A stretch of 47,179 nucleotides of DNA from Bacteroidota bacterium (GTDB lineage Bacteria; Bacteroidota; Bacteroidia; M30B66): positions 1 to 47,179 of the forward strand of contig CANHIS010000019.1 of assembly GCA_947460255.1 (NCBI GenBank). Direction: 5' to 3'. The translations under genes and the position numbers were made by a program. Below are positions 1-47,179 of this stretch, piece by piece. How positions within the stretch are numbered: position 1 is the first letter of the stretch; the number at the start of each line of letters is the position of its first letter. The notes beneath the pieces are model-generated. The model saw only the letters and a list, made by a program, of their open reading frames with translations. It was not told where the DNA came from and made no database searches.

Positions 1-349
1 ACTAGGGGAACTCTGGATAGAATAAATCTATTCATCTCATTGCATCCTTCATTTATTTTTCTGAATGAAAAGCAAAAGACTACCGAATGTTTTTGCCATT
101 ACTTGCATAGAAAATCACATTAGGATAGACAAGTATTGCTTTGTTGAGATTGAGATAAATCGATTACAAGACAATTTTGAATTCTGTTTAGGTCCAAATT
201 GAATTTCTTTCGAAAGCGATATAAATGTTTATGATTAACCAAAAGGACAATCTGTTTATTCAACAAACGTCCTTTTGGTAAGCTGAAAGAAAATCAAGGT
301 TTTTGATTTTGGGTTAAGTTGAATAGAAGAGAACCGACATAAATCGTGT
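1..349. other. Gene-free left edge
   Basis: No open reading frame with coding character is visible on either strand in this AT-rich stretch. The only structured element is the 11-bp inverted repeat at 238-279, annotated separately. A gene may lie beyond the left edge, but nothing inside the window shows it. Confidence 0.6.
238..279. terminator. Stem-loop downstream of ssb
   Basis: ACCAAAAGGAC at 238-248 is exactly complementary to GTCCTTTTGGT at 269-279, with a 20-nt loop. It lies about 70 nt beyond the stop codon of the leftward ssb gene. The T-rich part is inside the stem and no long U tract follows, so this may be a weak terminator or an mRNA 3' stabilising hairpin. The inverted repeat is certain; the terminator role is inference. 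Confidence 0.5.
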
Positions 350-694
350 TTAGGCGTTTTTCTTATTTCCTGTTTTCAAGATTTCATTTGCATTGATTTC
401 AGTGATATATTTTTTAATGCCTTCCTTGTCGGTGTAATTTCGATTAATCAATTTGCCCTCAACAACAATTTCATTGCCTTTTTCTAAGTATTTCTGAGCG
501 AAATCAGCTTGTCGCCCCCACATTATAATATTATGCCACTGTGTTTCGCTCACAGGATTCCCTTCAGCATCTTTGTATTTTTCTGTTGTCGCTAAGCTAA
601 ATTTTGCAAGCTTTTTGCCACTTGTGAGTTCTTTGATTTCTGGATTTCCGCCTAAATTTCCGATCAGGCGAACTGAATTTCTTAAGTTGTTCAT
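350..694 (-). CDS. ssb: Short single-stranded DNA-binding protein (SSB paralogue)
   Basis: This 114-residue protein is a single OB fold of the bacterial SSB family. It opens with MNNLRNSVRLIGNLGGNPEI and contains the family blocks KLAKFSLAT (about 29-37), WHNIIMWG (about 53-60) and the KGNEIVVEGKL strand. SSB coats single-stranded DNA during replication, recombination and repair. It is shorter than a housekeeping SSB (usually 140-180 residues) because it stops straight after the OB fold at LKTGNKKNA. The flexible linker and the acidic DDDIPF-type tip that recruits partner proteins are both missing. Short tail-less SSBs are common as second copies in Bacteroidota chromosomes and on mobile elements. 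The gene stands alone, and a 10-bp palindrome lies 29 nt upstream of its start. Family membership is secure; its being an accessory copy is inference. Confidence 0.93.
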   Translation of the reverse strand: MNNLRNSVRLIGNLGGNPEIKELTSGKKLAKFSLATTEKYKDAEGNPVSETQWHNIIMWGRQADFAQKYLEKGNEIVVEGKLINRNYTDKEGIKKYITEINANEILKTGNKKNA

Positions 695-795
695 GGTTGT
701 AGTTCATTTGAGTTGAAAAAGAGGTGCGCACCCTGTTGTTCCGATTATCAATTGACACTGCAATGATACAGGGGCATTTTTGGTTTATCCGGCAA

Positions 796-836
796 TGAAA
801 CGGTTATAAACGATTATAAACGGTTAAATCGGATAT
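796..836 (+). repeat. Left copy of 41-bp inverted repeat, 10-bp phased
   Basis: Three consecutive 10-bp units are visible at 801-830: CGGTTATAAA, CGATTATAAA and CGGTTAAATC. The 41-bp segment reappears in inverted orientation at 4205-4245 with about 34 of 41 positions matching by eye. One unit per helical turn suggests a protein-binding array. A transposon end is the alternative, but no transposase is present between the copies. Confidence 0.7.
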
Positions 837-984
837 TTTAAAATAAGTAGAATTGAAATCAATTTACTGAAATCAAATGAATCTTTTAATTTCAGTGACT
901 TATGAGAATTAAATGGCTTATCAGGGATTGTAAACTTAATTTTAAATGCCGTAAAAGTTGATTAAATTTTACAAATATTCCTTT

Positions 985-1002
985 GTTGTGTTATAATACA
1001 AC
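985..1002. promoter_or_regulatory. Near-perfect 18-bp palindrome, candidate operator
   Basis: GTTGTGTTATAATACAAC matches its own reverse complement at 16 of 18 positions. It lies 74-91 nt upstream of the zinc-finger gene start, a normal operator distance. The central TTATAA core also occurs in the 10-bp repeats nearby. The palindrome is seen directly; that it binds a regulator is inference. Confidence 0.4.
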
Positions 1003-1075
1003 TTAAAATAGGTGTAAATATCTATGTTATGAATATGTTAATAGTTATACTTTCGAATCAAATCATAAATCTTCA

Positions 1076-1441
1076 ATGATGAATATTGAACCTAATAAGT
1101 GCATTGAGTGCGACGAGGTCATAATTGGACGCATCGATAAGAAGTATTGTAGCGATAGTTGTAGAAGTTCGCACAATAATAAACGTAGAGTTTTGAATCA
1201 ATCTAATGTCAAGAAAGTTAACATGATTCTTGTAAAAAATCGATCGATCTTGTATGATTTAAGTATACGCTTTCAGGAAGATTCTGTAATCACTACCTTC
1301 CAACTGAAGCTCATGGGATTTGATTTTGCATTTTTTACCCATCAAACAACCGACAGGAGAGGTAGATTGCTTTTCTTTTGTTACGACTTTGGTTATCAGC
1401 AATTAAATGGTAACAAAGTCAAAATCATTAGGAATATCTAG
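1076..1441 (+). CDS. Small zinc-finger protein (DUF2116-like, Bacteroidota type)
   Basis: This 121-residue protein has an N-terminal zinc ribbon: CIEC at about 9-12, then CSDSC at about 25-29 followed by RSSHNNKRR. I recognise the arrangement (Cys-x2-Cys, a GRxDKKYCSDSCR block, then Asn/Lys-rich residues) from a widespread, uncharacterised Bacteroidota family usually annotated as DUF2116-containing or hypothetical. The rest has a short basic helix (VKKVNMILVKNRSILYDL) and a beta-rich tail ending in an FFCYDFGYQQL block. The function is unknown; small zinc ribbons of this kind may bind nucleic acid or proteins. There are two adjacent ATGs (1076 and 1079) and either could start the protein. The stop lies 5 nt from the stop of the convergent gene at 1447, leaving no room for a separate terminator. 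Confidence 0.85.
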   Translation: MMNIEPNKCIECDEVIIGRIDKKYCSDSCRSSHNNKRRVLNQSNVKKVNMILVKNRSILYDLSIRFQEDSVITTFQLKLMGFDFAFFTHQTTDRRGRLLFFCYDFGYQQLNGNKVKIIRNI

Positions 1442-1446
1442 GTAAA

Positions 1447-2760
1447 CTACCAAGTGTATCTAACTCCACAAAACAATCCAAATTGGTTTTCATAGATTTT
1501 CCAATTGGGATGTTTCATTAAATATGTTCCTCTCACAGAAGTACTACCCTCGGTATAAATTGAGAAGGTATCGCTCAATTTGTATGCAATATTAATACCT
1601 GGTCTTAATGCCCAAATTCCTTTTCTAAAGCCTGATACGGGATAGCTAATTGAGTGATCACCTGCTTGAAAGAAAGTGCTCACATCACGCAATTGCATAT
1701 ACTCTGCCTGCAAAAGTGCTCGAAAGTCCCAATGTTTAAAGTCATTTATTGCATAAGTAAATCCAAGTCGGTAATGCGTGTATTTCATCCTGTGCAATAA
1801 CCGAACATCACTTTCACCTGGATTCTCGTTTAATATCTCCGAAACATCGTTGGAGTTTGTGATTTCATTGAATTGAAAATTTGTGCTCATATAAACTTGT
1901 GCATTTTGACCAGCAGTTGCTATCGTTTCATCTACAACCAATCTAGCTGCTGATGACCATTCGTTTGCTGATAAACCAAAATTCATATCTATAGCCCAGT
2001 TTTTCGTCAGATTATATTGCACACCGACATTAAATTGTTGCCCCTTTTCTGCTCTAAATGAAACCGTGTCTGCATGTGGATTTGCCATGATTAGATTTTG
2101 ATCGAATATCCCGTAGCCTGCATAAATGCTGAATAGTCGATAAGCCTTATCTAGTTGTTTTTCGGTAAAATCTCCAGTTATTGGCTCAATATTGCTAGTG
2201 ACAATCGAAACATCCTCCAGTTCATTTGATTCAAGTTTTGCAGGAACCGGATTCACCCAATTGTGAGAGAATTTTTGTTGATTGGCTAACTCTTCTGATG
2301 TAGGGATATAATCTTCTTTTACGTTTGGATTGCTTACTGAATTAATCTCGAACTCAGAATTTTCAATCGAAGGCTTGTGTACATCGAAAAGTCTTTCTGG
2401 TTTCGCAATTGGGGATGTTGATTCAGTGTATATCGGCTTTAACGCCGGTTTTGATTGTGACTTTGAAATGGGGGATTGGACTTCCCTTTTTCCTTCGTCA
2501 TTCTTCAATGCAAGTTTGTCTGACTGTGAGGAATTCAAAACGTGTTGATTTTCAACAGTATTCGTGAAGAAATACAAGCTACCGCTAGCAACTAAAATCG
2601 TAATCGCCACGCTAAAGCTCCAGAAGTAAATGGCTTTGCGTTTGTTTCCTTTGTTTAGCGATGATTCTATCTTTCCCCATACCGCTTCTGGGGCTGTGGT
2701 TTCGCCATTCTTGACCTTAGCTACAAGATCGTTGAAGCGTTTGTTTTGATTTTCCATCAT
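1447..2760 (-). CDS. Inner-membrane-anchored beta-barrel-like protein, putative anti-sigma partner
   Basis: This 437-residue protein has three parts. Residues 1-42 are cytoplasmic, with an anti-sigma-like start (RFNDLVAKVKNGETTAPEAVWGKIESSL). A single membrane helix spans about 43-65. A long Ser/Pro/Glu-rich linker (about 66-205) leads to a C-terminal beta-rich domain (about 207-437) with strand-like alternating blocks such as LFSIYAGYGIF, FNVGVQYNL and FGLFCGVRYTW. It ends in an aromatic residue, as outer-membrane barrels often do. Its start overlaps the stop of the sigma-factor gene (ATGA, 4 nt), so the two are translationally coupled. The layout is that of an ECF sigma factor and its membrane regulator, which in Bacteroidota can be fused to an outer-membrane-like domain. 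The anti-sigma role is inference from position and N-terminal shape. No HHCC zinc anti-sigma motif is seen. Confidence 0.75.
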   Translation of the reverse strand: MMENQNKRFNDLVAKVKNGETTAPEAVWGKIESSLNKGNKRKAIYFWSFSVAITILVASGSLYFFTNTVENQHVLNSSQSDKLALKNDEGKREVQSPISKSQSKPALKPIYTESTSPIAKPERLFDVHKPSIENSEFEINSVSNPNVKEDYIPTSEELANQQKFSHNWVNPVPAKLESNELEDVSIVTSNIEPITGDFTEKQLDKAYRLFSIYAGYGIFDQNLIMANPHADTVSFRAEKGQQFNVGVQYNLTKNWAIDMNFGLSANEWSSAARLVVDETIATAGQNAQVYMSTNFQFNEITNSNDVSEILNENPGESDVRLLHRMKYTHYRLGFTYAINDFKHWDFRALLQAEYMQLRDVSTFFQAGDHSISYPVSGFRKGIWALRPGINIAYKLSDTFSIYTEGSTSVRGTYLMKHPNWKIYENQFGLFCGVRYTW

Positions 2761-3308
2761 GCAATCCTATATTTTGCAGGGAGATGCTCTTCCTGTTGAA
2801 TGAATTTTTGAAGAAGTGCGCGTGCTCTTGCGAACTGACTTCTTGAAGTACTTTCTGAAATTCCCATCATTTCGCCAATTTCTGCATGATCATAACCTTC
2901 AATTGCGTATAAATTGAAAACGGCTCTGTATCCTGCAGGAAGTTTAGCGATAAGATTAAGAATCATTTTTTCGTTTAAATTGTCTGACGCATCTAAGTGA
3001 AGAATAAATTTTCTCTCATCTATTTCTTCAGTTAACTGCATTCTTTTGTTTTTTCTTAGCCACTGAAGAGCAGTATTTACTGTAATTCGCATCGACCAGC
3101 CCATGAAATCTCCACGTTCGTCGTACTGACTAACTTTGGTTAGGATGGTGATAAATGAATCGTGTAAGATGTCGGATGCGTCTTCAGAGTTAGGTGCATA
3201 CCTCAAACAAATGTGATACAACCGGGCAGAAATCGTCTCATAGAGAATTTTTTGAGCTTCTCTTTTCCCACTCTTGCAGGCATCAATCAATGACTTACTT
3301 ATCTGCAA
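2757..3308 (-). CDS. ECF-type RNA polymerase sigma factor
   Basis: This 183-residue sigma-70 family protein directs RNA polymerase to a stress or envelope regulon. Region 2 covers about 20-88, with EDASDILHDSFITILTKV and the promoter-melting part GWSMRITVNTALQWLRK. Region 4 covers about 115-170, with LPAGYRAVFNLYAIEGYDH and the helix-turn-helix HAEIGEMMGISESTSRSQFARAR. The frame contains no ATG before about residue 68, although the family's N-terminal helix is clearly encoded (ISKSLIDACKSGKREAQ), so translation most likely starts at TTG (3308). An in-frame stop lies a short way upstream. The downstream overlapping gene is its probable membrane-bound regulator. No promoter matching the Bacteroidota consensus was found in the 110 nt upstream. 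ECF sigma factors often read their own promoter, which could explain this. Confidence 0.93.
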   Translation of the reverse strand: MQISKSLIDACKSGKREAQKILYETISARLYHICLRYAPNSEDASDILHDSFITILTKVSQYDERGDFMGWSMRITVNTALQWLRKNKRMQLTEEIDERKFILHLDASDNLNEKMILNLIAKLPAGYRAVFNLYAIEGYDHAEIGEMMGISESTSRSQFARARALLQKFIQQEEHLPAKYRIA

Positions 3309-4204
3309 ATGCTTGACGATCTGTTTTCAGACTCTTTTTGTTGTTGTGTATTTTTATAATGGCAATTTCTTCATAGTTTAAAGATGAAAAGTGCCTAAAA
3401 GGCGCTGCATGAAGATAAACTTTTTCTACAATCTAATTTTGATCTCTTGCCAATTTTAAGTGTTACGAATCGGATTTATTGAATTTTACAGTTGATTTTA
3501 ATTTTTTGCTGTACGTGAAACGCGTAAGATATTGATTATGTTATCATTGCAAAACGACTTCTTTTTTCTCTTTGGGAGTCGGATGTTTTTTATCTTTTTA
3601 ACGTGCACATTACTAGATAACTAAGTATTGGTAGTCTTTATTTGTCATCTGCTTGCTTTCAACCTGTAATGGTAATGATATCAATTTTTTCGCTGAGTGA
3701 ATATGCGATATTGAGACTTTGCTGCTGAAAAATTACTAAACGCTGATAAAATTTCTTGCTGGTTTGGAGTGAACGTATGTATAGGCTTTCAGTTTTTTTT
3801 AATGTTTACTGCATAAGATCATCTTAAGATGCATATATAGAGGCATTTGAAAAAATGTTCTTTCGTTTTTATGTTGTAGTCTTCGTTTACTTGTAAGTTA
3901 TAAGTTTCATATAATTAGGTATTTAGTAATCTTTTAAAGTGCTTGGTTTTTTACATTTGTTTAATTGACGCTAGATACCCTGAAAAAACTTCAATAATTG
4001 ACTTGAGAATTCTGTAAGGTTATGGTATTGAGATATTTGAATTTACATCATCATAGCAAAATGCTATTGTTTTTATATACACTTCTTTGATCAGTACTTT
4101 TCACTTTAATGTTTGCTTGTAAGCTTCAAATGTTAATAGAATCTCCATTGCAGCTAACTTCTCTGGATCAATGTGCTGTTAAAATTGGGTTTAAATAACT
4201 TCCC

Positions 4205-4245
4205 ATATCCGATTTATTCGATTATAATCGTTTCTAATCGGTTAA
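4205..4245 (-). repeat. Right copy of 41-bp inverted repeat, 10-bp phased
   Basis: On the plus strand the 10-bp units are GATTTATTCG, ATTATAATCG and TTTCTAATCG (4211-4240). They are the reverse complement of the left copy at 796-836; the first 12 aligned positions are identical and about 34 of 41 overall. The two copies face each other across about 3.4 kb that holds the zinc-finger and sigma-factor loci. Confidence 0.7.
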
Positions 4246-4280
4246 TTCTTTTTCGAATAACTTGAATGTCCGAAATTTGA

Positions 4281-4308
4281 TCTGGGGTCAGAGGGAACTG
4301 GCCCCGGA
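4281..4308. repeat. GC-rich stem-loop in AT-rich spacer
   Basis: CTGGGGTCAG (4282-4291) pairs along its whole length with CTGGCCCCGG (4298-4307), counting two G-U pairs, around a 6-nt AGGGAA loop. An extra T-A pair closes the base. There is no following T run, so it does not look like an intrinsic terminator. A GC-rich imperfect hairpin isolated in AT-rich DNA resembles REP-type elements, but only this one copy was seen in the window. Confidence 0.5.
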
Positions 4309-4430
4309 CAGAAAGAATCCTAATCAGCTTATTGTCATTGATATAAATCTTTAGTAGTTTCATCAGATATCAATAATCATTTTGTGAATTGTAAAATCGA
4401 CAACAACAAAAGTAACTCAGTGTTAGCCCC

Positions 4431-4460
4431 TTGTTTTCCTGATGGCCTTTCTTATATTTG
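4431..4460 (+). promoter_or_regulatory. Promoter of the riboswitch-metH transcript
   Basis: TTG at 4431-4433 is followed after 19 nt by TATATTTG at 4453-4460, an exact match to the Bacteroidota TAnnTTTG -7 element with normal spacing to the -33 element. Transcription would begin around 4464-4467, some 15-18 nt before the first base of the SAM riboswitch. The agreement of promoter, aptamer start and gene makes this the best-supported promoter in the window. Confidence 0.75.
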
Positions 4461-4481
4461 CCGAAAGTTCATTGAAGTTTA

Positions 4482-4580
4482 CTTATCCAGAAAGACCGAG
4501 GGAATAGGCCCTTTGACGTCTTGGCAACCCCTTTTTAAGTACGGTGCCAATTCCTAGTCCCGTTCTTGGGAGCAGATAAG
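4482..4580 (+). ncRNA. SAM-I (S-box) riboswitch
   Basis: The element has the conserved SAM-I blocks in order: P1 5' strand CTTATC (4482-4487), CCGAGGGA (4496-4503), TAGGCCCTTTGA (4505-4516), TTGGCAACC (4521-4529), ACGGTGCCAATTCC (4541-4554), and P1 3' strand GATAAG (4575-4580). These form the kink-turn and the S-adenosylmethionine pocket. When SAM is plentiful the aptamer lowers expression of the methionine synthase gene 74 nt downstream. No strong intrinsic terminator follows P1; there is only a 4-bp GGCT/AGCC hairpin (4601-4611) before ATTTTT. The switch may therefore act on translation or through a weak terminator. The aptamer call rests on a clear consensus match; the mechanism is open. 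Confidence 0.95.
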
Positions 4581-4654
4581 CATGAATTCATTCCGATTCA
4601 GGCTGCCAGCCCCAATTTTTCTGCTAAGCATTACTTCGACATTTAGATTCGACT

Positions 4655-7600
4655 ATGTCCGTACTGCAAGAACAATTAAATAAAAGAATTTTGGTGCTCG
4701 ATGGTGCCATGGGAACAATGATTCAGCGTCACCAATTGGAAGAGGAAGACTTTCGAAAAGGGCATTTTGAAAACCATCAACATTCTTTAAAAGGCAATAA
4801 CGATTTATTAGCCCTCACGAGGCCTGAAATTATTCGCGGAATTCACGAAGAGTACTTCGAAGCAGGCGCCGATATTGCCGAAACCAATACCTTTAGCGCT
4901 ACAAGTATTGCTCAGGCTGATTATCACCTCGAACATATTGTGTATGATCTCAATGTAGCTGCGGCTAAATTAGCCAAACAAGCAGCTGATAAATACACTG
5001 CACTAACGCCTGAAAAACCTCGATTTGTAGCTGGTTCTATCGGACCAACAAACAGAACCGCTAGTATTTCTCCAGATGTAAATGATCCTGGATATCGCGC
5101 AATTACTTTCGATGAACTTGTGGAGTCATACACCGAACAAGTTCGCGGCTTGATTGATGGCGGTGTAGATATTCTTTTGGTGGAAACGGTTTTTGACACA
5201 CTCAACGCGAAAGCAGCATTGTTTGCGATTGATAAGTTCTGTGAAAAAATAGGTCGTAAAATGCCTGTAATGGTTTCAGGAACGATCACAGATCAAAGCG
5301 GTAGAACATTAACTGGGCAAACTGCTGAAGCGTTTTTGTATTCCGTGTCTCACATCGATCTATTGTCGGTTGGTTTTAATTGTGCTCTTGGTGCTCGCCA
5401 GTTGCGTCCTTATGTTGAAACATTGGCCAAGAATTCCAAATTCAGGATTTCAGCGCATCCAAATGCTGGTTTACCAAATGCTTTTGGGCAATACGACGAA
5501 ACTCCAGAGCAAATGGGGGCTCAAATCCGAGAGTATCTCGACAACAACATTATTAATATTATTGGTGGATGCTGCGGAACTACTCCTCCTCACATCAAAG
5601 AGATCGCGCGCATAGCGGCTGAATATAAGCCGCACCAAATTCCAGACCTCGAGCCGATGCCATTTTACTCCGGTTTGGAGCCCGTTACCATTCGCCCTGA
5701 AACTAACTTTGTAAATATTGGCGAGCGAACCAATGTAACAGGATCAAGAAAATTTGCCCGATTGATCACGGAAGGAAACTACGAAGAAGCCCTTACCGTT
5801 GCGCTTCACCAAGTGGAAGGTGGTGCTCAAGTACTCGATGTGAACATGGATGAGGGCATGCTCGATTCTGAAGCTGCGATGGTTCGTTTTCTTAATATGA
5901 TGGCCGCTGAGCCAGATATTGCGAAGCTTCCAGTGATGATCGACTCTTCAAAATGGAGCGTTATCGAAGCCGGATTGAAATGCGTGCAAGGGAAGTCGAT
6001 TGTTAACTCGATTTCACTGAAGGAAGGCGAAGAAAAATTTATCGAACAAGCTTCCTTGGTGAAACGCTACGGCGCCGCAGTGGTTGTTATGGCTTTCGAT
6101 GAGCAAGGGCAAGCTGATTCCTTCGAACGAAGAATCGAAATCGTGCAACGCGCTTACAACATCCTCACCCAAAAAATTGGTTTTCCGGCTACAGACATCA
6201 TTTTCGATCCTAACATCCTAACTGTAGCAACAGGAATTGAAGAGCATAACAATTATGCAGTAGATTTTATCAATGCCACAAGATGGATCAAGCAAAATCT
6301 GCCTGGATGCCGCGTTAGTGGGGGTGTTTCTAATATTTCTTTCTCTTTCAGAGGAAACGACCATGTTCGCGAAGCGATGCACAGTGCATTTCTGTATCAT
6401 GCTATCAAAGCTGGTCTCGACATGGGGATTGTAAATGCTGGACAGCTTGAAGTGTATGAAGAAATTCCCAAAGACCTACTCGAAAGGGTAGAGGATGTAC
6501 TCCTAAACCGTAGAAATGATGCCACTGAGCGATTGGTAGAATTTGCTGAAACGATTAAATCAAAAGGGAAAGTTCAAGAGAAAGATGAAGAGTGGAGAAA
6601 AATGCCAGTTAAAGCCCGACTCTCTCACGCTTTGATCAAGGGAATTGTTGAATACATCGACGAAGATACCGAAGAGTGCCGTCAGCTGTTTGATCGTCCA
6701 CTTCAAGTAATTGAAGGTCCTTTGATGGATGGGATGAACATAGTAGGTGATTTATTCGGAACGGGGAAAATGTTTTTGCCTCAAGTGGTGAAGTCTGCAC
6801 GTGTAATGAAAAAGGCTGTAGCTTATTTGCTTCCTTATATAGAAGCTGAAAAGCAAGCTGGAGGTTCTAGCAGTAACGGTAAGATTTTGATGGCAACTGT
6901 GAAAGGTGATGTGCACGATATCGGTAAAAATATCGTTGGCGTGGTGCTTGGTTGTAACAACTACGAAGTGGTTGATATCGGAGTCATGGTGCCCTATCAG
7001 AAGATTCTAGATACAGCCAAAGAAATCGGAGCTGATATTATTGGCCTAAGTGGATTAATTACTCCGTCGCTGGATGAAATGGTTACTGTGGCTAAGGAAA
7101 TGGAGAAGCAAGGATTTAAAATCCCATTGCTAATCGGTGGTGCTACTACTTCAAAAACCCATACAGCTGTTAAAATTTCTCAGTTTTACTCGGGACCTGT
7201 AGTACACGTTTTGGATGCTTCCCGATCTGTTCCTGTGGCTGGTTCTTTGTTAAATCCAGAGCTCAACGGTGCGTTTATGTCGGAGCTTGATGCTGAATAT
7301 CAGAAAATTAGAGAACAACATGCTGGCAGAACAGCAACCAAAGAATACTTGAAGATTGAGGACGCTCGAAAAAACAAAACTCAAGTTGTATTCAAACAAG
7401 AATATTCTCCAAAGCCTAGTTTTACTGGCGTGAAAGCATTCGAAGCATACGACTTAGCTGAACTCGCAAAGTATATCGATTGGACGCCTTTCTTCGCCAC
7501 ATGGGAATTGTACGGAAAGTATCCAGCGATTCTTGAAGATGCCATTGTAGGTGAAGAAGCAAGCAAAGTTTTGGTAGATGCACAGCGGATGTTGAAACAA

Positions 7601-8341
7601 ATAATTGATGAGAAGTGGCTCACTGCCAATGCTGTAGTTGGAATTTGGCCTGCAGCTTCAATTGGCGATGATATCGAAATTTATACAGACGAATCGAGAA
7701 GTTCCATCCTTAATACAGTCCACAATCTTCGTCAACAAAACAAGAAAACTGCTGGCCAATCCAATTACTGCTTGAGCGATTTTGTTGCACCGAAAGGTTC
7801 TGAAGTGAAGGATTATGTTGGAGGCTTTGCAGTAACTTCTGGAATTGGAATTGAAGAACACGTAGCGCGTTTCGAAGCTAATCATGATGACTACAGTGCT
7901 ATCATGTTGAAGGCCTTGGCTGATCGACTTGCTGAGGCATTCGCAGAACGACTGCACCAACGGTTCAGGATGGAATTGTGGGGATATGCTTCAAACGAAA
8001 CGCTGTCGAATGACGAATTGATCACCGAAAAATATCGTGGTATTCGTCCTGCGCCAGGTTATCCAGCCTGCCCAGATCACACCGAAAAAGGTTTGTTGTT
8101 CGAAATCCTTGATGCATCAAAACTTACTGGAATTTCACTCACAGAAAGTTACGCAATGTATCCAACTGCAGCGGTAAGTGGCTGGTATTTCGGGCATCCA
8201 GAAAGCAAGTATTTCGGATTAGGTAAAATAGAGCGCGACCAAGTTGAAGATTATGCGCAAAGAAAGGGTTACTCTTTAGAAGAGATGGAACGTTGGTTAA
8301 GTCCAGTATTAGCTTACGAACCTTCAACTATTAATGCCTAA
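4655..8341 (+). CDS. metH: Cobalamin-dependent methionine synthase, full length
   Basis: This 1228-residue enzyme transfers a methyl group from 5-methyltetrahydrofolate to homocysteine through cobalamin, in the cytoplasm. All modules are present in one chain. The homocysteine-binding barrel covers about 1-325, with zinc ligands Cys243 (GFNCALG) and Cys306-Cys307 ([10 protein letters not shown]). The pterin-binding domain covers about 350-640 ([14 protein letters not shown]). The cap and cobalamin-binding domain covers about 645-890, with the base-off motif GDVHDIG at 751-757 and lower ligand His754. The C-terminal activation domain, which binds SAM, covers about 900-1228 and ends in [18 protein letters not shown]. 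Length agrees with E. coli MetH (about 1227). The ATG fits the homology start. Control is through the SAM-I riboswitch upstream, so the reaction product's derivative shuts the gene off. Confidence 0.98.
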
Positions 8342-8355
8342 ACAATTCATTTCAT

Positions 8356-8390
8356 GGCCGGGCAACTCATTGAGATTGTCCGGCCTTTTA
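8356..8390 (+). terminator. Intrinsic terminator of metH
   Basis: GGCCGGGCAA (8356-8365) pairs with TTGTCCGGCC (8376-8385), ten pairs including one G-U, with a 10-nt loop, and is followed by TTTTAATTTT. It lies 15 nt past the metH stop, so the riboswitch-metH transcript is monocistronic. Confidence 0.85.
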
Positions 8391-8451
8391 ATTTTAATGA
8401 ATTGATTGAAGTAATATTTATACATTCGATTTCTGCTTCTCTAACAACATC

Positions 8452-9321
8452 ATGATTCGTTATAATCCAAAGGAATCCTTTCTAATTATATTTCAGTTTC
8501 ACAAAGCTGATACTTTTAGGAAGCTACTTCCGATGATAATTATTATTGGAATTTATTCTGCATTTATCGCTTGGCTTGAAATTTCTGTTTGGCAATTGAG
8601 TGATACTAGTCATGTTAAGAATTTATCAATCATTCATTCTACACTCGGCCTTGTAATTTCTCTACTGTTGGTTTTTCGCACCAATACTGCTTATGAACGT
8701 TGGTGGGAAGGCCGAAAAATATGGGGTAGTTTGGTTAATTCTAGTCGGAATTTAGCTTTGAAAATTCAAGCTATCTGCCCACAAGAAAAAATGTATTATC
8801 GAACCATGATTCCTAATTATGCTTTTGCATTGAAGAATCATTTAAGATCGGAAGTTAATCTAGATGAAATACTGGATTGTGAAGGCTTTGAATCGATTAA
8901 AATTAATGTCGAAAAACACATTCCCAATCAAATTGCTTTAAATATTGTAGCACACACAGTAGCACTCAATAAATCCAATGTTATTGGGAATGAGCACTTG
9001 TTATTTCTAAACCAAGAATTATCCAATTTCACTGATTGCGTTGGCGCCTGTGAAAGAATTAGAAAAACACCCATACCATTTTCTTACTCGGTATTTCTTA
9101 AGAAATTCATTTTTCTTTATGTAATTACCTTGCCCTTTGGATATGTTTTTTCTTTAGGATATTACGTTATTCCAGTGGTTTCTATCTTCTTTTATGTACT
9201 GGCAAGCCTTGAATTGATCGCCGAAGAAATTGAAGATCCTTTTGGAAAAGACGCAAACGATTTGCCTACCGATGCCATTTCCGAAGGCATTAAAAATAGT
9301 ATAAATGAAATTCTCGAATAA
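8452..9321 (+). CDS. Bestrophin-like membrane channel (UPF0187 family)
   Basis: This 289-residue membrane protein carries the hallmark of bacterial bestrophin homologues: the block FRTNTAYERWWEGRKIWGSLVNSSRN at about 75-100, after two hydrophobic helices (about 25-45 and 60-77). A second hydrophobic pair lies at about 212-258, just before LIAEEIEDPFGKDANDLP, which matches the conserved acidic end of the family. Homologues form pentameric ion channels in the cytoplasmic membrane. In bacteria studied so far they tend to conduct cations, unlike the anion-selective animal proteins. Length is typical. The gene starts 61 nt after the metH terminator and is followed 17 nt later by the NTF2-like gene. 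Physiological role unknown. Confidence 0.9.
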   Translation: MIRYNPKESFLIIFQFHKADTFRKLLPMIIIIGIYSAFIAWLEISVWQLSDTSHVKNLSIIHSTLGLVISLLLVFRTNTAYERWWEGRKIWGSLVNSSRNLALKIQAICPQEKMYYRTMIPNYAFALKNHLRSEVNLDEILDCEGFESIKINVEKHIPNQIALNIVAHTVALNKSNVIGNEHLLFLNQELSNFTDCVGACERIRKTPIPFSYSVFLKKFIFLYVITLPFGYVFSLGYYVIPVVSIFFYVLASLELIAEEIEDPFGKDANDLPTDAISEGIKNSINEILE

Positions 9322-9338
9322 ATTAAAATAATTATTCC

Positions 9339-9692
9339 ATGACAACTCAAGAAATCGCGAATCGCTTAGTGGAACTATGCAGAGCAGGAAATAATCTTCA
9401 GGCTTATGAGGAGCTTTTTTCAGAAGATGCAATTGCGGTAGAACCCGAACACACCGGTATTCCAGACGCGATCGGTCGAAATGCAATGATCGAAAAACAA
9501 GAAATGATGGCCATGATGATTATGGAAATGTTTGGAACTGGCGTTTCTGATCCTATCGTTTCCGGTAATTTCTTTTCTTGTGCCATGTGGATCGACGCTG
9601 AAATGCTTGGAAGAGAGCGGTCTAAACTGGAAGAAATTGCAGTTTATCAAGTAAAAGACGGCAAAATCGTGAAGGAAATGTTCTTCTTTTAA
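9339..9692 (+). CDS. SnoaL/NTF2-like domain protein
   Basis: This 117-residue single-domain protein has the cone-shaped NTF2-like pattern: an N-terminal helix pair (TTQEIANRLVELCRAGNNLQAYEELFSEDAIAVEP), a helix with DAIGRNAMIEKQEMM, then strands ending ERSKLEEIAVYQVKDGKIVKEMFFF. The closing block (YxVxDGKIVxExFFF) is the usual SnoaL-like C-terminal hairpin. Members include isomerases, hydrolases and ligand-binding proteins; the substrate cannot be told from sequence. It sits 17 nt after the bestrophin gene and could share its transcript. Confidence 0.85.
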   Translation: MTTQEIANRLVELCRAGNNLQAYEELFSEDAIAVEPEHTGIPDAIGRNAMIEKQEMMAMMIMEMFGTGVSDPIVSGNFFSCAMWIDAEMLGRERSKLEEIAVYQVKDGKIVKEMFFF

Positions 9693-9754
9693 TCTCTATC
9701 AAGCAAAAGAATGGGTTTTATCACCTGTTTATCTGTTCAATAATTTTTAAATTA

Positions 9755-12700
9755 ATGAAGCATCTCAGTTTTTTGCTGTTTTTATTCCTAAGTTTTACAG
9801 CATTCGCCCAGTATTCGTATCCCGAACCACGCATAAATCCCAATGATCCTTCATTGCCAGAGTGGGTTCAAGAAATGTATTCTGAAAACCCTGATGTTTA
9901 CAAGGTTGATCGCTTAAGAAATCAATATTTTGAGCAGAATAACAATCAGCATGATGTTTACACGCGATGGTACAAACGCTGGAGAAGATACATTGCTCCT
10001 TTTGTTTCCGACAATGGCAGGATCTCAATTCCAACTGCAGCAGAAAGGCTTCAAGAAGCTTCAATAATCAATAAAAGTTCTTCACGCGATGTCGGATCTT
10101 GGAATTATCTCGGTCCAAAAAATCACTTGAATGTTAAGTACGACAGCAACGACAACCACGTGCTAATCTCCGATCATTCTAATGTGTATTGTTTCGAAAG
10201 ATGTACTTCGAATCCAGCTGTTTTTTATTGTGGAACCGAATCTGGAGGCGTTTACAAATCGATCGATGCAGGCCAAAATTGGAGTTATGTTTCCAAAGGT
10301 CTTTCTGTAGAAAGTGTTACAGCGATTTCCGTTGACCCAACAAATCCTGATGTGGTAATTTTTTCATCCGCTGATGAAATCTGGCGTTCTATTGATGGCG
10401 GTTTAAATTGGAATATCGTTGGTAATTCAGGGTTTCAAGCATTGAACATTGAAGTATATCAATTCAATTGGCATCCATCGAATAATCAATTGGTGTTTGC
10501 AGCTACGAATCTTGGTTTGTATCGCAGCAACGACAATGGTTTGAATTGGACGCAGGTTTTCAGTGGAGAGAGCATGTCGGTGGAGTTTAAACCAAGTAAT
10601 CCGCAAATTATGTATGCTTTGCGTTACAACACGGTGACTCAAATTGCTGATTTTTACAAGTCTGTTGATGGTGGAAATTCATTCACTATCCGCCCGCAGG
10701 GCTGGTTTCAAGTACCTGCCGCAGATGCTGGTTTGATTGAAAGTCGTGGCGGAAGAATTGCTGTTACATTGGATAATCCCGAACGTGTGTATGTGTTATT
10801 GGTTGGATCGAGTGAAGCCTCTGCCCAGCTGCAACTGCGAGGAACCATTGGAGTATATTCTAGCGCGAATGCTGGAGAAAATTGGACATTTCCACACGTA
10901 TTACAAGGGATGCCTTACAACCAGCAAACTCATCCCAATTTGATGGATTTTAATGGTGAATCTTCAACATACAACCAGATTTACTACAATACTGCATTCG
11001 CTTGCTCTCAATTAGACGAATCCCGTTTGTTGATTGGTGGTTTGAATCTTTGGAGAAGTGAAGATGGTGGAGCTTCCTACGCGCCAGTTGGAGGTTACAT
11101 TGGTGATCTTCCATTAATGCACGTTGATTTACAGGAGTTTAAGGCCTTCAAAACGTCTGCAACTACCGAAGAGTTTTGGTTTAGTAGCGATGGCGGACTG
11201 AATCTTTCCAACGACTGGGCTGCTTCTCACGTTGCAAAAACTTCTGGCCTTGGCGCAGTAAATTTTTGGGGAATGGATCAAGGTTGGAACGACGATATTA
11301 TTGTTGGCGGTCGCTACCACAATGGTAACGCTGCAAGCAACAATCTTTATGGTGTAGGCAATTTCCTCTCACTTGGAGGTGGAGAATCGGCTACAGGTTA
11401 TGTGAACTACAGTCCCGAACGTAGAACATTTTTCTCCGATCAAGACGGAATTGTAATCCCGGCTCAATTCGACGGAATAGCCACAAGGTTTTCGGTAGAT
11501 CTTTTTCCAAATGAAAGCTATTTCGACAATGCGTCATCGAGAATTATGTTCGACCCTTTTTACTGGAATATCGCATATCTCGGTAAAGACAATGTACTTT
11601 ACAAAAGTACCGATGGAGGCAGCTCATACGCACCGATTTATACCTTCGGAAACAATCCAGCCGATCAGGTATTTTGGATGGAACAATGTCCTACAAGTCC
11701 CAATGTTTTCTACGTTCAGCAAGTTGTTTCCAATGTTAGTCGACTTTACAAGAGTACCGATGGTGGTTTAACTTTTTCGCAAATTATCCTTCCGCAATCG
11801 CGGAGAGAAATGTACTTCTCGGTTCATCATGAAAATCCTGATATTCTTTGGATTGCATTCACTTCGGGAAGCAATGGAAATAAAGTTTATCGAAGCGATA
11901 ATGCTGGTGGATCTTGGACAAATATCACAACCACTGCGCTGAATGGCCAGTCTATCAAGGCTATATCGCATCAGGCTGGAACCAACAATGGAATTTATGT
12001 GGCTTGTAGACGTGGCCCAATGTTTTACCGTGATGCAGTTTTGGCTGATTGGGATCAAGTGGGAATAGACATGCCTGCTGCGTCTTATCCACTGCGCATT
12101 TTGCCTTTTTATAAAAAGAACAAACTCCGTTTGGGAATGTGGAATATTGGTGTTTGGGAAAATGATCTACAAACTACATCTTCAATAATTCCAGGATTTT
12201 CATCAAATTACCGAAACTTCACCTGTCCAGGAGATACAATTTGGTTCACGGATCATTCGGTAAGCCCTACGGAAGCCACATTGCAATGGAGTTTTCCAGG
12301 AGGAACGCCATCTTCATCTACTGAAAGAAGTCCTAAGGTAGTTTACAATACCACCGGAAGTTTTTCTGTTTCTCTCACCGTTACACACAATGGAAGTAGT
12401 GAAACCATCACCAGAGACGTGTTTATTGAGTCATTGCCTGGAAATTCTTCTGCACTTTCAGAGAATTTCGAACAAGGTGTGCTTCAAGCTGGTTGGCGCC
12501 TGTTCGACGATGGAAATGATGGAGAAGTATGGCGTGTAACTGATTTAGCTTCAAGTGGATCCGTAGGAGATGGAAGTCTATTTTTCGACAATTATTTCCA
12601 GGATGTTCAGGGGAAAAGAGATCAATTAATTACAGCAAATTATATTGTTTCGGATCAACAAGATGTTTCATTGTCGTTTGATGTTGCTTATTCGCGATAC

Positions 12701-13225
12701 AATTCAACTTATTCGGATTCATTGGCAATTTATTTTTCGGAAGATTGCGGAGAAACGAAACAACTTGTTTATTTAAAAGGTGGGCAGGAATTGGCAACAG
12801 CGCCTGATTTTACTGCAGATCGATGGGTTCCTAATGCTGATGAATGGAGGAATGAGGTTGTTGTGAATTTGCCATTAAATTATACAGGAGATTTATCGAT
12901 TATTTTCGAAAATCGTGGAAAATATGGGCAGCCAATTTATTTGGATAATTTACTGTTGGAATACAGCACGGAAATAAATAATGAGTCGTTATTTGATTTA
13001 AAGGTTTATCCAATCCCAACGAACAATTTTTTACGAGTTGAGATTAAATCAAATCAAGAACAATTGCCATTTAGAATCCTTGATTTAACTGGAAGAATTG
13101 TTAAATCTGGACAGCTAGATCAGGGAAGTAATTTGATTCAAATGGAGGAATTATCATCGGGTGTATTTTTTATTGAAATTGAAAATTCCGGAGAAATAAT
13201 TGCTCGAAAAGTAATTAAGCAATAA
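9755..13225 (+). CDS. Large secreted BNR-repeat/PKD protein with T9SS sorting domain
   Basis: This 1156-residue exported protein starts with a signal peptide (MKHLSFLLFLFLSFTAFAQ, cleavage after about 19). Residues about 150-800 form sortilin/VPS10-like beta-propeller sequence with about ten BNR-type motifs (S-x-D-G-G-x-x-W/Y), for example KSIDAGQNW, RSIDGGLNW and KSTDGGSSY. A PKD-like domain follows (about 815-890, FPGGTPSSSTERSPKVVYNTTGSF). Next comes a jelly-roll-like region (about 900-1070), and then a T9SS type A sorting domain in the last 75 residues (VYPIPTNNFLRVEI ... ILDLTGRIVKSG ... LSSGVFFIEI ... ARKVIKQ). The last domain directs passage across the outer membrane and often anchoring on the cell surface. 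No catalytic motif was recognised; surface binding or glycan/protein interaction is the likely role. A bidirectional terminator follows. Confidence 0.92.
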   Translation: MKHLSFLLFLFLSFTAFAQYSYPEPRINPNDPSLPEWVQEMYSENPDVYKVDRLRNQYFEQNNNQHDVYTRWYKRWRRYIAPFVSDNGRISIPTAAERLQEASIINKSSSRDVGSWNYLGPKNHLNVKYDSNDNHVLISDHSNVYCFERCTSNPAVFYCGTESGGVYKSIDAGQNWSYVSKGLSVESVTAISVDPTNPDVVIFSSADEIWRSIDGGLNWNIVGNSGFQALNIEVYQFNWHPSNNQLVFAATNLGLYRSNDNGLNWTQVFSGESMSVEFKPSNPQIMYALRYNTVTQIADFYKSVDGGNSFTIRPQGWFQVPAADAGLIESRGGRIAVTLDNPERVYVLLVGSSEASAQLQLRGTIGVYSSANAGENWTFPHVLQGMPYNQQTHPNLMDFNGESSTYNQIYYNTAFACSQLDESRLLIGGLNLWRSEDGGASYAPVGGYIGDLPLMHVDLQEFKAFKTSATTEEFWFSSDGGLNLSNDWAASHVAKTSGLGAVNFWGMDQGWNDDIIVGGRYHNGNAASNNLYGVGNFLSLGGGESATGYVNYSPERRTFFSDQDGIVIPAQFDGIATRFSVDLFPNESYFDNASSRIMFDPFYWNIAYLGKDNVLYKSTDGGSSYAPIYTFGNNPADQVFWMEQCPTSPNVFYVQQVVSNVSRLYKSTDGGLTFSQIILPQSRREMYFSVHHENPDILWIAFTSGSNGNKVYRSDNAGGSWTNITTTALNGQSIKAISHQAGTNNGIYVACRRGPMFYRDAVLADWDQVGIDMPAASYPLRILPFYKKNKLRLGMWNIGVWENDLQTTSSIIPGFSSNYRNFTCPGDTIWFTDHSVSPTEATLQWSFPGGTPSSSTERSPKVVYNTTGSFSVSLTVTHNGSSETITRDVFIESLPGNSSALSENFEQGVLQAGWRLFDDGNDGEVWRVTDLASSGSVGDGSLFFDNYFQDVQGKRDQLITANYIVSDQQDVSLSFDVAYSRYNSTYSDSLAIYFSEDCGETKQLVYLKGGQELATAPDFTADRWVPNADEWRNEVVVNLPLNYTGDLSIIFENRGKYGQPIYLDNLLLEYSTEINNESLFDLKVYPIPTNNFLRVEIKSNQEQLPFRILDLTGRIVKSGQLDQGSNLIQMEELSSGVFFIEIENSGEIIARKVIKQ

Positions 13226-13241
13226 TTCAATATTTATTCAT

Positions 13242-13280
13242 AAAAAAGGGCTGTCTGCGAAAATCTAACAGCCCTTTTTT
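13242..13280. terminator. Bidirectional intrinsic terminator
   Basis: AAAAAAGGGCTGT (13242-13254) is a perfect inverted match to ACAGCCCTTTTTT (13268-13280), with a 13-nt loop. With A's on one side and T's on the other it can stop transcription of the rightward T9SS gene and of the leftward GIN gene, which converge here. Confidence 0.92.
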
Positions 13281-13295
13281 ATTTGTGGAGATTGA

Positions 13296-14063
13296 TTAAT
13301 TCACATGAATTAAATCGCCAGAACCTGAAATTGATGAGGTAACAATTGGATTGCCTTTGTACCTGATTTTTCCGGATCCACTGATTGATGCATCCAGCGT
13401 TTGAATCACATGAATATCTGCATTTCCAGACCCAGAGATATGAATATCTGTGGTTTGAGAAACCAAATTGAATCCTGAATATTCTCCAGAGCCTGTAATT
13501 GTGAGATTGTTGTTTGTAGTAGAACCAGAAATATAAATATCTCCAGACCCTGTGATTTGTGCAGTGAGAGAATTGGATTGAATGCTGCCATCTAATTCTC
13601 CAGAACCTGAAATTTCAAGTTGTAGATTATCGGATTGAATAGAATTCATCAATTGAATATCTCCACTTCCAGATATTCTGAGTTTATTCACTTCTGGAAT
13701 TTGAATTTGTATTTGAAGATCATCATCAGAAATTGACCCGCAGTTTTTTGTGTATTTGATCACCAAGGTTTCGTTGCTTACTGAAACACTTATGATGTCT
13801 AAAATATTTTCATGTCCAGAAATACTAACGAATTGAGAATCTCCTTGGGTTAATTTTAATTCAGCATCAATGGCTAGATCGATAGATTTGAAGCTGGAAA
13901 CATTGAAACTTTCGTTCACAATATTCCCTTTGCCCTTCAATGGAAAGCAATCTTTTTTACAAGATGAAAAGGTTGAAATGATTAGCAAACAGAAAACTAT
14001 GATTGCAGTAGCTGCGAAGTAGGGGAGTTGAAGACGGAGTTGTTGTACATTTAAATTTTTCAT
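13296..14063 (-). CDS. DUF2807/GIN-domain lipoprotein
   Basis: This 255-residue exported protein has an N-terminal hydrophobic segment ending in a lipobox-like FSSC (Cys about 35), so it is probably a lipoprotein. The mature part is a DUF2807 (GIN, 'putative auto-transporter adhesin head') domain: VNESFNVSSFKSIDLAIDAELKLTQG, then at least seven I-[ST]-GSG turns (LRISGSGDI, LEISGSGEL, AQITGSGDI, LTITGSGEY, IHISGSGNA, ASISGSGKI, SSISGSGDL) expected to stack as a right-handed beta-helix. The function of this family is not established. The frame is open up to 14120, but the ATG at 14061-14063 is preferred: it is followed directly by the signal sequence, and the longer version would begin inside the terminator at 14097-14131. 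Confidence 0.88.
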   Translation of the reverse strand: MKNLNVQQLRLQLPYFAATAIIVFCLLIISTFSSCKKDCFPLKGKGNIVNESFNVSSFKSIDLAIDAELKLTQGDSQFVSISGHENILDIISVSVSNETLVIKYTKNCGSISDDDLQIQIQIPEVNKLRISGSGDIQLMNSIQSDNLQLEISGSGELDGSIQSNSLTAQITGSGDIYISGSTTNNNLTITGSGEYSGFNLVSQTTDIHISGSGNADIHVIQTLDASISGSGKIRYKGNPIVTSSISGSGDLIHVN

Positions 14064-14096
14064 GACTTCTTTAGGTTTGACTCTAATACAGCCATG

Positions 14097-14131
14097 AAAA
14101 AAAATACCCCTATGCAGCATAGAGGTATTTT
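14097..14131 (-). terminator. Intrinsic terminator of the TPR/pseudo-caspase gene
   Basis: AAAATACCCCTATG (14101-14114) pairs with CATAGAGGTATTTT (14118-14131) over 14 positions with one mismatch and a 3-nt loop. On the minus strand the stem is followed by eight T's (plus-strand A's at 14097-14104). It lies 26 nt past the stop of the gene ending at 14157 and separates it from the GIN gene. Confidence 0.88.
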
Positions 14132-14156
14132 ACAAAGAATTTAATAATCGATTGAT

Positions 14157-16517
14157 TTACTGTTTCTTAAAAAACAAGAAGCTGCCTTTTTCTTCTGTGA
14201 TACCTTTTATTCTTCCAAATTTTGCTGACCCTTTTTTGTTTTGAATAAGCATAGTGTTTATTTTCTCAGATAAACTTTCTATGCTGATACAAGGTGTGGA
14301 ACTGTTGCTTAGAATATTGCTAAACGACTGACTGAATAGCTTGTTTTCAGGAAGCATTTCTGTGTTTGAAACTGTGAGCATTTGCGCAGACTTCAGTTGG
14401 ATGCTTTCAAGTTTATCGCAGGTTACGACACTTTTTTCTTGACTTGAAGTTGCAAAAAGCGGTCCTGCATCTGCTGCATCCGATACCACCAAAATGTGTT
14501 TCAAATTTGAATATGCTTCAATAGAGGATCTAAGAGAATTTACAGAGTAAAATGAAAATTCGTCCCCAACAATCCCATCCACAGGAATCCAATAACCATT
14601 TTCATTGATCAATTGTGCTTGTCCACTGTACCAAATTAGCAGCGATTTCACACGGTTGTTTTGCACAAGATCTCTTAATTCAATGGAGAAGAATTTATCG
14701 AGTTGTTGCTTGTTCATGTCCTTCTTGATAAGCACATGATCAATTTGATATTTTTCTAGTGCTGATTTAATGTTTTCAATGTCACCATTTTCATTGGGTA
14801 GTTTGGTGAAGTTGGTATAGTTGGAATTGTCGATCATCACTACCCAAGTTTTTCCCATCGGGCTTTTTCCAAGGCTGTCTTCGTTTACCAGTTTATAATT
14901 GAGCACATTTTCATTTCCGAGCATATCTATTGCTTTCACCTCCAAGGAAGTAATCCCTTCAGTGCTTATTGTTGCTTGAAATTTAGGATTGAGTTCATCT
15001 ACCAAGAAAGTAGCCGACATTCCATTGATCAAGATCGATTTGATTTTGCTTTCGTCTGATATTTTCCCTTCAAGATAAATGCTTGTTTTCCCATCTGTAT
15101 AAATGGTTTTATCGATTGTTTCGAATGGCTGTGTTATGGTAACTTGCGGAGGATTAGTTTCGTTACGAATGATATTTATTTTCACGCTACCTGCATTTAA
15201 ATAGACATCATAAGCTTTAATCTCAATGAAGTTTTTGCCTTTCAAATTAATTGTACTTGAAAAAGCTGGATTCAGTTCTTCCTCTTTCACATCAAAAGGT
15301 TTTCCATCTATTAAGATTGATTTAATCGCGCTTTGATCCAACACCATTCCCTCAATTTGAATTGTTGCTTGATCGCCTTTTACAATGATTTCATTTGAGA
15401 TTCCTTGCGGTGAAGTAATTTTAATTATTGGTGCGATTTCCTCTTTGTTGGCTTCGTAGAGTTTCTCACGGGCAACAACGAATTGTCTTGAATATTCCTG
15501 ATTTTTTGGCTCTAATTCAAGCGCCTTTTTATAATCTCGAACGGCATCGTTTAAACTGTTGTTGGCTTCATAGCAATTGCCTCTTCCGAAAATTGATGCT
15601 GCATTGGTAGGTTGGATTTTTATTGCTTGATTGAAATCACTGATTGCAGCAGGAAATTGTCCAAGTTTTTTATTCACCAATCCTCTATTGTAGTAGGCTT
15701 CGAAATTTTTTGAATCTAATCCAATTGCTTGCGTAAAATCCTGTAATCCATTTTGAAGTTCTGTTTGTGCTAAAAACGATAAGCCTCTTTTAAGAAATAA
15801 GTTCGCATTGTTCTGAGAAAATTTAATGGCTTCACCATAATTCTTAATGGCTTGATCGTGTTTGTGAAGATTTGCCTGAGAACCAGCTAATCCAGCATAA
15901 TAAGAACTCATCAAATCGGTCATGGTGCGTCTTGATTTGTCTTCCAAAACTAAATCAATGGCGTTTTTGTAATAATTCTCAGCCGCTAAATCATTGCCTA
16001 GGCTGTCGGTTGCAACGGCTAAAAGGAAATGAAAACTATCGTCCTGTTTGTCAATAGTAATTGCTGTATTGCATGTTTTCACAGCTTCTGCAAAATCCTT
16101 TTTTAGTAACTGTAAATTTGCTTTCTGTCGATGAATACTGATTTGTTTCGGGCGAATTTTTAAGTAGTTATCTAATGCCATTATAGCTTGTGCAAAATCG
16201 CCATTGATTGTGTGGGCTTCTGAAAGATTTTCAAAAATATCTGTGTTCTTTGGAGCTATTGTTGCAGCTTTTGATAAATCACTTATTGCTTCGGGCGCTT
16301 TGTTGAGACGCATGAATGTTTTTCCTCGAAGTAAGAGCACATCCTCATTTTCGGGTTCTAAAGCATAAGCTTGATTCAATAAATCGAGTGAGATATTGTA
16401 TTCAGATCGAAGAAATGCTCCAAGCGCTTCTTTGTGAAGTTTTTTAGCAGATTGCCCAAATGATTGTAATTGAATTCCAAGCAGTATTGCGAAAAGTACA
16501 AGGATGATTTTCTTCAT
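14157..16517 (-). CDS. Exported TPR protein with Ig-like repeats and a caspase-like domain lacking catalytic residues
   Basis: The frame opens at 16529 (790 codons), but MKKIILVLFAILLGIQLQSFGQ begins at its fifth codon and is a normal signal peptide, so 16517 is preferred. Numbering here uses the 790-codon frame. TPR units fill about 27-358. Two related Ig-like modules follow (about 367-455 and 460-547); both carry KSILI-[DN]-G and ELNP-x-F. The last part (about 558-790) matches peptidase C14 caspase-like domains: VVMIDNSNYTNFTKLPNENGD, SLLIWYSGQAQLINENGYWIPVD and KHILVVSDAADAG. In active relatives these read YSGHG and SD-S-C-x-S-G. Here the histidine is Gln637 and the cysteine is Ala686, so the domain should be proteolytically dead. 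The fold assignment is by motif; a scaffold or sensor role is inference. It stands alone, with its own terminator. Confidence 0.85.
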   Translation of the reverse strand: MKKIILVLFAILLGIQLQSFGQSAKKLHKEALGAFLRSEYNISLDLLNQAYALEPENEDVLLLRGKTFMRLNKAPEAISDLSKAATIAPKNTDIFENLSEAHTINGDFAQAIMALDNYLKIRPKQISIHRQKANLQLLKKDFAEAVKTCNTAITIDKQDDSFHFLLAVATDSLGNDLAAENYYKNAIDLVLEDKSRRTMTDLMSSYYAGLAGSQANLHKHDQAIKNYGEAIKFSQNNANLFLKRGLSFLAQTELQNGLQDFTQAIGLDSKNFEAYYNRGLVNKKLGQFPAAISDFNQAIKIQPTNAASIFGRGNCYEANNSLNDAVRDYKKALELEPKNQEYSRQFVVAREKLYEANKEEIAPIIKITSPQGISNEIIVKGDQATIQIEGMVLDQSAIKSILIDGKPFDVKEEELNPAFSSTINLKGKNFIEIKAYDVYLNAGSVKINIIRNETNPPQVTITQPFETIDKTIYTDGKTSIYLEGKISDESKIKSILINGMSATFLVDELNPKFQATISTEGITSLEVKAIDMLGNENVLNYKLVNEDSLGKSPMGKTWVVMIDNSNYTNFTKLPNENGDIENIKSALEKYQIDHVLIKKDMNKQQLDKFFSIELRDLVQNNRVKSLLIWYSGQAQLINENGYWIPVDGIVGDEFSFYSVNSLRSSIEAYSNLKHILVVSDAADAGPLFATSSQEKSVVTCDKLESIQLKSAQMLTVSNTEMLPENKLFSQSFSNILSNSSTPCISIESLSEKINTMLIQNKKGSAKFGRIKGITEEKGSFLFFKKQ

Positions 16518-16603
16518 ATTTAATGGCATAATTAAATGAACCTGTTTTCAAATGTAACAATTCGAAACAGGTATAGGTGAATTTCTGAAGTCAGTAAATT
16601 CAA

Positions 16604-17434
16604 TTATAACGTAAAAACCAAACAATTCCAGTCTCCTTCAACAGTTGAACTATGCAATGTAAATCCTGCATCGCTGTATACTTGCGTGATGAGTTCAACA
16701 TCAGTTATCAGAAATCCACTTAGGAATATGGCTCCATTTTTATTTAAGCTTGCTTTGTATGCTTGAATGTCTGCCACAAGCACGTTTCTATTGATGTTTG
16801 CCAATATTATATCGAACGATCTACCTACAAGCAATGCTGCATCACCAGTTTCACCAGAAAATTCAACATCGTTCGCTGTTCCATTTTCTATGGCGTTTTC
16901 TGTGGCCCAACTTTCAATGTCGATTCCTTCAACTTTTTTTGCACCTAATTTTGCAGCAAGGATTCCTAAAACACCAGTGCCACAGCCCATATCCATCAAT
17001 GTTTTATCTTTTAGATCGGTGTCGAAAAGTGCGCGGCAAATTAAACGCGTAGTTGCATGATGTCCTGTTCCAAACGACATTCGCGGCTCGATGATTAACT
17101 CCAATCTTCCATCATTAAATGCTGGATGAAACGGAGCTCGAATAACGCATTTGTCATTTACTTCAACAGGGTCGAAGCCTGCTTCCCAAATGGCATTCCA
17201 GTTGGCTGGTGGTATGATGTTTTTCTCGATTGCCACACCTTTTGCATGTTCAACAAGGATGTTTTCCATCGCACTTTCATCAAGCTGTTCGGTTGGAATG
17301 AAAGCTTGAAAACCACTCGTGTCTTCAGTGAAGCTTTCAAACCCAATCTCCGCCAAAAGGCTGATAAGTAAATCGTTGAGCTGAGGATTTTTTCCTGAAA
17401 GTACTTTCAACTCGAAATATTCAACGCTTACCAT
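16604..17434 (-). CDS. prmA: Ribosomal protein L11 methyltransferase
   Basis: This 276-residue SAM-dependent methyltransferase modifies ribosomal protein L11. The N-terminal substrate-recognition domain (about 1-95) precedes a Rossmann-type methyltransferase with the PrmA hallmark MSFGTGHHATTRL (about 122-134), motif I LMDMGCGTGVLGILAAKLGA (about 144-163), EGIDIE and the catalytic-loop block DIILANINRNVL (about 207-218). Length is close to the Bacteroidota form. Its start overlaps the tpiA stop by 7 nt, so it is co-transcribed and probably translationally coupled with tpiA, an arrangement common in this phylum. Confidence 0.96.
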   Translation of the reverse strand: MVSVEYFELKVLSGKNPQLNDLLISLLAEIGFESFTEDTSGFQAFIPTEQLDESAMENILVEHAKGVAIEKNIIPPANWNAIWEAGFDPVEVNDKCVIRAPFHPAFNDGRLELIIEPRMSFGTGHHATTRLICRALFDTDLKDKTLMDMGCGTGVLGILAAKLGAKKVEGIDIESWATENAIENGTANDVEFSGETGDAALLVGRSFDIILANINRNVLVADIQAYKASLNKNGAIFLSGFLITDVELITQVYSDAGFTLHSSTVEGDWNCLVFTL

Positions 17435-18180
17435 GAATTTCCAATTTTTAAAAAGTCGGCCGATTTTAAAGATGCTCCACCGATCAAACCTCCATCAATG
17501 TTATCTCTTTCAAACAACGATGCTGCATTTGTTGCATTGCAACTTCCTCCATACAACAAGCTGATTTCCTCGCCTGTTTCGTTTCCTAGCAATTCTCTCA
17601 AGAGGTTTCTGATAAATCCATGTGCCGATTCAGCTTGCTCTGGAGTTGCTGTAAGACCTGTTCCAATAGCCCAAACTGGTTCGTAAGCAATAACCAAATT
17701 TGCTGAAGTAAGTTGATCAATTCCTTTGAGCACGGCGCTTAACTGTGTCGTAAGCACATCTTCTAGTTTACCTGCCTCGCGTTCTGCCAAGGTTTCTCCA
17801 CAGCACAAAATGATTTGTAAATCTGCCGCCAAAGCTTGTTTGCATTTTTCGAGAATAACGGCATCTGTATCTTCAAACATTGCTCTTCTTTCGCTATGCC
17901 CAAGAATTACATATTCTACGCCTAATTCTTTTAACATGGATGCAGAAATTTCACCTGTAAAGGCTCCAGATGCAGTAGCTGCGCAGTTTTGAGCCCCCAC
18001 CGATATATTACTTTCGCGAAGAATCTCAGAAACTGCATGTATCCAAACAAACGGCGGACAAACCACTAATTTCGATGAAGTATCTTGGTGTGAGTTTTCT
18101 TTTAACGACTGCGCAAGTTGTTTGGCATCTTCAAGACTGGTGTTCATTTTCCAGTTTCCTGCTACGATTTTCTTTGGCAT
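17428..18180 (-). CDS. tpiA: Triosephosphate isomerase
   Basis: This 250-residue TIM-barrel enzyme interconverts dihydroxyacetone phosphate and glyceraldehyde 3-phosphate in glycolysis and gluconeogenesis. The catalytic residues are visible in context: Lys11 in AGNWKMN, the histidine in VILGHSERR, the glutamate in IAYEPVWAIGTG, and the phosphate-binding ends LLYGGSCNATNA and GGLIGGASL. Length is standard. It heads the tpiA-prmA pair and has a consensus -7 element 18 nt upstream. Confidence 0.98.
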   Translation of the reverse strand: MPKKIVAGNWKMNTSLEDAKQLAQSLKENSHQDTSSKLVVCPPFVWIHAVSEILRESNISVGAQNCAATASGAFTGEISASMLKELGVEYVILGHSERRAMFEDTDAVILEKCKQALAADLQIILCCGETLAEREAGKLEDVLTTQLSAVLKGIDQLTSANLVIAYEPVWAIGTGLTATPEQAESAHGFIRNLLRELLGNETGEEISLLYGGSCNATNAASLFERDNIDGGLIGGASLKSADFLKIGNSW

Positions 18181-18197
18181 ATTTTATAATTGATTGG

Positions 18198-18228
18198 CAA
18201 ATATAGACATTGACATCACCTATCTGAA
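18198..18228 (-). promoter_or_regulatory. Promoter of tpiA-prmA
   Basis: On the minus strand TATATTTG (plus positions 18198-18205) matches TAnnTTTG exactly. A TTC triplet (plus 18226-18228) lies 20 nt upstream in the -33 position, one base from TTG. The ATG at 18180 lies 17 nt after the -7 element, which leaves a very short leader. The promoter overlaps the 3' end of the gene at 18216. Confidence 0.6.
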
Positions 18229-18506
18229 CTGTACTTTAGATTCATTTCCTGCTTGCATAAAAACAGTTCTAACTTTACACCTATGATGCAATCATTTCTT
18301 TCCGCGGGCTGTTTCTTCCAATAGATGTATTGACCATCAGTGAGTAAAACGGCACCTTCCATGGCATCTGTTTCTGCCAAGTTGCTTTGAATAAGCAGTA
18401 AAGCCCATTGTTCGAATGTTGTACACTCTGCTGCACTGTCTATCATCTGCGCTTGCGCGAAACATGTTGCGAACATCAACCAAATGAGCATCACCTTAGC
18501 TTTCAT
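18216..18506 (-). CDS. Small exported protein of unknown function
   Basis: This 96-residue protein begins with a signal peptide (MKAKVMLIWLMFATCFAQAQ, cleavage after about 20). The mature part of about 76 residues holds three cysteines (AAECTTFEQW, NDCIIGVK, FLCKQEM) and a central TDGQYIYWKK block. I do not recognise a family. The signal peptide and the position upstream of tpiA on the same strand support a real gene. It may be a periplasmic protein with disulphides. Confidence 0.6.
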   Translation of the reverse strand: MKAKVMLIWLMFATCFAQAQMIDSAAECTTFEQWALLLIQSNLAETDAMEGAVLLTDGQYIYWKKQPAERNDCIIGVKLELFLCKQEMNLKYSSDR

Positions 18507-18605
18507 GCCTTCAAAATTCTGCTGTTGGCCAATTGGTTTTACGCGGTAGATTGAATTTCTTATGAACAGAGCTGTTGATGATTTTTTTACTTCTCCTATT
18601 GACTA

Positions 18606-18637
18606 TTCGCCTAAATTCGATTACGAGCTTATCTTTG
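18606..18637 (+). promoter_or_regulatory. Promoter abutting the dehydrogenase start codon
   Basis: TATCTTTG at 18630-18637 matches the TAnnTTTG element exactly, with a weak TTC at 18606-18608 in the -33 position (21-nt spacer). The ATG begins at 18642, only 4 nt after the element, so the mRNA would start at or within a base or two of the start codon. Confidence 0.5.
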
Positions 18638-18641
18638 CCCA

Positions 18642-19580
18642 ATGAAGGTTTTATTTGTTGATTCCGCGCATCCAATTCTGGATGAAACACTTGTTAAATA
18701 TGGTATTGAATGTGACCATTTGGAATTAGATCGAAATGCTGCAAAAGCAATATTGCATCAATACGACGGTGTGGTAATTCGCAGCAGATTCAAATTCGAT
18801 AAAGAAATGTTGGATGCTTCGAAACAATTAAAATGCATTGCTAGGGTAGGAGCTGGGATGGAAAATATCGACGTTCAATATGCAGAATCGCTTGGTATTT
18901 CTTGTTTGAATGCACCCGAAGGAAATCGAAATGCGGTTGCAGAACATGCCTTGGGAATGTTGCTTGGGTTGTTCAATAATTTAATTCGTGCCGACCGTGA
19001 AGTGCGAGAAGGAAAATGGTTGCGGGAAGAAAATCGGGGCTTCGAAATTGAAGGGAAAACTGTTGCAATTATTGGTCTTGGAAACAACGGTTCAGCATTC
19101 GCGAAAAAGTTAAAAGGTTTTGATTGTCGTGTGATAGCTTACGATCCATTTCTTGAATCAACCGAGATTGAAGGTGTTGAATTGTGCACGATGGATGAAG
19201 TTTTTAGGTATGCAGATATTGTTTCTTTGCATGTTCCGTTGAAAGATGACACCCATTTTTTGGTGAATAAAGAATGGATTGATCAGTTTCAAAAGCCCTT
19301 CTGGATAATCAATACAGCACGTGGGAAATGTCTGAAAACATCAGATTTAATTGATGCGATAAATTCAGGAAAAATAATTGGAGCAGCTTTGGATGTCTTG
19401 GAATTTGAAGCATTATCATTTGAAAAAGCTGATATAGCTCCTGCCGAATTTCAGTGGTTAATACAAAGCGATAAGGTGATTTTAAGTCCGCACATTGCTG
19501 GTTGGACGCACGAATCAAACACAAAACTGGCGAGAATCTTGGCTTCAAAAATTCTCGCCAGTTTAAATGTTCAAGTTTAA
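18642..19580 (+). CDS. D-isomer-specific 2-hydroxyacid dehydrogenase (phosphoglycerate dehydrogenase-like)
   Basis: This 312-residue NAD-dependent dehydrogenase has a split substrate domain (1-100 and 285-312) around a Rossmann domain. The nucleotide loop is VAIIGLGNNGSAFAKKL (about 145-161). The catalytic arginine block is IINTARGKCLKTSDLIDAI, the acidic residue follows in GAALDVLEFEAL, and the catalytic histidine is in ILSPHIAGWTHES. The early block RSRFKFDKEMLDASKQLKCIARVGAGMENID is typical of 3-phosphoglycerate dehydrogenase, the first step of serine synthesis. The ACT regulatory domain is absent. Substrate is therefore probable, not proven; other 2-oxoacid reductases share these motifs. 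The last 57 nt of the gene encode a perfect stem-loop, annotated separately. Confidence 0.88.
   Translation: MKVLFVDSAHPILDETLVKYGIECDHLELDRNAAKAILHQYDGVVIRSRFKFDKEMLDASKQLKCIARVGAGMENIDVQYAESLGISCLNAPEGNRNAVAEHALGMLLGLFNNLIRADREVREGKWLREENRGFEIEGKTVAIIGLGNNGSAFAKKLKGFDCRVIAYDPFLESTEIEGVELCTMDEVFRYADIVSLHVPLKDDTHFLVNKEWIDQFQKPFWIINTARGKCLKTSDLIDAINSGKIIGAALDVLEFEALSFEKADIAPAEFQWLIQSDKVILSPHIAGWTHESNTKLARILASKILASLNVQV
19524..19564. repeat. Perfect 14-bp stem-loop inside the dehydrogenase 3' end
   Basis: AAACTGGCGAGAAT (19524-19537) is an exact inverted match to ATTCTCGCCAGTTT (19551-19564), with a 13-nt loop. Both arms lie inside the coding sequence, which ends at 19580, and encode the similar peptides KLARIL and KILASL. 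The neighbouring gene converges from the right, 11 nt beyond the stop, so this hairpin may serve as a shared transcription end or mRNA-protecting structure placed within coding sequence. No long T tract follows. Confidence 0.7.
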
Positions 19581-19591
19581 TTCTATCCGTT

Positions 19592-19801
19592 TTATTGTTG
19601 CTTTGTTGGGCATGTGCTCATACCGAATATGCTATAAAGCGGACAAAAACTGATCATGCTTGTTGCTAAAAATATCCCACCAAGAATTACAAGCACAATT
19701 CCTAAAACTCCTTTAACTGTTCCGGTAAAAAATAGTGTTGCAAATACTGCTGCTAAAATGATTCTTACAATTTTATCAGTGCTTCCCATGTTCTTTTTCA
19801 T
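19592..19801 (-). CDS. DUF2892 (YgaP-type) inner-membrane protein
   Basis: This 69-residue protein matches the DUF2892 family. It begins MKKNMGSTDKIVRIILAA, has two hydrophobic helices (about 11-28 and 30-50) with a Gly turn (GTVKGVLGIVLVILGG), and closes with the typical CPLYSIFGMSTCP segment. The YgaP relative fuses this unit to a rhodanese domain, but there is no rhodanese here. The stop lies 11 nt from the convergent dehydrogenase stop. Upstream on the same strand are a 30-codon membrane ORF, a Crp/Fnr regulator and a flavoprotein, so a four-gene operon is likely. Confidence 0.9.
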   Translation of the reverse strand: MKKNMGSTDKIVRIILAAVFATLFFTGTVKGVLGIVLVILGGIFLATSMISFCPLYSIFGMSTCPTKQQ

Positions 19802-19812
19802 CGTGTTTTGAT

Positions 19813-19905
19813 TTAGGTAAATGATTCAATAATTAGAGCCAATAAAGTTGCAAAGAGAATGCATGAGGTGCAGATCAAAACAAACCTGAAGGCTTTCGAT
19901 TTCAT
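19813..19905 (-). CDS. Tiny single-helix membrane protein (30 residues)
   Basis: The frame reads M-K-S-K-A-F-R-F, then a hydrophobic run (VLICTSCILFATLLALII) and ESFT before TAA. That is a positively charged N-terminus and one membrane helix, the usual shape of a bacterial mini membrane protein. It ends 11 nt before the DUF2892 start and begins 57 nt after the Crp/Fnr stop, filling most of an otherwise empty gap on the same strand. A chance ORF cannot be excluded at this length. Confidence 0.45.
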   Translation of the reverse strand: MKSKAFRFVLICTSCILFATLLALIIESFT

Positions 19906-19962
19906 GCTTCAAAACTAAACTTCAAATTTTCACTTTGCAGTAACATTTGTCACCAAGACCAT

Positions 19963-20595
19963 TTATGGAAGATAAATCTTACCAGATTCTTGTCGAACGC
20001 GCCCTTCATTTTCGAGTTTTTTGATCACTCTGCTAATTACTTCTCTTGCGGTTCCGAGCTCTGTGGCAATTTGACGGTGCGAGATTTCTAAAGGATTTTT
20101 CCCAGTTAATTCGCTTCTTTCTACCAAAAATGCTTCCAAGCGTTTGTCTAATTTGTCGTGTATTAAATGATGAATTGTATCTAGTAATTCGCTATACCGC
20201 TGATTGTATTGCCTGAAAAACAAGGCGCTCATTTGTGGATCTGAAAGCCCCAGTTTTACAGCTTTTTCTATTGGAATTAAAAGCAGTTTCGAGTCGGCTT
20301 CTGCTCGGGCAAACACTTCACTAGCTTTTTGATTCATGCCAGATGAAAAGCTCATTACGCAACTTTCAGATGGTCGTATATAATACAAGAGCAAGTCGCG
20401 GTCCTCGTATTGCGTGCAAACTTTCAAAAGGCCTTCTAACACTATTGGGATCACTTTTACATATTGGCCTACTCGGAGAATTTCCGTTTGATCAGGAATT
20501 TCAATTATAGAACTTGCTTCCAACAATTCTTCAAGAACAAGTTTTCCTAAGTTTCTTAAACTTTCAGGCAGATCATGTGGAAGTATTTCAGCCAT
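19963..20595 (-). CDS. Crp/Fnr family transcriptional regulator
   Basis: The frame is open from 20697, but MAEILPHDLPESLRNLGKL (ATG at 20593-20595, 210 residues) is the natural start. The longer version would be encoded within the end of the upstream flavoprotein gene. The protein has a cyclic-nucleotide-binding-like beta-roll (about 15-120), a dimer helix (about 125-145) and a C-terminal winged helix with the recognition block ISHRQIATELGTAREVISRVIKKLENEG. No cysteine cluster for an FNR-type iron-sulphur centre is seen, so redox sensing by that route is unlikely. It overlaps the flavoprotein stop by 8 nt and precedes the mini membrane and DUF2892 genes. It may control this operon; the effector is unknown. 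Confidence 0.92.
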   Translation of the reverse strand: MAEILPHDLPESLRNLGKLVLEELLEASSIIEIPDQTEILRVGQYVKVIPIVLEGLLKVCTQYEDRDLLLYYIRPSESCVMSFSSGMNQKASEVFARAEADSKLLLIPIEKAVKLGLSDPQMSALFFRQYNQRYSELLDTIHHLIHDKLDKRLEAFLVERSELTGKNPLEISHRQIATELGTAREVISRVIKKLENEGRVRQESGKIYLP

Positions 20596-21835
20596 TAAAT
20601 TTCTTCGTGTTAAACTGTTTCGCAATGCTTTTTCCAGCAATCCAGCCGCTCGACCAAGCTTGTTGGAAATTAAATCCACCGGTGATTCCATCTGCATCCA
20701 TTACTTCACCGGCAAAAAATAATCCTTCCATTTTTTTCGACATGCAGGTTTGTGGATCTATTTCATCCAACGATACACCGCCAGCAGTAACGAATTCTTC
20801 TTTGAAGGTGGTTTTGCCCGAAACCGAGTAAACATCTGAAGTGATAATTTCTGCCAATCGTCTCAGTGCGGCATTTTTCTGCTCAATCCAAATTGTGTCG
20901 GAATCTAAGCCTGCTCTTTCGAGTAAGTATTCCCACAACCGTTGTGGGATTCCATCAAATATTTTCTGCCCTATTTTCTTTTTCGAATTGTAATCCTTCT
21001 GTTGAAGCAGAAATTCGGCAACTTCTTCTTGATTGAGATCTGGTAGCCAATTAATGCGCGGTTGAAATTTGTACTGCTGCTCGGCAAGAACTTTTGCGCC
21101 CCAAGCTGAGCATCGCAATACTGCAGGACCACTAAAGCCCCAATGCGTAATCAATAATGGTCCCGTTTCTTGAAGCTTCGTTTTGTCGATTTTTACCCGT
21201 ACTTCAGATGCCACACCCATCAAATTTTTCATTGGATGATCGGGTACGTTAAAAGTAAACAAGCTCGGCACTGGATCTGAAATCTGAAGACCCAAATCGC
21301 GAATCCAATTGTAATCCTTCGCATGTTGATGTCCACCAGTTGCAAGAACCAGATAATTCGTCGTGATTGTTCCTTCGGCTGTTGTTAATGTAAATCCTTC
21401 GTTTTCTTTAACAATCGATTGAACTCCTGTTTGGAGCTTTATTTGAATCTTGAGTTTTTCTGCTGCATCCATCAAGCAATCCACGATGCTCGCCGAGTCG
21501 TTGCTGATTGGAAACATTCTTCCATCTGGCTCTGCATGCAATTTCACACCGCGATCGGCAAACCATTGAACGGTATTTTCTTGATTAAACTGATGTAATA
21601 GCTTGTAAATGAACTTCTCACCGCGCGGATAAGACTTCGAAAAAGCCTTTAACTGATCTTGTGCATTGGTCACATTGCATCTTCCTCCACCCGAAACTCT
21701 CACTTTACTTAAGAGTTTTCCGGTTTTCTCCAACAAGCCGATTTTCATCGTTGATGCATTTTCTGCTGCCGAGATTGCCGAAAAGAAGCCAGCTGCTCCT
21801 CCGCCAATCACCAATAAGTCGTAATCGTATTTCAA
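20588..21835 (-). CDS. HI0933/BaiN-type flavoprotein, NAD(P)/FAD-dependent oxidoreductase
   Basis: This 415-residue protein belongs to the HI0933-like (YhiN/BaiN) family. The FAD-binding dinucleotide loop is at the N-terminus (LLVIGGGAAGFFSAISAAE, about 6-24). The family signature GLLEKTGKLLSKVRVSGGGRCNVTNA follows at about 33-58, and the C-terminal FAD contact is FFAGEVMDADGITGGFNFQQAWSSGWIAG (about 371-399). Length is normal. Substrates of the family are poorly known; the name BaiN comes from gut bacteria that reduce bile acids, and such a role is not implied here. It is the first gene of the presumed operon with the Crp/Fnr regulator. Confidence 0.93.
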   Translation of the reverse strand: MKYDYDLLVIGGGAAGFFSAISAAENASTMKIGLLEKTGKLLSKVRVSGGGRCNVTNAQDQLKAFSKSYPRGEKFIYKLLHQFNQENTVQWFADRGVKLHAEPDGRMFPISNDSASIVDCLMDAAEKLKIQIKLQTGVQSIVKENEGFTLTTAEGTITTNYLVLATGGHQHAKDYNWIRDLGLQISDPVPSLFTFNVPDHPMKNLMGVASEVRVKIDKTKLQETGPLLITHWGFSGPAVLRCSAWGAKVLAEQQYKFQPRINWLPDLNQEEVAEFLLQQKDYNSKKKIGQKIFDGIPQRLWEYLLERAGLDSDTIWIEQKNAALRRLAEIITSDVYSVSGKTTFKEEFVTAGGVSLDEIDPQTCMSKKMEGLFFAGEVMDADGITGGFNFQQAWSSGWIAGKSIAKQFNTKKFNG

Positions 21836-21884
21836 TGTTTTACAGTATGTTGTAAGTTTTTTAGCTCAATTTATCGCATCAAGG

Positions 21885-21998
21885 TTGACATTCTCAATTG
21901 GCTTGTGTAATTTTAGAACGTTTTCATTGTTTTTTGTTTCCCCAACAAACAATTTTATTCAAACTCCCGGTTTTCCCCGCCGGGAGTTTCTTTTTTTT
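21885..21998 (+). ncRNA. Candidate small RNA: promoter plus terminator without a gene
   Basis: A promoter-like pair, TTG at 21885-21887 and TAATTTTA at 21908-21915 (one base from TAnnTTTG, 20-nt spacer), is followed about 45 nt later by a strong rightward terminator at 21961-21998. No rightward gene lies in between or upstream, because the flavoprotein gene is leftward. sucD has its own exact -7 element after the terminator. A transcript of roughly 80 nt, from about 21919 to 21998, is predicted. An attenuated sucD leader is the alternative. Confidence 0.4.
21961..21998 (+). terminator. Strong intrinsic terminator with no upstream gene
   Basis: AAACTCCCGG (21961-21970) is a perfect inverted match to CCGGGAGTTT (21980-21989), with a 9-nt loop, followed by C and eight T's. 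The T run on one side only makes it directional: it stops rightward transcription, yet no rightward gene ends here. Confidence 0.85.
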
Positions 21999-22049
21999 CG
22001 TTGCAAAGAATTATTCACATCGATCTGGATAATTTTCCAAAGAAAGAAC

Positions 22050-22080
22050 TTTCTAAGGCTCTTATTTTTCATTACGTTTG
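22050..22080 (+). promoter_or_regulatory. Promoter of sucD
   Basis: TACGTTTG at 22073-22080 matches TAnnTTTG exactly, with TTTC at 22050-22053 in the -33 position. The sucD ATG lies 24 nt after the element. This promoter is downstream of the terminator at 21961-21998, so sucD does not need read-through from it. Confidence 0.55.
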
Positions 22081-22104
22081 CGCCCTGAAATCGATATCCT
22101 ATCC

Positions 22105-22977
22105 ATGAGCGTACTGGTTAACAAAAACAGCAAAATTATTGTCCAGGGTTTTACTGGCAGCGAAGGCACTTTCCACGCAGGTCAAATGATCGACTACGGA
22201 ACACAGCTTGTAGGCGGTGTAACTCCTGGTAAAGGTGGTACAACTCACCTCGACCGTCCAGTTTTTAACACCGTGGCTGATGCCGTTAAAACCACCGGAG
22301 CCGATGTTTCAATCATTTTCGTGCCTCCTGCATTTGCAGCTGATGCGATCATGGAAGCAGCCGACGCTGGAATCAAAGTGATCGTTTGCATCACCGAAGG
22401 AATTCCGGTTGCCGACATGGTAAACGTGAAGGAATATTTATCGAGCCGCGCCTCAACACTTATCGGACCTAACTGTCCGGGAGTTATCACTCCAGAAGAA
22501 GCAAAAGTTGGAATCATGCCTGGTTTTGTTTTCCGCAAGGGAAAAATTGGCATCGTATCAAAATCTGGAACCCTTACCTACGAAGCTGCTGATCAGGTAG
22601 TTAAAGCTGGCATGGGAATCTCCACTGCCATCGGAATCGGAGGCGATCCAATCATCGGTACAACAACGTTGGAAGCAGTTAAGCTTCTCATGGCAGATGA
22701 TGAAACAGATGGAATTGTTATGATCGGTGAAATCGGTGGAAACCTTGAAGCACTTGCATCTGAATGGATCAAAGAAAACGGAACCAAGCCAGTAGTTGGT
22801 TTCATCGCTGGTAAAACAGCGCCTGCAGGACGCAGAATGGGTCACGCTGGTGCTATCGTTGGCGGTGCCGATGATACTGCCGAAGCCAAAATGGCCATCA
22901 TGCGTAAGTGTGGAATTCACGTGGTTGACTCTCCAGCACAAATCGGTCAGAAAATGGCCGAAGTTATGAGCAAGTAA
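22105..22977 (+). CDS. sucD: Succinyl-CoA synthetase (succinate-CoA ligase), alpha subunit
   Basis: This 290-residue subunit catalyses, with SucC, the substrate-level phosphorylation step of the TCA cycle. [21 protein letters not shown] (ATG at 22105) is the standard N-terminus; a TTG nine codons earlier is in frame but overlaps the promoter. Visible are the CoA-binding Rossmann part ([20 protein letters not shown]), the block [12 protein letters not shown], and the phosphohistidine loop [21 protein letters not shown], whose histidine carries the phosphate. sucC is not in the window, which is common in Bacteroidota, where the two subunits are often encoded apart. A terminator follows. Confidence 0.97.
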
Positions 22978-22997
22978 TCTTAGTCTGAAAATACTCT

Positions 22998-23021
22998 AAA
23001 GCCCGTTCAGTCGGGCTTTTT
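22998..23021 (+). terminator. Intrinsic terminator of sucD
   Basis: AAAGCCCG (22998-23005) pairs perfectly with CGGGCTTT (23012-23019) around a 6-nt loop, and T's continue. It is 20 nt past the sucD stop. Confidence 0.88.
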
Positions 23022-23121
23022 GCTTTCTAATAAACTATTTTTTGTAGCATAAGTCAACTATGGCACGATTGCAGTAAAGGCAAAAAATGAAAGCTGCAAA
23101 GCCTCTTAATTTTATCAACGC

Positions 23122-23628
23122 ATGAAAACTTACTTATTTCTAATCAGTCTTTTCGCTTGTCAATTGGCATTTGCACAACCCGACATCGACAATACAGAAG
23201 TTTTTGAAGACGAAATTCACATGGTGCACTTCTTGAAAATTGAAGTGATTGATAGCGTAGAATCAATGTCGTCGTACAACGATGAGGAATTTGTCCCAGA
23301 ACCAATCTTCATTCCGAAGGATCATTCTCCAGTGAAACTGCCGCTTTCAAAAGTGAAGAAGTACGATAAGATCTATACATCCGATAAAAATTTTAACATC
23401 ATCTACTTGGAAGTGGATCCAACTCAAGCTGTAAAGCAGGTGAGGGTTCTAAATACAACTGGTTATGAAGTAATGTGTTACAAGCAAATTGAAGAAGTAA
23501 GCGGATTGTTAAAGCTCGACATTACAGGTTTGCCTGCAGGCAGATTTCAATTCATCCTCGACGGATCGTATTCGGTTTCTCGGCAATTAAGTGTTACTAA
23601 AGATTGTGAGGTTGCTCAAATTAGATAA
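23122..23628 (+). CDS. Small exported protein consisting mostly of a T9SS-like C-terminal domain
   Basis: This 168-residue protein has a clear signal peptide (MKTYLFLISLFACQLAFAQ). A short acidic segment (about 20-85, rich in Asp, Glu and Pro) follows. The end, about 92-163, follows the strand order of a T9SS sorting domain: NIIYLEVDPTQAVKQVRVLNTTGYEV, then LLKLDITGLPAGRFQFIL, then YSVSRQLSV. There is no recognisable cargo domain, so the protein is close to a free-standing sorting-type domain. The C-terminus carries an extra TKDCEVAQIR, whereas true sorting domains normally end in a lysine- or arginine-rich strand. Function unknown. It is monocistronic, with a terminator on each side. Confidence 0.75.
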   Translation: MKTYLFLISLFACQLAFAQPDIDNTEVFEDEIHMVHFLKIEVIDSVESMSSYNDEEFVPEPIFIPKDHSPVKLPLSKVKKYDKIYTSDKNFNIIYLEVDPTQAVKQVRVLNTTGYEVMCYKQIEEVSGLLKLDITGLPAGRFQFILDGSYSVSRQLSVTKDCEVAQIR

Positions 23629-23654
23629 GACAACATCTCAAATACATTACTTTT

Positions 23655-23684
23655 GGGAGCCTCAGCAATGATGCTCCCTTTTTT
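23655..23684 (+). terminator. Intrinsic terminator of the small T9SS-like gene
   Basis: GGGAGC (23655-23660) pairs with GCTCCC (23673-23678) and six T's follow. An inner TCA/TGA pairing extends the stem with one mismatch. It lies 27 nt past the stop codon. Confidence 0.88.
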
Positions 23685-23740
23685 CATTCATGCTAAATCC
23701 ATTTGCGGCTTTTAGCTTTTCTTTGCGCTTTTAAATTATC

Positions 23741-25087
23741 ATGGGTACTTCACTCGAAGCAATTTCTCCGGTCGACGGCCGATACAGTAAAACAACAGCA
23801 GTTCTTCAATCGTATTTTTCCGAATACGCATTGTTCAAATATCGGCTGCGCATAGAAATTGAGTACCTCATTGAACTTTCCTTGCCTGGACTACCTTGTG
23901 AAGGTTTGTTCTCCTCAAACGACATCGAAGCACTTCGTAAAATCTACCTTGATTTTTCTCTAGAAGACGCCTTGAAAATCAAGGAAATTGAGCAGAAAAC
24001 CAACCACGACATCAAGGCACTCGAATATTTCATCAAAGAACGACTCGATGAAATGGGCTTATCTTCTTCACGAGAATGGGTGCATTTCGGATTAACTTCC
24101 CAAGACATCAACAACACAGCAATTCCATTGTCACTCAAGGAAGCATCCGAACAAGTATTGTTTCCTTCTATTCAACAGTTGATCGAGCACTTAAATCAAC
24201 TTGCTAACGATTGGAGAGATGTTTCAATGCTTGCACGAACACACGGGCAGCCAGCATCTCCAACATCCCTTGGAAAGGAAATTTACGTATTCGTTGAGCG
24301 ACTCGAACTGGAGTTTTCCAAATTGAAAAACACAGTTTGGGCTGCAAAATTTGGCGGTGCAACAGGAAATTTCAATGCACACCACGTAGCGTTTCCTCAA
24401 ACCGATTGGGTGGCGTTTGCCAATCAATTTTTAAGCAGAGTTGGATTATACAGAAGCCGCACGACGACTCAGATAGAGCATTACGATCAAATGGCATCCT
24501 ATTGCCACAATGTGATTCGAATTCATTCCATTTTGATCGATTTGTGTCGCGATGTTTGGACATACATCTCGATGGAGTATTTCCGCCAGAAGGTGAAAGC
24601 CGGCGAAACTGGATCATCGGCAATGCCACACAAAGTAAACCCGATAGATTTTGAAAATGCCGAGGGAAATCTTGGTTATTCGAATGCCATCCTCGGCTTT
24701 TTAGCTGAAAAATTGCCGGTTTCCAGATTGCAGCGTGACCTCACAGATTCAACCGTATTGAGAAACATCGGGATGCCAATTTCTCACAGTATTATCGCCA
24801 TTCAATCGGTGCAAAAAGGGCTAGGGAAACTGCTACTCAACCAACAAGCGATATCGAACGATTTGAACAAGCATGCTGCAGTTGTTGCAGAAGCCATTCA
24901 AACAATTCTGCGTCGGGAATCATATCCAAATCCTTACGAAGCGCTCAAGGAACTCACCAGAGGCAAAGACCAAGTAAACTTGGATGATATTCGTGATTTT
25001 GTGAATCAACTTGATGTAAGTGAGCATGTTAAGCAGGAACTGCTTTCCATAACTCCATCCAATTACACAGGGATTATTTCATATTAA
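23741..25087 (+). CDS. purB: Adenylosuccinate lyase
   Basis: This 448-residue enzyme of the fumarase/aspartase superfamily catalyses two purine steps, splitting SAICAR to AICAR and adenylosuccinate to AMP, each releasing fumarate. It begins LEAISPVDGRYSKTTAVLQ, the usual start for this subfamily. It has the conserved blocks KTNHDIKALEYFIKE, WVHFGLTSQDINNTA, ARTHGQPASPTSLGKE and the superfamily signature GSSAMPHKVNPIDFENAEGN, whose loop carries the catalytic serine. Length is normal. A glycosyltransferase gene begins on the base after its stop. Confidence 0.98.
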   Translation: MGTSLEAISPVDGRYSKTTAVLQSYFSEYALFKYRLRIEIEYLIELSLPGLPCEGLFSSNDIEALRKIYLDFSLEDALKIKEIEQKTNHDIKALEYFIKERLDEMGLSSSREWVHFGLTSQDINNTAIPLSLKEASEQVLFPSIQQLIEHLNQLANDWRDVSMLARTHGQPASPTSLGKEIYVFVERLELEFSKLKNTVWAAKFGGATGNFNAHHVAFPQTDWVAFANQFLSRVGLYRSRTTTQIEHYDQMASYCHNVIRIHSILIDLCRDVWTYISMEYFRQKVKAGETGSSAMPHKVNPIDFENAEGNLGYSNAILGFLAEKLPVSRLQRDLTDSTVLRNIGMPISHSIIAIQSVQKGLGKLLLNQQAISNDLNKHAAVVAEAIQTILRRESYPNPYEALKELTRGKDQVNLDDIRDFVNQLDVSEHVKQELLSITPSNYTGIISY

Positions 25088-25960
25088 ATGCGCGTTTGCG
25101 GATTCACCATCATTCGAAATGCAGTAAAGTTCGACTATCCAATTGTTGAAGCAATTCGGTCGATTTTACCCGTCGTGGATGAATTTGTAGTCTTAATTGG
25201 GAACTCTGAAGACGAGACCAAACAGCTCATTGAATCGATCGGCTCCTCAAAAATCAGAATCTACGAAAGTGTTTGGGATGATTCGCTTCGCAAAGGCGGG
25301 CAAGTACTCGCGCTCGAAACCGATAAGGCCATGGCGCTAATTGGCGACGGATTTGATTGGGCATTTTATATCCAAGCCGATGAAGTGGTGCATGAAAATT
25401 ATCATTCGGCAATCGTTGAAGCCATGCACAATTGGAAAGATGATCAGCGAGTGGAAGGTTTGCTATTCGACTATGTTCATTTTTACGGTGATTACAATTA
25501 TATAGGCGATTCGAGGAAATGGTATCGGGCCGAAATTCGGATTGTTCGACCCAATATTGGCATCCGTTCATGGAAAGATGCACAAGGCTTTCGGAAGGAT
25601 TTGAGGAAGTTGAAAGTGAGAAAAATTGAAGCTTCGGTTTTTCATTACGGCTGGGTAAAACCGCCCGAAAAGCAACAAGCCAAGCAACAATATTTTCATA
25701 AGCTTTGGCACGACGACCGTTGGATGGAGGAAAATATTCCTGACCAAAGTCAATTTGATTATTCAGGTATTGATTCTGTAGCGAAATTCACCGGAACACA
25801 TCCCGAACCCATGTTGTCAAGAGTGGCTGCTCAATCTTGGAAAGTTGAAATTGATCCTTTAAAAAAGAAGCTATCATTCCGTTATAAATTTTTAATGCTT
25901 ATCGAACGAATTACTGGATGGCGTCCAGGCGAATACAAGAATTATCAAAGGATTGATTAG
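25088..25960 (+). CDS. Family 2-type glycosyltransferase
   Basis: This 290-residue protein has a GT-A type N-terminal half: MRVCGFTIIRNAVKFDYPIVEAIRSILPVVDEFVVLIGNSEDETKQLI, with a metal-binding-like FYIQADEVVHE at about 97-107 in the DxD position. The rest contains RAEIRIVRP and a histidine-rich VFHYGWVKPPEKQQAKQQYFHKLWHDDRW block. It would transfer a sugar from a nucleotide donor, probably to a surface glycan or lipid; donor and acceptor are not readable from sequence. The start codon follows the purB stop directly (TAAATG), so the two genes are co-transcribed. The pairing with purine synthesis looks incidental. Confidence 0.85.
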   Translation: MRVCGFTIIRNAVKFDYPIVEAIRSILPVVDEFVVLIGNSEDETKQLIESIGSSKIRIYESVWDDSLRKGGQVLALETDKAMALIGDGFDWAFYIQADEVVHENYHSAIVEAMHNWKDDQRVEGLLFDYVHFYGDYNYIGDSRKWYRAEIRIVRPNIGIRSWKDAQGFRKDLRKLKVRKIEASVFHYGWVKPPEKQQAKQQYFHKLWHDDRWMEENIPDQSQFDYSGIDSVAKFTGTHPEPMLSRVAAQSWKVEIDPLKKKLSFRYKFLMLIERITGWRPGEYKNYQRID

Positions 25961-26022
25961 TTATCCAATTTTTATCTTCAATTTCATTAACATTCTTGTT
26001 TATAATTGCCCAACAGAATAGA

Positions 26023-26052
26023 TTTCTTCGGCATTTCAATTTCGTAGGTTTG
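26023..26052 (+). promoter_or_regulatory. Promoter of the purL-radC-meaB run
   Basis: TAGGTTTG at 26045-26052 matches TAnnTTTG exactly, with TTTC at 26023-26026 in the -33 position after a spacer near 19 nt. The purL ATG is at 26070, giving a leader of about 14 nt. No purine riboswitch is present. Confidence 0.55.
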
Positions 26053-26069
26053 CAATCTCAATTTTCGTC

Positions 26070-28316
26070 ATGCAAACCGAGCAAAATACTCTTACAACCG
26101 TTGAAACCGCCGGCAAACTCGGCCTTTTACCTGAAGAATTTACCCGCATTTGTGAAATCCTTGGCAGAACGCCAAACTTCACCGAATTAAGCATCTTCTC
26201 TGTGATGTGGAGCGAGCACTGCTCCTACAAAAATTCCATCTCATGGCTCAAAACGCTTCCACGAGATGGTGAATGTATGTTGGCCAAAGCCGGTGAAGAA
26301 AATGCTGGCTTAGTTGATATTGGTGGCGGATTAGGTTGCGCATTTAAGATCGAATCACACAACCACCCTTCGGCACTCGAGCCTTATCAAGGCGCTGCAA
26401 CTGGTGTTGGTGGAATTAACCGCGACATTTTCACAATGGGTGCTCGGCCAATTGCACAACTCAATTCACTCCGTTTTGGAGATCTAAAACTTGACCGCAC
26501 ACGTTGGTTGTTGAAAGGCGTTGTGAAAGGAATTGGTGATTATGGAAATGCCTTCGGAATTCCAGTGGTTGGCGGTGAAGTATTTTTCGACGAATGTTAC
26601 AACCAAAACCCATTGGTAAATGCCATGTCTGTTGGGATTGTGAAAGCTGGCGAAACAGCCTCTGCAACTTCATACGGTGCTGGAAATCCAGTATATATTG
26701 TAGGATCTTCCACCGGGAAAGACGGAATCCACGGAGCTACATTTGCCTCTGGCGATTTAACTGAAGAATCAGCCAAAGATCTTCCTGCTGTTCAAGTGGG
26801 TGATCCTTTTCAAGAAAAACTTTTGCTAGAAGCTACATTAGAGGTTATCCAAACCAAAGCCATTATCGGGATGCAAGACATGGGAGCAGCTGGAATTACC
26901 TGCTCAACTTCCGAAATGTCCGCCAAGGGTGAGCACGGCATGGATATCTGGCTCGACAAAGTGCCAACCCGCCAACAAGGTATGCACGGCTGGGAAATCC
27001 TCCTTTCCGAATCGCAAGAAAGAATGCTCATGGTGGTTGAAAAGGGTAGGGAAGAAGAAGTTGAGGCAGTGTTTGCAAAATGGGATCTTCATTATGCAGT
27101 AATTGGCTCCGTTACAGAAGGAAACCGTTTGAAATACTACATGAATGGCGAACTTGAAGCCGATGTTCCAGCACACGATCTTGTACTAGGCGGCGGCGCT
27201 CCTGTTTATAAACGTGAATTTTCAGAACCTGCCTATTTTGCTGAAGCTCAAAAGTTTGATGCATCATCAATTGCAATTCCAGAAAACCTAAAAGAGGTAG
27301 CTCGTTTCCTCACCGCACAGCCAAACATCGCCTCGAAACGTTGGGTGTACCAACAATATGACTCGATGGTGGGCACGGCAAATATGTCGACCAACAATGC
27401 GTCTGACGCTGCAGTTGTTGCCGTGAAAGATTCAAACAAAGCACTTGTAATGACAGTTGACTGCAACTCTCGTTATGTGCATGCAGATCCTGAAAAAGGA
27501 GCCTCAATTGCAGTAGCCGAAGCGGCTCGTAACATTGTTTGTTCAGGAGGAAAGCCGATGGCAATTACTAACTGTTTGAATTTTGGAAATCCATACAATC
27601 CTGAAGTTTACTGGCAGTTTGTTGGTGCAATCAAAGGAATGGGTGCAGCATGTCGTGCTTTCAACACACCTGTTACAGGCGGAAATGTGAGCTTTTATAA
27701 CCACACCGTTGTGAGCGGCAAACAAGCAATCCCAGTTTTCCCAACACCTACAATTGGTATGTTAGGATTGATGGAAGACAAAGAACGTCACACCGGATTG
27801 TCTTTTAAAAACGAAGGAGATCAGATTTTTATGATCGGAAATCCATCAGACGATATGCATTCTTCAGAATACCTTTACGCATTTCACAATGTGAAGCTGA
27901 GTCCAGCGCCAGCATTCGATTTAGATGAGGAAATGGTGATGCATACCGCAGTTTCTGGTTTGATTGCCAATGAGTTGATCGTTTCTGCACATGATGTTTC
28001 TGACGGCGGTTTGTTTGTGGCGCTTGCAGAATCTGGATTCCTTCACAACAAAGGATTTTCGATTCAAACAGATGATCAATTCCGCAAAGATGGTTTCTTG
28101 TTTGGTGAGGCTCAAGGCCGCGTGATTGTTAGTGTATCGGCAGATAAACTGGAAGCATTCAACGAATTTATGGCTCTTTCGGAAGCCAATTTCACACTTC
28201 TTGGTGAAGTTACTGGCGGTGAAATTTTGGTGGATGAAGAATCATTCGGAACGATTGGTGAATTTGTACAAGCATATGAAGGCACCCTTCCAGCTTATAT
28301 GAATCATGGAAAATGA
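26070..28316 (+). CDS. purL: Phosphoribosylformylglycinamidine synthase subunit PurL (small type)
   Basis: This 748-residue enzyme performs the fourth step of purine synthesis, converting FGAR to FGAM with ATP and ammonia. Its length marks it as the small PurL, which works with separate PurQ and PurS; neither is in the window. Visible motifs are [11 protein letters not shown] (about 46-56), the ATP/phosphate loops [35 protein letters not shown], the repeat-domain block [34 protein letters not shown] and [18 protein letters not shown]. The two halves repeat the same AIR-synthetase-like fold. Its end overlaps the radC start by 11 nt. Confidence 0.97.
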
Positions 28317-29001
28317 TGAGTTTCGTCCGATAAGAAATTGGAATGAAGATGATCGTCCGCGCGAAAAACTCAATCAAAAGGGAGCTTCTGCGCTTTCGGA
28401 TGCCGAACTTCTAGCCATATTGATTGGATCAGGAACTCGCCAAAACAGCGCCCTCGATTTGGCCAGAATGGTATTGCATCGTGCAGGAAACAATTTGATA
28501 GAGCTTTCGAAGATTCCAGGTTACCAGCTGCGCGAAATTCGTGGTATTGGCGAAGCACGGAGTATCATCATTACTGCTGCGCTCGAATTGGGACGTAGAC
28601 GGCAAGGCGCCGATGTAGAGCCAAGGCCATTAGTGAAATGCTCCACCGATCTTTATCGACACATGGATTTTCGAATTGCCCATCTTGGGCATGAGGAATT
28701 TTGGGTAGCCTCACTTAACCAATCTAACCGAATAACTGGTTGCCGCAGGATTTCTTCTGGAGGAATCACAAGCACTGTTGCCGATGTGCGCATCATGCTT
28801 CGGTTTGCCTTGGAAATGAACGCCACATCCATCGCACTGTTTCACAATCACCCTTCTGGAAACTTGAAGCCCAGTGATGCCGATATTCGTCTCACAAAAA
28901 ATGTGGTGCAAGCTTCAACATGGATGGACATTCGTGTGTTGGATCATATTATCATCGGAGAATCAGGATACTTTAGCTTTTCGGATGAGCAACTAATCTA
29001 A
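28306..29001 (+). CDS. radC: RadC family JAMM/MPN-domain protein
   Basis: This 231-residue protein has an N-terminal helix-hairpin-helix-like region ([27 protein letters not shown] ... [15 protein letters not shown]) and a C-terminal JAB1/MPN metalloprotease-like domain. The zinc-binding motif is [15 protein letters not shown] (two histidines plus a distal aspartate), and a glutamate-containing upstream strand is also present. Length is typical for full-length RadC. The family was once linked to DNA repair in E. coli, but that assignment was traced to another gene, so the biochemical role is uncertain. It overlaps purL by 11 nt and is followed 3 nt later by meaB. Confidence 0.95.
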
Positions 29002-29004
29002 ACC

Positions 29005-30048
29005 ATGAAAAAGGCAGACCGTCACCAACAAGCTATTCGCGACATTCAGTCGGTGAGGTCGAAAAACCTTCAGCCTGCGCAACTTGCCACCGAACTTTTG
29101 AGTGGAAATCGCGCTGTTCTGTCGCAATGCATCACGCTTACAGAAAGTTCTGCAGCTGCCGATAGAAATAAAGCACAGCAAATTTTATCGATCGTTCAGT
29201 CGCACGCAGGAAAATCTATTAGAATCGGAATTAGCGGAGTGCCTGGTGCAGGGAAAAGTACTTTCATTGAAGCATTTGGAGTTTGGTTGTGTGAGAAAGG
29301 GCATCGTGTAGCAGTGTTGGCAGTTGACCCAAGTTCTGAAACTGGGAAAGGCAGTATTCTAGGCGATAAAACCCGAATGAACGAGCTTGCTGCACGCAAG
29401 GATGCATTTATAAGACCTAGTCCGAGTTCTGGAAACTTAGGTGGAGTTGCGCGAAAAACCAGGGAATCCATCTATCTCTGCGAAGCTGCAGGATTTGATG
29501 TGATTTTGGTTGAAACTGTTGGCGTTGGACAAAACGAAACGGCAGTGCATTCGATGGTTGATGTATTTGTGTTGATTTCGGTTGCAGGAACTGGTGATGA
29601 GCTACAAGGCATTAAGCGTGGAATCACCGAACTGGCAGATTTGGTATTGGTGAACAAAGCTGATGGAAACAATCTACCCATGGCCAAAGCTGCACGACAA
29701 GATATGTCACGTGCCTTCCATTTGATGCCCGAAAAAGCGAGTGGTTGGACTGCCCAAGCTCAGCTGTGTTCGGCACTCGAAAAAACTGGATTGTCTGAAG
29801 CTTGGGAGCAAATCAGAAAATTCCAAGAGCACACCTTGGCCAACGGTTATTTTGAAAAACACCGCCTCGATCAACTAAAATATTGGCTGCACGATTATCT
29901 CAGAGAAGAATTGTGGAATCGATTTTTACAACATCCTGATGTCGCGAATCAATTTGAGTTTACAAGTGATCAAGTTTCTTCGCTGGAGCTTCCCGTGGCA
30001 ACTGCTGCCGAAATGCTGCTAACACTTTACAACAAAAGCCGCGACTGA
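29005..30048 (+). CDS. meaB: MeaB/ArgK-type P-loop GTPase, methylmalonyl-CoA mutase chaperone
   Basis: This 347-residue G3E-family GTPase protects and reactivates B12-dependent methylmalonyl-CoA mutase. The G-domain motifs are visible: P-loop GVPGAGKST (about 77-85), AVDPSSETGKGSILGDKTRM, ETVGVGQNE (about 170-178), and the guanine specificity motif NKAD (about 216-219). The C-terminal helical dimerisation arm follows (EHTLANGYFEKHRLDQLKYWLHDYLREELW). The mutase genes are not in the window. Together with metH it indicates that cobalamin is used by this organism in two pathways. It is the last gene of the purL-radC-meaB run. Confidence 0.95.
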   Translation: MKKADRHQQAIRDIQSVRSKNLQPAQLATELLSGNRAVLSQCITLTESSAAADRNKAQQILSIVQSHAGKSIRIGISGVPGAGKSTFIEAFGVWLCEKGHRVAVLAVDPSSETGKGSILGDKTRMNELAARKDAFIRPSPSSGNLGGVARKTRESIYLCEAAGFDVILVETVGVGQNETAVHSMVDVFVLISVAGTGDELQGIKRGITELADLVLVNKADGNNLPMAKAARQDMSRAFHLMPEKASGWTAQAQLCSALEKTGLSEAWEQIRKFQEHTLANGYFEKHRLDQLKYWLHDYLREELWNRFLQHPDVANQFEFTSDQVSSLELPVATAAEMLLTLYNKSRD

Positions 30049-30116
30049 AACAAATAGCTTCAAGCAATTGCAGGCTACTTTTCCAGGGGAAATTTAAATC
30101 GATAAGCTTAAATTAC

Positions 30117-31382
30117 TTAGCCAATAATCATTCCTGCGAGGCAAGCCGACATGTAAGATGCTAATGTTCCAGCCATTAAAGCTTTAAGTCCTAAGCGAGC
30201 AAGGTCTGCACGGCGTTCGGGCGCGAGTTCTCCAATGCCTCCGATTTGCATACCAACTGAAGAGAAATTCGCGAAACCACAAATGGCAATTGAGCAAATC
30301 AGCAAGCCTTTTTCGGTAACAATTGGTACAGTTTTATTGGCTAAATTTTGGAAAGCCACAAATTCATTTACGGTAAGTTTTTGTCCTAATAAGGTGGCTA
30401 CAGAATTTACGTCTTGTGCTGGAACTCCCATTGCCCAAGCCATCGGATAAAATATTTTACCGAAAATCCAGTCGAGGGATAGGTTAAATTCAGGATTAAA
30501 GATGTGTCCAACGTGAATCAAAATCCAGTCGATCATAGTGATGAGTGCAATGAAACCGATCAACATGGCGATTACATTCATGGCAATCTTGAAACCATCG
30601 CCGGCGCCGTGTGAAATCGCGTCGATCACATTCACATAATGGCTTTTTACATTGAGTTTTACCTTGCCCATGGTTTCACTTTCTTCCGTTTCAGGATAGA
30701 GGATTTTCGCAATTACGAGCGCTCCGGGAGCTGCCATCAAACTTGCGGCAATTAATTTGGGAGCTAAATCGAGTCCTGCTTTGGCGCCCATATTCACATA
30801 TACAACTAGGATTCCACCTGCAATACACGCCAAAGAGCCTGTCATTGAGGCGAGTAGCTCGCTTTTGGTCATCCCTTTCAAATAAGGTCTGATCATTACT
30901 TGCGCTTCAACCTGACCAACAAACGCACTGGCAACGTTGCTCAAAGCTTCTGCACCACTCACTTTCATCACTGCATTCATGGCGCGAGCAATAATCGAAA
31001 CCACACGTTGCATTATATTTAGGTGATATAAAATCGCCACCAACACACATACCAAAATTATAGTGGCCGTAACGTTGAAAGCAAACACAAAACCACCAGC
31101 CATAAAGTTGCCGATGGAGCCGTCAACTTGCTGAACACCAATGCCTCCATAAACAAAAGAAGCACCTTTACGGGCAAATTCTTCGATTTTTTCCATGCCG
31201 TGCCCAATTGTTTGAAAAAAGCGAGTTACTGGTGGAATTCGAAGAACTAAAATGGCGATGACGATTTGAAGAGAAATTCCGCTTACAACCAATCGGTAGT
31301 TAATTGCCTTTCGGTTATTGGAGAAAAGATAGGCGATTCCAAGAATCAGAATCATTCCAAGTAATCCGGTAAATCTTTCCAT
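30117..31382 (-). CDS. nupC: NupC-type concentrative nucleoside transporter
   Basis: This 421-residue inner-membrane protein has the CNT family pattern: a first helix ILGIAYLFSNNRKAINYRLV, then GIGVQQVDGSIGNFMAGGFVFAFNVTATII, then SNVASAFVGQVEAQVMIRPYLKGMTKSELLASMTGSLACIAGGILVVYV. The C-terminal signature NEFVAFQNL and ICGFANFSSVGMQIGGIGELAPERR shapes the nucleoside and cation sites. It imports nucleosides with sodium or protons, feeding salvage alongside the purine synthesis genes nearby. Length is standard, with some ten hydrophobic segments. It follows the helicase gene on the same strand after a 106-nt gap. Confidence 0.95.
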   Translation of the reverse strand: MERFTGLLGMILILGIAYLFSNNRKAINYRLVVSGISLQIVIAILVLRIPPVTRFFQTIGHGMEKIEEFARKGASFVYGGIGVQQVDGSIGNFMAGGFVFAFNVTATIILVCVLVAILYHLNIMQRVVSIIARAMNAVMKVSGAEALSNVASAFVGQVEAQVMIRPYLKGMTKSELLASMTGSLACIAGGILVVYVNMGAKAGLDLAPKLIAASLMAAPGALVIAKILYPETEESETMGKVKLNVKSHYVNVIDAISHGAGDGFKIAMNVIAMLIGFIALITMIDWILIHVGHIFNPEFNLSLDWIFGKIFYPMAWAMGVPAQDVNSVATLLGQKLTVNEFVAFQNLANKTVPIVTEKGLLICSIAICGFANFSSVGMQIGGIGELAPERRADLARLGLKALMAGTLASYMSACLAGMIIG

Positions 31383-31488
31383 AGGATGAATTTGTTCAGT
31401 TTGAATTGAGTTGGTAAAGTAGAAAGAAATCCTTGTTGTTGAACGCGTACCATTTAAGGTGCCGATTGTTAAATTAAATCAATGAATT

Positions 31489-34400
31489 TCAGATGGATAC
31501 CTCTTCAATCAAGGGCTTTTCGTGCAGGTACACAACGTAGCCCTTCAACGATTTTTTGCCCATTTCATGGAGAATGTTCATGTAACCTTCCACTTGTTTT
31601 CGATGCGCACTTTTCGATTTTCCGGTTTTATAATCCACCACGATGGTTTCATTTTCTGTTTCTACCACACGGTCGGGACGCAACAATGTGCCATCTGCGA
31701 GTATCAAGGTTCTTTCAGCGTATTTTTTGTTTGTTGATTTGAAACAAGGTTCCATTTCTGGAAGAGTTAAAAGCGATTTCATTTGTTGCACGATTTCAGA
31801 TGCTTCTGATTCTGTGCACAGTCCATCCTCCAACAAACGCAAATGTGCCATCGAAAGATCATCGATCGTATTGATCCATGAAAGTGCAAGGTGGACCAAT
31901 TTCCCTAAACGCACTGCCTCCGATGGATCTTCAGGATCCCATAACAAATTGGCTTCTCGGTGAATATTGATCTTGTCTTGCCAAGCTCCGATGGAATACT
32001 TTATGAGCACAGATTTTTCTGCCGGCTTTTCCTCTTTATTCTTGGTATTGGTGAAAGCTTCTTCACCCCAAATAAATCGTCCATTATCGTCCTGTTTGTC
32101 AGTGTTTTGTGTCTTACAAAAATGACTGAGAAAATTGCCCCAACCTGCAGGATCTTTCGCCTCTTTGTCTTTCTTTGGCTTTACTTCTTTGTCTTCCGTT
32201 AAAATATATAAAGCCGACTCTGGACGGGTAGTGGCCACGTACATCAAGTTGATCAAATCGAGGTTGTAACGGTTGTTTTCCAGTTCAAGTAAGTCGGCAA
32301 AGACTGTGTTGTCGAGCTTCTTGCCAATATTTAATCTTGCCGACGGAAGTCCTGCCGGTAGTCTATTTGCATCACTTACCCATTCGTAAGAGTTCTGTTT
32401 TCGTTCGTTCATTGCAAATGGAAAAATAACCACTGGAAACTGTAGACCTTTCGATTTGTGAATCGTCATGATCCTCACAGCATTTGCACTTTGAGGTAAA
32501 GTGATGCTGAGTTTGGTTTCTTTTTCTTCCCAATATTCAAGGAACGATGGAATGTCGGGTGTAACCTGATCGGTAGCAAACCAAACGGCTTCCATAAAAA
32601 ACTGAAGAAACGGATTCGATTGCAAGTGAAACCCAAAGGCGCGACTAATTGAGTGGCATGCTTCAGGAAGTGACGATGCACGTAGTTTTTCGGTATTTAA
32701 ATGGATGTTCACCGAAGCCAATAATTTCACAACATCGGCCTCAATCATTTTACATTGCTGTATTAAATCGGGTAGATTCTTGAATGGAAGCCTATCACGT
32801 TCAACTAAATAGCTGCAAACATGAAACAGATTTACCGATGTATTCTGATCTGCCAATACGCGCAACCAAGCGAGTAACATCTGCACTTCTGCGGAAGATG
32901 CAACCAACAAAGATTCATTTGAAATCACTGGAATTTCTTCTGCAATCAAGCTGTTGGCAATCAAACTGCCGCTTTTATTGTTGCGTGTTAGTATGGCAAT
33001 ATCGCTGAATTCGAATTTCTTTTGCCCAACCAATTCTCGGATAATTTCCAGAATTCGGTGCACTTGAACATCGTTTTTATCTAAGTCGTTCTCCTCATCA
33101 GGCGATAAAAATTCAACCGAAACAAACCCTCCAGATTTACTTGCTGGACTGTTCTGGTTGAGACCCTTGTACACATCTTGAAAATCGCCGGTGAGCCAAT
33201 TCTCAGCTAACGATTTGTAAATCTGATTGTTCCAGTTGGTAATTTCGGGCAATGACCTGAAATTGGTTTCCAATGGAAGTTTTTTCTGGTTGGCTTTAAG
33301 TAAGGTGTATCGCTCAAGTTGAATTGGCGAGAGGTTGTATGGATAAGGTTCCGGCAGGCGGATAAATTGCTCCACGTCTCCGCCTCTGAAACGGTAAATC
33401 GCTTGTTTACCATCTCCCACAACTAGCGATGCAGATTCGGTTGACAATCCATTTTGAATCAATGGAAGCAAATTCTGCCACTGCAAAACCGATGTGTCTT
33501 GAAATTCATCGATGAGGTAATGTTGATACTTTTCGCCTAGACGTTCGAAGATAAAGGGTGCTGGTTCATGAAATACAATTTCTGCAACTCGTCTGTTAAA
33601 TTCCGAAATGTGAAGCAGGTGTTGTTCTTTCCGAATCTTATCGATCATGTTCGACAATTCGCTCATTAGTGCCATGGTGAAAAGTGAATCTTTGATCATT
33701 GAAATAAGCTGGTAATCTTTTCCCTCTTTGGCTTGCAGAATTAAAATTTGCTCAATGGCCTTAAAAAGTTGGTCTTGAATGGATTCAATCGTTGCTTTTT
33801 CGGCTGCCGTTGCAGTTCCACTAGACCATTTATCCGATTCGATTGTTTTAGCCACATTGGCTCCAAGTTCAATTTTGTCTTTGAAGTTTATTCCAAATTC
33901 ACTTGCTTTTTTAAAGGTGCCAAACACACCGTTTTTGCCATTTGCTAAAGCCTTTGCTTCGATATTGTGCTGGCTGAGCAGTTGCATTGCGCTTTCGCCA
34001 ATGGCGCGCATTTTCTCTTCATAACGGAGAATTGTTTTTTGAAATTCGTTTCGGAGTTTAATATAATCACCGGGTGGAATTTCCGCAAGCAATCGTATGG
34101 CTTCCGCTTTTTGATCATCCAATAAATCGTTTGCTGTTTCGGTAAGTTCCCTGCGGATGTCAAAGCCCTTTTCTTCATCGGTGTAAAACTCAGTGAAGCC
34201 TTTAAGTATTTTGGTAATCTCAGGATTTTCTCCAGCTTGATCAATGAGGTCATCAACAGCTTGCTGGATCAAATTTTCTTTTTGCAATTCAACCGAAAAC
34301 GTCACTGGAAGATGTAAATCATACGCGAATGTTCTCACCACACGGTGCATGAAACTATCGATGGTGCCTATTGAAAAATCGGCATAATTGTGTAGAATTG

Positions 34401-34689
34401 CTCGCAGCATTTCGTCGGCTTTCAGTTGGATTTCTCTAGCTGTTAAACCTGTTTCACTTTGCAGCGACTGCAATAAATCTGCAGTGGACGGATCTTGAAG
34501 ATGCAATTTTTCCAACATCGAAAGCACACGTTCCTTCATTTCGGATGCTGCCTTGTTGGTAAAAGTCATTGCAAGGATTTTCCGGAAGGCATCTGGACCA
34601 TGCCCGGCCATTGCCATTTTGAGATATTCCTTTACAAGTGTGTATGTTTTGCCGGAACCGGCGGATGCGTTATAGATGAAAAAATGCAT
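31489..34689 (-). CDS. AddA/RecB-like UvrD-family helicase with C-terminal nuclease
   Basis: This 1066-residue protein starts with the superfamily 1 Walker A loop (NASAGSGKT, 7-15). It carries motif Ia (AMTFTNKAASEMKERV, 40-55), Walker B DEFQDTS (394-400), motif III VGDGKQAIYRFRGG (424-437), a later VRIMTIHKSKGLQFPVVIFP and NLMYVATTRPE. The C-terminus has an intact PD-(D/E)XK nuclease: Asp1006 in LRPDR, Asp1019-x-Lys1021 in VVDYKTGK and QVEGY. The family resects double-strand DNA ends for recombination, normally with a second AddB-type nuclease subunit. No AddB-like gene is adjacent, so the partner must be elsewhere or absent. It sits 34 nt after the glycosyltransferase gene. Gene symbol left blank because AddA versus a solo helicase-nuclease cannot be decided. 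Confidence 0.92.
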   Translation of the reverse strand: MHFFIYNASAGSGKTYTLVKEYLKMAMAGHGPDAFRKILAMTFTNKAASEMKERVLSMLEKLHLQDPSTADLLQSLQSETGLTAREIQLKADEMLRAILHNYADFSIGTIDSFMHRVVRTFAYDLHLPVTFSVELQKENLIQQAVDDLIDQAGENPEITKILKGFTEFYTDEEKGFDIRRELTETANDLLDDQKAEAIRLLAEIPPGDYIKLRNEFQKTILRYEEKMRAIGESAMQLLSQHNIEAKALANGKNGVFGTFKKASEFGINFKDKIELGANVAKTIESDKWSSGTATAAEKATIESIQDQLFKAIEQILILQAKEGKDYQLISMIKDSLFTMALMSELSNMIDKIRKEQHLLHISEFNRRVAEIVFHEPAPFIFERLGEKYQHYLIDEFQDTSVLQWQNLLPLIQNGLSTESASLVVGDGKQAIYRFRGGDVEQFIRLPEPYPYNLSPIQLERYTLLKANQKKLPLETNFRSLPEITNWNNQIYKSLAENWLTGDFQDVYKGLNQNSPASKSGGFVSVEFLSPDEENDLDKNDVQVHRILEIIRELVGQKKFEFSDIAILTRNNKSGSLIANSLIAEEIPVISNESLLVASSAEVQMLLAWLRVLADQNTSVNLFHVCSYLVERDRLPFKNLPDLIQQCKMIEADVVKLLASVNIHLNTEKLRASSLPEACHSISRAFGFHLQSNPFLQFFMEAVWFATDQVTPDIPSFLEYWEEKETKLSITLPQSANAVRIMTIHKSKGLQFPVVIFPFAMNERKQNSYEWVSDANRLPAGLPSARLNIGKKLDNTVFADLLELENNRYNLDLINLMYVATTRPESALYILTEDKEVKPKKDKEAKDPAGWGNFLSHFCKTQNTDKQDDNGRFIWGEEAFTNTKNKEEKPAEKSVLIKYSIGAWQDKINIHREANLLWDPEDPSEAVRLGKLVHLALSWINTIDDLSMAHLRLLEDGLCTESEASEIVQQMKSLLTLPEMEPCFKSTNKKYAERTLILADGTLLRPDRVVETENETIVVDYKTGKSKSAHRKQVEGYMNILHEMGKKSLKGYVVYLHEKPLIEEVSI

Positions 34690-34722
34690 GCCGTTAATTT
34701 AGAAAATCTGCAATAGATTTTG

Positions 34723-35619
34723 CTATTTACGGGGCAAACTGAGCAAATAAAAAAGCCGATATAAATCGAAGAGTAATAATTTCGGATTTCTGCCACCTAG
34801 TTTCTTCTTTAACAAAGGAAGAAATAACTTCGTTAACCTTGGTGGCATCCAATTTCTTGTAGCTTTCCAAGTACTTATTAATTTGCTTTTTAGGGGATTG
34901 GGAATGTTTCTTTTCAAACAAATTTCTTCTATCTTTTTCAGGTTGATTAATGACTCTTCGATCTTTCCAAGAAACAGATCGGTAGGATCTAACCCCGCAT
35001 GGATCAAAGGATTTTCGATGTGTTTTATTTTAAATCCTGTTGCCACAACATCTGCAGCAAATAAGGTGTCTTCATAGCCATAACCTTTTATTTGGGCATC
35101 AAAATTTACCCTCTCGGTAATATTCTGATGTAAAATAAAATTGTTCGATAAAAAATGGTTTATCGGGTCGCGCATCCGGATTGGCGCGCTGATCAGTTCA
35201 CGTGCCGAACCCCAAAGCCAGTGAAGATAAAAGCTATTATTTACAGGTGGATTTGATTGATAAATTCTTCCTCCACTGAGCAATGTGTTTTCGTCTTTCT
35301 GCTGCCAAAAATGTAAGATTAAATTTGGATTTTGGCTAACATCGCTATCGCAATCTAAAAAATACATCCATTCGTATTGAGCGTCTTGAATAAGCAGATT
35401 TCGTGAAATTGATCGGCCAAGATTAGCAGGGTTTTCGGAGTATTTTACTTCTTCAAAATTCAATGCCAATTGCCGATTGATGTTTCGAAACATGTCATCC
35501 GAATGGTCATCACGTAGGCAAATTTCAAATGAAATATTGAGCCGTTTGCACTGTGCATGCAAGTCTAAAACAAGTTGAGTAACATCAACCCTGTAAACAG
35601 GAATAAGCACAGAAAGCAT
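34723..35619 (-). CDS. Glycosyltransferase family 2 protein
   Basis: This 298-residue protein is a GT-A fold transferase: MLSVLIPVYRVDVTQLVLDLHAQC, then ICLRDDHSDDMF (about 33-44), the acceptor block ENPANLGRSISRNLLIQDA, and the DxD metal motif YFLDCDSD (about 86-93). A C-terminal extension of about 80 basic residues could contact membrane or acceptor. Substrate not determinable. The gene follows the FtsE-like gene by 3 nt, an arrangement I believe recurs in Flavobacteriales, so co-transcription is likely without implying a shared task. Confidence 0.9.
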   Translation of the reverse strand: MLSVLIPVYRVDVTQLVLDLHAQCKRLNISFEICLRDDHSDDMFRNINRQLALNFEEVKYSENPANLGRSISRNLLIQDAQYEWMYFLDCDSDVSQNPNLILHFWQQKDENTLLSGGRIYQSNPPVNNSFYLHWLWGSARELISAPIRMRDPINHFLSNNFILHQNITERVNFDAQIKGYGYEDTLFAADVVATGFKIKHIENPLIHAGLDPTDLFLGKIEESLINLKKIEEICLKRNIPNPLKSKLISTWKATRNWMPPRLTKLFLPLLKKKLGGRNPKLLLFDLYRLFYLLSLPRK

Positions 35620-35622
35620 CGT

Positions 35623-36303
35623 TTAAAGAAGGTCTGAATCTAGAATTGAACCACCGTCACACTTCAGCGTTCTTGCACGATGCAATTCGAACAAGGTTAA
35701 ATCGTGTGTGGCAACAAGTACAGCCCTTCCGGTCGCGGCAATATCAAGCAACAATTGTAAAATTTCGGCAGTGGTTTCGGGATCTAAATTTCCTGATGGT
35801 TCATCGGCAAGAATAATCTCTGGATCATTCATCAATGCTCGAGCAATACCTAAACGTTGCTGTTCGCCACCCGACAATTGATGCGGCATTTTGTGCTTTT
35901 TAGTATTTAAACCAGTTTTTTGAAGCACTTCATCAATTTGGCCGCTTATTTCTACCTCGTTTTTCCAACCTGTAGATTGCAGAACAAAACGAAGATTTTG
36001 CTCCACATTGCGGTCCATTAACAATTGAAAATCCTGAAAAATAATACCTAGTTTTCTACGTAAAAATGGAATTTCCTTGTTGCTGATTTCTTTTAGGTTA
36101 AATCCTGCAATATCTGCTTCACCATTGGCTAGTGGTAAATCAGCGTATAATGTGCGCATTAAACTACTTTTCCCTGAACCTGTTTTTCCAATTAAATAAA
36201 CGAACTCACCTTTCCGGATTTCAATATTTATTTGGTCGAGCACGAGGCTATCATTCTGAAAAATAGCAACATTTCGCAAAGAAATTAAGACTTCAGCATC
36301 CAT
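35623..36303 (-). CDS. ftsE: FtsE-like ABC transporter ATP-binding protein
   Basis: This 226-residue ATPase has Walker A GKTGSGKSS (about 39-47), Q-loop IIFQDFQLL (about 89-97), signature LSGGEQQRLGIARAL (about 143-157), Walker B EIILADEPSGNLDPET and the switch histidine ATHDL. Spacing and the QDFQLL block match FtsE, the cytoplasmic subunit that with FtsX controls peptidoglycan hydrolases at the division site. No ftsX lies beside it; in Bacteroidota the two are often apart. It overlaps the preceding small gene by 1 nt (TAATG). Confidence 0.88.
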   Translation of the reverse strand: MDAEVLISLRNVAIFQNDSLVLDQINIEIRKGEFVYLIGKTGSGKSSLMRTLYADLPLANGEADIAGFNLKEISNKEIPFLRRKLGIIFQDFQLLMDRNVEQNLRFVLQSTGWKNEVEISGQIDEVLQKTGLNTKKHKMPHQLSGGEQQRLGIARALMNDPEIILADEPSGNLDPETTAEILQLLLDIAATGRAVLVATHDLTLFELHRARTLKCDGGSILDSDLL

Positions 36304-36506
36304 TATGATTCAATTTTAATCACTTTTCCAAAAGGCATTTCTTGTATCAACTTGAGGAATTCTTCCATACGATCACCTAAACCAATTTTATCTAGAGATT
36401 TTTCTGGACGATCCACTCTGAAATAAGCTTTCAGTGTGAAATCATCGTCTCTGATCTGGATATAATCAGGAATTTTAGCCTTGCCTTTAATTTTGAGAAT
36501 ATACAT
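36303..36506 (-). CDS. Small conserved Bacteroidota protein (67 residues)
   Basis: The frame opens at 36575, but the recognisable protein begins at the ATG at 36504-36506: MYILKIKGKAKIPDYIQIRDD, then FTLKAYFRVDRPEKSLDKIGL and ending MPFGKVIKIES. I recall near-identical small proteins beside FtsE-like genes in flavobacteria. Some carry the misleading label 'fructose-6-phosphate aldolase', which at this size they cannot be. The sequence looks like a compact alpha/beta domain. Function unknown. It is coupled to ftsE through a TAATG overlap and follows yigZ by 47 nt. Confidence 0.8.
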   Translation of the reverse strand: MYILKIKGKAKIPDYIQIRDDDFTLKAYFRVDRPEKSLDKIGLGDRMEEFLKLIQEMPFGKVIKIES

Positions 36507-36553
36507 GCAACTTGAATGATGCGCGAATATACACAGTTTGATGAATTGATGAG

Positions 36554-37153
36554 TTAAGCCTTTTGAACTGTCCAACCTTTTTCTTCCACATTTTGGATGA
36601 GTGAATCTATCTCAGAATGTGGTACTTCGACATGAAGTACAAAGTTTTCGGCAGTTGAACCAAGCAAGTAATTCACCTGAAGTTTTTTGATTATTTTCAT
36701 GAGTTCACCCGATTCAGCAAATGGACAATGAACTTCAACACCGATTGTGATGCGTTTGTTTTGGGTTTTCGCATTTTCGAGTGCAATTGCAGCAGCTTCT
36801 CTGTATGCATGAATAAGGCCAGGAACCCCCAATAAAGTACCGCCGAAATAGCGCACAACAACCACCAAACAATTCATCACACCCACCGATTTCATTTGAT
36901 TGAGAATGGGCTTGCCGGCAGACGAGGATGGCTCGCCATCATCATTGGCTCGCCATTTTTCTTGTAATGGGTCTATTCGATAAGCATAACAAAAATGTCG
37001 TGCTGATGGATGTAACTTCTTAACTACTTGGAGCTTGGTTTTTACTTGCTCCTCATCAGATACTTCAAATGCATATCCGATAAACTTACTTCCCCGGTCT
37101 CTGAAAGTTCCTTCTGCATCGGTTAGAATGGTTTTATAGGTATCCGTTTGCAT
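36554..37153 (-). CDS. YigZ/IMPACT family protein
   Basis: This 199-residue protein matches the UPF0029 (YigZ/IMPACT) family. The N-terminal domain carries DRGSKFIGYAFEVSDEEQVK, HPSARHFCYAYRI, the signature block NDDGEPSSSAGKPIL and VVVRYFGGTLLGVPGLIHAYREAA. The C-terminal ferredoxin-like domain covers about 130-199. Eukaryotic IMPACT regulates the Gcn2 kinase; the bacterial role is not established. It lies between the EamA exporter (6-nt gap) and the small ftsE-linked gene. Confidence 0.93.
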   Translation of the reverse strand: MQTDTYKTILTDAEGTFRDRGSKFIGYAFEVSDEEQVKTKLQVVKKLHPSARHFCYAYRIDPLQEKWRANDDGEPSSSAGKPILNQMKSVGVMNCLVVVVRYFGGTLLGVPGLIHAYREAAAIALENAKTQNKRITIGVEVHCPFAESGELMKIIKKLQVNYLLGSTAENFVLHVEVPHSEIDSLIQNVEEKGWTVQKA

Positions 37154-37159
37154 AAAATG

Positions 37160-38035
37160 CTATCCGATTTGGTCAGAAAAAGCAATCAACGCAATCGCAA
37201 TAAAGCATAGCACTATGCCGATAAGATTTGTTTTGTTCATCTTTTCCTTGAAAAAGAAAACACCTGCAATGGCACCAATCGCCACGATAGCCATATTATT
37301 TACAGGGATTACCACCGAGCTTTCAAGGTTCTTCATCGACAAAGCTTTCAGCAGAAAGTATACTGAAAAATAATTTGGAATTCCGAGTGCGAGTCCTCCA
37401 AGCAAGGCTTTGAAGGATGGTAGTTGTTTGCTTTTAAGCCATTTAATAATTAAGATCACCAATCCAATTGCGCTGGCTGTTAAAAAAATCCAGCCTGTAA
37501 AAGGTTCGAGACCATTTTTGCCTAATGTATAGACCTCATTGTATTTGAAAAATGCATCGATGAAACCACTTCCTGCAAAAACGATTAATGGAAATAATGC
37601 GTAACGCTTATCTATTCCTTGTTTATCGGAGTTCTTTGAGGTAAGAATTACTGCAAGCATAGCCACAATAATTCCTGAGATTTTTATAAAATTGAGCGAT
37701 TCATTGAGTACAATAACGGCGAAAAGTACAGGAACAATCAGCGACATTTTGTTGGCTACAGTAGTAACTGAAACTCCAATTTTTTGGGCACTTATCCCTA
37801 TGATATTAAACAGAGTGATAAATAAAACACCCATGAAAATTGCATTATAAAACCATGGTTGATTGGGCGAATCGCTGAAAACAACACCACTAGAGTCGAG
37901 CCCAAAACTGAGTGCTGCAGCTACCCAATAATTGATCACGATAGCATCGGATGTGTTTACCTTAAACCGATCGAACAGTTTAAATACAATCATAATTGCA
38001 GCCGATGTTAAAATACTCAACAATAAAAAGTACAT
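37160..38035 (-). CDS. EamA/DMT family permease
   Basis: This 291-residue membrane protein has about ten hydrophobic helices in two repeated halves, as in drug/metabolite transporters. Typical features are the short helix spacing, VTTVANKMSLIVPVLFAVIVLNESLNFIKISGIIVAMLAVIL closing the first half, and VVIPVNNMAIVAIGAIAGVFFFKEKMNKTNLIGIVLCFIAIALI closing the second, each with the E-x-(L/M) end-of-helix pattern of the EamA domain. Substrate unknown. It heads the long leftward run, 6 nt before yigZ. Confidence 0.9.
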   Translation of the reverse strand: MYFLLLSILTSAAIMIVFKLFDRFKVNTSDAIVINYWVAAALSFGLDSSGVVFSDSPNQPWFYNAIFMGVLFITLFNIIGISAQKIGVSVTTVANKMSLIVPVLFAVIVLNESLNFIKISGIIVAMLAVILTSKNSDKQGIDKRYALFPLIVFAGSGFIDAFFKYNEVYTLGKNGLEPFTGWIFLTASAIGLVILIIKWLKSKQLPSFKALLGGLALGIPNYFSVYFLLKALSMKNLESSVVIPVNNMAIVAIGAIAGVFFFKEKMNKTNLIGIVLCFIAIALIAFSDQIG

Positions 38036-38369
38036 AGTTATGTGTTAATTTAAGGCCGAAAATAGATTTTTTTGGAACACTTCAAGAAGTTTAGCGAGGA
38101 TTTGTGAGCTTTTGTGCGTTAGAAATCAAGCTCTGAACGAGATATTCGTTCAATAGTAATTCACTAATCCGACTCAGATTTACGTTTCAAATCAAATTCT
38201 TACATGAAAAAATGGTGCAATTTTGTTATTAGATGCTTGTTTTCTTGAATTACATGTGAGAATTAAGTTTTCAATGTGTTAGATGTTACATATGCTGAAG
38301 CTTACGAAGCATTTGATTTAAGTTTTGTTGTTGAATATTGACTTTTGGCACATCACAAAACTTCCAAAC
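38036..38369. other. Divergent promoter region without a gene
   Basis: This 334-bp AT-rich region lies between the leftward EamA gene and the rightward small T9SS-like gene and should hold both promoters. Near-matches to the -7 element occur (for example TAAGTTTT near 38318), but none has a convincing -33 partner. No ORF, RNA gene or strong hairpin is seen. Confidence 0.5.
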
Positions 38370-38858
38370 ATGCTAAAGTTCATTTGGCTTTTAGTCTCTT
38401 TATTTCCTGTAGTACTTTCAGCTCAAACAGCCCAAACAGATATTGAAAAGGACATTTTCGAAGAGCAAAGAAAAGCTGCAGAATCTTTCGTGAAAAAGAA
38501 GGATGCACAAGAAAAAGCTGCTTTTTATATCGTACCGACTTCTTCTTTTGCAGGGTCATTCGATACAGAATTTGAACAAGATTATTTTGTGCCAGGTGTT
38601 CGAGTTTCATCTTGGCCAAATCCGTTTTTCGAACGAATAAATGTGCAGCTCTATGTGAAAGAGCAAGAAACATACGTTCTCGAATTAACAGATTCAAGAG
38701 GATATAAAGTTTTACCTACTCAAAAAATTGCATTGTTACCAGGCATGCACAATATAGCCTGCGACGCTGCTTTTTTGAAAGATGGAGAATATATTTTGAA
38801 CGTAAGAAAACCAGATTCAAAAAGCACGATTAAATTAAATCTCACAAAACGCGATTGA
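38370..38858 (+). CDS. Small exported protein with a T9SS-like C-terminal domain
   Basis: The frame is open from 38325, but the ATG at 38370 starts a proper signal peptide (MLKFIWLLVSLFPVVLSAQ), giving 162 residues. After a charged helix-forming stretch (TDIEKDIFEEQRKAAESFVKKKDAQEKAA by pattern, about 20-50), the last 85 residues resemble a sorting domain: VSSWPNPFFERINVQLYV (compare the usual Y-PNP-x start), YVLELTDSRGYKVL, FLKDGEYILNVRK and IKLNLTKRD. As with the gene at 23122, there is almost no cargo. Function unknown; a periplasmic or surface role is inferred from the signal peptide. Confidence 0.75.
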   Translation: MLKFIWLLVSLFPVVLSAQTAQTDIEKDIFEEQRKAAESFVKKKDAQEKAAFYIVPTSSFAGSFDTEFEQDYFVPGVRVSSWPNPFFERINVQLYVKEQETYVLELTDSRGYKVLPTQKIALLPGMHNIACDAAFLKDGEYILNVRKPDSKSTIKLNLTKRD

Positions 38859-38933
38859 TTTAAATCATGTTGTTAGTGATTTGAAAAACAACTTCTTAAG
38901 AAGCACTTGTCAATTCTTGATTCATCTTTCATT

Positions 38934-39344
38934 TCAGGAAGGATCATAGTGTTTTATTGAATATGTATTTAGCAGGAATTTCCAAACTAAACCTCCTAAT
39001 AAATAGCATATTGCATCATAGATATCTGAAATGTAATGATTGGAGTATTTCGGCAGAATAATCTCGAACAAGACTGAGCAGTAAACTATAGCCACTAAAG
39101 TTTGAAATAAACTAAGCACGTATTTTTTATTCACGATTAGCTTCATACAAACTTGAACCAATTGAAGCAGAATTGGTAAGCACAGCAAGTCATTCAAGTA
39201 ACCATCGATAAATGGTATTTCACTTGGCCTAATTGAATATCGATTATTTATGAATACAAACAGAAACAAGTAAAACCAAATCGGAAATAATGCAAGAATA
39301 CCAGCAATACATTTAACTATCCTGGTCCTGCAGCGAATAACCAT
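38934..39344 (-). CDS. VanZ-like small membrane protein
   Basis: This 136-residue protein has four hydrophobic helices (about 12-31, 50-70, 78-96 and 112-128). The blocks IDGYLNDLLCLPILL and EIILPKYSNHYISDIYDAICYLLGGLVW recall a Bacteroidota family related to VanZ-like proteins and sometimes labelled 'magnesium citrate secondary transporter'. Such a function is unproven and seems implausible for this size. Its predicted start overlaps the end of the upstream zinc-ribbon gene by 28 nt; a later start would remove part of the first helix. Function unknown. Confidence 0.65.
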   Translation of the reverse strand: MVIRCRTRIVKCIAGILALFPIWFYLFLFVFINNRYSIRPSEIPFIDGYLNDLLCLPILLQLVQVCMKLIVNKKYVLSLFQTLVAIVYCSVLFEIILPKYSNHYISDIYDAICYLLGGLVWKFLLNTYSIKHYDPS

Positions 39345-39601
39345 AAGAAAAAGCTTAAAATTGCCAAGAAGATAACTTGAACAAAATTAAATACATGTTT
39401 TGCATTTCGTTTAATAAATGAATCTCCAGGATTTATTGCTATTTTAATTTCACCGGTGGATTTTCTTCGTTCTAAACTTAAGACGTCAGCTTCCGAAATT
39501 TCGATCAATGGCTTTTTGCATGTTTCACAAAGTTGCAATGCAGAGGAATATTTATTCCATTCTCCACAAGCCTTGCACTTCAACTGTGTTGTATTTGCCA
39601 T
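39317..39601 (-). CDS. Zinc-ribbon membrane protein
   Basis: This 94-residue protein begins with a zinc ribbon, CKACGEW (about 9-15) and CETCKKP (about 29-35). An amphipathic linker (ISEADVLSLERRKSTGEIKIAINPGDSFIKRNAKHVFNF by pattern) follows, then one C-terminal membrane helix (VQVIFLAILSFFLWLFAA). It is probably anchored in the inner membrane with the ribbon in the cytoplasm. I recall similar short proteins in flavobacteria without a known role. It overlaps the downstream membrane gene by 28 nt, so both are expressed together. Confidence 0.75.
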   Translation of the reverse strand: MANTTQLKCKACGEWNKYSSALQLCETCKKPLIEISEADVLSLERRKSTGEIKIAINPGDSFIKRNAKHVFNFVQVIFLAILSFFLWLFAAGPG

Positions 39602-39774
39602 GTGGCTAATTTAATTACTCTCTTCGACAGGTTGGATGTAGTGCCTTGGAAATTTCCAACTTAAATTTCAACCATCCCAATTTAAAGTATAAGGCATAAT
39701 TCCTTTGGATATTTGGTTTCATCGAATTCAATTTAGCGAGATTTTTCATTACTTGTCGCTCCCAAAATGTTACT

Positions 39775-41259
39775 ATGAAGTATGTTTTATCCATCGATCA
39801 AGGCACAACAAGTTCTCGAGTTATTCTTGTTGACCAGCATGGAAAAGTAGTTTCATCTGCCCAACAGGAATTTCAGCAACACTTCCCTCAGCCCGGTTAT
39901 GTTTTGCACGATCCGATCGAAATTTTCGAAACTATTCTGCAGTCCATCAATAATTGCATCAAACTTTCAAACATTCAAGTTGCCGATATTGTCTCTATTG
40001 GCATCACCAACCAGCGTGAAACTACTGTAATTTGGGACAAAGCAACAGGTTTGCCTGTTTATCCTGCAATTGTTTGGCAAAGTCGGCAGTCGGACGAGAT
40101 TATCAAAAAATGGTGTGCTCAATTAGGCACCTCCTATATTCACCAAAAGACGGGGTTGGTTCCTGATGCTTACTTCTCAGCTGGAAAAATCTCGTGGATA
40201 CTAGAGAATGTTCATGGTGTTTCGCAAAAAGCACAAAACGGCGAATTGCTTTTTGGTACAATAGACACTTGGTTGATGTGGAAATTGAGTGGCGGGAAAA
40301 TTCATGCAACGGATGTCTCCAACGCCAGCAGAACAATGATTTTCAACATTCATAATATGTGTTGGGATGAAGAGCTTTTGGCTGCATTTAATATCCCTAA
40401 AAGTTTGCTGCCCATTGTGCAGGATAGCTGTTCAGATTTTGGTTTTACAGATCCTCAAATTTGCGGAATCCATCTTCCTATTTCTGGCGTTGCAGGCGAT
40501 CAGCAAGCAGCTCTTTTCGGACAAACATGTTTCAATCCTGGTCTTGTGAAAAATACTTACGGTACAGGATGTTTCATGTTGATGAACATTGGCGATACGC
40601 CTGTGATCAGCAATAACGGCCTACTCACAACGGTCGCTTGGAAAATCAACGGGAAAACTACTTATGCTCTTGAAGGAAGCGTCTTTGTAGCAGGTTCTGC
40701 GGTTCAATGGATTCGAGATCAACTTGGTTTTTTGCCCACTGCATTCGATAGCGAAAAAATTGCTAGCAGCGTCGACGACAACGGTGGAGTGTATTTCGTG
40801 CCAGCTTTTGTAGGTTTAGGCGCTCCTTACTGGGATCAAGAAGCGCGTGGAGCTTTTTTCGGACTTACGCGTGGAAGCAATAAAGCACATCTCACACGGG
40901 CTGTGCTGGAATCGATGGCATACCAAACAAGAGATGTGATGCAACTTATGCAACAAGAAGCTCAATTGCCAATCACCGAAATTCGAGTAGATGGAGGTGC
41001 TGCAATGAATAATCTGTTGATGCAATTTCAAGCTGATCAATTGCAATGCAAGGTAAATCGACCAGAGAATACTGAGTCTACTGCAATAGGAGCTGCATTT
41101 TTAGCAGGTCTTCATGTTGGTGTTTGGAAAGATCTCGATGAGATCCGAGCATTGAGATTGGATGATAAGGTATTTTACCCTAATCTTTCAAATCACGCCT
41201 CTGATGAATTTTACTTTCGTTGGAAAAGGGCCGTTGAGGCTTGCAGATTCTTTAAATAA
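39775..41259 (+). CDS. glpK: Glycerol kinase
   Basis: This 494-residue FGGY kinase phosphorylates glycerol to glycerol 3-phosphate. The N-terminal phosphate loop is LSIDQGTTSSRVILVD (about 5-20). Further blocks are GITNQRETTVIWDKATG, GTIDTWLMWKLSGG, the glycerol-site arginine and aspartate regions, SGVAGDQQAALFGQTCF, YGTGCFMLMN, the signature GSVFVAGSAVQWIRDQLG and DGGAAMNNLLMQFQAD near the C-terminus. Length matches E. coli GlpK (about 500). No glpF or glpD flanks it, so the gene stands alone. Its product feeds phospholipid synthesis or, through DHAP, the TpiA step encoded elsewhere in the window. Confidence 0.97.
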   Translation: MKYVLSIDQGTTSSRVILVDQHGKVVSSAQQEFQQHFPQPGYVLHDPIEIFETILQSINNCIKLSNIQVADIVSIGITNQRETTVIWDKATGLPVYPAIVWQSRQSDEIIKKWCAQLGTSYIHQKTGLVPDAYFSAGKISWILENVHGVSQKAQNGELLFGTIDTWLMWKLSGGKIHATDVSNASRTMIFNIHNMCWDEELLAAFNIPKSLLPIVQDSCSDFGFTDPQICGIHLPISGVAGDQQAALFGQTCFNPGLVKNTYGTGCFMLMNIGDTPVISNNGLLTTVAWKINGKTTYALEGSVFVAGSAVQWIRDQLGFLPTAFDSEKIASSVDDNGGVYFVPAFVGLGAPYWDQEARGAFFGLTRGSNKAHLTRAVLESMAYQTRDVMQLMQQEAQLPITEIRVDGGAAMNNLLMQFQADQLQCKVNRPENTESTAIGAAFLAGLHVGVWKDLDEIRALRLDDKVFYPNLSNHASDEFYFRWKRAVEACRFFK

Positions 41260-41348
41260 CGATATTCGATTGAATGAAGAGAGATTTCCTTTCGTGATTG
41301 ATTTGTTGTTTTTCAATAAATATTTTGGAATGATCATTGTAAAATAAA

Positions 41349-41377
41349 TTTCTACAAAAACAGTTTTACTATATTTG
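41349..41377 (+). promoter_or_regulatory. Promoter of the PKD lipoprotein-esterase pair
   Basis: TATATTTG at 41370-41377 matches TAnnTTTG exactly and lies 20 nt before the ATG at 41398. A TTTC at 41349-41352 could be the -33 element, with a short 17-nt spacer. The -7 match is firm; the -33 assignment is weak. Confidence 0.5.
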
Positions 41378-41397
41378 AACAACAATCTAACAGAACT

Positions 41398-41742
41398 ATG
41401 CGTAACAAATTCTTAATCCCAGCAGGCTTAATATTTATCGGCCTTGCCCTATCTTCCTGCGAAAGCGAGGTTGAACGTTATTGCTTCACTGTTTCGGATC
41501 GTGAGCCAGCTGCCGGTTCCCGCGTTACAATTAACGGGTCTTGCAGTGAAGGCATCGACTTATATCACTGGAATTTCGGTGATGGAAAAGACACTGTAAC
41601 TCGCACAGCTTCAGTCGAACATGCTTACGAGTTTCCAGGTACTTACGTGATCAGTTTGCACGGTACTACTCCGCAAATTGAAAACCACTGCCCACCTGAA
41701 GCAGGTGCAAATGGCGCACGTCAGACGATCGAAGTGAAATGA
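41398..41742 (+). CDS. PKD-domain lipoprotein
   Basis: This 114-residue protein starts with a lipoprotein signal ending in LSSC (about 18-21), so it is lipid-anchored. The mature part is one PKD-like fold: VSDREPAAGSRVTINGSCSEGIDLYHWNFGDGKDTVTRTASVEHAYEFPGTYVISL, with the family WNFGDG and H-x-Y-x-x-PGTY motifs by pattern, and four cysteines that could pair. PKD domains mediate protein or glycan contacts. Its stop overlaps the start of the esterase gene (ATGA), so the two are coupled. Confidence 0.85.
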   Translation: MRNKFLIPAGLIFIGLALSSCESEVERYCFTVSDREPAAGSRVTINGSCSEGIDLYHWNFGDGKDTVTRTASVEHAYEFPGTYVISLHGTTPQIENHCPPEAGANGARQTIEVK

Positions 41743-42851
41743 TTTTTGTTTCCGGTTTTACCGGTAGAAAGTGGCCAGGCATCTTATGGTGTCTGGCCGC
41801 TTTGTTTTTATTACTCTACAGCGGTTTAACCGTTGTTATGCTTCCTTACGAGGAGCTAATTTGGCTTAATCTTCATGCTGTAGAGAACGGGCGTTTTGCT
41901 TGGATGATTTCTCTTGTTTTAATGGCTTGGCCCGCTTGGAGAAATTTAAATCTTGGTGCATGGCTATTCATTCTACCGCTTTCATCTTCAGTGCTTTTAA
42001 GTTTGCCTTTGATTAAAAGTGGGAAGCTTCACCAAGAATTCTTTCACGATTCAACTAGTAAATACAATTTGACCTTCGATTTTACGAAGTGGTTAATGGG
42101 GAAGGTTGAAAGTACAGTTCCATCCGAATTCGTTTCACCTAGAAACTCGACTTTAAAATCACTCATATATCTTCCCCAGAAATCTGGAAGCAAAATTCCA
42201 GTGTTGTTTTTGCTGCATGGCGGAGGGTTTTATCAAGGAACGCCCGCTTGGATGCATGGTTGGGCTTCAACAATTTGCGACCAAGGAATTGCAGTGGTTT
42301 CTGTGGCTTATCCGCTCACTCCTGATCACAAATTTCCCTCACAGATTAATGAGATTGCTGCTACTATCCATGATTTGAAAGCTTCTTTATCTGCAAAAAA
42401 CATAGACACCAATTCTATATTTATTGCGGGATCATCTGCAGGTGGAACTTTGGGTTTATCTACTGCACTTCTCCATCCCGAGACAAATGTGAAAGGAATA
42501 ATTGCGCTTTATCCAATCTCCGATTTCACCACTACTTTTAGCAGTATTTCGGATATCAATACCTTGAAAAATAATTACCAAGGAGTTGCTTCAGACTCAT
42601 CAATATCTCCGCTATTCCAATTAAAGCGAAATTCGCCACCACTTCTTTTAATGCACGGAAAAATGGACAATATTGTGGCTGTAGATCAATCACAGCGCCT
42701 ATTTAAAAAATGGGTTTCTTTAGGAAATGAATGTCAATTTATCGAATTGAGTTGGGCTTCGCACAGCTTCGAATATCCGATGTTTGGGCCTTCCGGACAA
42801 TTGCTCGAAAATTCAACTCTACAATTTATTGAAAAATATTCAAAACACTAA
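41739..42851 (+). CDS. Membrane-tethered alpha/beta hydrolase (HSL-type esterase)
   Basis: This 370-residue protein has three hydrophobic segments in its first 90 residues (about 14-33, 52-68 and 75-90), then an esterase domain. The oxyanion motif HGGGF and the nucleophile elbow AGSSAGG (Ser in GSSAG) are clear. An aspartate in MHGKMDNIVAVDQS and the histidine in SWASHSFEYP complete a triad. This matches hormone-sensitive-lipase-type carboxylesterases, which hydrolyse short acyl esters. With a membrane domain, the catalytic part is held at the inner membrane; the side is not clear. It overlaps the PKD lipoprotein gene by 4 nt. Substrate unknown. Confidence 0.88.
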   Translation: MIFVSGFTGRKWPGILWCLAALFLLLYSGLTVVMLPYEELIWLNLHAVENGRFAWMISLVLMAWPAWRNLNLGAWLFILPLSSSVLLSLPLIKSGKLHQEFFHDSTSKYNLTFDFTKWLMGKVESTVPSEFVSPRNSTLKSLIYLPQKSGSKIPVLFLLHGGGFYQGTPAWMHGWASTICDQGIAVVSVAYPLTPDHKFPSQINEIAATIHDLKASLSAKNIDTNSIFIAGSSAGGTLGLSTALLHPETNVKGIIALYPISDFTTTFSSISDINTLKNNYQGVASDSSISPLFQLKRNSPPLLLMHGKMDNIVAVDQSQRLFKKWVSLGNECQFIELSWASHSFEYPMFGPSGQLLENSTLQFIEKYSKH

Positions 42852-42853
42852 TT

Positions 42854-42891
42854 GCTAAATAAAGCAGTTGAATTGAATTGTTTTATTTAGC
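42854..42891 (+). terminator. AT-rich stem-loop after the esterase gene
   Basis: GCTAAATAAA (42854-42863) is a perfect inverted match to TTTATTTAGC (42882-42891), with an 18-nt loop, starting 3 nt past the stop. No T tract follows the stem, so termination strength is doubtful, though its position fits a transcript end. Confidence 0.4.
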
Positions 42892-42980
42892 GCGATAACG
42901 AATTGGTTCATCAAAATAATTATGGAGTTGTAAAAGCTCATAATTTTAATTTTAATTTCGCTTTCTAATCTATAATTAAA

Positions 42981-43895
42981 ATGAAAAAAGTATTCCCTCT
43001 CTTGTTTATCTTATCGCTTGCATTTATTGCATGCTCCGATGATAAAGCCAATTTGAAAGTACAATTGAACAAAGGCGATGTTTTCGATTTTGAATTGATA
43101 ACATCTAACAAAATGGACCAAAGCAGCATGGGGAAAAAGATTGAAATGGTAACCGACATGATTCAATATGGAACTATTGAAGTGAAAGAAGTTACTTCTG
43201 ATAAGCTTTTTAAAATGCGACTCATTTACACCCGTGCTGTTCAAGACATGAAAATGTCGGCACCTGAGCCCAATGAAATGCATATCGATACTGATAACGC
43301 AGATTCTGTTCAGTCTGAAGAAACCTTAGATGTAATGCAATCACTTAAACTTTTGGTTAACAAACCATTCGATTTTACAATGAATGAAAGGGGAGAAGTT
43401 TTAGATTGTCAATCAAAGGAATTTGAAACAGCAATGGCAGAATTAGTGAAGGAAGTTCCAATGATGAAAATGCTGGGTGAACAGTTTTCAATTGAGTCGC
43501 AAAAAACAGCAATTCAATCTTTTTTTGTAGTGTTCCCTGAAGGTAAAGCGACAGAAGGAACCACTTGGACGACTTCTTCAACGGGGCTTTCAACTTCGTA
43601 TCCAATAAAAATGGAAAATACTTACACCCTCAAAAAGCTTGATGAAAATTCTGCTAGTTTGGTTTCTTCCGGCACGGTGAAAGTAAACAAGGATGCCAAG
43701 GGTATGATGGCTATGATGGTGAAAATGATGGAATTAGGTGGAGACGTAACTTCGGAAGTGAAGATTGATTCTAAAACTGGAATGCCAATTCAAAACAAAC
43801 AGGTAACAAAAGTTAAAGGGAGTGTTTCTATGTTCGGCACTAAAATGCCTATCGAAACTGAAGGAACAACCACCTTTTCAATGAAGAAAAAGTAA
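42981..43895 (+). CDS. DUF6263-like lipoprotein
   Basis: This 304-residue protein has a lipoprotein signal (MKKVFPLLFILSLAFIAC, Cys about 18). The mature part is beta-rich: NLKVQLNKGDVFDFELITSNKMDQSSMGK, IEVKEVTSDKLFKMRLIYTRAV, FDFTMNERGEVLDC, FFVVFPEGKATEGTTWTTSSTG, YTLKKLDENSASLVSSGTVKVN and EVKIDSKTGMPIQNKQ. This order corresponds to the DUF6263 pattern often found in Bacteroidota. Function unknown; lipid-binding or envelope roles are possible. It stands alone, and converges on trmN6 with only 5 nt between stops. Confidence 0.8.
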   Translation: MKKVFPLLFILSLAFIACSDDKANLKVQLNKGDVFDFELITSNKMDQSSMGKKIEMVTDMIQYGTIEVKEVTSDKLFKMRLIYTRAVQDMKMSAPEPNEMHIDTDNADSVQSEETLDVMQSLKLLVNKPFDFTMNERGEVLDCQSKEFETAMAELVKEVPMMKMLGEQFSIESQKTAIQSFFVVFPEGKATEGTTWTTSSTGLSTSYPIKMENTYTLKKLDENSASLVSSGTVKVNKDAKGMMAMMVKMMELGGDVTSEVKIDSKTGMPIQNKQVTKVKGSVSMFGTKMPIETEGTTTFSMKKK

Positions 43896-43900
43896 AATGA

Positions 43901-44614
43901 TTAATCAGGCAAAGCTGGATAAAAGGGTTTTGCGATTTCAATAAAATCTTCGTGATAAATACCACGTTGCCCGTTTTCAATATGAAGCCTTTGGGTTTCT
44001 AAGGAAACGGGCAATTTACTTAATCTTACAAGGCTTCTCACAGGTTTTTTTCCGACGGTAGAAACAACTTCTGTGTGATTTCGGATATGCCAACCTGCAC
44101 TCAAAATTTCATTTCGCAACTCCTCGAAACGATCAAATGGGAAAATAAATGCAGCCTCTCCATCATCTGTGCTCCATTGAAAGGCTTTGTCAAACCAATT
44201 TTTTAAGGGCATTTCATGGTGTCGAGCAAGCTTTCTTGATTGATTGTCGGGCAGAACATGGCTTGCATGAAATGGTGGATTGCATACAATTAAATCAGCC
44301 TTTTCAGCTGGTTCGGTGCAATTAAAGAGATCGGCATGAACAATCTTAATTCTTGATGCCCAAGGAGAACCTTCAACATTCTCTTTTGCTTGGTTTGCTG
44401 CATCTTTATCAAACTCGAACCCTGTAATTTTTGCTGTGGTTCTCTGAGCCAACATCAATGATATCAAGCCAGTTCCTGTTCCGAAATCAAAAATTGATTT
44501 AGCAGAATTAGTTTTTACCCAAGCTCCAAGTAAAACGCCATCGGTACCCACTTTCATGGCGCATTTGTCCTGGTGAACCGTAAATTGCTTAAAACGGAAC
44601 CAGGTGTTCGGCAT
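43901..44614 (-). CDS. trmN6: tRNA1(Val) adenine-37 N6-methyltransferase
   Basis: This 237-residue SAM-dependent methyltransferase methylates the N6 position of adenine 37 in tRNA1(Val). It begins FRFKQFTVHQDKCAMKVGTDGVLLGAWV, the TrmN6 hallmark. It has the SAM loop IFDFGTGTGLISLMLAQR (about 41-58), the acidic EFDKDAANQAKENV and the catalytic N6-adenine motif NPPFH (about 111-115). Length is normal. It follows accA by 6 nt and should be co-transcribed with it. Confidence 0.93.
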   Translation of the reverse strand: MPNTWFRFKQFTVHQDKCAMKVGTDGVLLGAWVKTNSAKSIFDFGTGTGLISLMLAQRTTAKITGFEFDKDAANQAKENVEGSPWASRIKIVHADLFNCTEPAEKADLIVCNPPFHASHVLPDNQSRKLARHHEMPLKNWFDKAFQWSTDDGEAAFIFPFDRFEELRNEILSAGWHIRNHTEVVSTVGKKPVRSLVRLSKLPVSLETQRLHIENGQRGIYHEDFIEIAKPFYPALPD

Positions 44615-44620
44615 GGCAAA

Positions 44621-45577
44621 TTATTTTTCCAAGTAAGAGCCCATTTCCGAGAACTTTTTTATTCTCGCTTCCACGCGCTTTTCAGGTTTAATCTTGGCTA
44701 GTTTATCGAGATGTTTAACCACTTCGGTTTTAACAGTTTTGAATATCTCATTGTAATTGGTATGCGCTCCTCCGATCGGCTCAGGAATCACACCATCAAT
44801 CAGTTTGTTTTTCATCATGTCTTCGGCCGTTAACTTCAAACAAGTGGACGCCTTTTCTTTAAAATCCCAACTTCTCCATAAAATAGACGAGCATGATTCT
44901 GGCGATATAACTGAATACCAAGTGTTTTCGAGCATAAGTACTTTGTCTCCAATACCAATTCCCAAAGCACCACCTGAAGCGCCTTCACCAATAATAATAC
45001 AGATGATCGGAACGCGTAACTTTGTCATTTCGAAAAGGTTACGAGCAATCGCTTCGCCTTGTCCACGTTCTTCTGCTTCTAATCCTGGAAATGCGCCTGG
45101 TGTATCAATTACCGTTACTACTGGAATATCAAACTTCTCAGCTAACTTCATTAATCTCAGCGCCTTACGGTATCCTTCAGGATTTGCCATTCCGAAATTA
45201 CGGTACTGACGTTGTTTAGTATTCGCGCCTTTTTGCTGTCCGATAAACATTACCGATTTACCATCTACACAGCCCAATCCGCCAATCATAGCTTTATCGT
45301 CTTTCACAGTACGATCACCGTGCAGCTCATGAAAATTGCCGTCTGTAAGATAGTTGATGTACGACAATGCATATGGCCGATCAGGATGACGACTCACCTG
45401 AACTCGCTGCCAAGGCGTTAGATCACTGTAAATTGCTTTACGTGTGTCTTGTATCTTTTTTTCAAGTTCACTGATGGCAGGAATCATGTCAACACCACTC
45501 TTTTCAGCCAATTCATGGGCTTCCTTCAATTGGTCGAACAGATCACTGATTGGTTTTTCGAATTCAAGAAACGTCAT
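44621..45577 (-). CDS. accA: Acetyl-CoA carboxylase carboxyltransferase subunit alpha
   Basis: This 318-residue subunit, with AccD, moves the carboxyl group from biotin to acetyl-CoA to make malonyl-CoA, the first step of fatty acid synthesis. The N-terminal helical segment ([23 protein letters not shown]) precedes the crotonase-like core: [65 protein letters not shown] and the oxyanion-forming [15 protein letters not shown]. Length matches E. coli AccA (319). The gene is divergent from ispE across a 113-nt promoter region. Confidence 0.97.
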
Positions 45578-45690
45578 ATTTCAATCTTTTACAAGGGGCG
45601 CAATTTACGCATTCAATTGGATAGCGTAATTTCGAAGTGCAAAAATGCCTAAGTGAATTTTCAAGTTACACATAATCAGGAAGATAGTAA

Positions 45691-46512
45691 ATGATTGTTT
45701 TTCCACAAGCCAAAATTAACCTCGGTTTGAACATCCTTAGCAAGCGAGCTGATGGCTTTCATAACCTCCAAAGCGTCTTTCTTTCTGTAAATCTTTACGA
45801 TGCACTTGAGGTAATTATCGATAAAAATATACCATTCGGAGAAATGGTTTTTTCAACCTCAGGCGTTCCAATTCCGGGAGATCAGAAAAATAACTTGATC
45901 TTGAAGGCCGCTCACCTTTACAATGAGCTTGTTTCCCTGCCGGGGATAAGGATTCATCTGCACAAGAACATCCCGATGGGCGCAGGCATGGGGGGCGGCT
46001 CATCTAACGGGGCATGGATGCTTCGATTGTTGAATCGATTGATGGATAACGCATTGAATACCAATCAACTGTTTAGTTTAGCAACACAGCTAGGAAGCGA
46101 TTGCCCATTTTTTCTCTATGATTCTCCTTGCTATGTAACAGGTAGGGGAGAGGTGCTGGAACCTATTGCTTTGGATCTAAAAGGCTGGAATCTTGTCTTG
46201 ATTAATCCAGGAATACATATATCAACGGCTGAAGCATTTCGAATGATTCAGCCGATTCCCAATACAACAAACTTGAAAACGATTGTTTCAGGCCCAATTG
46301 AGTTATGGAATAGAAATTTATATAATGACTTCGAAAAACCTGCATGTTTGAAGTATGTCGAAATTAAAGATGCATTGTCTCTGTTCAAACAATTTGGGGC
46401 TTCTTATTCGGCCATGACAGGAACTGGTTCTACTGTTTTCGGCTTGTTCGAAGTAATGCCCAATTTGCCCAATTTACCTGATCATTGGTTTGTGCATTCA
46501 TCTAAATTTTAA
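45691..46512 (+). CDS. ispE: 4-diphosphocytidyl-2-C-methyl-D-erythritol kinase
   Basis: This 273-residue GHMP-family kinase is the fourth enzyme of the MEP isoprenoid pathway. Visible are the N-terminal catalytic lysine block AKINLGLNILSKRADGFHNL (about 6-25), the phosphate loop PMGAGMGGGSSNGAWML (about 94-110), the catalytic aspartate in LGSDCPFFL (about 134-142) and the third GHMP motif SAMTGTGSTVFGLF (about 243-256). The phosphate loop carries Asn where many family members have Asp; E. coli IspE also has Asn, so this is not a defect. Slightly short but complete. Confidence 0.96.
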   Translation: MIVFPQAKINLGLNILSKRADGFHNLQSVFLSVNLYDALEVIIDKNIPFGEMVFSTSGVPIPGDQKNNLILKAAHLYNELVSLPGIRIHLHKNIPMGAGMGGGSSNGAWMLRLLNRLMDNALNTNQLFSLATQLGSDCPFFLYDSPCYVTGRGEVLEPIALDLKGWNLVLINPGIHISTAEAFRMIQPIPNTTNLKTIVSGPIELWNRNLYNDFEKPACLKYVEIKDALSLFKQFGASYSAMTGTGSTVFGLFEVMPNLPNLPDHWFVHSSKF

Positions 46513-46528
46513 TTTGTCACCATTGCCA

Positions 46529-46557
46529 ATTAAATTTCTTTTTCAAAGAGATTTAAT
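46529..46557. terminator. AT-rich hairpin between convergent ispE and GIN-type genes
   Basis: Positions 46529-46541 pair with 46545-46557 over 13 positions (one G-U) around a 3-nt TTC loop. The hairpin occupies the gap between two converging genes, which suits a bidirectional transcription end, but the stem is almost entirely A-T and no long T tract follows. Confidence 0.4.
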
Positions 46558-46558
46558 G

Positions 46559-47179
46559 CTAATAAATTCTTGATATTGTTCCTTCGCCTTGTCGATTTAA
46601 TAACAAGACATCTGCTTCACCAGTATAATACAAACTCCCAATGTTTCTAGTCGTAAGTCGAATTGTTTCGGTGGCATTGAAATAATTATCTGCTACAGAA
46701 TTAGATTCTGCAATTACATTTTCTGCTTTTAATTTTAGGTAATCTCCATGGCCTAAATCGGAACTGTAAACAACTAAATTCTTAGTTTTTCCTTGTAAAA
46801 CGACATCATTTGCACCAGTGTGTTGGGCAATGAATATTGCATTATTCGAAAATGTAAGGTTAACATCACCTGCTGCATCACGCATTTCGATTGAAAGTGA
46901 ATTGAATCTTAAGCTATCATTTGCAGTAACATTCGTACTTCCCCAAACAACAATTTTGTTAAGTTGGGTGTAATGTAAATAAATGTTAACAGGCGTTTTG
47001 TAACTTCTTACCCAATTGCATTTATTAGTATTTTCTATGGTGAGCGTACCGAATTTATTCTCGGTTATAATGTTTTCGAATAAATTATTTCCAGCTTCAA
47101 TTTCAACGAAATCGACAGTATCTTCCACCAAAATTAAATTCATTCTTTTATGAATAATTAAGCTGTCGAATGGTTGTAA
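46559..47179 (-). CDS. GIN/DUF2807-like protein, N-terminus beyond the window edge
   Basis: The frame stays open from the ATG at 47143 to the window edge with no stop in the 12 codons upstream. Those codons encode QPFDSLIIHKR, which continues into MNLILVEDTVDFVEIEAGNNLFENI. This is the usual opening strand pair of the DUF2807/GIN fold (FD-x-[VL]-x-V ... V-x-L-x-x-G/D), so the gene is truncated by the window and not started at 47143. The 206 visible residues continue as repeated short beta strands (FNSLSIEMRDAAGDVNL, AIFIAQHTGANDVVLQG, NLVVYSSDLGHGDYLKL by pattern) and end at RIY. A signal peptide is expected outside the window. Function unknown. Confidence 0.75.
   Translation of the reverse strand, partial: LQPFDSLIIHKRMNLILVEDTVDFVEIEAGNNLFENIITENKFGTLTIENTNKCNWVRSYKTPVNIYLHYTQLNKIVVWGSTNVTANDSLRFNSLSIEMRDAAGDVNLTFSNNAIFIAQHTGANDVVLQGKTKNLVVYSSDLGHGDYLKLKAENVIAESNSVADNYFNATETIRLTTRNIGSLYYTGEADVLLLNRQGEGTISRIY

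Follow-up and report, generated by a model that had tools for sequence, protein, structure and literature searches.

Phased operators shared by ssb and dispersed hairpin elements: a probable competence and single-stranded-DNA regulon in Bacteroidota

The two arms of an inverted repeat in the analysed window (the whole 47,179-nucleotide stretch of contig CANHIS010000019.1 from a Bacteroidota bacterium; source genome, G000) are probably operators of one Bacteroidota competence/single-stranded-DNA regulon, which in this lineage would also drive many copies of a short hairpin transcript. The assignment is based on sequence comparison: similar boxes stand at a fixed distance from the promoters of DNA-uptake genes and of intergenic hairpin elements. 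On the best reading the regulon is undescribed so far; no description of the control of natural transformation in Bacteroidota was found in the open-access literature, and literature searches gave no published description of the operator motif. The features of the window are collected in Table 1.

Table 1. Positions of the arms, promoter elements and genes within the window.
Feature	Position	Strand	Basis or remark
ssb, short single-stranded-DNA-binding protein gene, 114 aa	350..694	-	PF00436, E 5.4e-32; TIGR00621 above cut-off
ssb -7 box TATCATTG, 23 bp from last CG unit	761..768	-	read from sequence
Left arm, phased operator of ssb promoter, units CGnTTATAAn	790..836	-	same box between ssb and zinc-finger gene in relatives
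Zinc-finger protein gene (treble clef, long helix, small sheet); candidate regulator	1076..1441	+	
Membrane partner of sigma factor (anti-sigma)	1447-2760		
ECF sigma factor	2757-3308		
Right arm, phased operator of hairpin element	4205..4247	+	kept in G001 between sigma and metH
-7 box GAAATTTG, 33 bp from CG at 4239	4272..4279	+	read from sequence
G-rich hairpin TCTGGGGTCAG - AGGGAA - CTGGCCCCGGA, presumed transcript 5' end	4281..4308	+	conserved in G001

Arms, phasing and promoter register

The arms (794-836 and 4205-4247) are 43 nt each, 84% complementary and spaced 3368 nt apart. They form the longest pair among the inverted repeats with a good match in positions 1-12000, and the best ungapped inverted match in positions 1-6000, with a score of 25.5 (40 dinucleotide shuffles: mean 13.7, maximum 15.5). 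The inverted copies that the original prediction had placed at 796-836 and 4205-4245 are thus real, and the segment between them contains the listed zinc-finger-like reading frame, ECF sigma factor and membrane partner. The claimed 10-bp units could be read directly from the CG steps, at 790, 801, 811, 821 and 830 in the left arm and at 4210, 4219, 4229 and 4239 in the right arm. Since the unit is near-palindromic, the word inverted applies to the flanks rather than the core; the -7 boxes flank both arms on the outer side and are directed outward. These boxes, the G-rich hairpin at 4281-4308 and the numerous other copies in the genome go beyond the original prediction. Allowing up to two mismatches, CGNTTATAANCGNTTATAANCG was found at 28 places in the source genome and the reversed pattern at none, so the phasing does not reflect a general A+T background. 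Two observations had been named beforehand as speaking against the prediction, absence of the repeat from all relatives with the segment conserved, and common 10-bp phasing of this strength throughout the genome; the repeat is present in relatives, and such phasing is uncommon in the source genome.

The operator consists of about three to six CGnTTATAAn units. The last one reads CGnnTA and is followed, at a distance of 23 bp (or 33 bp), by a -7 box of the Bacteroidota type (TAnn(T)TTG). In 36 of 48 promoters the best -7 box fell at phases 3-4 (mean 8.4 and maximum 20 in 2000 shuffles), and it did so in 40 of 54 hairpin elements (mean 9.4, maximum 19); these phases were chosen post hoc, after the peak had appeared in a test of phases 2-3 (12/48 promoters, shuffled mean 10.1; 32/54 elements, 11.1), and the distance from CGnnTA to the -7 box, exactly 23 bp in 31 of the 48 promoters, is independent of the choice. 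The peak falls at phases 3-4 because the last unit is preceded by a 1-bp jog. Both counts point to the functional box-promoter distance looked for in a competence regulon, with the exception of comEC, which does not belong to the set of 48: it has no clean -7 box at either distance, 23 or 33 bp, and its spacer overlaps a terminator-like repeat. The constant register between units and -7 box also argues for the proposed binding of a protein along one DNA face.

Genes and hairpin elements behind the operator

In the source genome, more than 15 further loci carry the operator. Four hairpin-free boxes precede ssb, a comEA-like gene, comEC (PF03772, E 7.5e-62) and an S23-like gene; the remaining boxes carry a G-rich hairpin. 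One box is thereby shared by several uptake and single-stranded-DNA genes (ssb, comEA-like, comEC), as looked for in a competence regulon; a study on Riemerella transformation describes a helix-hairpin-helix protein and ComEC as both essential (PMC8459023). The box lies upstream of ssb in many Bacteroidota, where the left-arm position is kept class-wide, and cultured strains with this arrangement are Pedobacter suwonensis DSM 18130, Pedobacter steynii DSM 19110 and Sphingobacterium corticibacterium. In single genomes it stands ahead of comEA-like, comEC, comM (one genome, L197), S23-like, tyrosine-recombinase and Y1-transposase genes.

A scan of 84,980 species genomes yielded at least 81 operator places in at least 80 loci. 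Among the 81 places listed, ssb had 31 on its promoter side, the zinc-finger gene 20 and both genes 17, and 47 were near neither gene, some of them outside Bacteroidota. A phage scan with the operator pattern gave matches in 26 contigs, many of them Mu-like as judged from neighbouring proteins; none of these matches adjoins ssb or the zinc-finger gene, and they were taken as unrelated. The places away from both genes, the Mu-like matches, the misfit of comEC and one relative (G002) whose zinc-finger gene has no box were counted against the competence reading.

The leading candidate for the regulator, still unproven, is the protein encoded by the divergent zinc-finger gene. Its alignment has invariant Cys pairs, and the structure model is confident (mean pLDDT 88.9); a fold search of the PDB with this model gave no match at E <= 0.001. 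Weak sequence matches to RPB9 (E 0.3) were set aside as zinc-ribbon noise.

The hairpin elements are intergenic, about 100 bp long, end in the G-rich hairpin and occur in many copies in the family of the source genome. The order in the right-arm element (operator, -7 box, G-rich hairpin) is conserved in G001, and the element is absent from G004; for the hairpin, the first 40 nt have a predicted fold of -20.5 kcal/mol. About 29 assembled copies were found in the source genome, often as tandem arrays, at which the contigs break. The arrays analysed with Tandem Repeats Finder consist of copies of a single unit (159, 202 and 287 bp, 91-96% matches); the arrays differ among relatives, and nine element loci occupy the same place in G000 and G001. 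When the search was started from the hairpins, all 11 class-A hairpins of the source genome and all 12 class-D hairpins of four genomes lay 53-67 bp after an operator.

Past the -7 box, conservation is limited to the G-rich stretch, and sequence further downstream is not conserved. Of 54 rows, 53 were G-rich on the RNA-like strand, with a median G4Hunter score of 1.28 and G007_C7b as the doubtful row. Not every hairpin class reaches four G runs: there are two to three in classes E and F. Pairing is retained despite sequence differences, with outer GGG/CCC pairing across classes as judged by eye; a MAFFT alignment of ten hairpins brought non-equivalent stems into register, and no covariation was counted from it. 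Between +20 and +160 nt from the hairpin start, terminators were detected in 1 of 43 elements (shuffled mean 1.65); this deviation from usual small-RNA genes was counted against the competence/small-RNA reading.

Class A hairpins have two competing alternative folds and, some 50 nt past the hairpin start, a stretch with weak resemblance to a DnaA box, and class G hairpins include an ATG able to start a short open reading frame. A coding leader was rejected, class A having no ATG at that place and class D in the source genome running into a stop after four codons. A known RNA family was likewise rejected, as a search of Rfam 15 with 15 loci and the window gave no match to a curated family on the hairpin elements, and so was an integron attC array, as the units are tandem copies of one sequence and not folded sites between different cassettes.

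Proposed regulation and alternative readings

We infer the regulator, the transcription and the function of the hairpin as follows. In cells handling incoming single-stranded DNA (competence), the regulator would bind cooperatively along a single face of the phased operator and recruit RNA polymerase to promoters that have no good -33 box. The left arm would thus control ssb, and the right arm would direct a short hairpin-led transcript, one of the roughly 29 in this genome. The hairpin itself is taken as the product, presumably a small RNA delivered in many doses, because nothing but the hairpin is conserved. The operator ahead of ssb, comEA, comEC and comM lets members of the regulon be predicted by sequence; a candidate regulator is placed beside it, cultured strains with the ssb box are at hand, and intergenic hairpin elements, a sizeable class, would come under shared control with a testable function.

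A possible, clearly less favoured, alternative is that the G-rich element acts in cis: regulated transcription would open the G-rich strand, as an R-loop, hairpin or G-quadruplex in single-stranded DNA, and mark the chromosome for recombination, the RNA product being irrelevant, as at the Neisseria pilE G4 with its small RNA. The restriction of conservation to the G-rich stretch, the strand bias, the scarcity of terminators and the variation of the arrays all agree with this, as does the reported lack of effect of pilE transcript mutations downstream of the G4 (PMC3547852). The few G runs of classes E and F argue against it; the retained pairing, which also counts against it, is compatible with RNA too. 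Somewhat more speculative still is the combination in which a competence regulator switches on dozens of dispersed promoters with a 5' G-rich hairpin as their sole conserved product, and transcription through this hairpin opens the chromosome in cis, making each element an inducible entry or recombination point for incoming DNA; if true, this would be a many-site, programmed counterpart of the pilE G4 device within a competence regulon.

The boxes could also serve chiefly to titrate the regulator, with the transcripts as by-products. Copy number, tandem arrays and unconserved transcript bodies would fit such a sink, but titration needs neither an in-register -7 box nor a conserved hairpin, and we consider it unlikely.

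A mobile repeat (MITE or REP-like), with a transposase recognising the ends or the hairpin, is very improbable, as are the arms as ends of a non-autonomous unit suggested in the original prediction. The elements are multicopy, dispersed and hairpin-bearing, Y1 transposase genes are present in G000, G001 and G002, and the box precedes some Y1 genes (L236, L237). However, G003 and G004 have hairpin elements and no Y1 genes, other palindromes flank the Y1 genes of the source genome, for which reason REP/RAYT was rejected, and the loci shared by G000 and G001 keep their positions. G004 has the order ssb - zinc finger - anti-sigma - sigma - metH with the left box and without the right arm, and G005, G006 and G007 have ssb - zinc finger - metH; the two arms thus have separate histories instead of being gained and lost jointly, and the 794-4247 segment was rejected as a mobile unit. 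No empty sites with target duplication could be aligned at the elements.

Nucleoid or replication protein arrays, the other suggestion made earlier, can practically be dismissed: helical phasing and the DnaA-box-like stretch of class A would suit them, but the copies lie at promoters of specific genes or ahead of hairpins, keep a constant spacing from the -7 box and recur ahead of the same genes in distantly related taxa.

Comparison with known systems

Competence regulons of model bacteria are governed, for example, by Sxy/CRP-S, ComK or ComX. The proposed regulon resembles them in having a single operator before ssb, comEA, comEC and comM genes, and differs in box and promoter type. Like REP/RAYT (Y1) repeats, the elements are intergenic, dispersed, hairpin-bearing and sometimes tandem; unlike these, they include a promoter.

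A parallel in layout is offered by the streptococcal CiaR-dependent csRNAs, which are described with a direct-repeat operator at a set distance from the -10 box, driving intergenic small RNAs and protein genes, a link to competence, terminators that follow, and two to six csRNAs per genome (PMC3091779). A repeat operator at a set distance from the -7 box was likewise found here at several intergenic loci. In contrast, the present elements are far more numerous, belong to another phylum and conserve only the 5' hairpin, and the terminator expected within 250 nt is lacking over the range covered, but for the single case given above. FopS of Bacteroides, with 14 paralogous small RNAs, is a further instance of multicopy small RNAs within Bacteroidota; in the portion of that report available, these have canonical promoters, a conserved seed motif and polysaccharide-gene targets, and phased operators or tandem arrays are not reported (PMC11697453). 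At pilE of Neisseria gonorrhoeae, a promoter gives rise to a non-coding transcript that begins in G-rich sequence and whose downstream part is reportedly unimportant (PMC3547852), as may hold here; pilE is a single locus for pilin variation, whereas the present elements are dispersed and have their operator in common with uptake genes.

The inverted pair and the history of the segment

The two inverted copies of the phased operator in the window are genuine, as originally observed: they are 43 nt long, 84% complementary and 3368 nt apart, and head the inverted-repeat list. Within window positions 1–6000 the pair scores 25.5, a value that none of 40 dinucleotide shuffles approached (highest 15.5), and it is not a chance match. 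The 10-bp phasing first observed was also borne out; the core of the pair is a run of near-palindromic CGnTTATAAn units. In the source genome (G000; 4.13 Mb, 246 contigs) a two-unit pattern with ≤3 mismatches was found at 35 places on the forward and 40 on the reverse strand, the reversed-pattern control giving 6 and 4; as the unit is near-palindromic, one site may be counted on both strands in these numbers. CGNTTATAANCGNTTATAANCG, with ≤2 mismatches, occurred at 28 places, and its reversed pattern at 0. The operator box is a dispersed family, shared by four further members of the genus and by one genome from a different genus.

Positions and loci of the features discussed
Feature	Position or locus	Strand	Remarks
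Palindrome in ssb leader	723–732		GGTGCGCACC; most relatives compared have a GGTGCACC-type version at the same place
Left -7 box	761–768	minus	
Left arm	794–836		before ssb
Right arm	4205–4247		heads hairpin element
Right -7 box	4272–4279	plus	
G-rich hairpin	4281–4308		after right -7 box
SAM riboswitch	4480–4582		ahead of metH, downstream of hairpin element; RF00162, 75.4 bits
S23-like four-helix-bundle gene	L041		PF05635
comEC	L044		PF03772, E 7.5e-62; TIGR00360 over cut-off
comEA-like gene	L050		HHH_3, E 1.2e-34; TIGR00426 over cut-off

Hairpin-free boxes in the source genome lie before ssb (left arm), the comEA-like gene, comEC and the S23-like gene. Hairpin-bearing operators, of which the right arm is one, occupy intergenic spacers: a manual count gave ∼29 assembled copies, those at contig ends being partial, at 17 places. 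The number of loci is probably 15, since the contig pairs C86/C133 and C2/C43 each seem to be the two ends of a single array. Many copies are arranged in tandem: Tandem Repeats Finder reported arrays on C86 (period 287 bp, ∼3 copies), C109 (159 bp, ∼4 copies) and C108 (202 bp, ∼3 copies), and two-copy arrays have spacings of 267 bp (C44), 349 bp (C41) and 194 bp (C2). Since C86, C133, C2 and C43 terminate in or near arrays, these copy numbers are lower bounds, and because arrays break the assembly the true numbers are higher.

The relatives' genomes compared are largely drafts or MAGs. In G004, ssb is followed by zinc finger, anti-sigma, sigma, another two ORFs and metH, and G003 keeps this order as far as its contig extends; G005, G006 and G007 have ssb, zinc finger and metH. 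The right element is absent from G004, with gene order kept. G001 has it in the interval from sigma to metH (107 columns alignable at 76%), amid spacer that is mostly unmatched. The two arms therefore have separate origins and face each other by coincidence; a reading of them as the ends of a mobile unit is not supported. Seven element loci are shared with G001 by flanking genes (C109, C86/C133, C175, C2/C43, C44, C6 and C76) and two by DNA (C28b and the window), nine in all; C41, C108, C95, C28a, C28b, C31 and C39 had no partner by flanking genes among the G001 loci given, C28b being the one later matched by DNA.

Promoter geometry and hairpin elements

The Bacteroidota -7 box consensus is TAnnTTTG, as Bayley et al. 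reportedly described in 2000. The last unit, CGnnTA, precedes the TA of this box by 23 bp, or in some promoters by 33 bp, one unit further. The best-scoring -7 box, picked regardless of register, fell in phases 3–4 in 36 of 48 protein-gene promoters, a partly hand-picked set, and in 40 of 54 elements, these phases having been chosen after an earlier run had revealed the peak there. Over 2000 shuffles the promoters averaged 8.4 and never exceeded 20, and the elements averaged 9.4 and never exceeded 19. The distance was exactly 23 bp in 31/48 promoters and next most commonly 34 bp, the neighbouring unit (12/48); among elements it was 23 bp in 13/54, 33 bp in 11/54 and 34 bp in 7/54. comEC, outside the 48-promoter set, does not fit this geometry: it has no clean -7 box at 23 or 33 bp. 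Both window promoters point out of the segment, as their -7 boxes lie on the minus (left) and plus (right) strands. We infer that the operator activates via face-dependent recruitment of RNA polymerase.

The hairpins, sorted by us into classes A to H (F is that of the window, G that of relative G002), vary in sequence, are closed by a C run and are G-rich on the RNA-like strand in 53/54 rows. A hairpin-first search that did not use the operator gave an independent test of the association: all 11 class-A matches in the source genome adjoin an operator, and all 12 class-D matches, found in four of 60 genomes searched, have one 56–67 bp upstream. Operator, -7 region and hairpin are conserved between copies with unrelated downstream flanks. 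In classes A, D and G, identity falls to ∼0.3 once ∼30 nt have passed, with a slight rise at +50 to +59 in class A; class C decays more slowly. Several class-A copies (L043:2700–2720 and others) carry a CCAAATTAAGTTATNCAC-like, partly DnaA-box-like stretch ∼50 nt past the hairpin start.

Genes behind the operator and its wider distribution

In the spacer that separates ssb from the divergently oriented zinc-finger gene, the box is clear in G000, G001, G003, G004, G005, G006 and G009 and degenerate in G007 and G008; G002 has its zinc-finger gene elsewhere. The comEA gene carries the box in G003 and G004 too, and the S23-like gene in G004 and G006; operator-bearing S23-like genes (L041, L105, L107) come from three genomes, which represent two genera. 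Each of G000–G009 has a single copy of the zinc-finger protein, which occurs in 27/29 genomes of the class (own included) compared with 1/89 others; 3 of these 28 matches (those in G065, in G092 and in the single non-class genome) span the finger alone. In G069, G100, G123 and G127 a box lies 19–87 bp upstream of a zinc-finger gene. The structure models well, and comparison of the model with the PDB found no similar fold at E ≤ 0.001. The divergent placement of the gene fits a local regulator, and the protein is a candidate binder of the box; equally possibly, it is a regulated effector.

Scanning 84,980 species genomes with the box pattern yielded at least 80 loci, holding 81 places; the matches listed are mostly from Bacteroidota (Cyclobacteriaceae, Pedobacter, Sphingobacterium, Saprospiraceae, Bacteroidales, others), with some unrelated taxa. 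Among these 81 places, ssb has the box on its promoter side at 31 and a zinc-finger gene at 20 (either 34, both 17), and the box also precedes comM/YifB (L197) and a tyrosine recombinase (L127). Apart from these and the Y1-type genes named next, the places listed have unrelated neighbours or lie in other phyla, where chance matches are to be expected. In two genera the operator also stands ahead of Y1 (IS200-like) transposase genes (L236:1371–1403, in G007, PF01797, E 1.2e-20; L237:2050), and in a third lineage ahead of genes called Y1-like by eye (L119:172, which has no Pfam match; L130:184), which suggests competence-linked transposition. In the Saprospiraceae MAG HKST-UBA24 many operators, partly tandem, are followed by GTCAGAC-type palindromes rather than G-rich hairpins (L164:4719–5300; L146:4083; L154:2014), which we regard as a parallel expansion with a different hairpin. 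The pattern by itself matches Mu-like phage regions too: of 26 viral contigs (L344–L369) that carry it, many are Mu-like in appearance with the match near a protease-like gene, and none has it beside ssb; we consider these a separate phage motif with similar letters.

Comparison with known systems

In our reading, a competence/ssDNA regulon of Bacteroidota has this box as its operator. In the flavobacterium Riemerella, transformation needs a helix-hairpin-helix protein, ComEC, DprA, ComF and RecA (PMC8459023). The hairpin elements would be the multicopy non-coding output of this regulon. None of the Rfam families matches them. By design the system resembles the CiaR csRNAs of streptococci, which have a terminator as a feature (PMC3091779); intrinsic terminators follow the hairpins in only 1/43 cases (shuffled mean 1.65), so we do not file it as of the CiaR kind. 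A bolder reading, by analogy with the pilE G4 small RNA (PMC3547852), is that each hairpin may be a cis-acting G-rich element, which would fit both this dearth of terminators and the shortness of the conserved region.

Follow-up and report, generated by a model that had tools for sequence, protein, structure and literature searches.

The window, a stretch of 47,179 nucleotides from a Bacteroidota bacterium (contig CANHIS010000019.1), was found to encode an exported protein in which a TPR array and two Ig-like units are followed by a caspase-fold domain without its catalytic dyad. This gene is read here, with a probability of roughly 0.6 and on sequence comparison, as a pseudo-protease kept as an exported TPR/Ig scaffold after the loss of a signalling partner. 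Both dyad residues are replaced, the gene is orthologous to caspases with an intact dyad, the partner is absent from the window's genus, and the usual order of constraint on the domains is inverted there. On this reading, the gene shows a protease on its way to becoming a non-enzyme. Its features were found to be as follows.

14157..16529, minus strand: exported TPR-Ig-pseudocaspase gene, 790 aa (open reading frame and full-length homologues)
16455..16529, minus strand: signal peptide, residues 1-25, mature start QSAKK (sequence, family N-termini compared, helix 5-22 in the model)
15444..16451, minus strand: TPR array, residues 27-362 (Pfam TPR, E 9e-35; helical pairs 28-361 in the model)
15162..15437, minus strand: Ig-like unit 1, residues 365-456 (beta-sandwich strands in the model; KSILIDG...ELNP)
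14883..15146, minus strand: Ig-like unit 2, residues 462-549 (beta-sandwich strands in the model; KSILING...ELNP)
14160..14864, minus strand: caspase-fold domain without the catalytic dyad, residues 556-790 (homologue alignment, AlphaFold, Foldseek)
14619..14621, minus strand: codon 637, Gln, in the catalytic His column (homologue alignments)
14472..14474, minus strand: codon 686, Ala, in the catalytic Cys column (homologue alignments)

The reading frame, the strand, the motifs and the positions of Gln637 and Ala686 were found to be as the first-pass annotation had given them, and its exported layout of signal peptide, TPRs, two Ig-like units and C-terminal caspase fold was borne out. The end of the signal peptide was followed by a conserved mature sequence starting with Gln (AQSAKK type) when the N-termini of the family were compared. 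The full-length AlphaFold model of the protein (pLDDT 85.9, pTM 0.52) contained the Ig-like units as separate beta-sandwiches with strands between residues 368 and 549. Both units were found throughout the TPR-Ig-caspase family, and the internal duplication that had been proposed for them was upheld.

The C-terminal domain was firmly assigned to the alpha/beta fold of Peptidase C14 (caspase superfamily) on the predicted structure, as the first-pass annotation had expected. For residues 552-790, AlphaFold with an alignment of 64 family sequences gave a model of pLDDT 81 and pTM 0.85, in which about 95 residues come after the second strand block, the region where a p10-like domain was considered. 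Foldseek matched this model in the PDB to MALT1, metacaspases and caspases (E from 4.6e-8, prob 1.00), with 261 matches at E<=0.001, and the 50 listed of these 261 were caspase, metacaspase or MALT1 entries. The family profile found MALT1 by sequence (E 0.0012), with the YAGHG motifs of MALT1 and the family aligned to each other. Family members matched PF00656 over the domain at E 1.6e-12 and 1.4e-16, and relatives with both His and Cys (H/C) are among those that match; no match to Pfam C14 (PF00656, curated cut-off) was found for the window protein searched alone. The single domain searched by sequence against Pfam, NCBIfam and the PDB gave nothing useful, and the family profile and the fold alone succeeded. 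The caspase assignment is firm because the fold matches, the MALT1 match of the family profile and the PF00656 matches of the relatives agree. The MALT1 paracaspase, the best PDB match by fold (E 5e-8) and by profile, also contains a caspase domain adjoining Ig-like domains, but it is eukaryotic, cytosolic and active, with another domain order and about 14% identity, so that the resemblance is one of fold only. The orthocaspases and metacaspases of MEROPS C14 (PF00656) share the fold, and the H/C relatives of the window protein match their profile, whereas the window protein itself has neither the dyad nor its own PF00656 match.

Alignments of 36 homologues and then of 131 distinct members showed that H/C relatives have the His (WYAGHG) where the window protein has Q637 and the Cys (DACESG) where it has A686. 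The His and Cys required for active Peptidase C14 are thus both absent, as had been claimed for this protein, and no intact dyad was found elsewhere in the chain. Judged by these alignments, the domain cannot be a His/Cys protease. The window protein is thus a caspase homologue without the His/Cys dyad, a trait that it shares with pseudo-orthocaspases.

Among named genomes, 254 relatives were found, of which 80 were kept, nearly all from Bacteroidota, and in a class-wide profile search the family was found at E below 1e-47 and other caspases at E above 1e-30. The TPR-Ig-caspase relatives were 79 to 30% identical to the window protein over the full length, and the window protein was found to share with them the signal peptide, the TPRs, the two Ig units and the caspase domain over that length. 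The suggestion that the architecture marks a family was confirmed to the extent that a Bacteroidota-wide exported TPR-Ig-caspase family exists, but this family is mostly catalytically intact (H/C in 107 of 131 distinct members). The remaining dyad states were Q/A in the window genome (G000) and G001, E/G in G003 and G004, L/G in G002, where the second site moves with the alignment, H/T in three paralogues, H/A, H/S or L/A in one other genus, and R/C in one stand-alone domain. On a tree of 83 full-length members, from a quick search and with G002-G004 on long branches, three changes of dyad state were needed, each group forming one fully supported branch. The dyad appears by sequence to have been lost about three times, namely in the window's genus, in a genus with a cyclase-ended partner and in the His/Thr paralogue, and the dead form of the window's genus is placed by this tree as a derived state, next to two other independent events.

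The His/Thr paralogues (L175, L140 and L052) were found to keep His and to contain Thr in place of Cys (DATETG), with a constraint on the caspase domain near that of H/C members. The stand-alone domain at L091:7225-8073 contained Arg at the His site followed by the kept Cys; its genome (G074) also carries several other caspase homologues. Stand-alone H/C caspase-domain reading frames of about 260 aa were found directly upstream of a full-length TPR-Ig-caspase gene at L122:1620-2429, L138:1432-2205 and L145:283-1056.

Most family members were found to be followed downstream, on the same strand, by a partner gene of about 1060 aa, with a median gap of 9 nt (76 loci). The partner contained a Reg_prop propeller, Y_Y_Y and SpoIIE (Pfam), and a transmembrane stretch was read from its sequence. 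Such Reg_prop-Y_Y_Y-SpoIIE sensor phosphatases thus adjoin most caspases of the family as a separate protein, and this protein is missing from the window's genus. All 72 members with a linked SpoIIE partner were H/C. The linked partner of genus g12 (family f8) shared the propeller and Y_Y_Y but ended in a class III adenylate/guanylate cyclase domain (PF00211, E 4e-57) in place of SpoIIE, and the caspases were all without the dyad, their reading frames ending just past the Cys site. The caspase of family f62 was found to be followed by an MFS-like gene, which by Pfam on L248 encodes HEAT repeats and a cNMP-binding domain; a similar-looking reading frame follows the propeller-cyclase partner of G282, a hint of a cyclic-nucleotide link (L248:1424-4738, L241:1854-5204 and L266:7362-8999 for these genes).

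The window gene was found to lie in a conserved block, the other genes of which are given below.

16604..17434, minus strand: prmA, upstream neighbour (Pfam PrmA, E 2e-44; synteny tpiA-prmA-caspase in G001, G004, G006, G007 and G008)
17428..18180, minus strand: tpiA-like gene of the same syntenic block (synteny; name from sequence)

The order tpiA-prmA-caspase was common to the H/C genomes G006, G007 and G008 and the dead-dyad genomes G000, G001 and G004, all of family f1. Because the block is the same, the dead window gene is the ortholog of the H/C caspases in f1, and on the tree the window's genus formed one branch next to these H/C members. Directly downstream of the window gene, a DUF2807 protein with a GSG-rich head domain was found (13296-14120), relatives of which also lie downstream in G007 and G009. 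It is adjoined by a large exported protein (9755-13225) containing Sortilin-Vps10, PKD and a T9SS C-terminal sorting domain, and this gene pair was found close to the caspase gene in several f1 genomes.

The SpoIIE partner was found elsewhere in the genome in G006-G009, all four H/C (G009 fragmentary). The five genomes of the window's genus (G000-G004) yielded no propeller-SpoIIE gene, linked or unlinked, and contained at most one other SpoIIE protein, soluble and of about 415 aa, also present in the other f1 members. In G006 and G007, an AddB-like nuclease gene and a ceramidase-like gene flank the partner; in G000 and G001, the same two genes flank an Sbt_1 transporter gene in its place, and no trace of partner remnants was found in this 1.1-kb site. 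In G005 (80% complete), the AddB-like and ceramidase-like genes abut, and neither caspase nor partner was found in that assembly. A window gene of partner-like size (31489-34689, 1066 aa) was considered as a candidate and was found to be helicase-nuclease-like by sequence, not the partner.

A strict rule, dyad intact if and only if a SpoIIE partner is present, was rejected. Three genomes (G181, G303 and G151, 92-96% complete) contained an H/C caspase without a propeller-SpoIIE or propeller-cyclase match at the thresholds used, and G282 contained an H/C caspase with an unlinked propeller-cyclase; partner loss is therefore not sufficient for dyad loss. The genomes compared throughout are mostly metagenome assemblies of varying completeness. 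For a phylogenetic sign test, the three independent losses were too few to reach significance. Given the counterexample genomes and only three loss events, a causal link between partner loss and dyad loss is unproven.

The exported caspase of the active-looking relatives is normally paired with a membrane sensor, consisting of a periplasmic beta-propeller, Y_Y_Y and a cytoplasmic SpoIIE (PP2C) phosphatase, and gene neighbourhood and co-loss suggest that the two probably act in one pathway. In the ancestor of the window's genus, the sensor-phosphatase gene and the dyad would both have disappeared, in either order, and the same neighbourhood and co-loss are consistent with partner loss having relaxed the need for catalysis. 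The retained protein, periplasmic or on the surface, would bind through its TPR and Ig modules, with scaffolding as its likely remaining function, and its caspase domain would be drifting while still folded. A wider reading is offered tentatively, as somewhat less probable than its negation: that Bacteroidota possess an undescribed signalling module of a secreted TPR-Ig-caspase and a transmembrane propeller-SpoIIE phosphatase (replaced by a propeller-adenylate/guanylate cyclase in one lineage), in which caspase catalysis would be needed for the phosphatase output and the dyad would be lost where that output is lost (the window's genus) or swapped (the cyclase genus).

The constraint on the domains was found to be inverted in the window's genus. 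The caspase identity was never below the TPR identity in 4851 H/C pairs, yet all ten pairs drawn from the window's genus had the lower value in the caspase domain; these counts give a pattern and not a test because the pairs are not independent. Between G000 and G001, the TPRs were 90% identical vs 71% for the caspase domain, and H/C pairs of like TPR identity contained caspase domains at least 89% identical. The dN of this pair was 0.05 for TPR, 0.18 for Ig and 0.22 for caspase, against saturated or nearly saturated synonymous sites, so that purifying selection still acts on the caspase domain. Among the 65 positions that H/C members conserve, 64-65 were kept in G006-G008, 46-48 in G000/G001 (46 in G000) and 26-28 in G002-G004, the lost ones gathering at the active-site loops (A635, H637, G638, K639, C686, E687, R697, G579 and P580). 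A binding or sensing role, proposed as the reason why the domain was kept, is possible, but the TPR part and not the caspase part is held most tightly; by these comparisons, the TPR and Ig parts appear to be what selection now holds in the genus.

The same data bear on a second reading, in which the dead caspase domain would itself be selected as a substrate-binding decoy, trap or regulator by analogy with cyanobacterial pseudo-orthocaspases. The fold and most conserved positions, including Asp684, are kept in G000/G001, the reading frame is open in all five genus members, dN is clearly below synonymous change, and knock-out of the pseudo-orthocaspase SyOC of Synechocystis has a phenotype (PMC7889975). 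However, the clustering of losses at the active-site loops, the few positions kept in G002-G004, as against cyanobacterial YS forms with the substrate pocket kept (PMC6426788), and the faster evolution of the caspase domain than of the TPRs argue against it, and this reading is considered rather improbable, at about one chance in four. Decay of the whole gene towards a pseudogene would fit the relaxed constraint on the caspase domain and the loss of the dyad via different residues in sister species, but no stop or frameshift was found in the five members of the genus, the TPR dN stays low beside near-saturated synonymous change and the TPRs of close pairs are 90-92% identical, which makes decay very improbable. 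Least probable of all is a domain still hydrolysing through other residues, for although it is predicted to fold, is under purifying selection and has a His/Thr paralogue keeping 53-57 of the 65 positions, where a Thr nucleophile is conceivable as it is not in the window protein, the His loop has also lost Gly638 and Lys639, the Cys loop has lost Glu687, and the E/G and L/G sister species contain no shared alternative Ser, Thr or Cys at these sites.

Pseudo-caspases had been called little described in bacteria, which does not hold in general, since 858 of 9,994 bacterial orthocaspases are without the dyad, though only 10 of 1078 sequences from Bacteroidetes are (PMC6426788). The described forms (PMC6426788; SyOC, PMC7889975) resemble the window protein in a caspase p20-like fold whose His/Cys dyad is replaced, in Q at the His site (QC) or A at the Cys site (HA, YA), and some of them carry TPRs (FS type). 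They come mainly from Alphaproteobacteria and Cyanobacteria, the cyanobacterial YS forms having a conserved substrate pocket, whereas the window protein belongs to an exported TPR-Ig family of Bacteroidota, contains Q/A and has diverging active-site loops. In a 2012 survey of the operon neighbourhoods of prokaryotic metacaspases (PMC3501461), the section considered makes no mention of a caspase/SpoIIE pairing. A literature search found no paper joining the two, an absence that is no proof of novelty.

Few bacterial caspase homologues have a known function, and the tight gene pairing of an exported caspase with a sensor phosphatase provides a testable pathway for one family of them. The window's genus, with the partner gone and the dyad lost in the orthologous gene, is a natural experiment on the purpose of the catalytic site.
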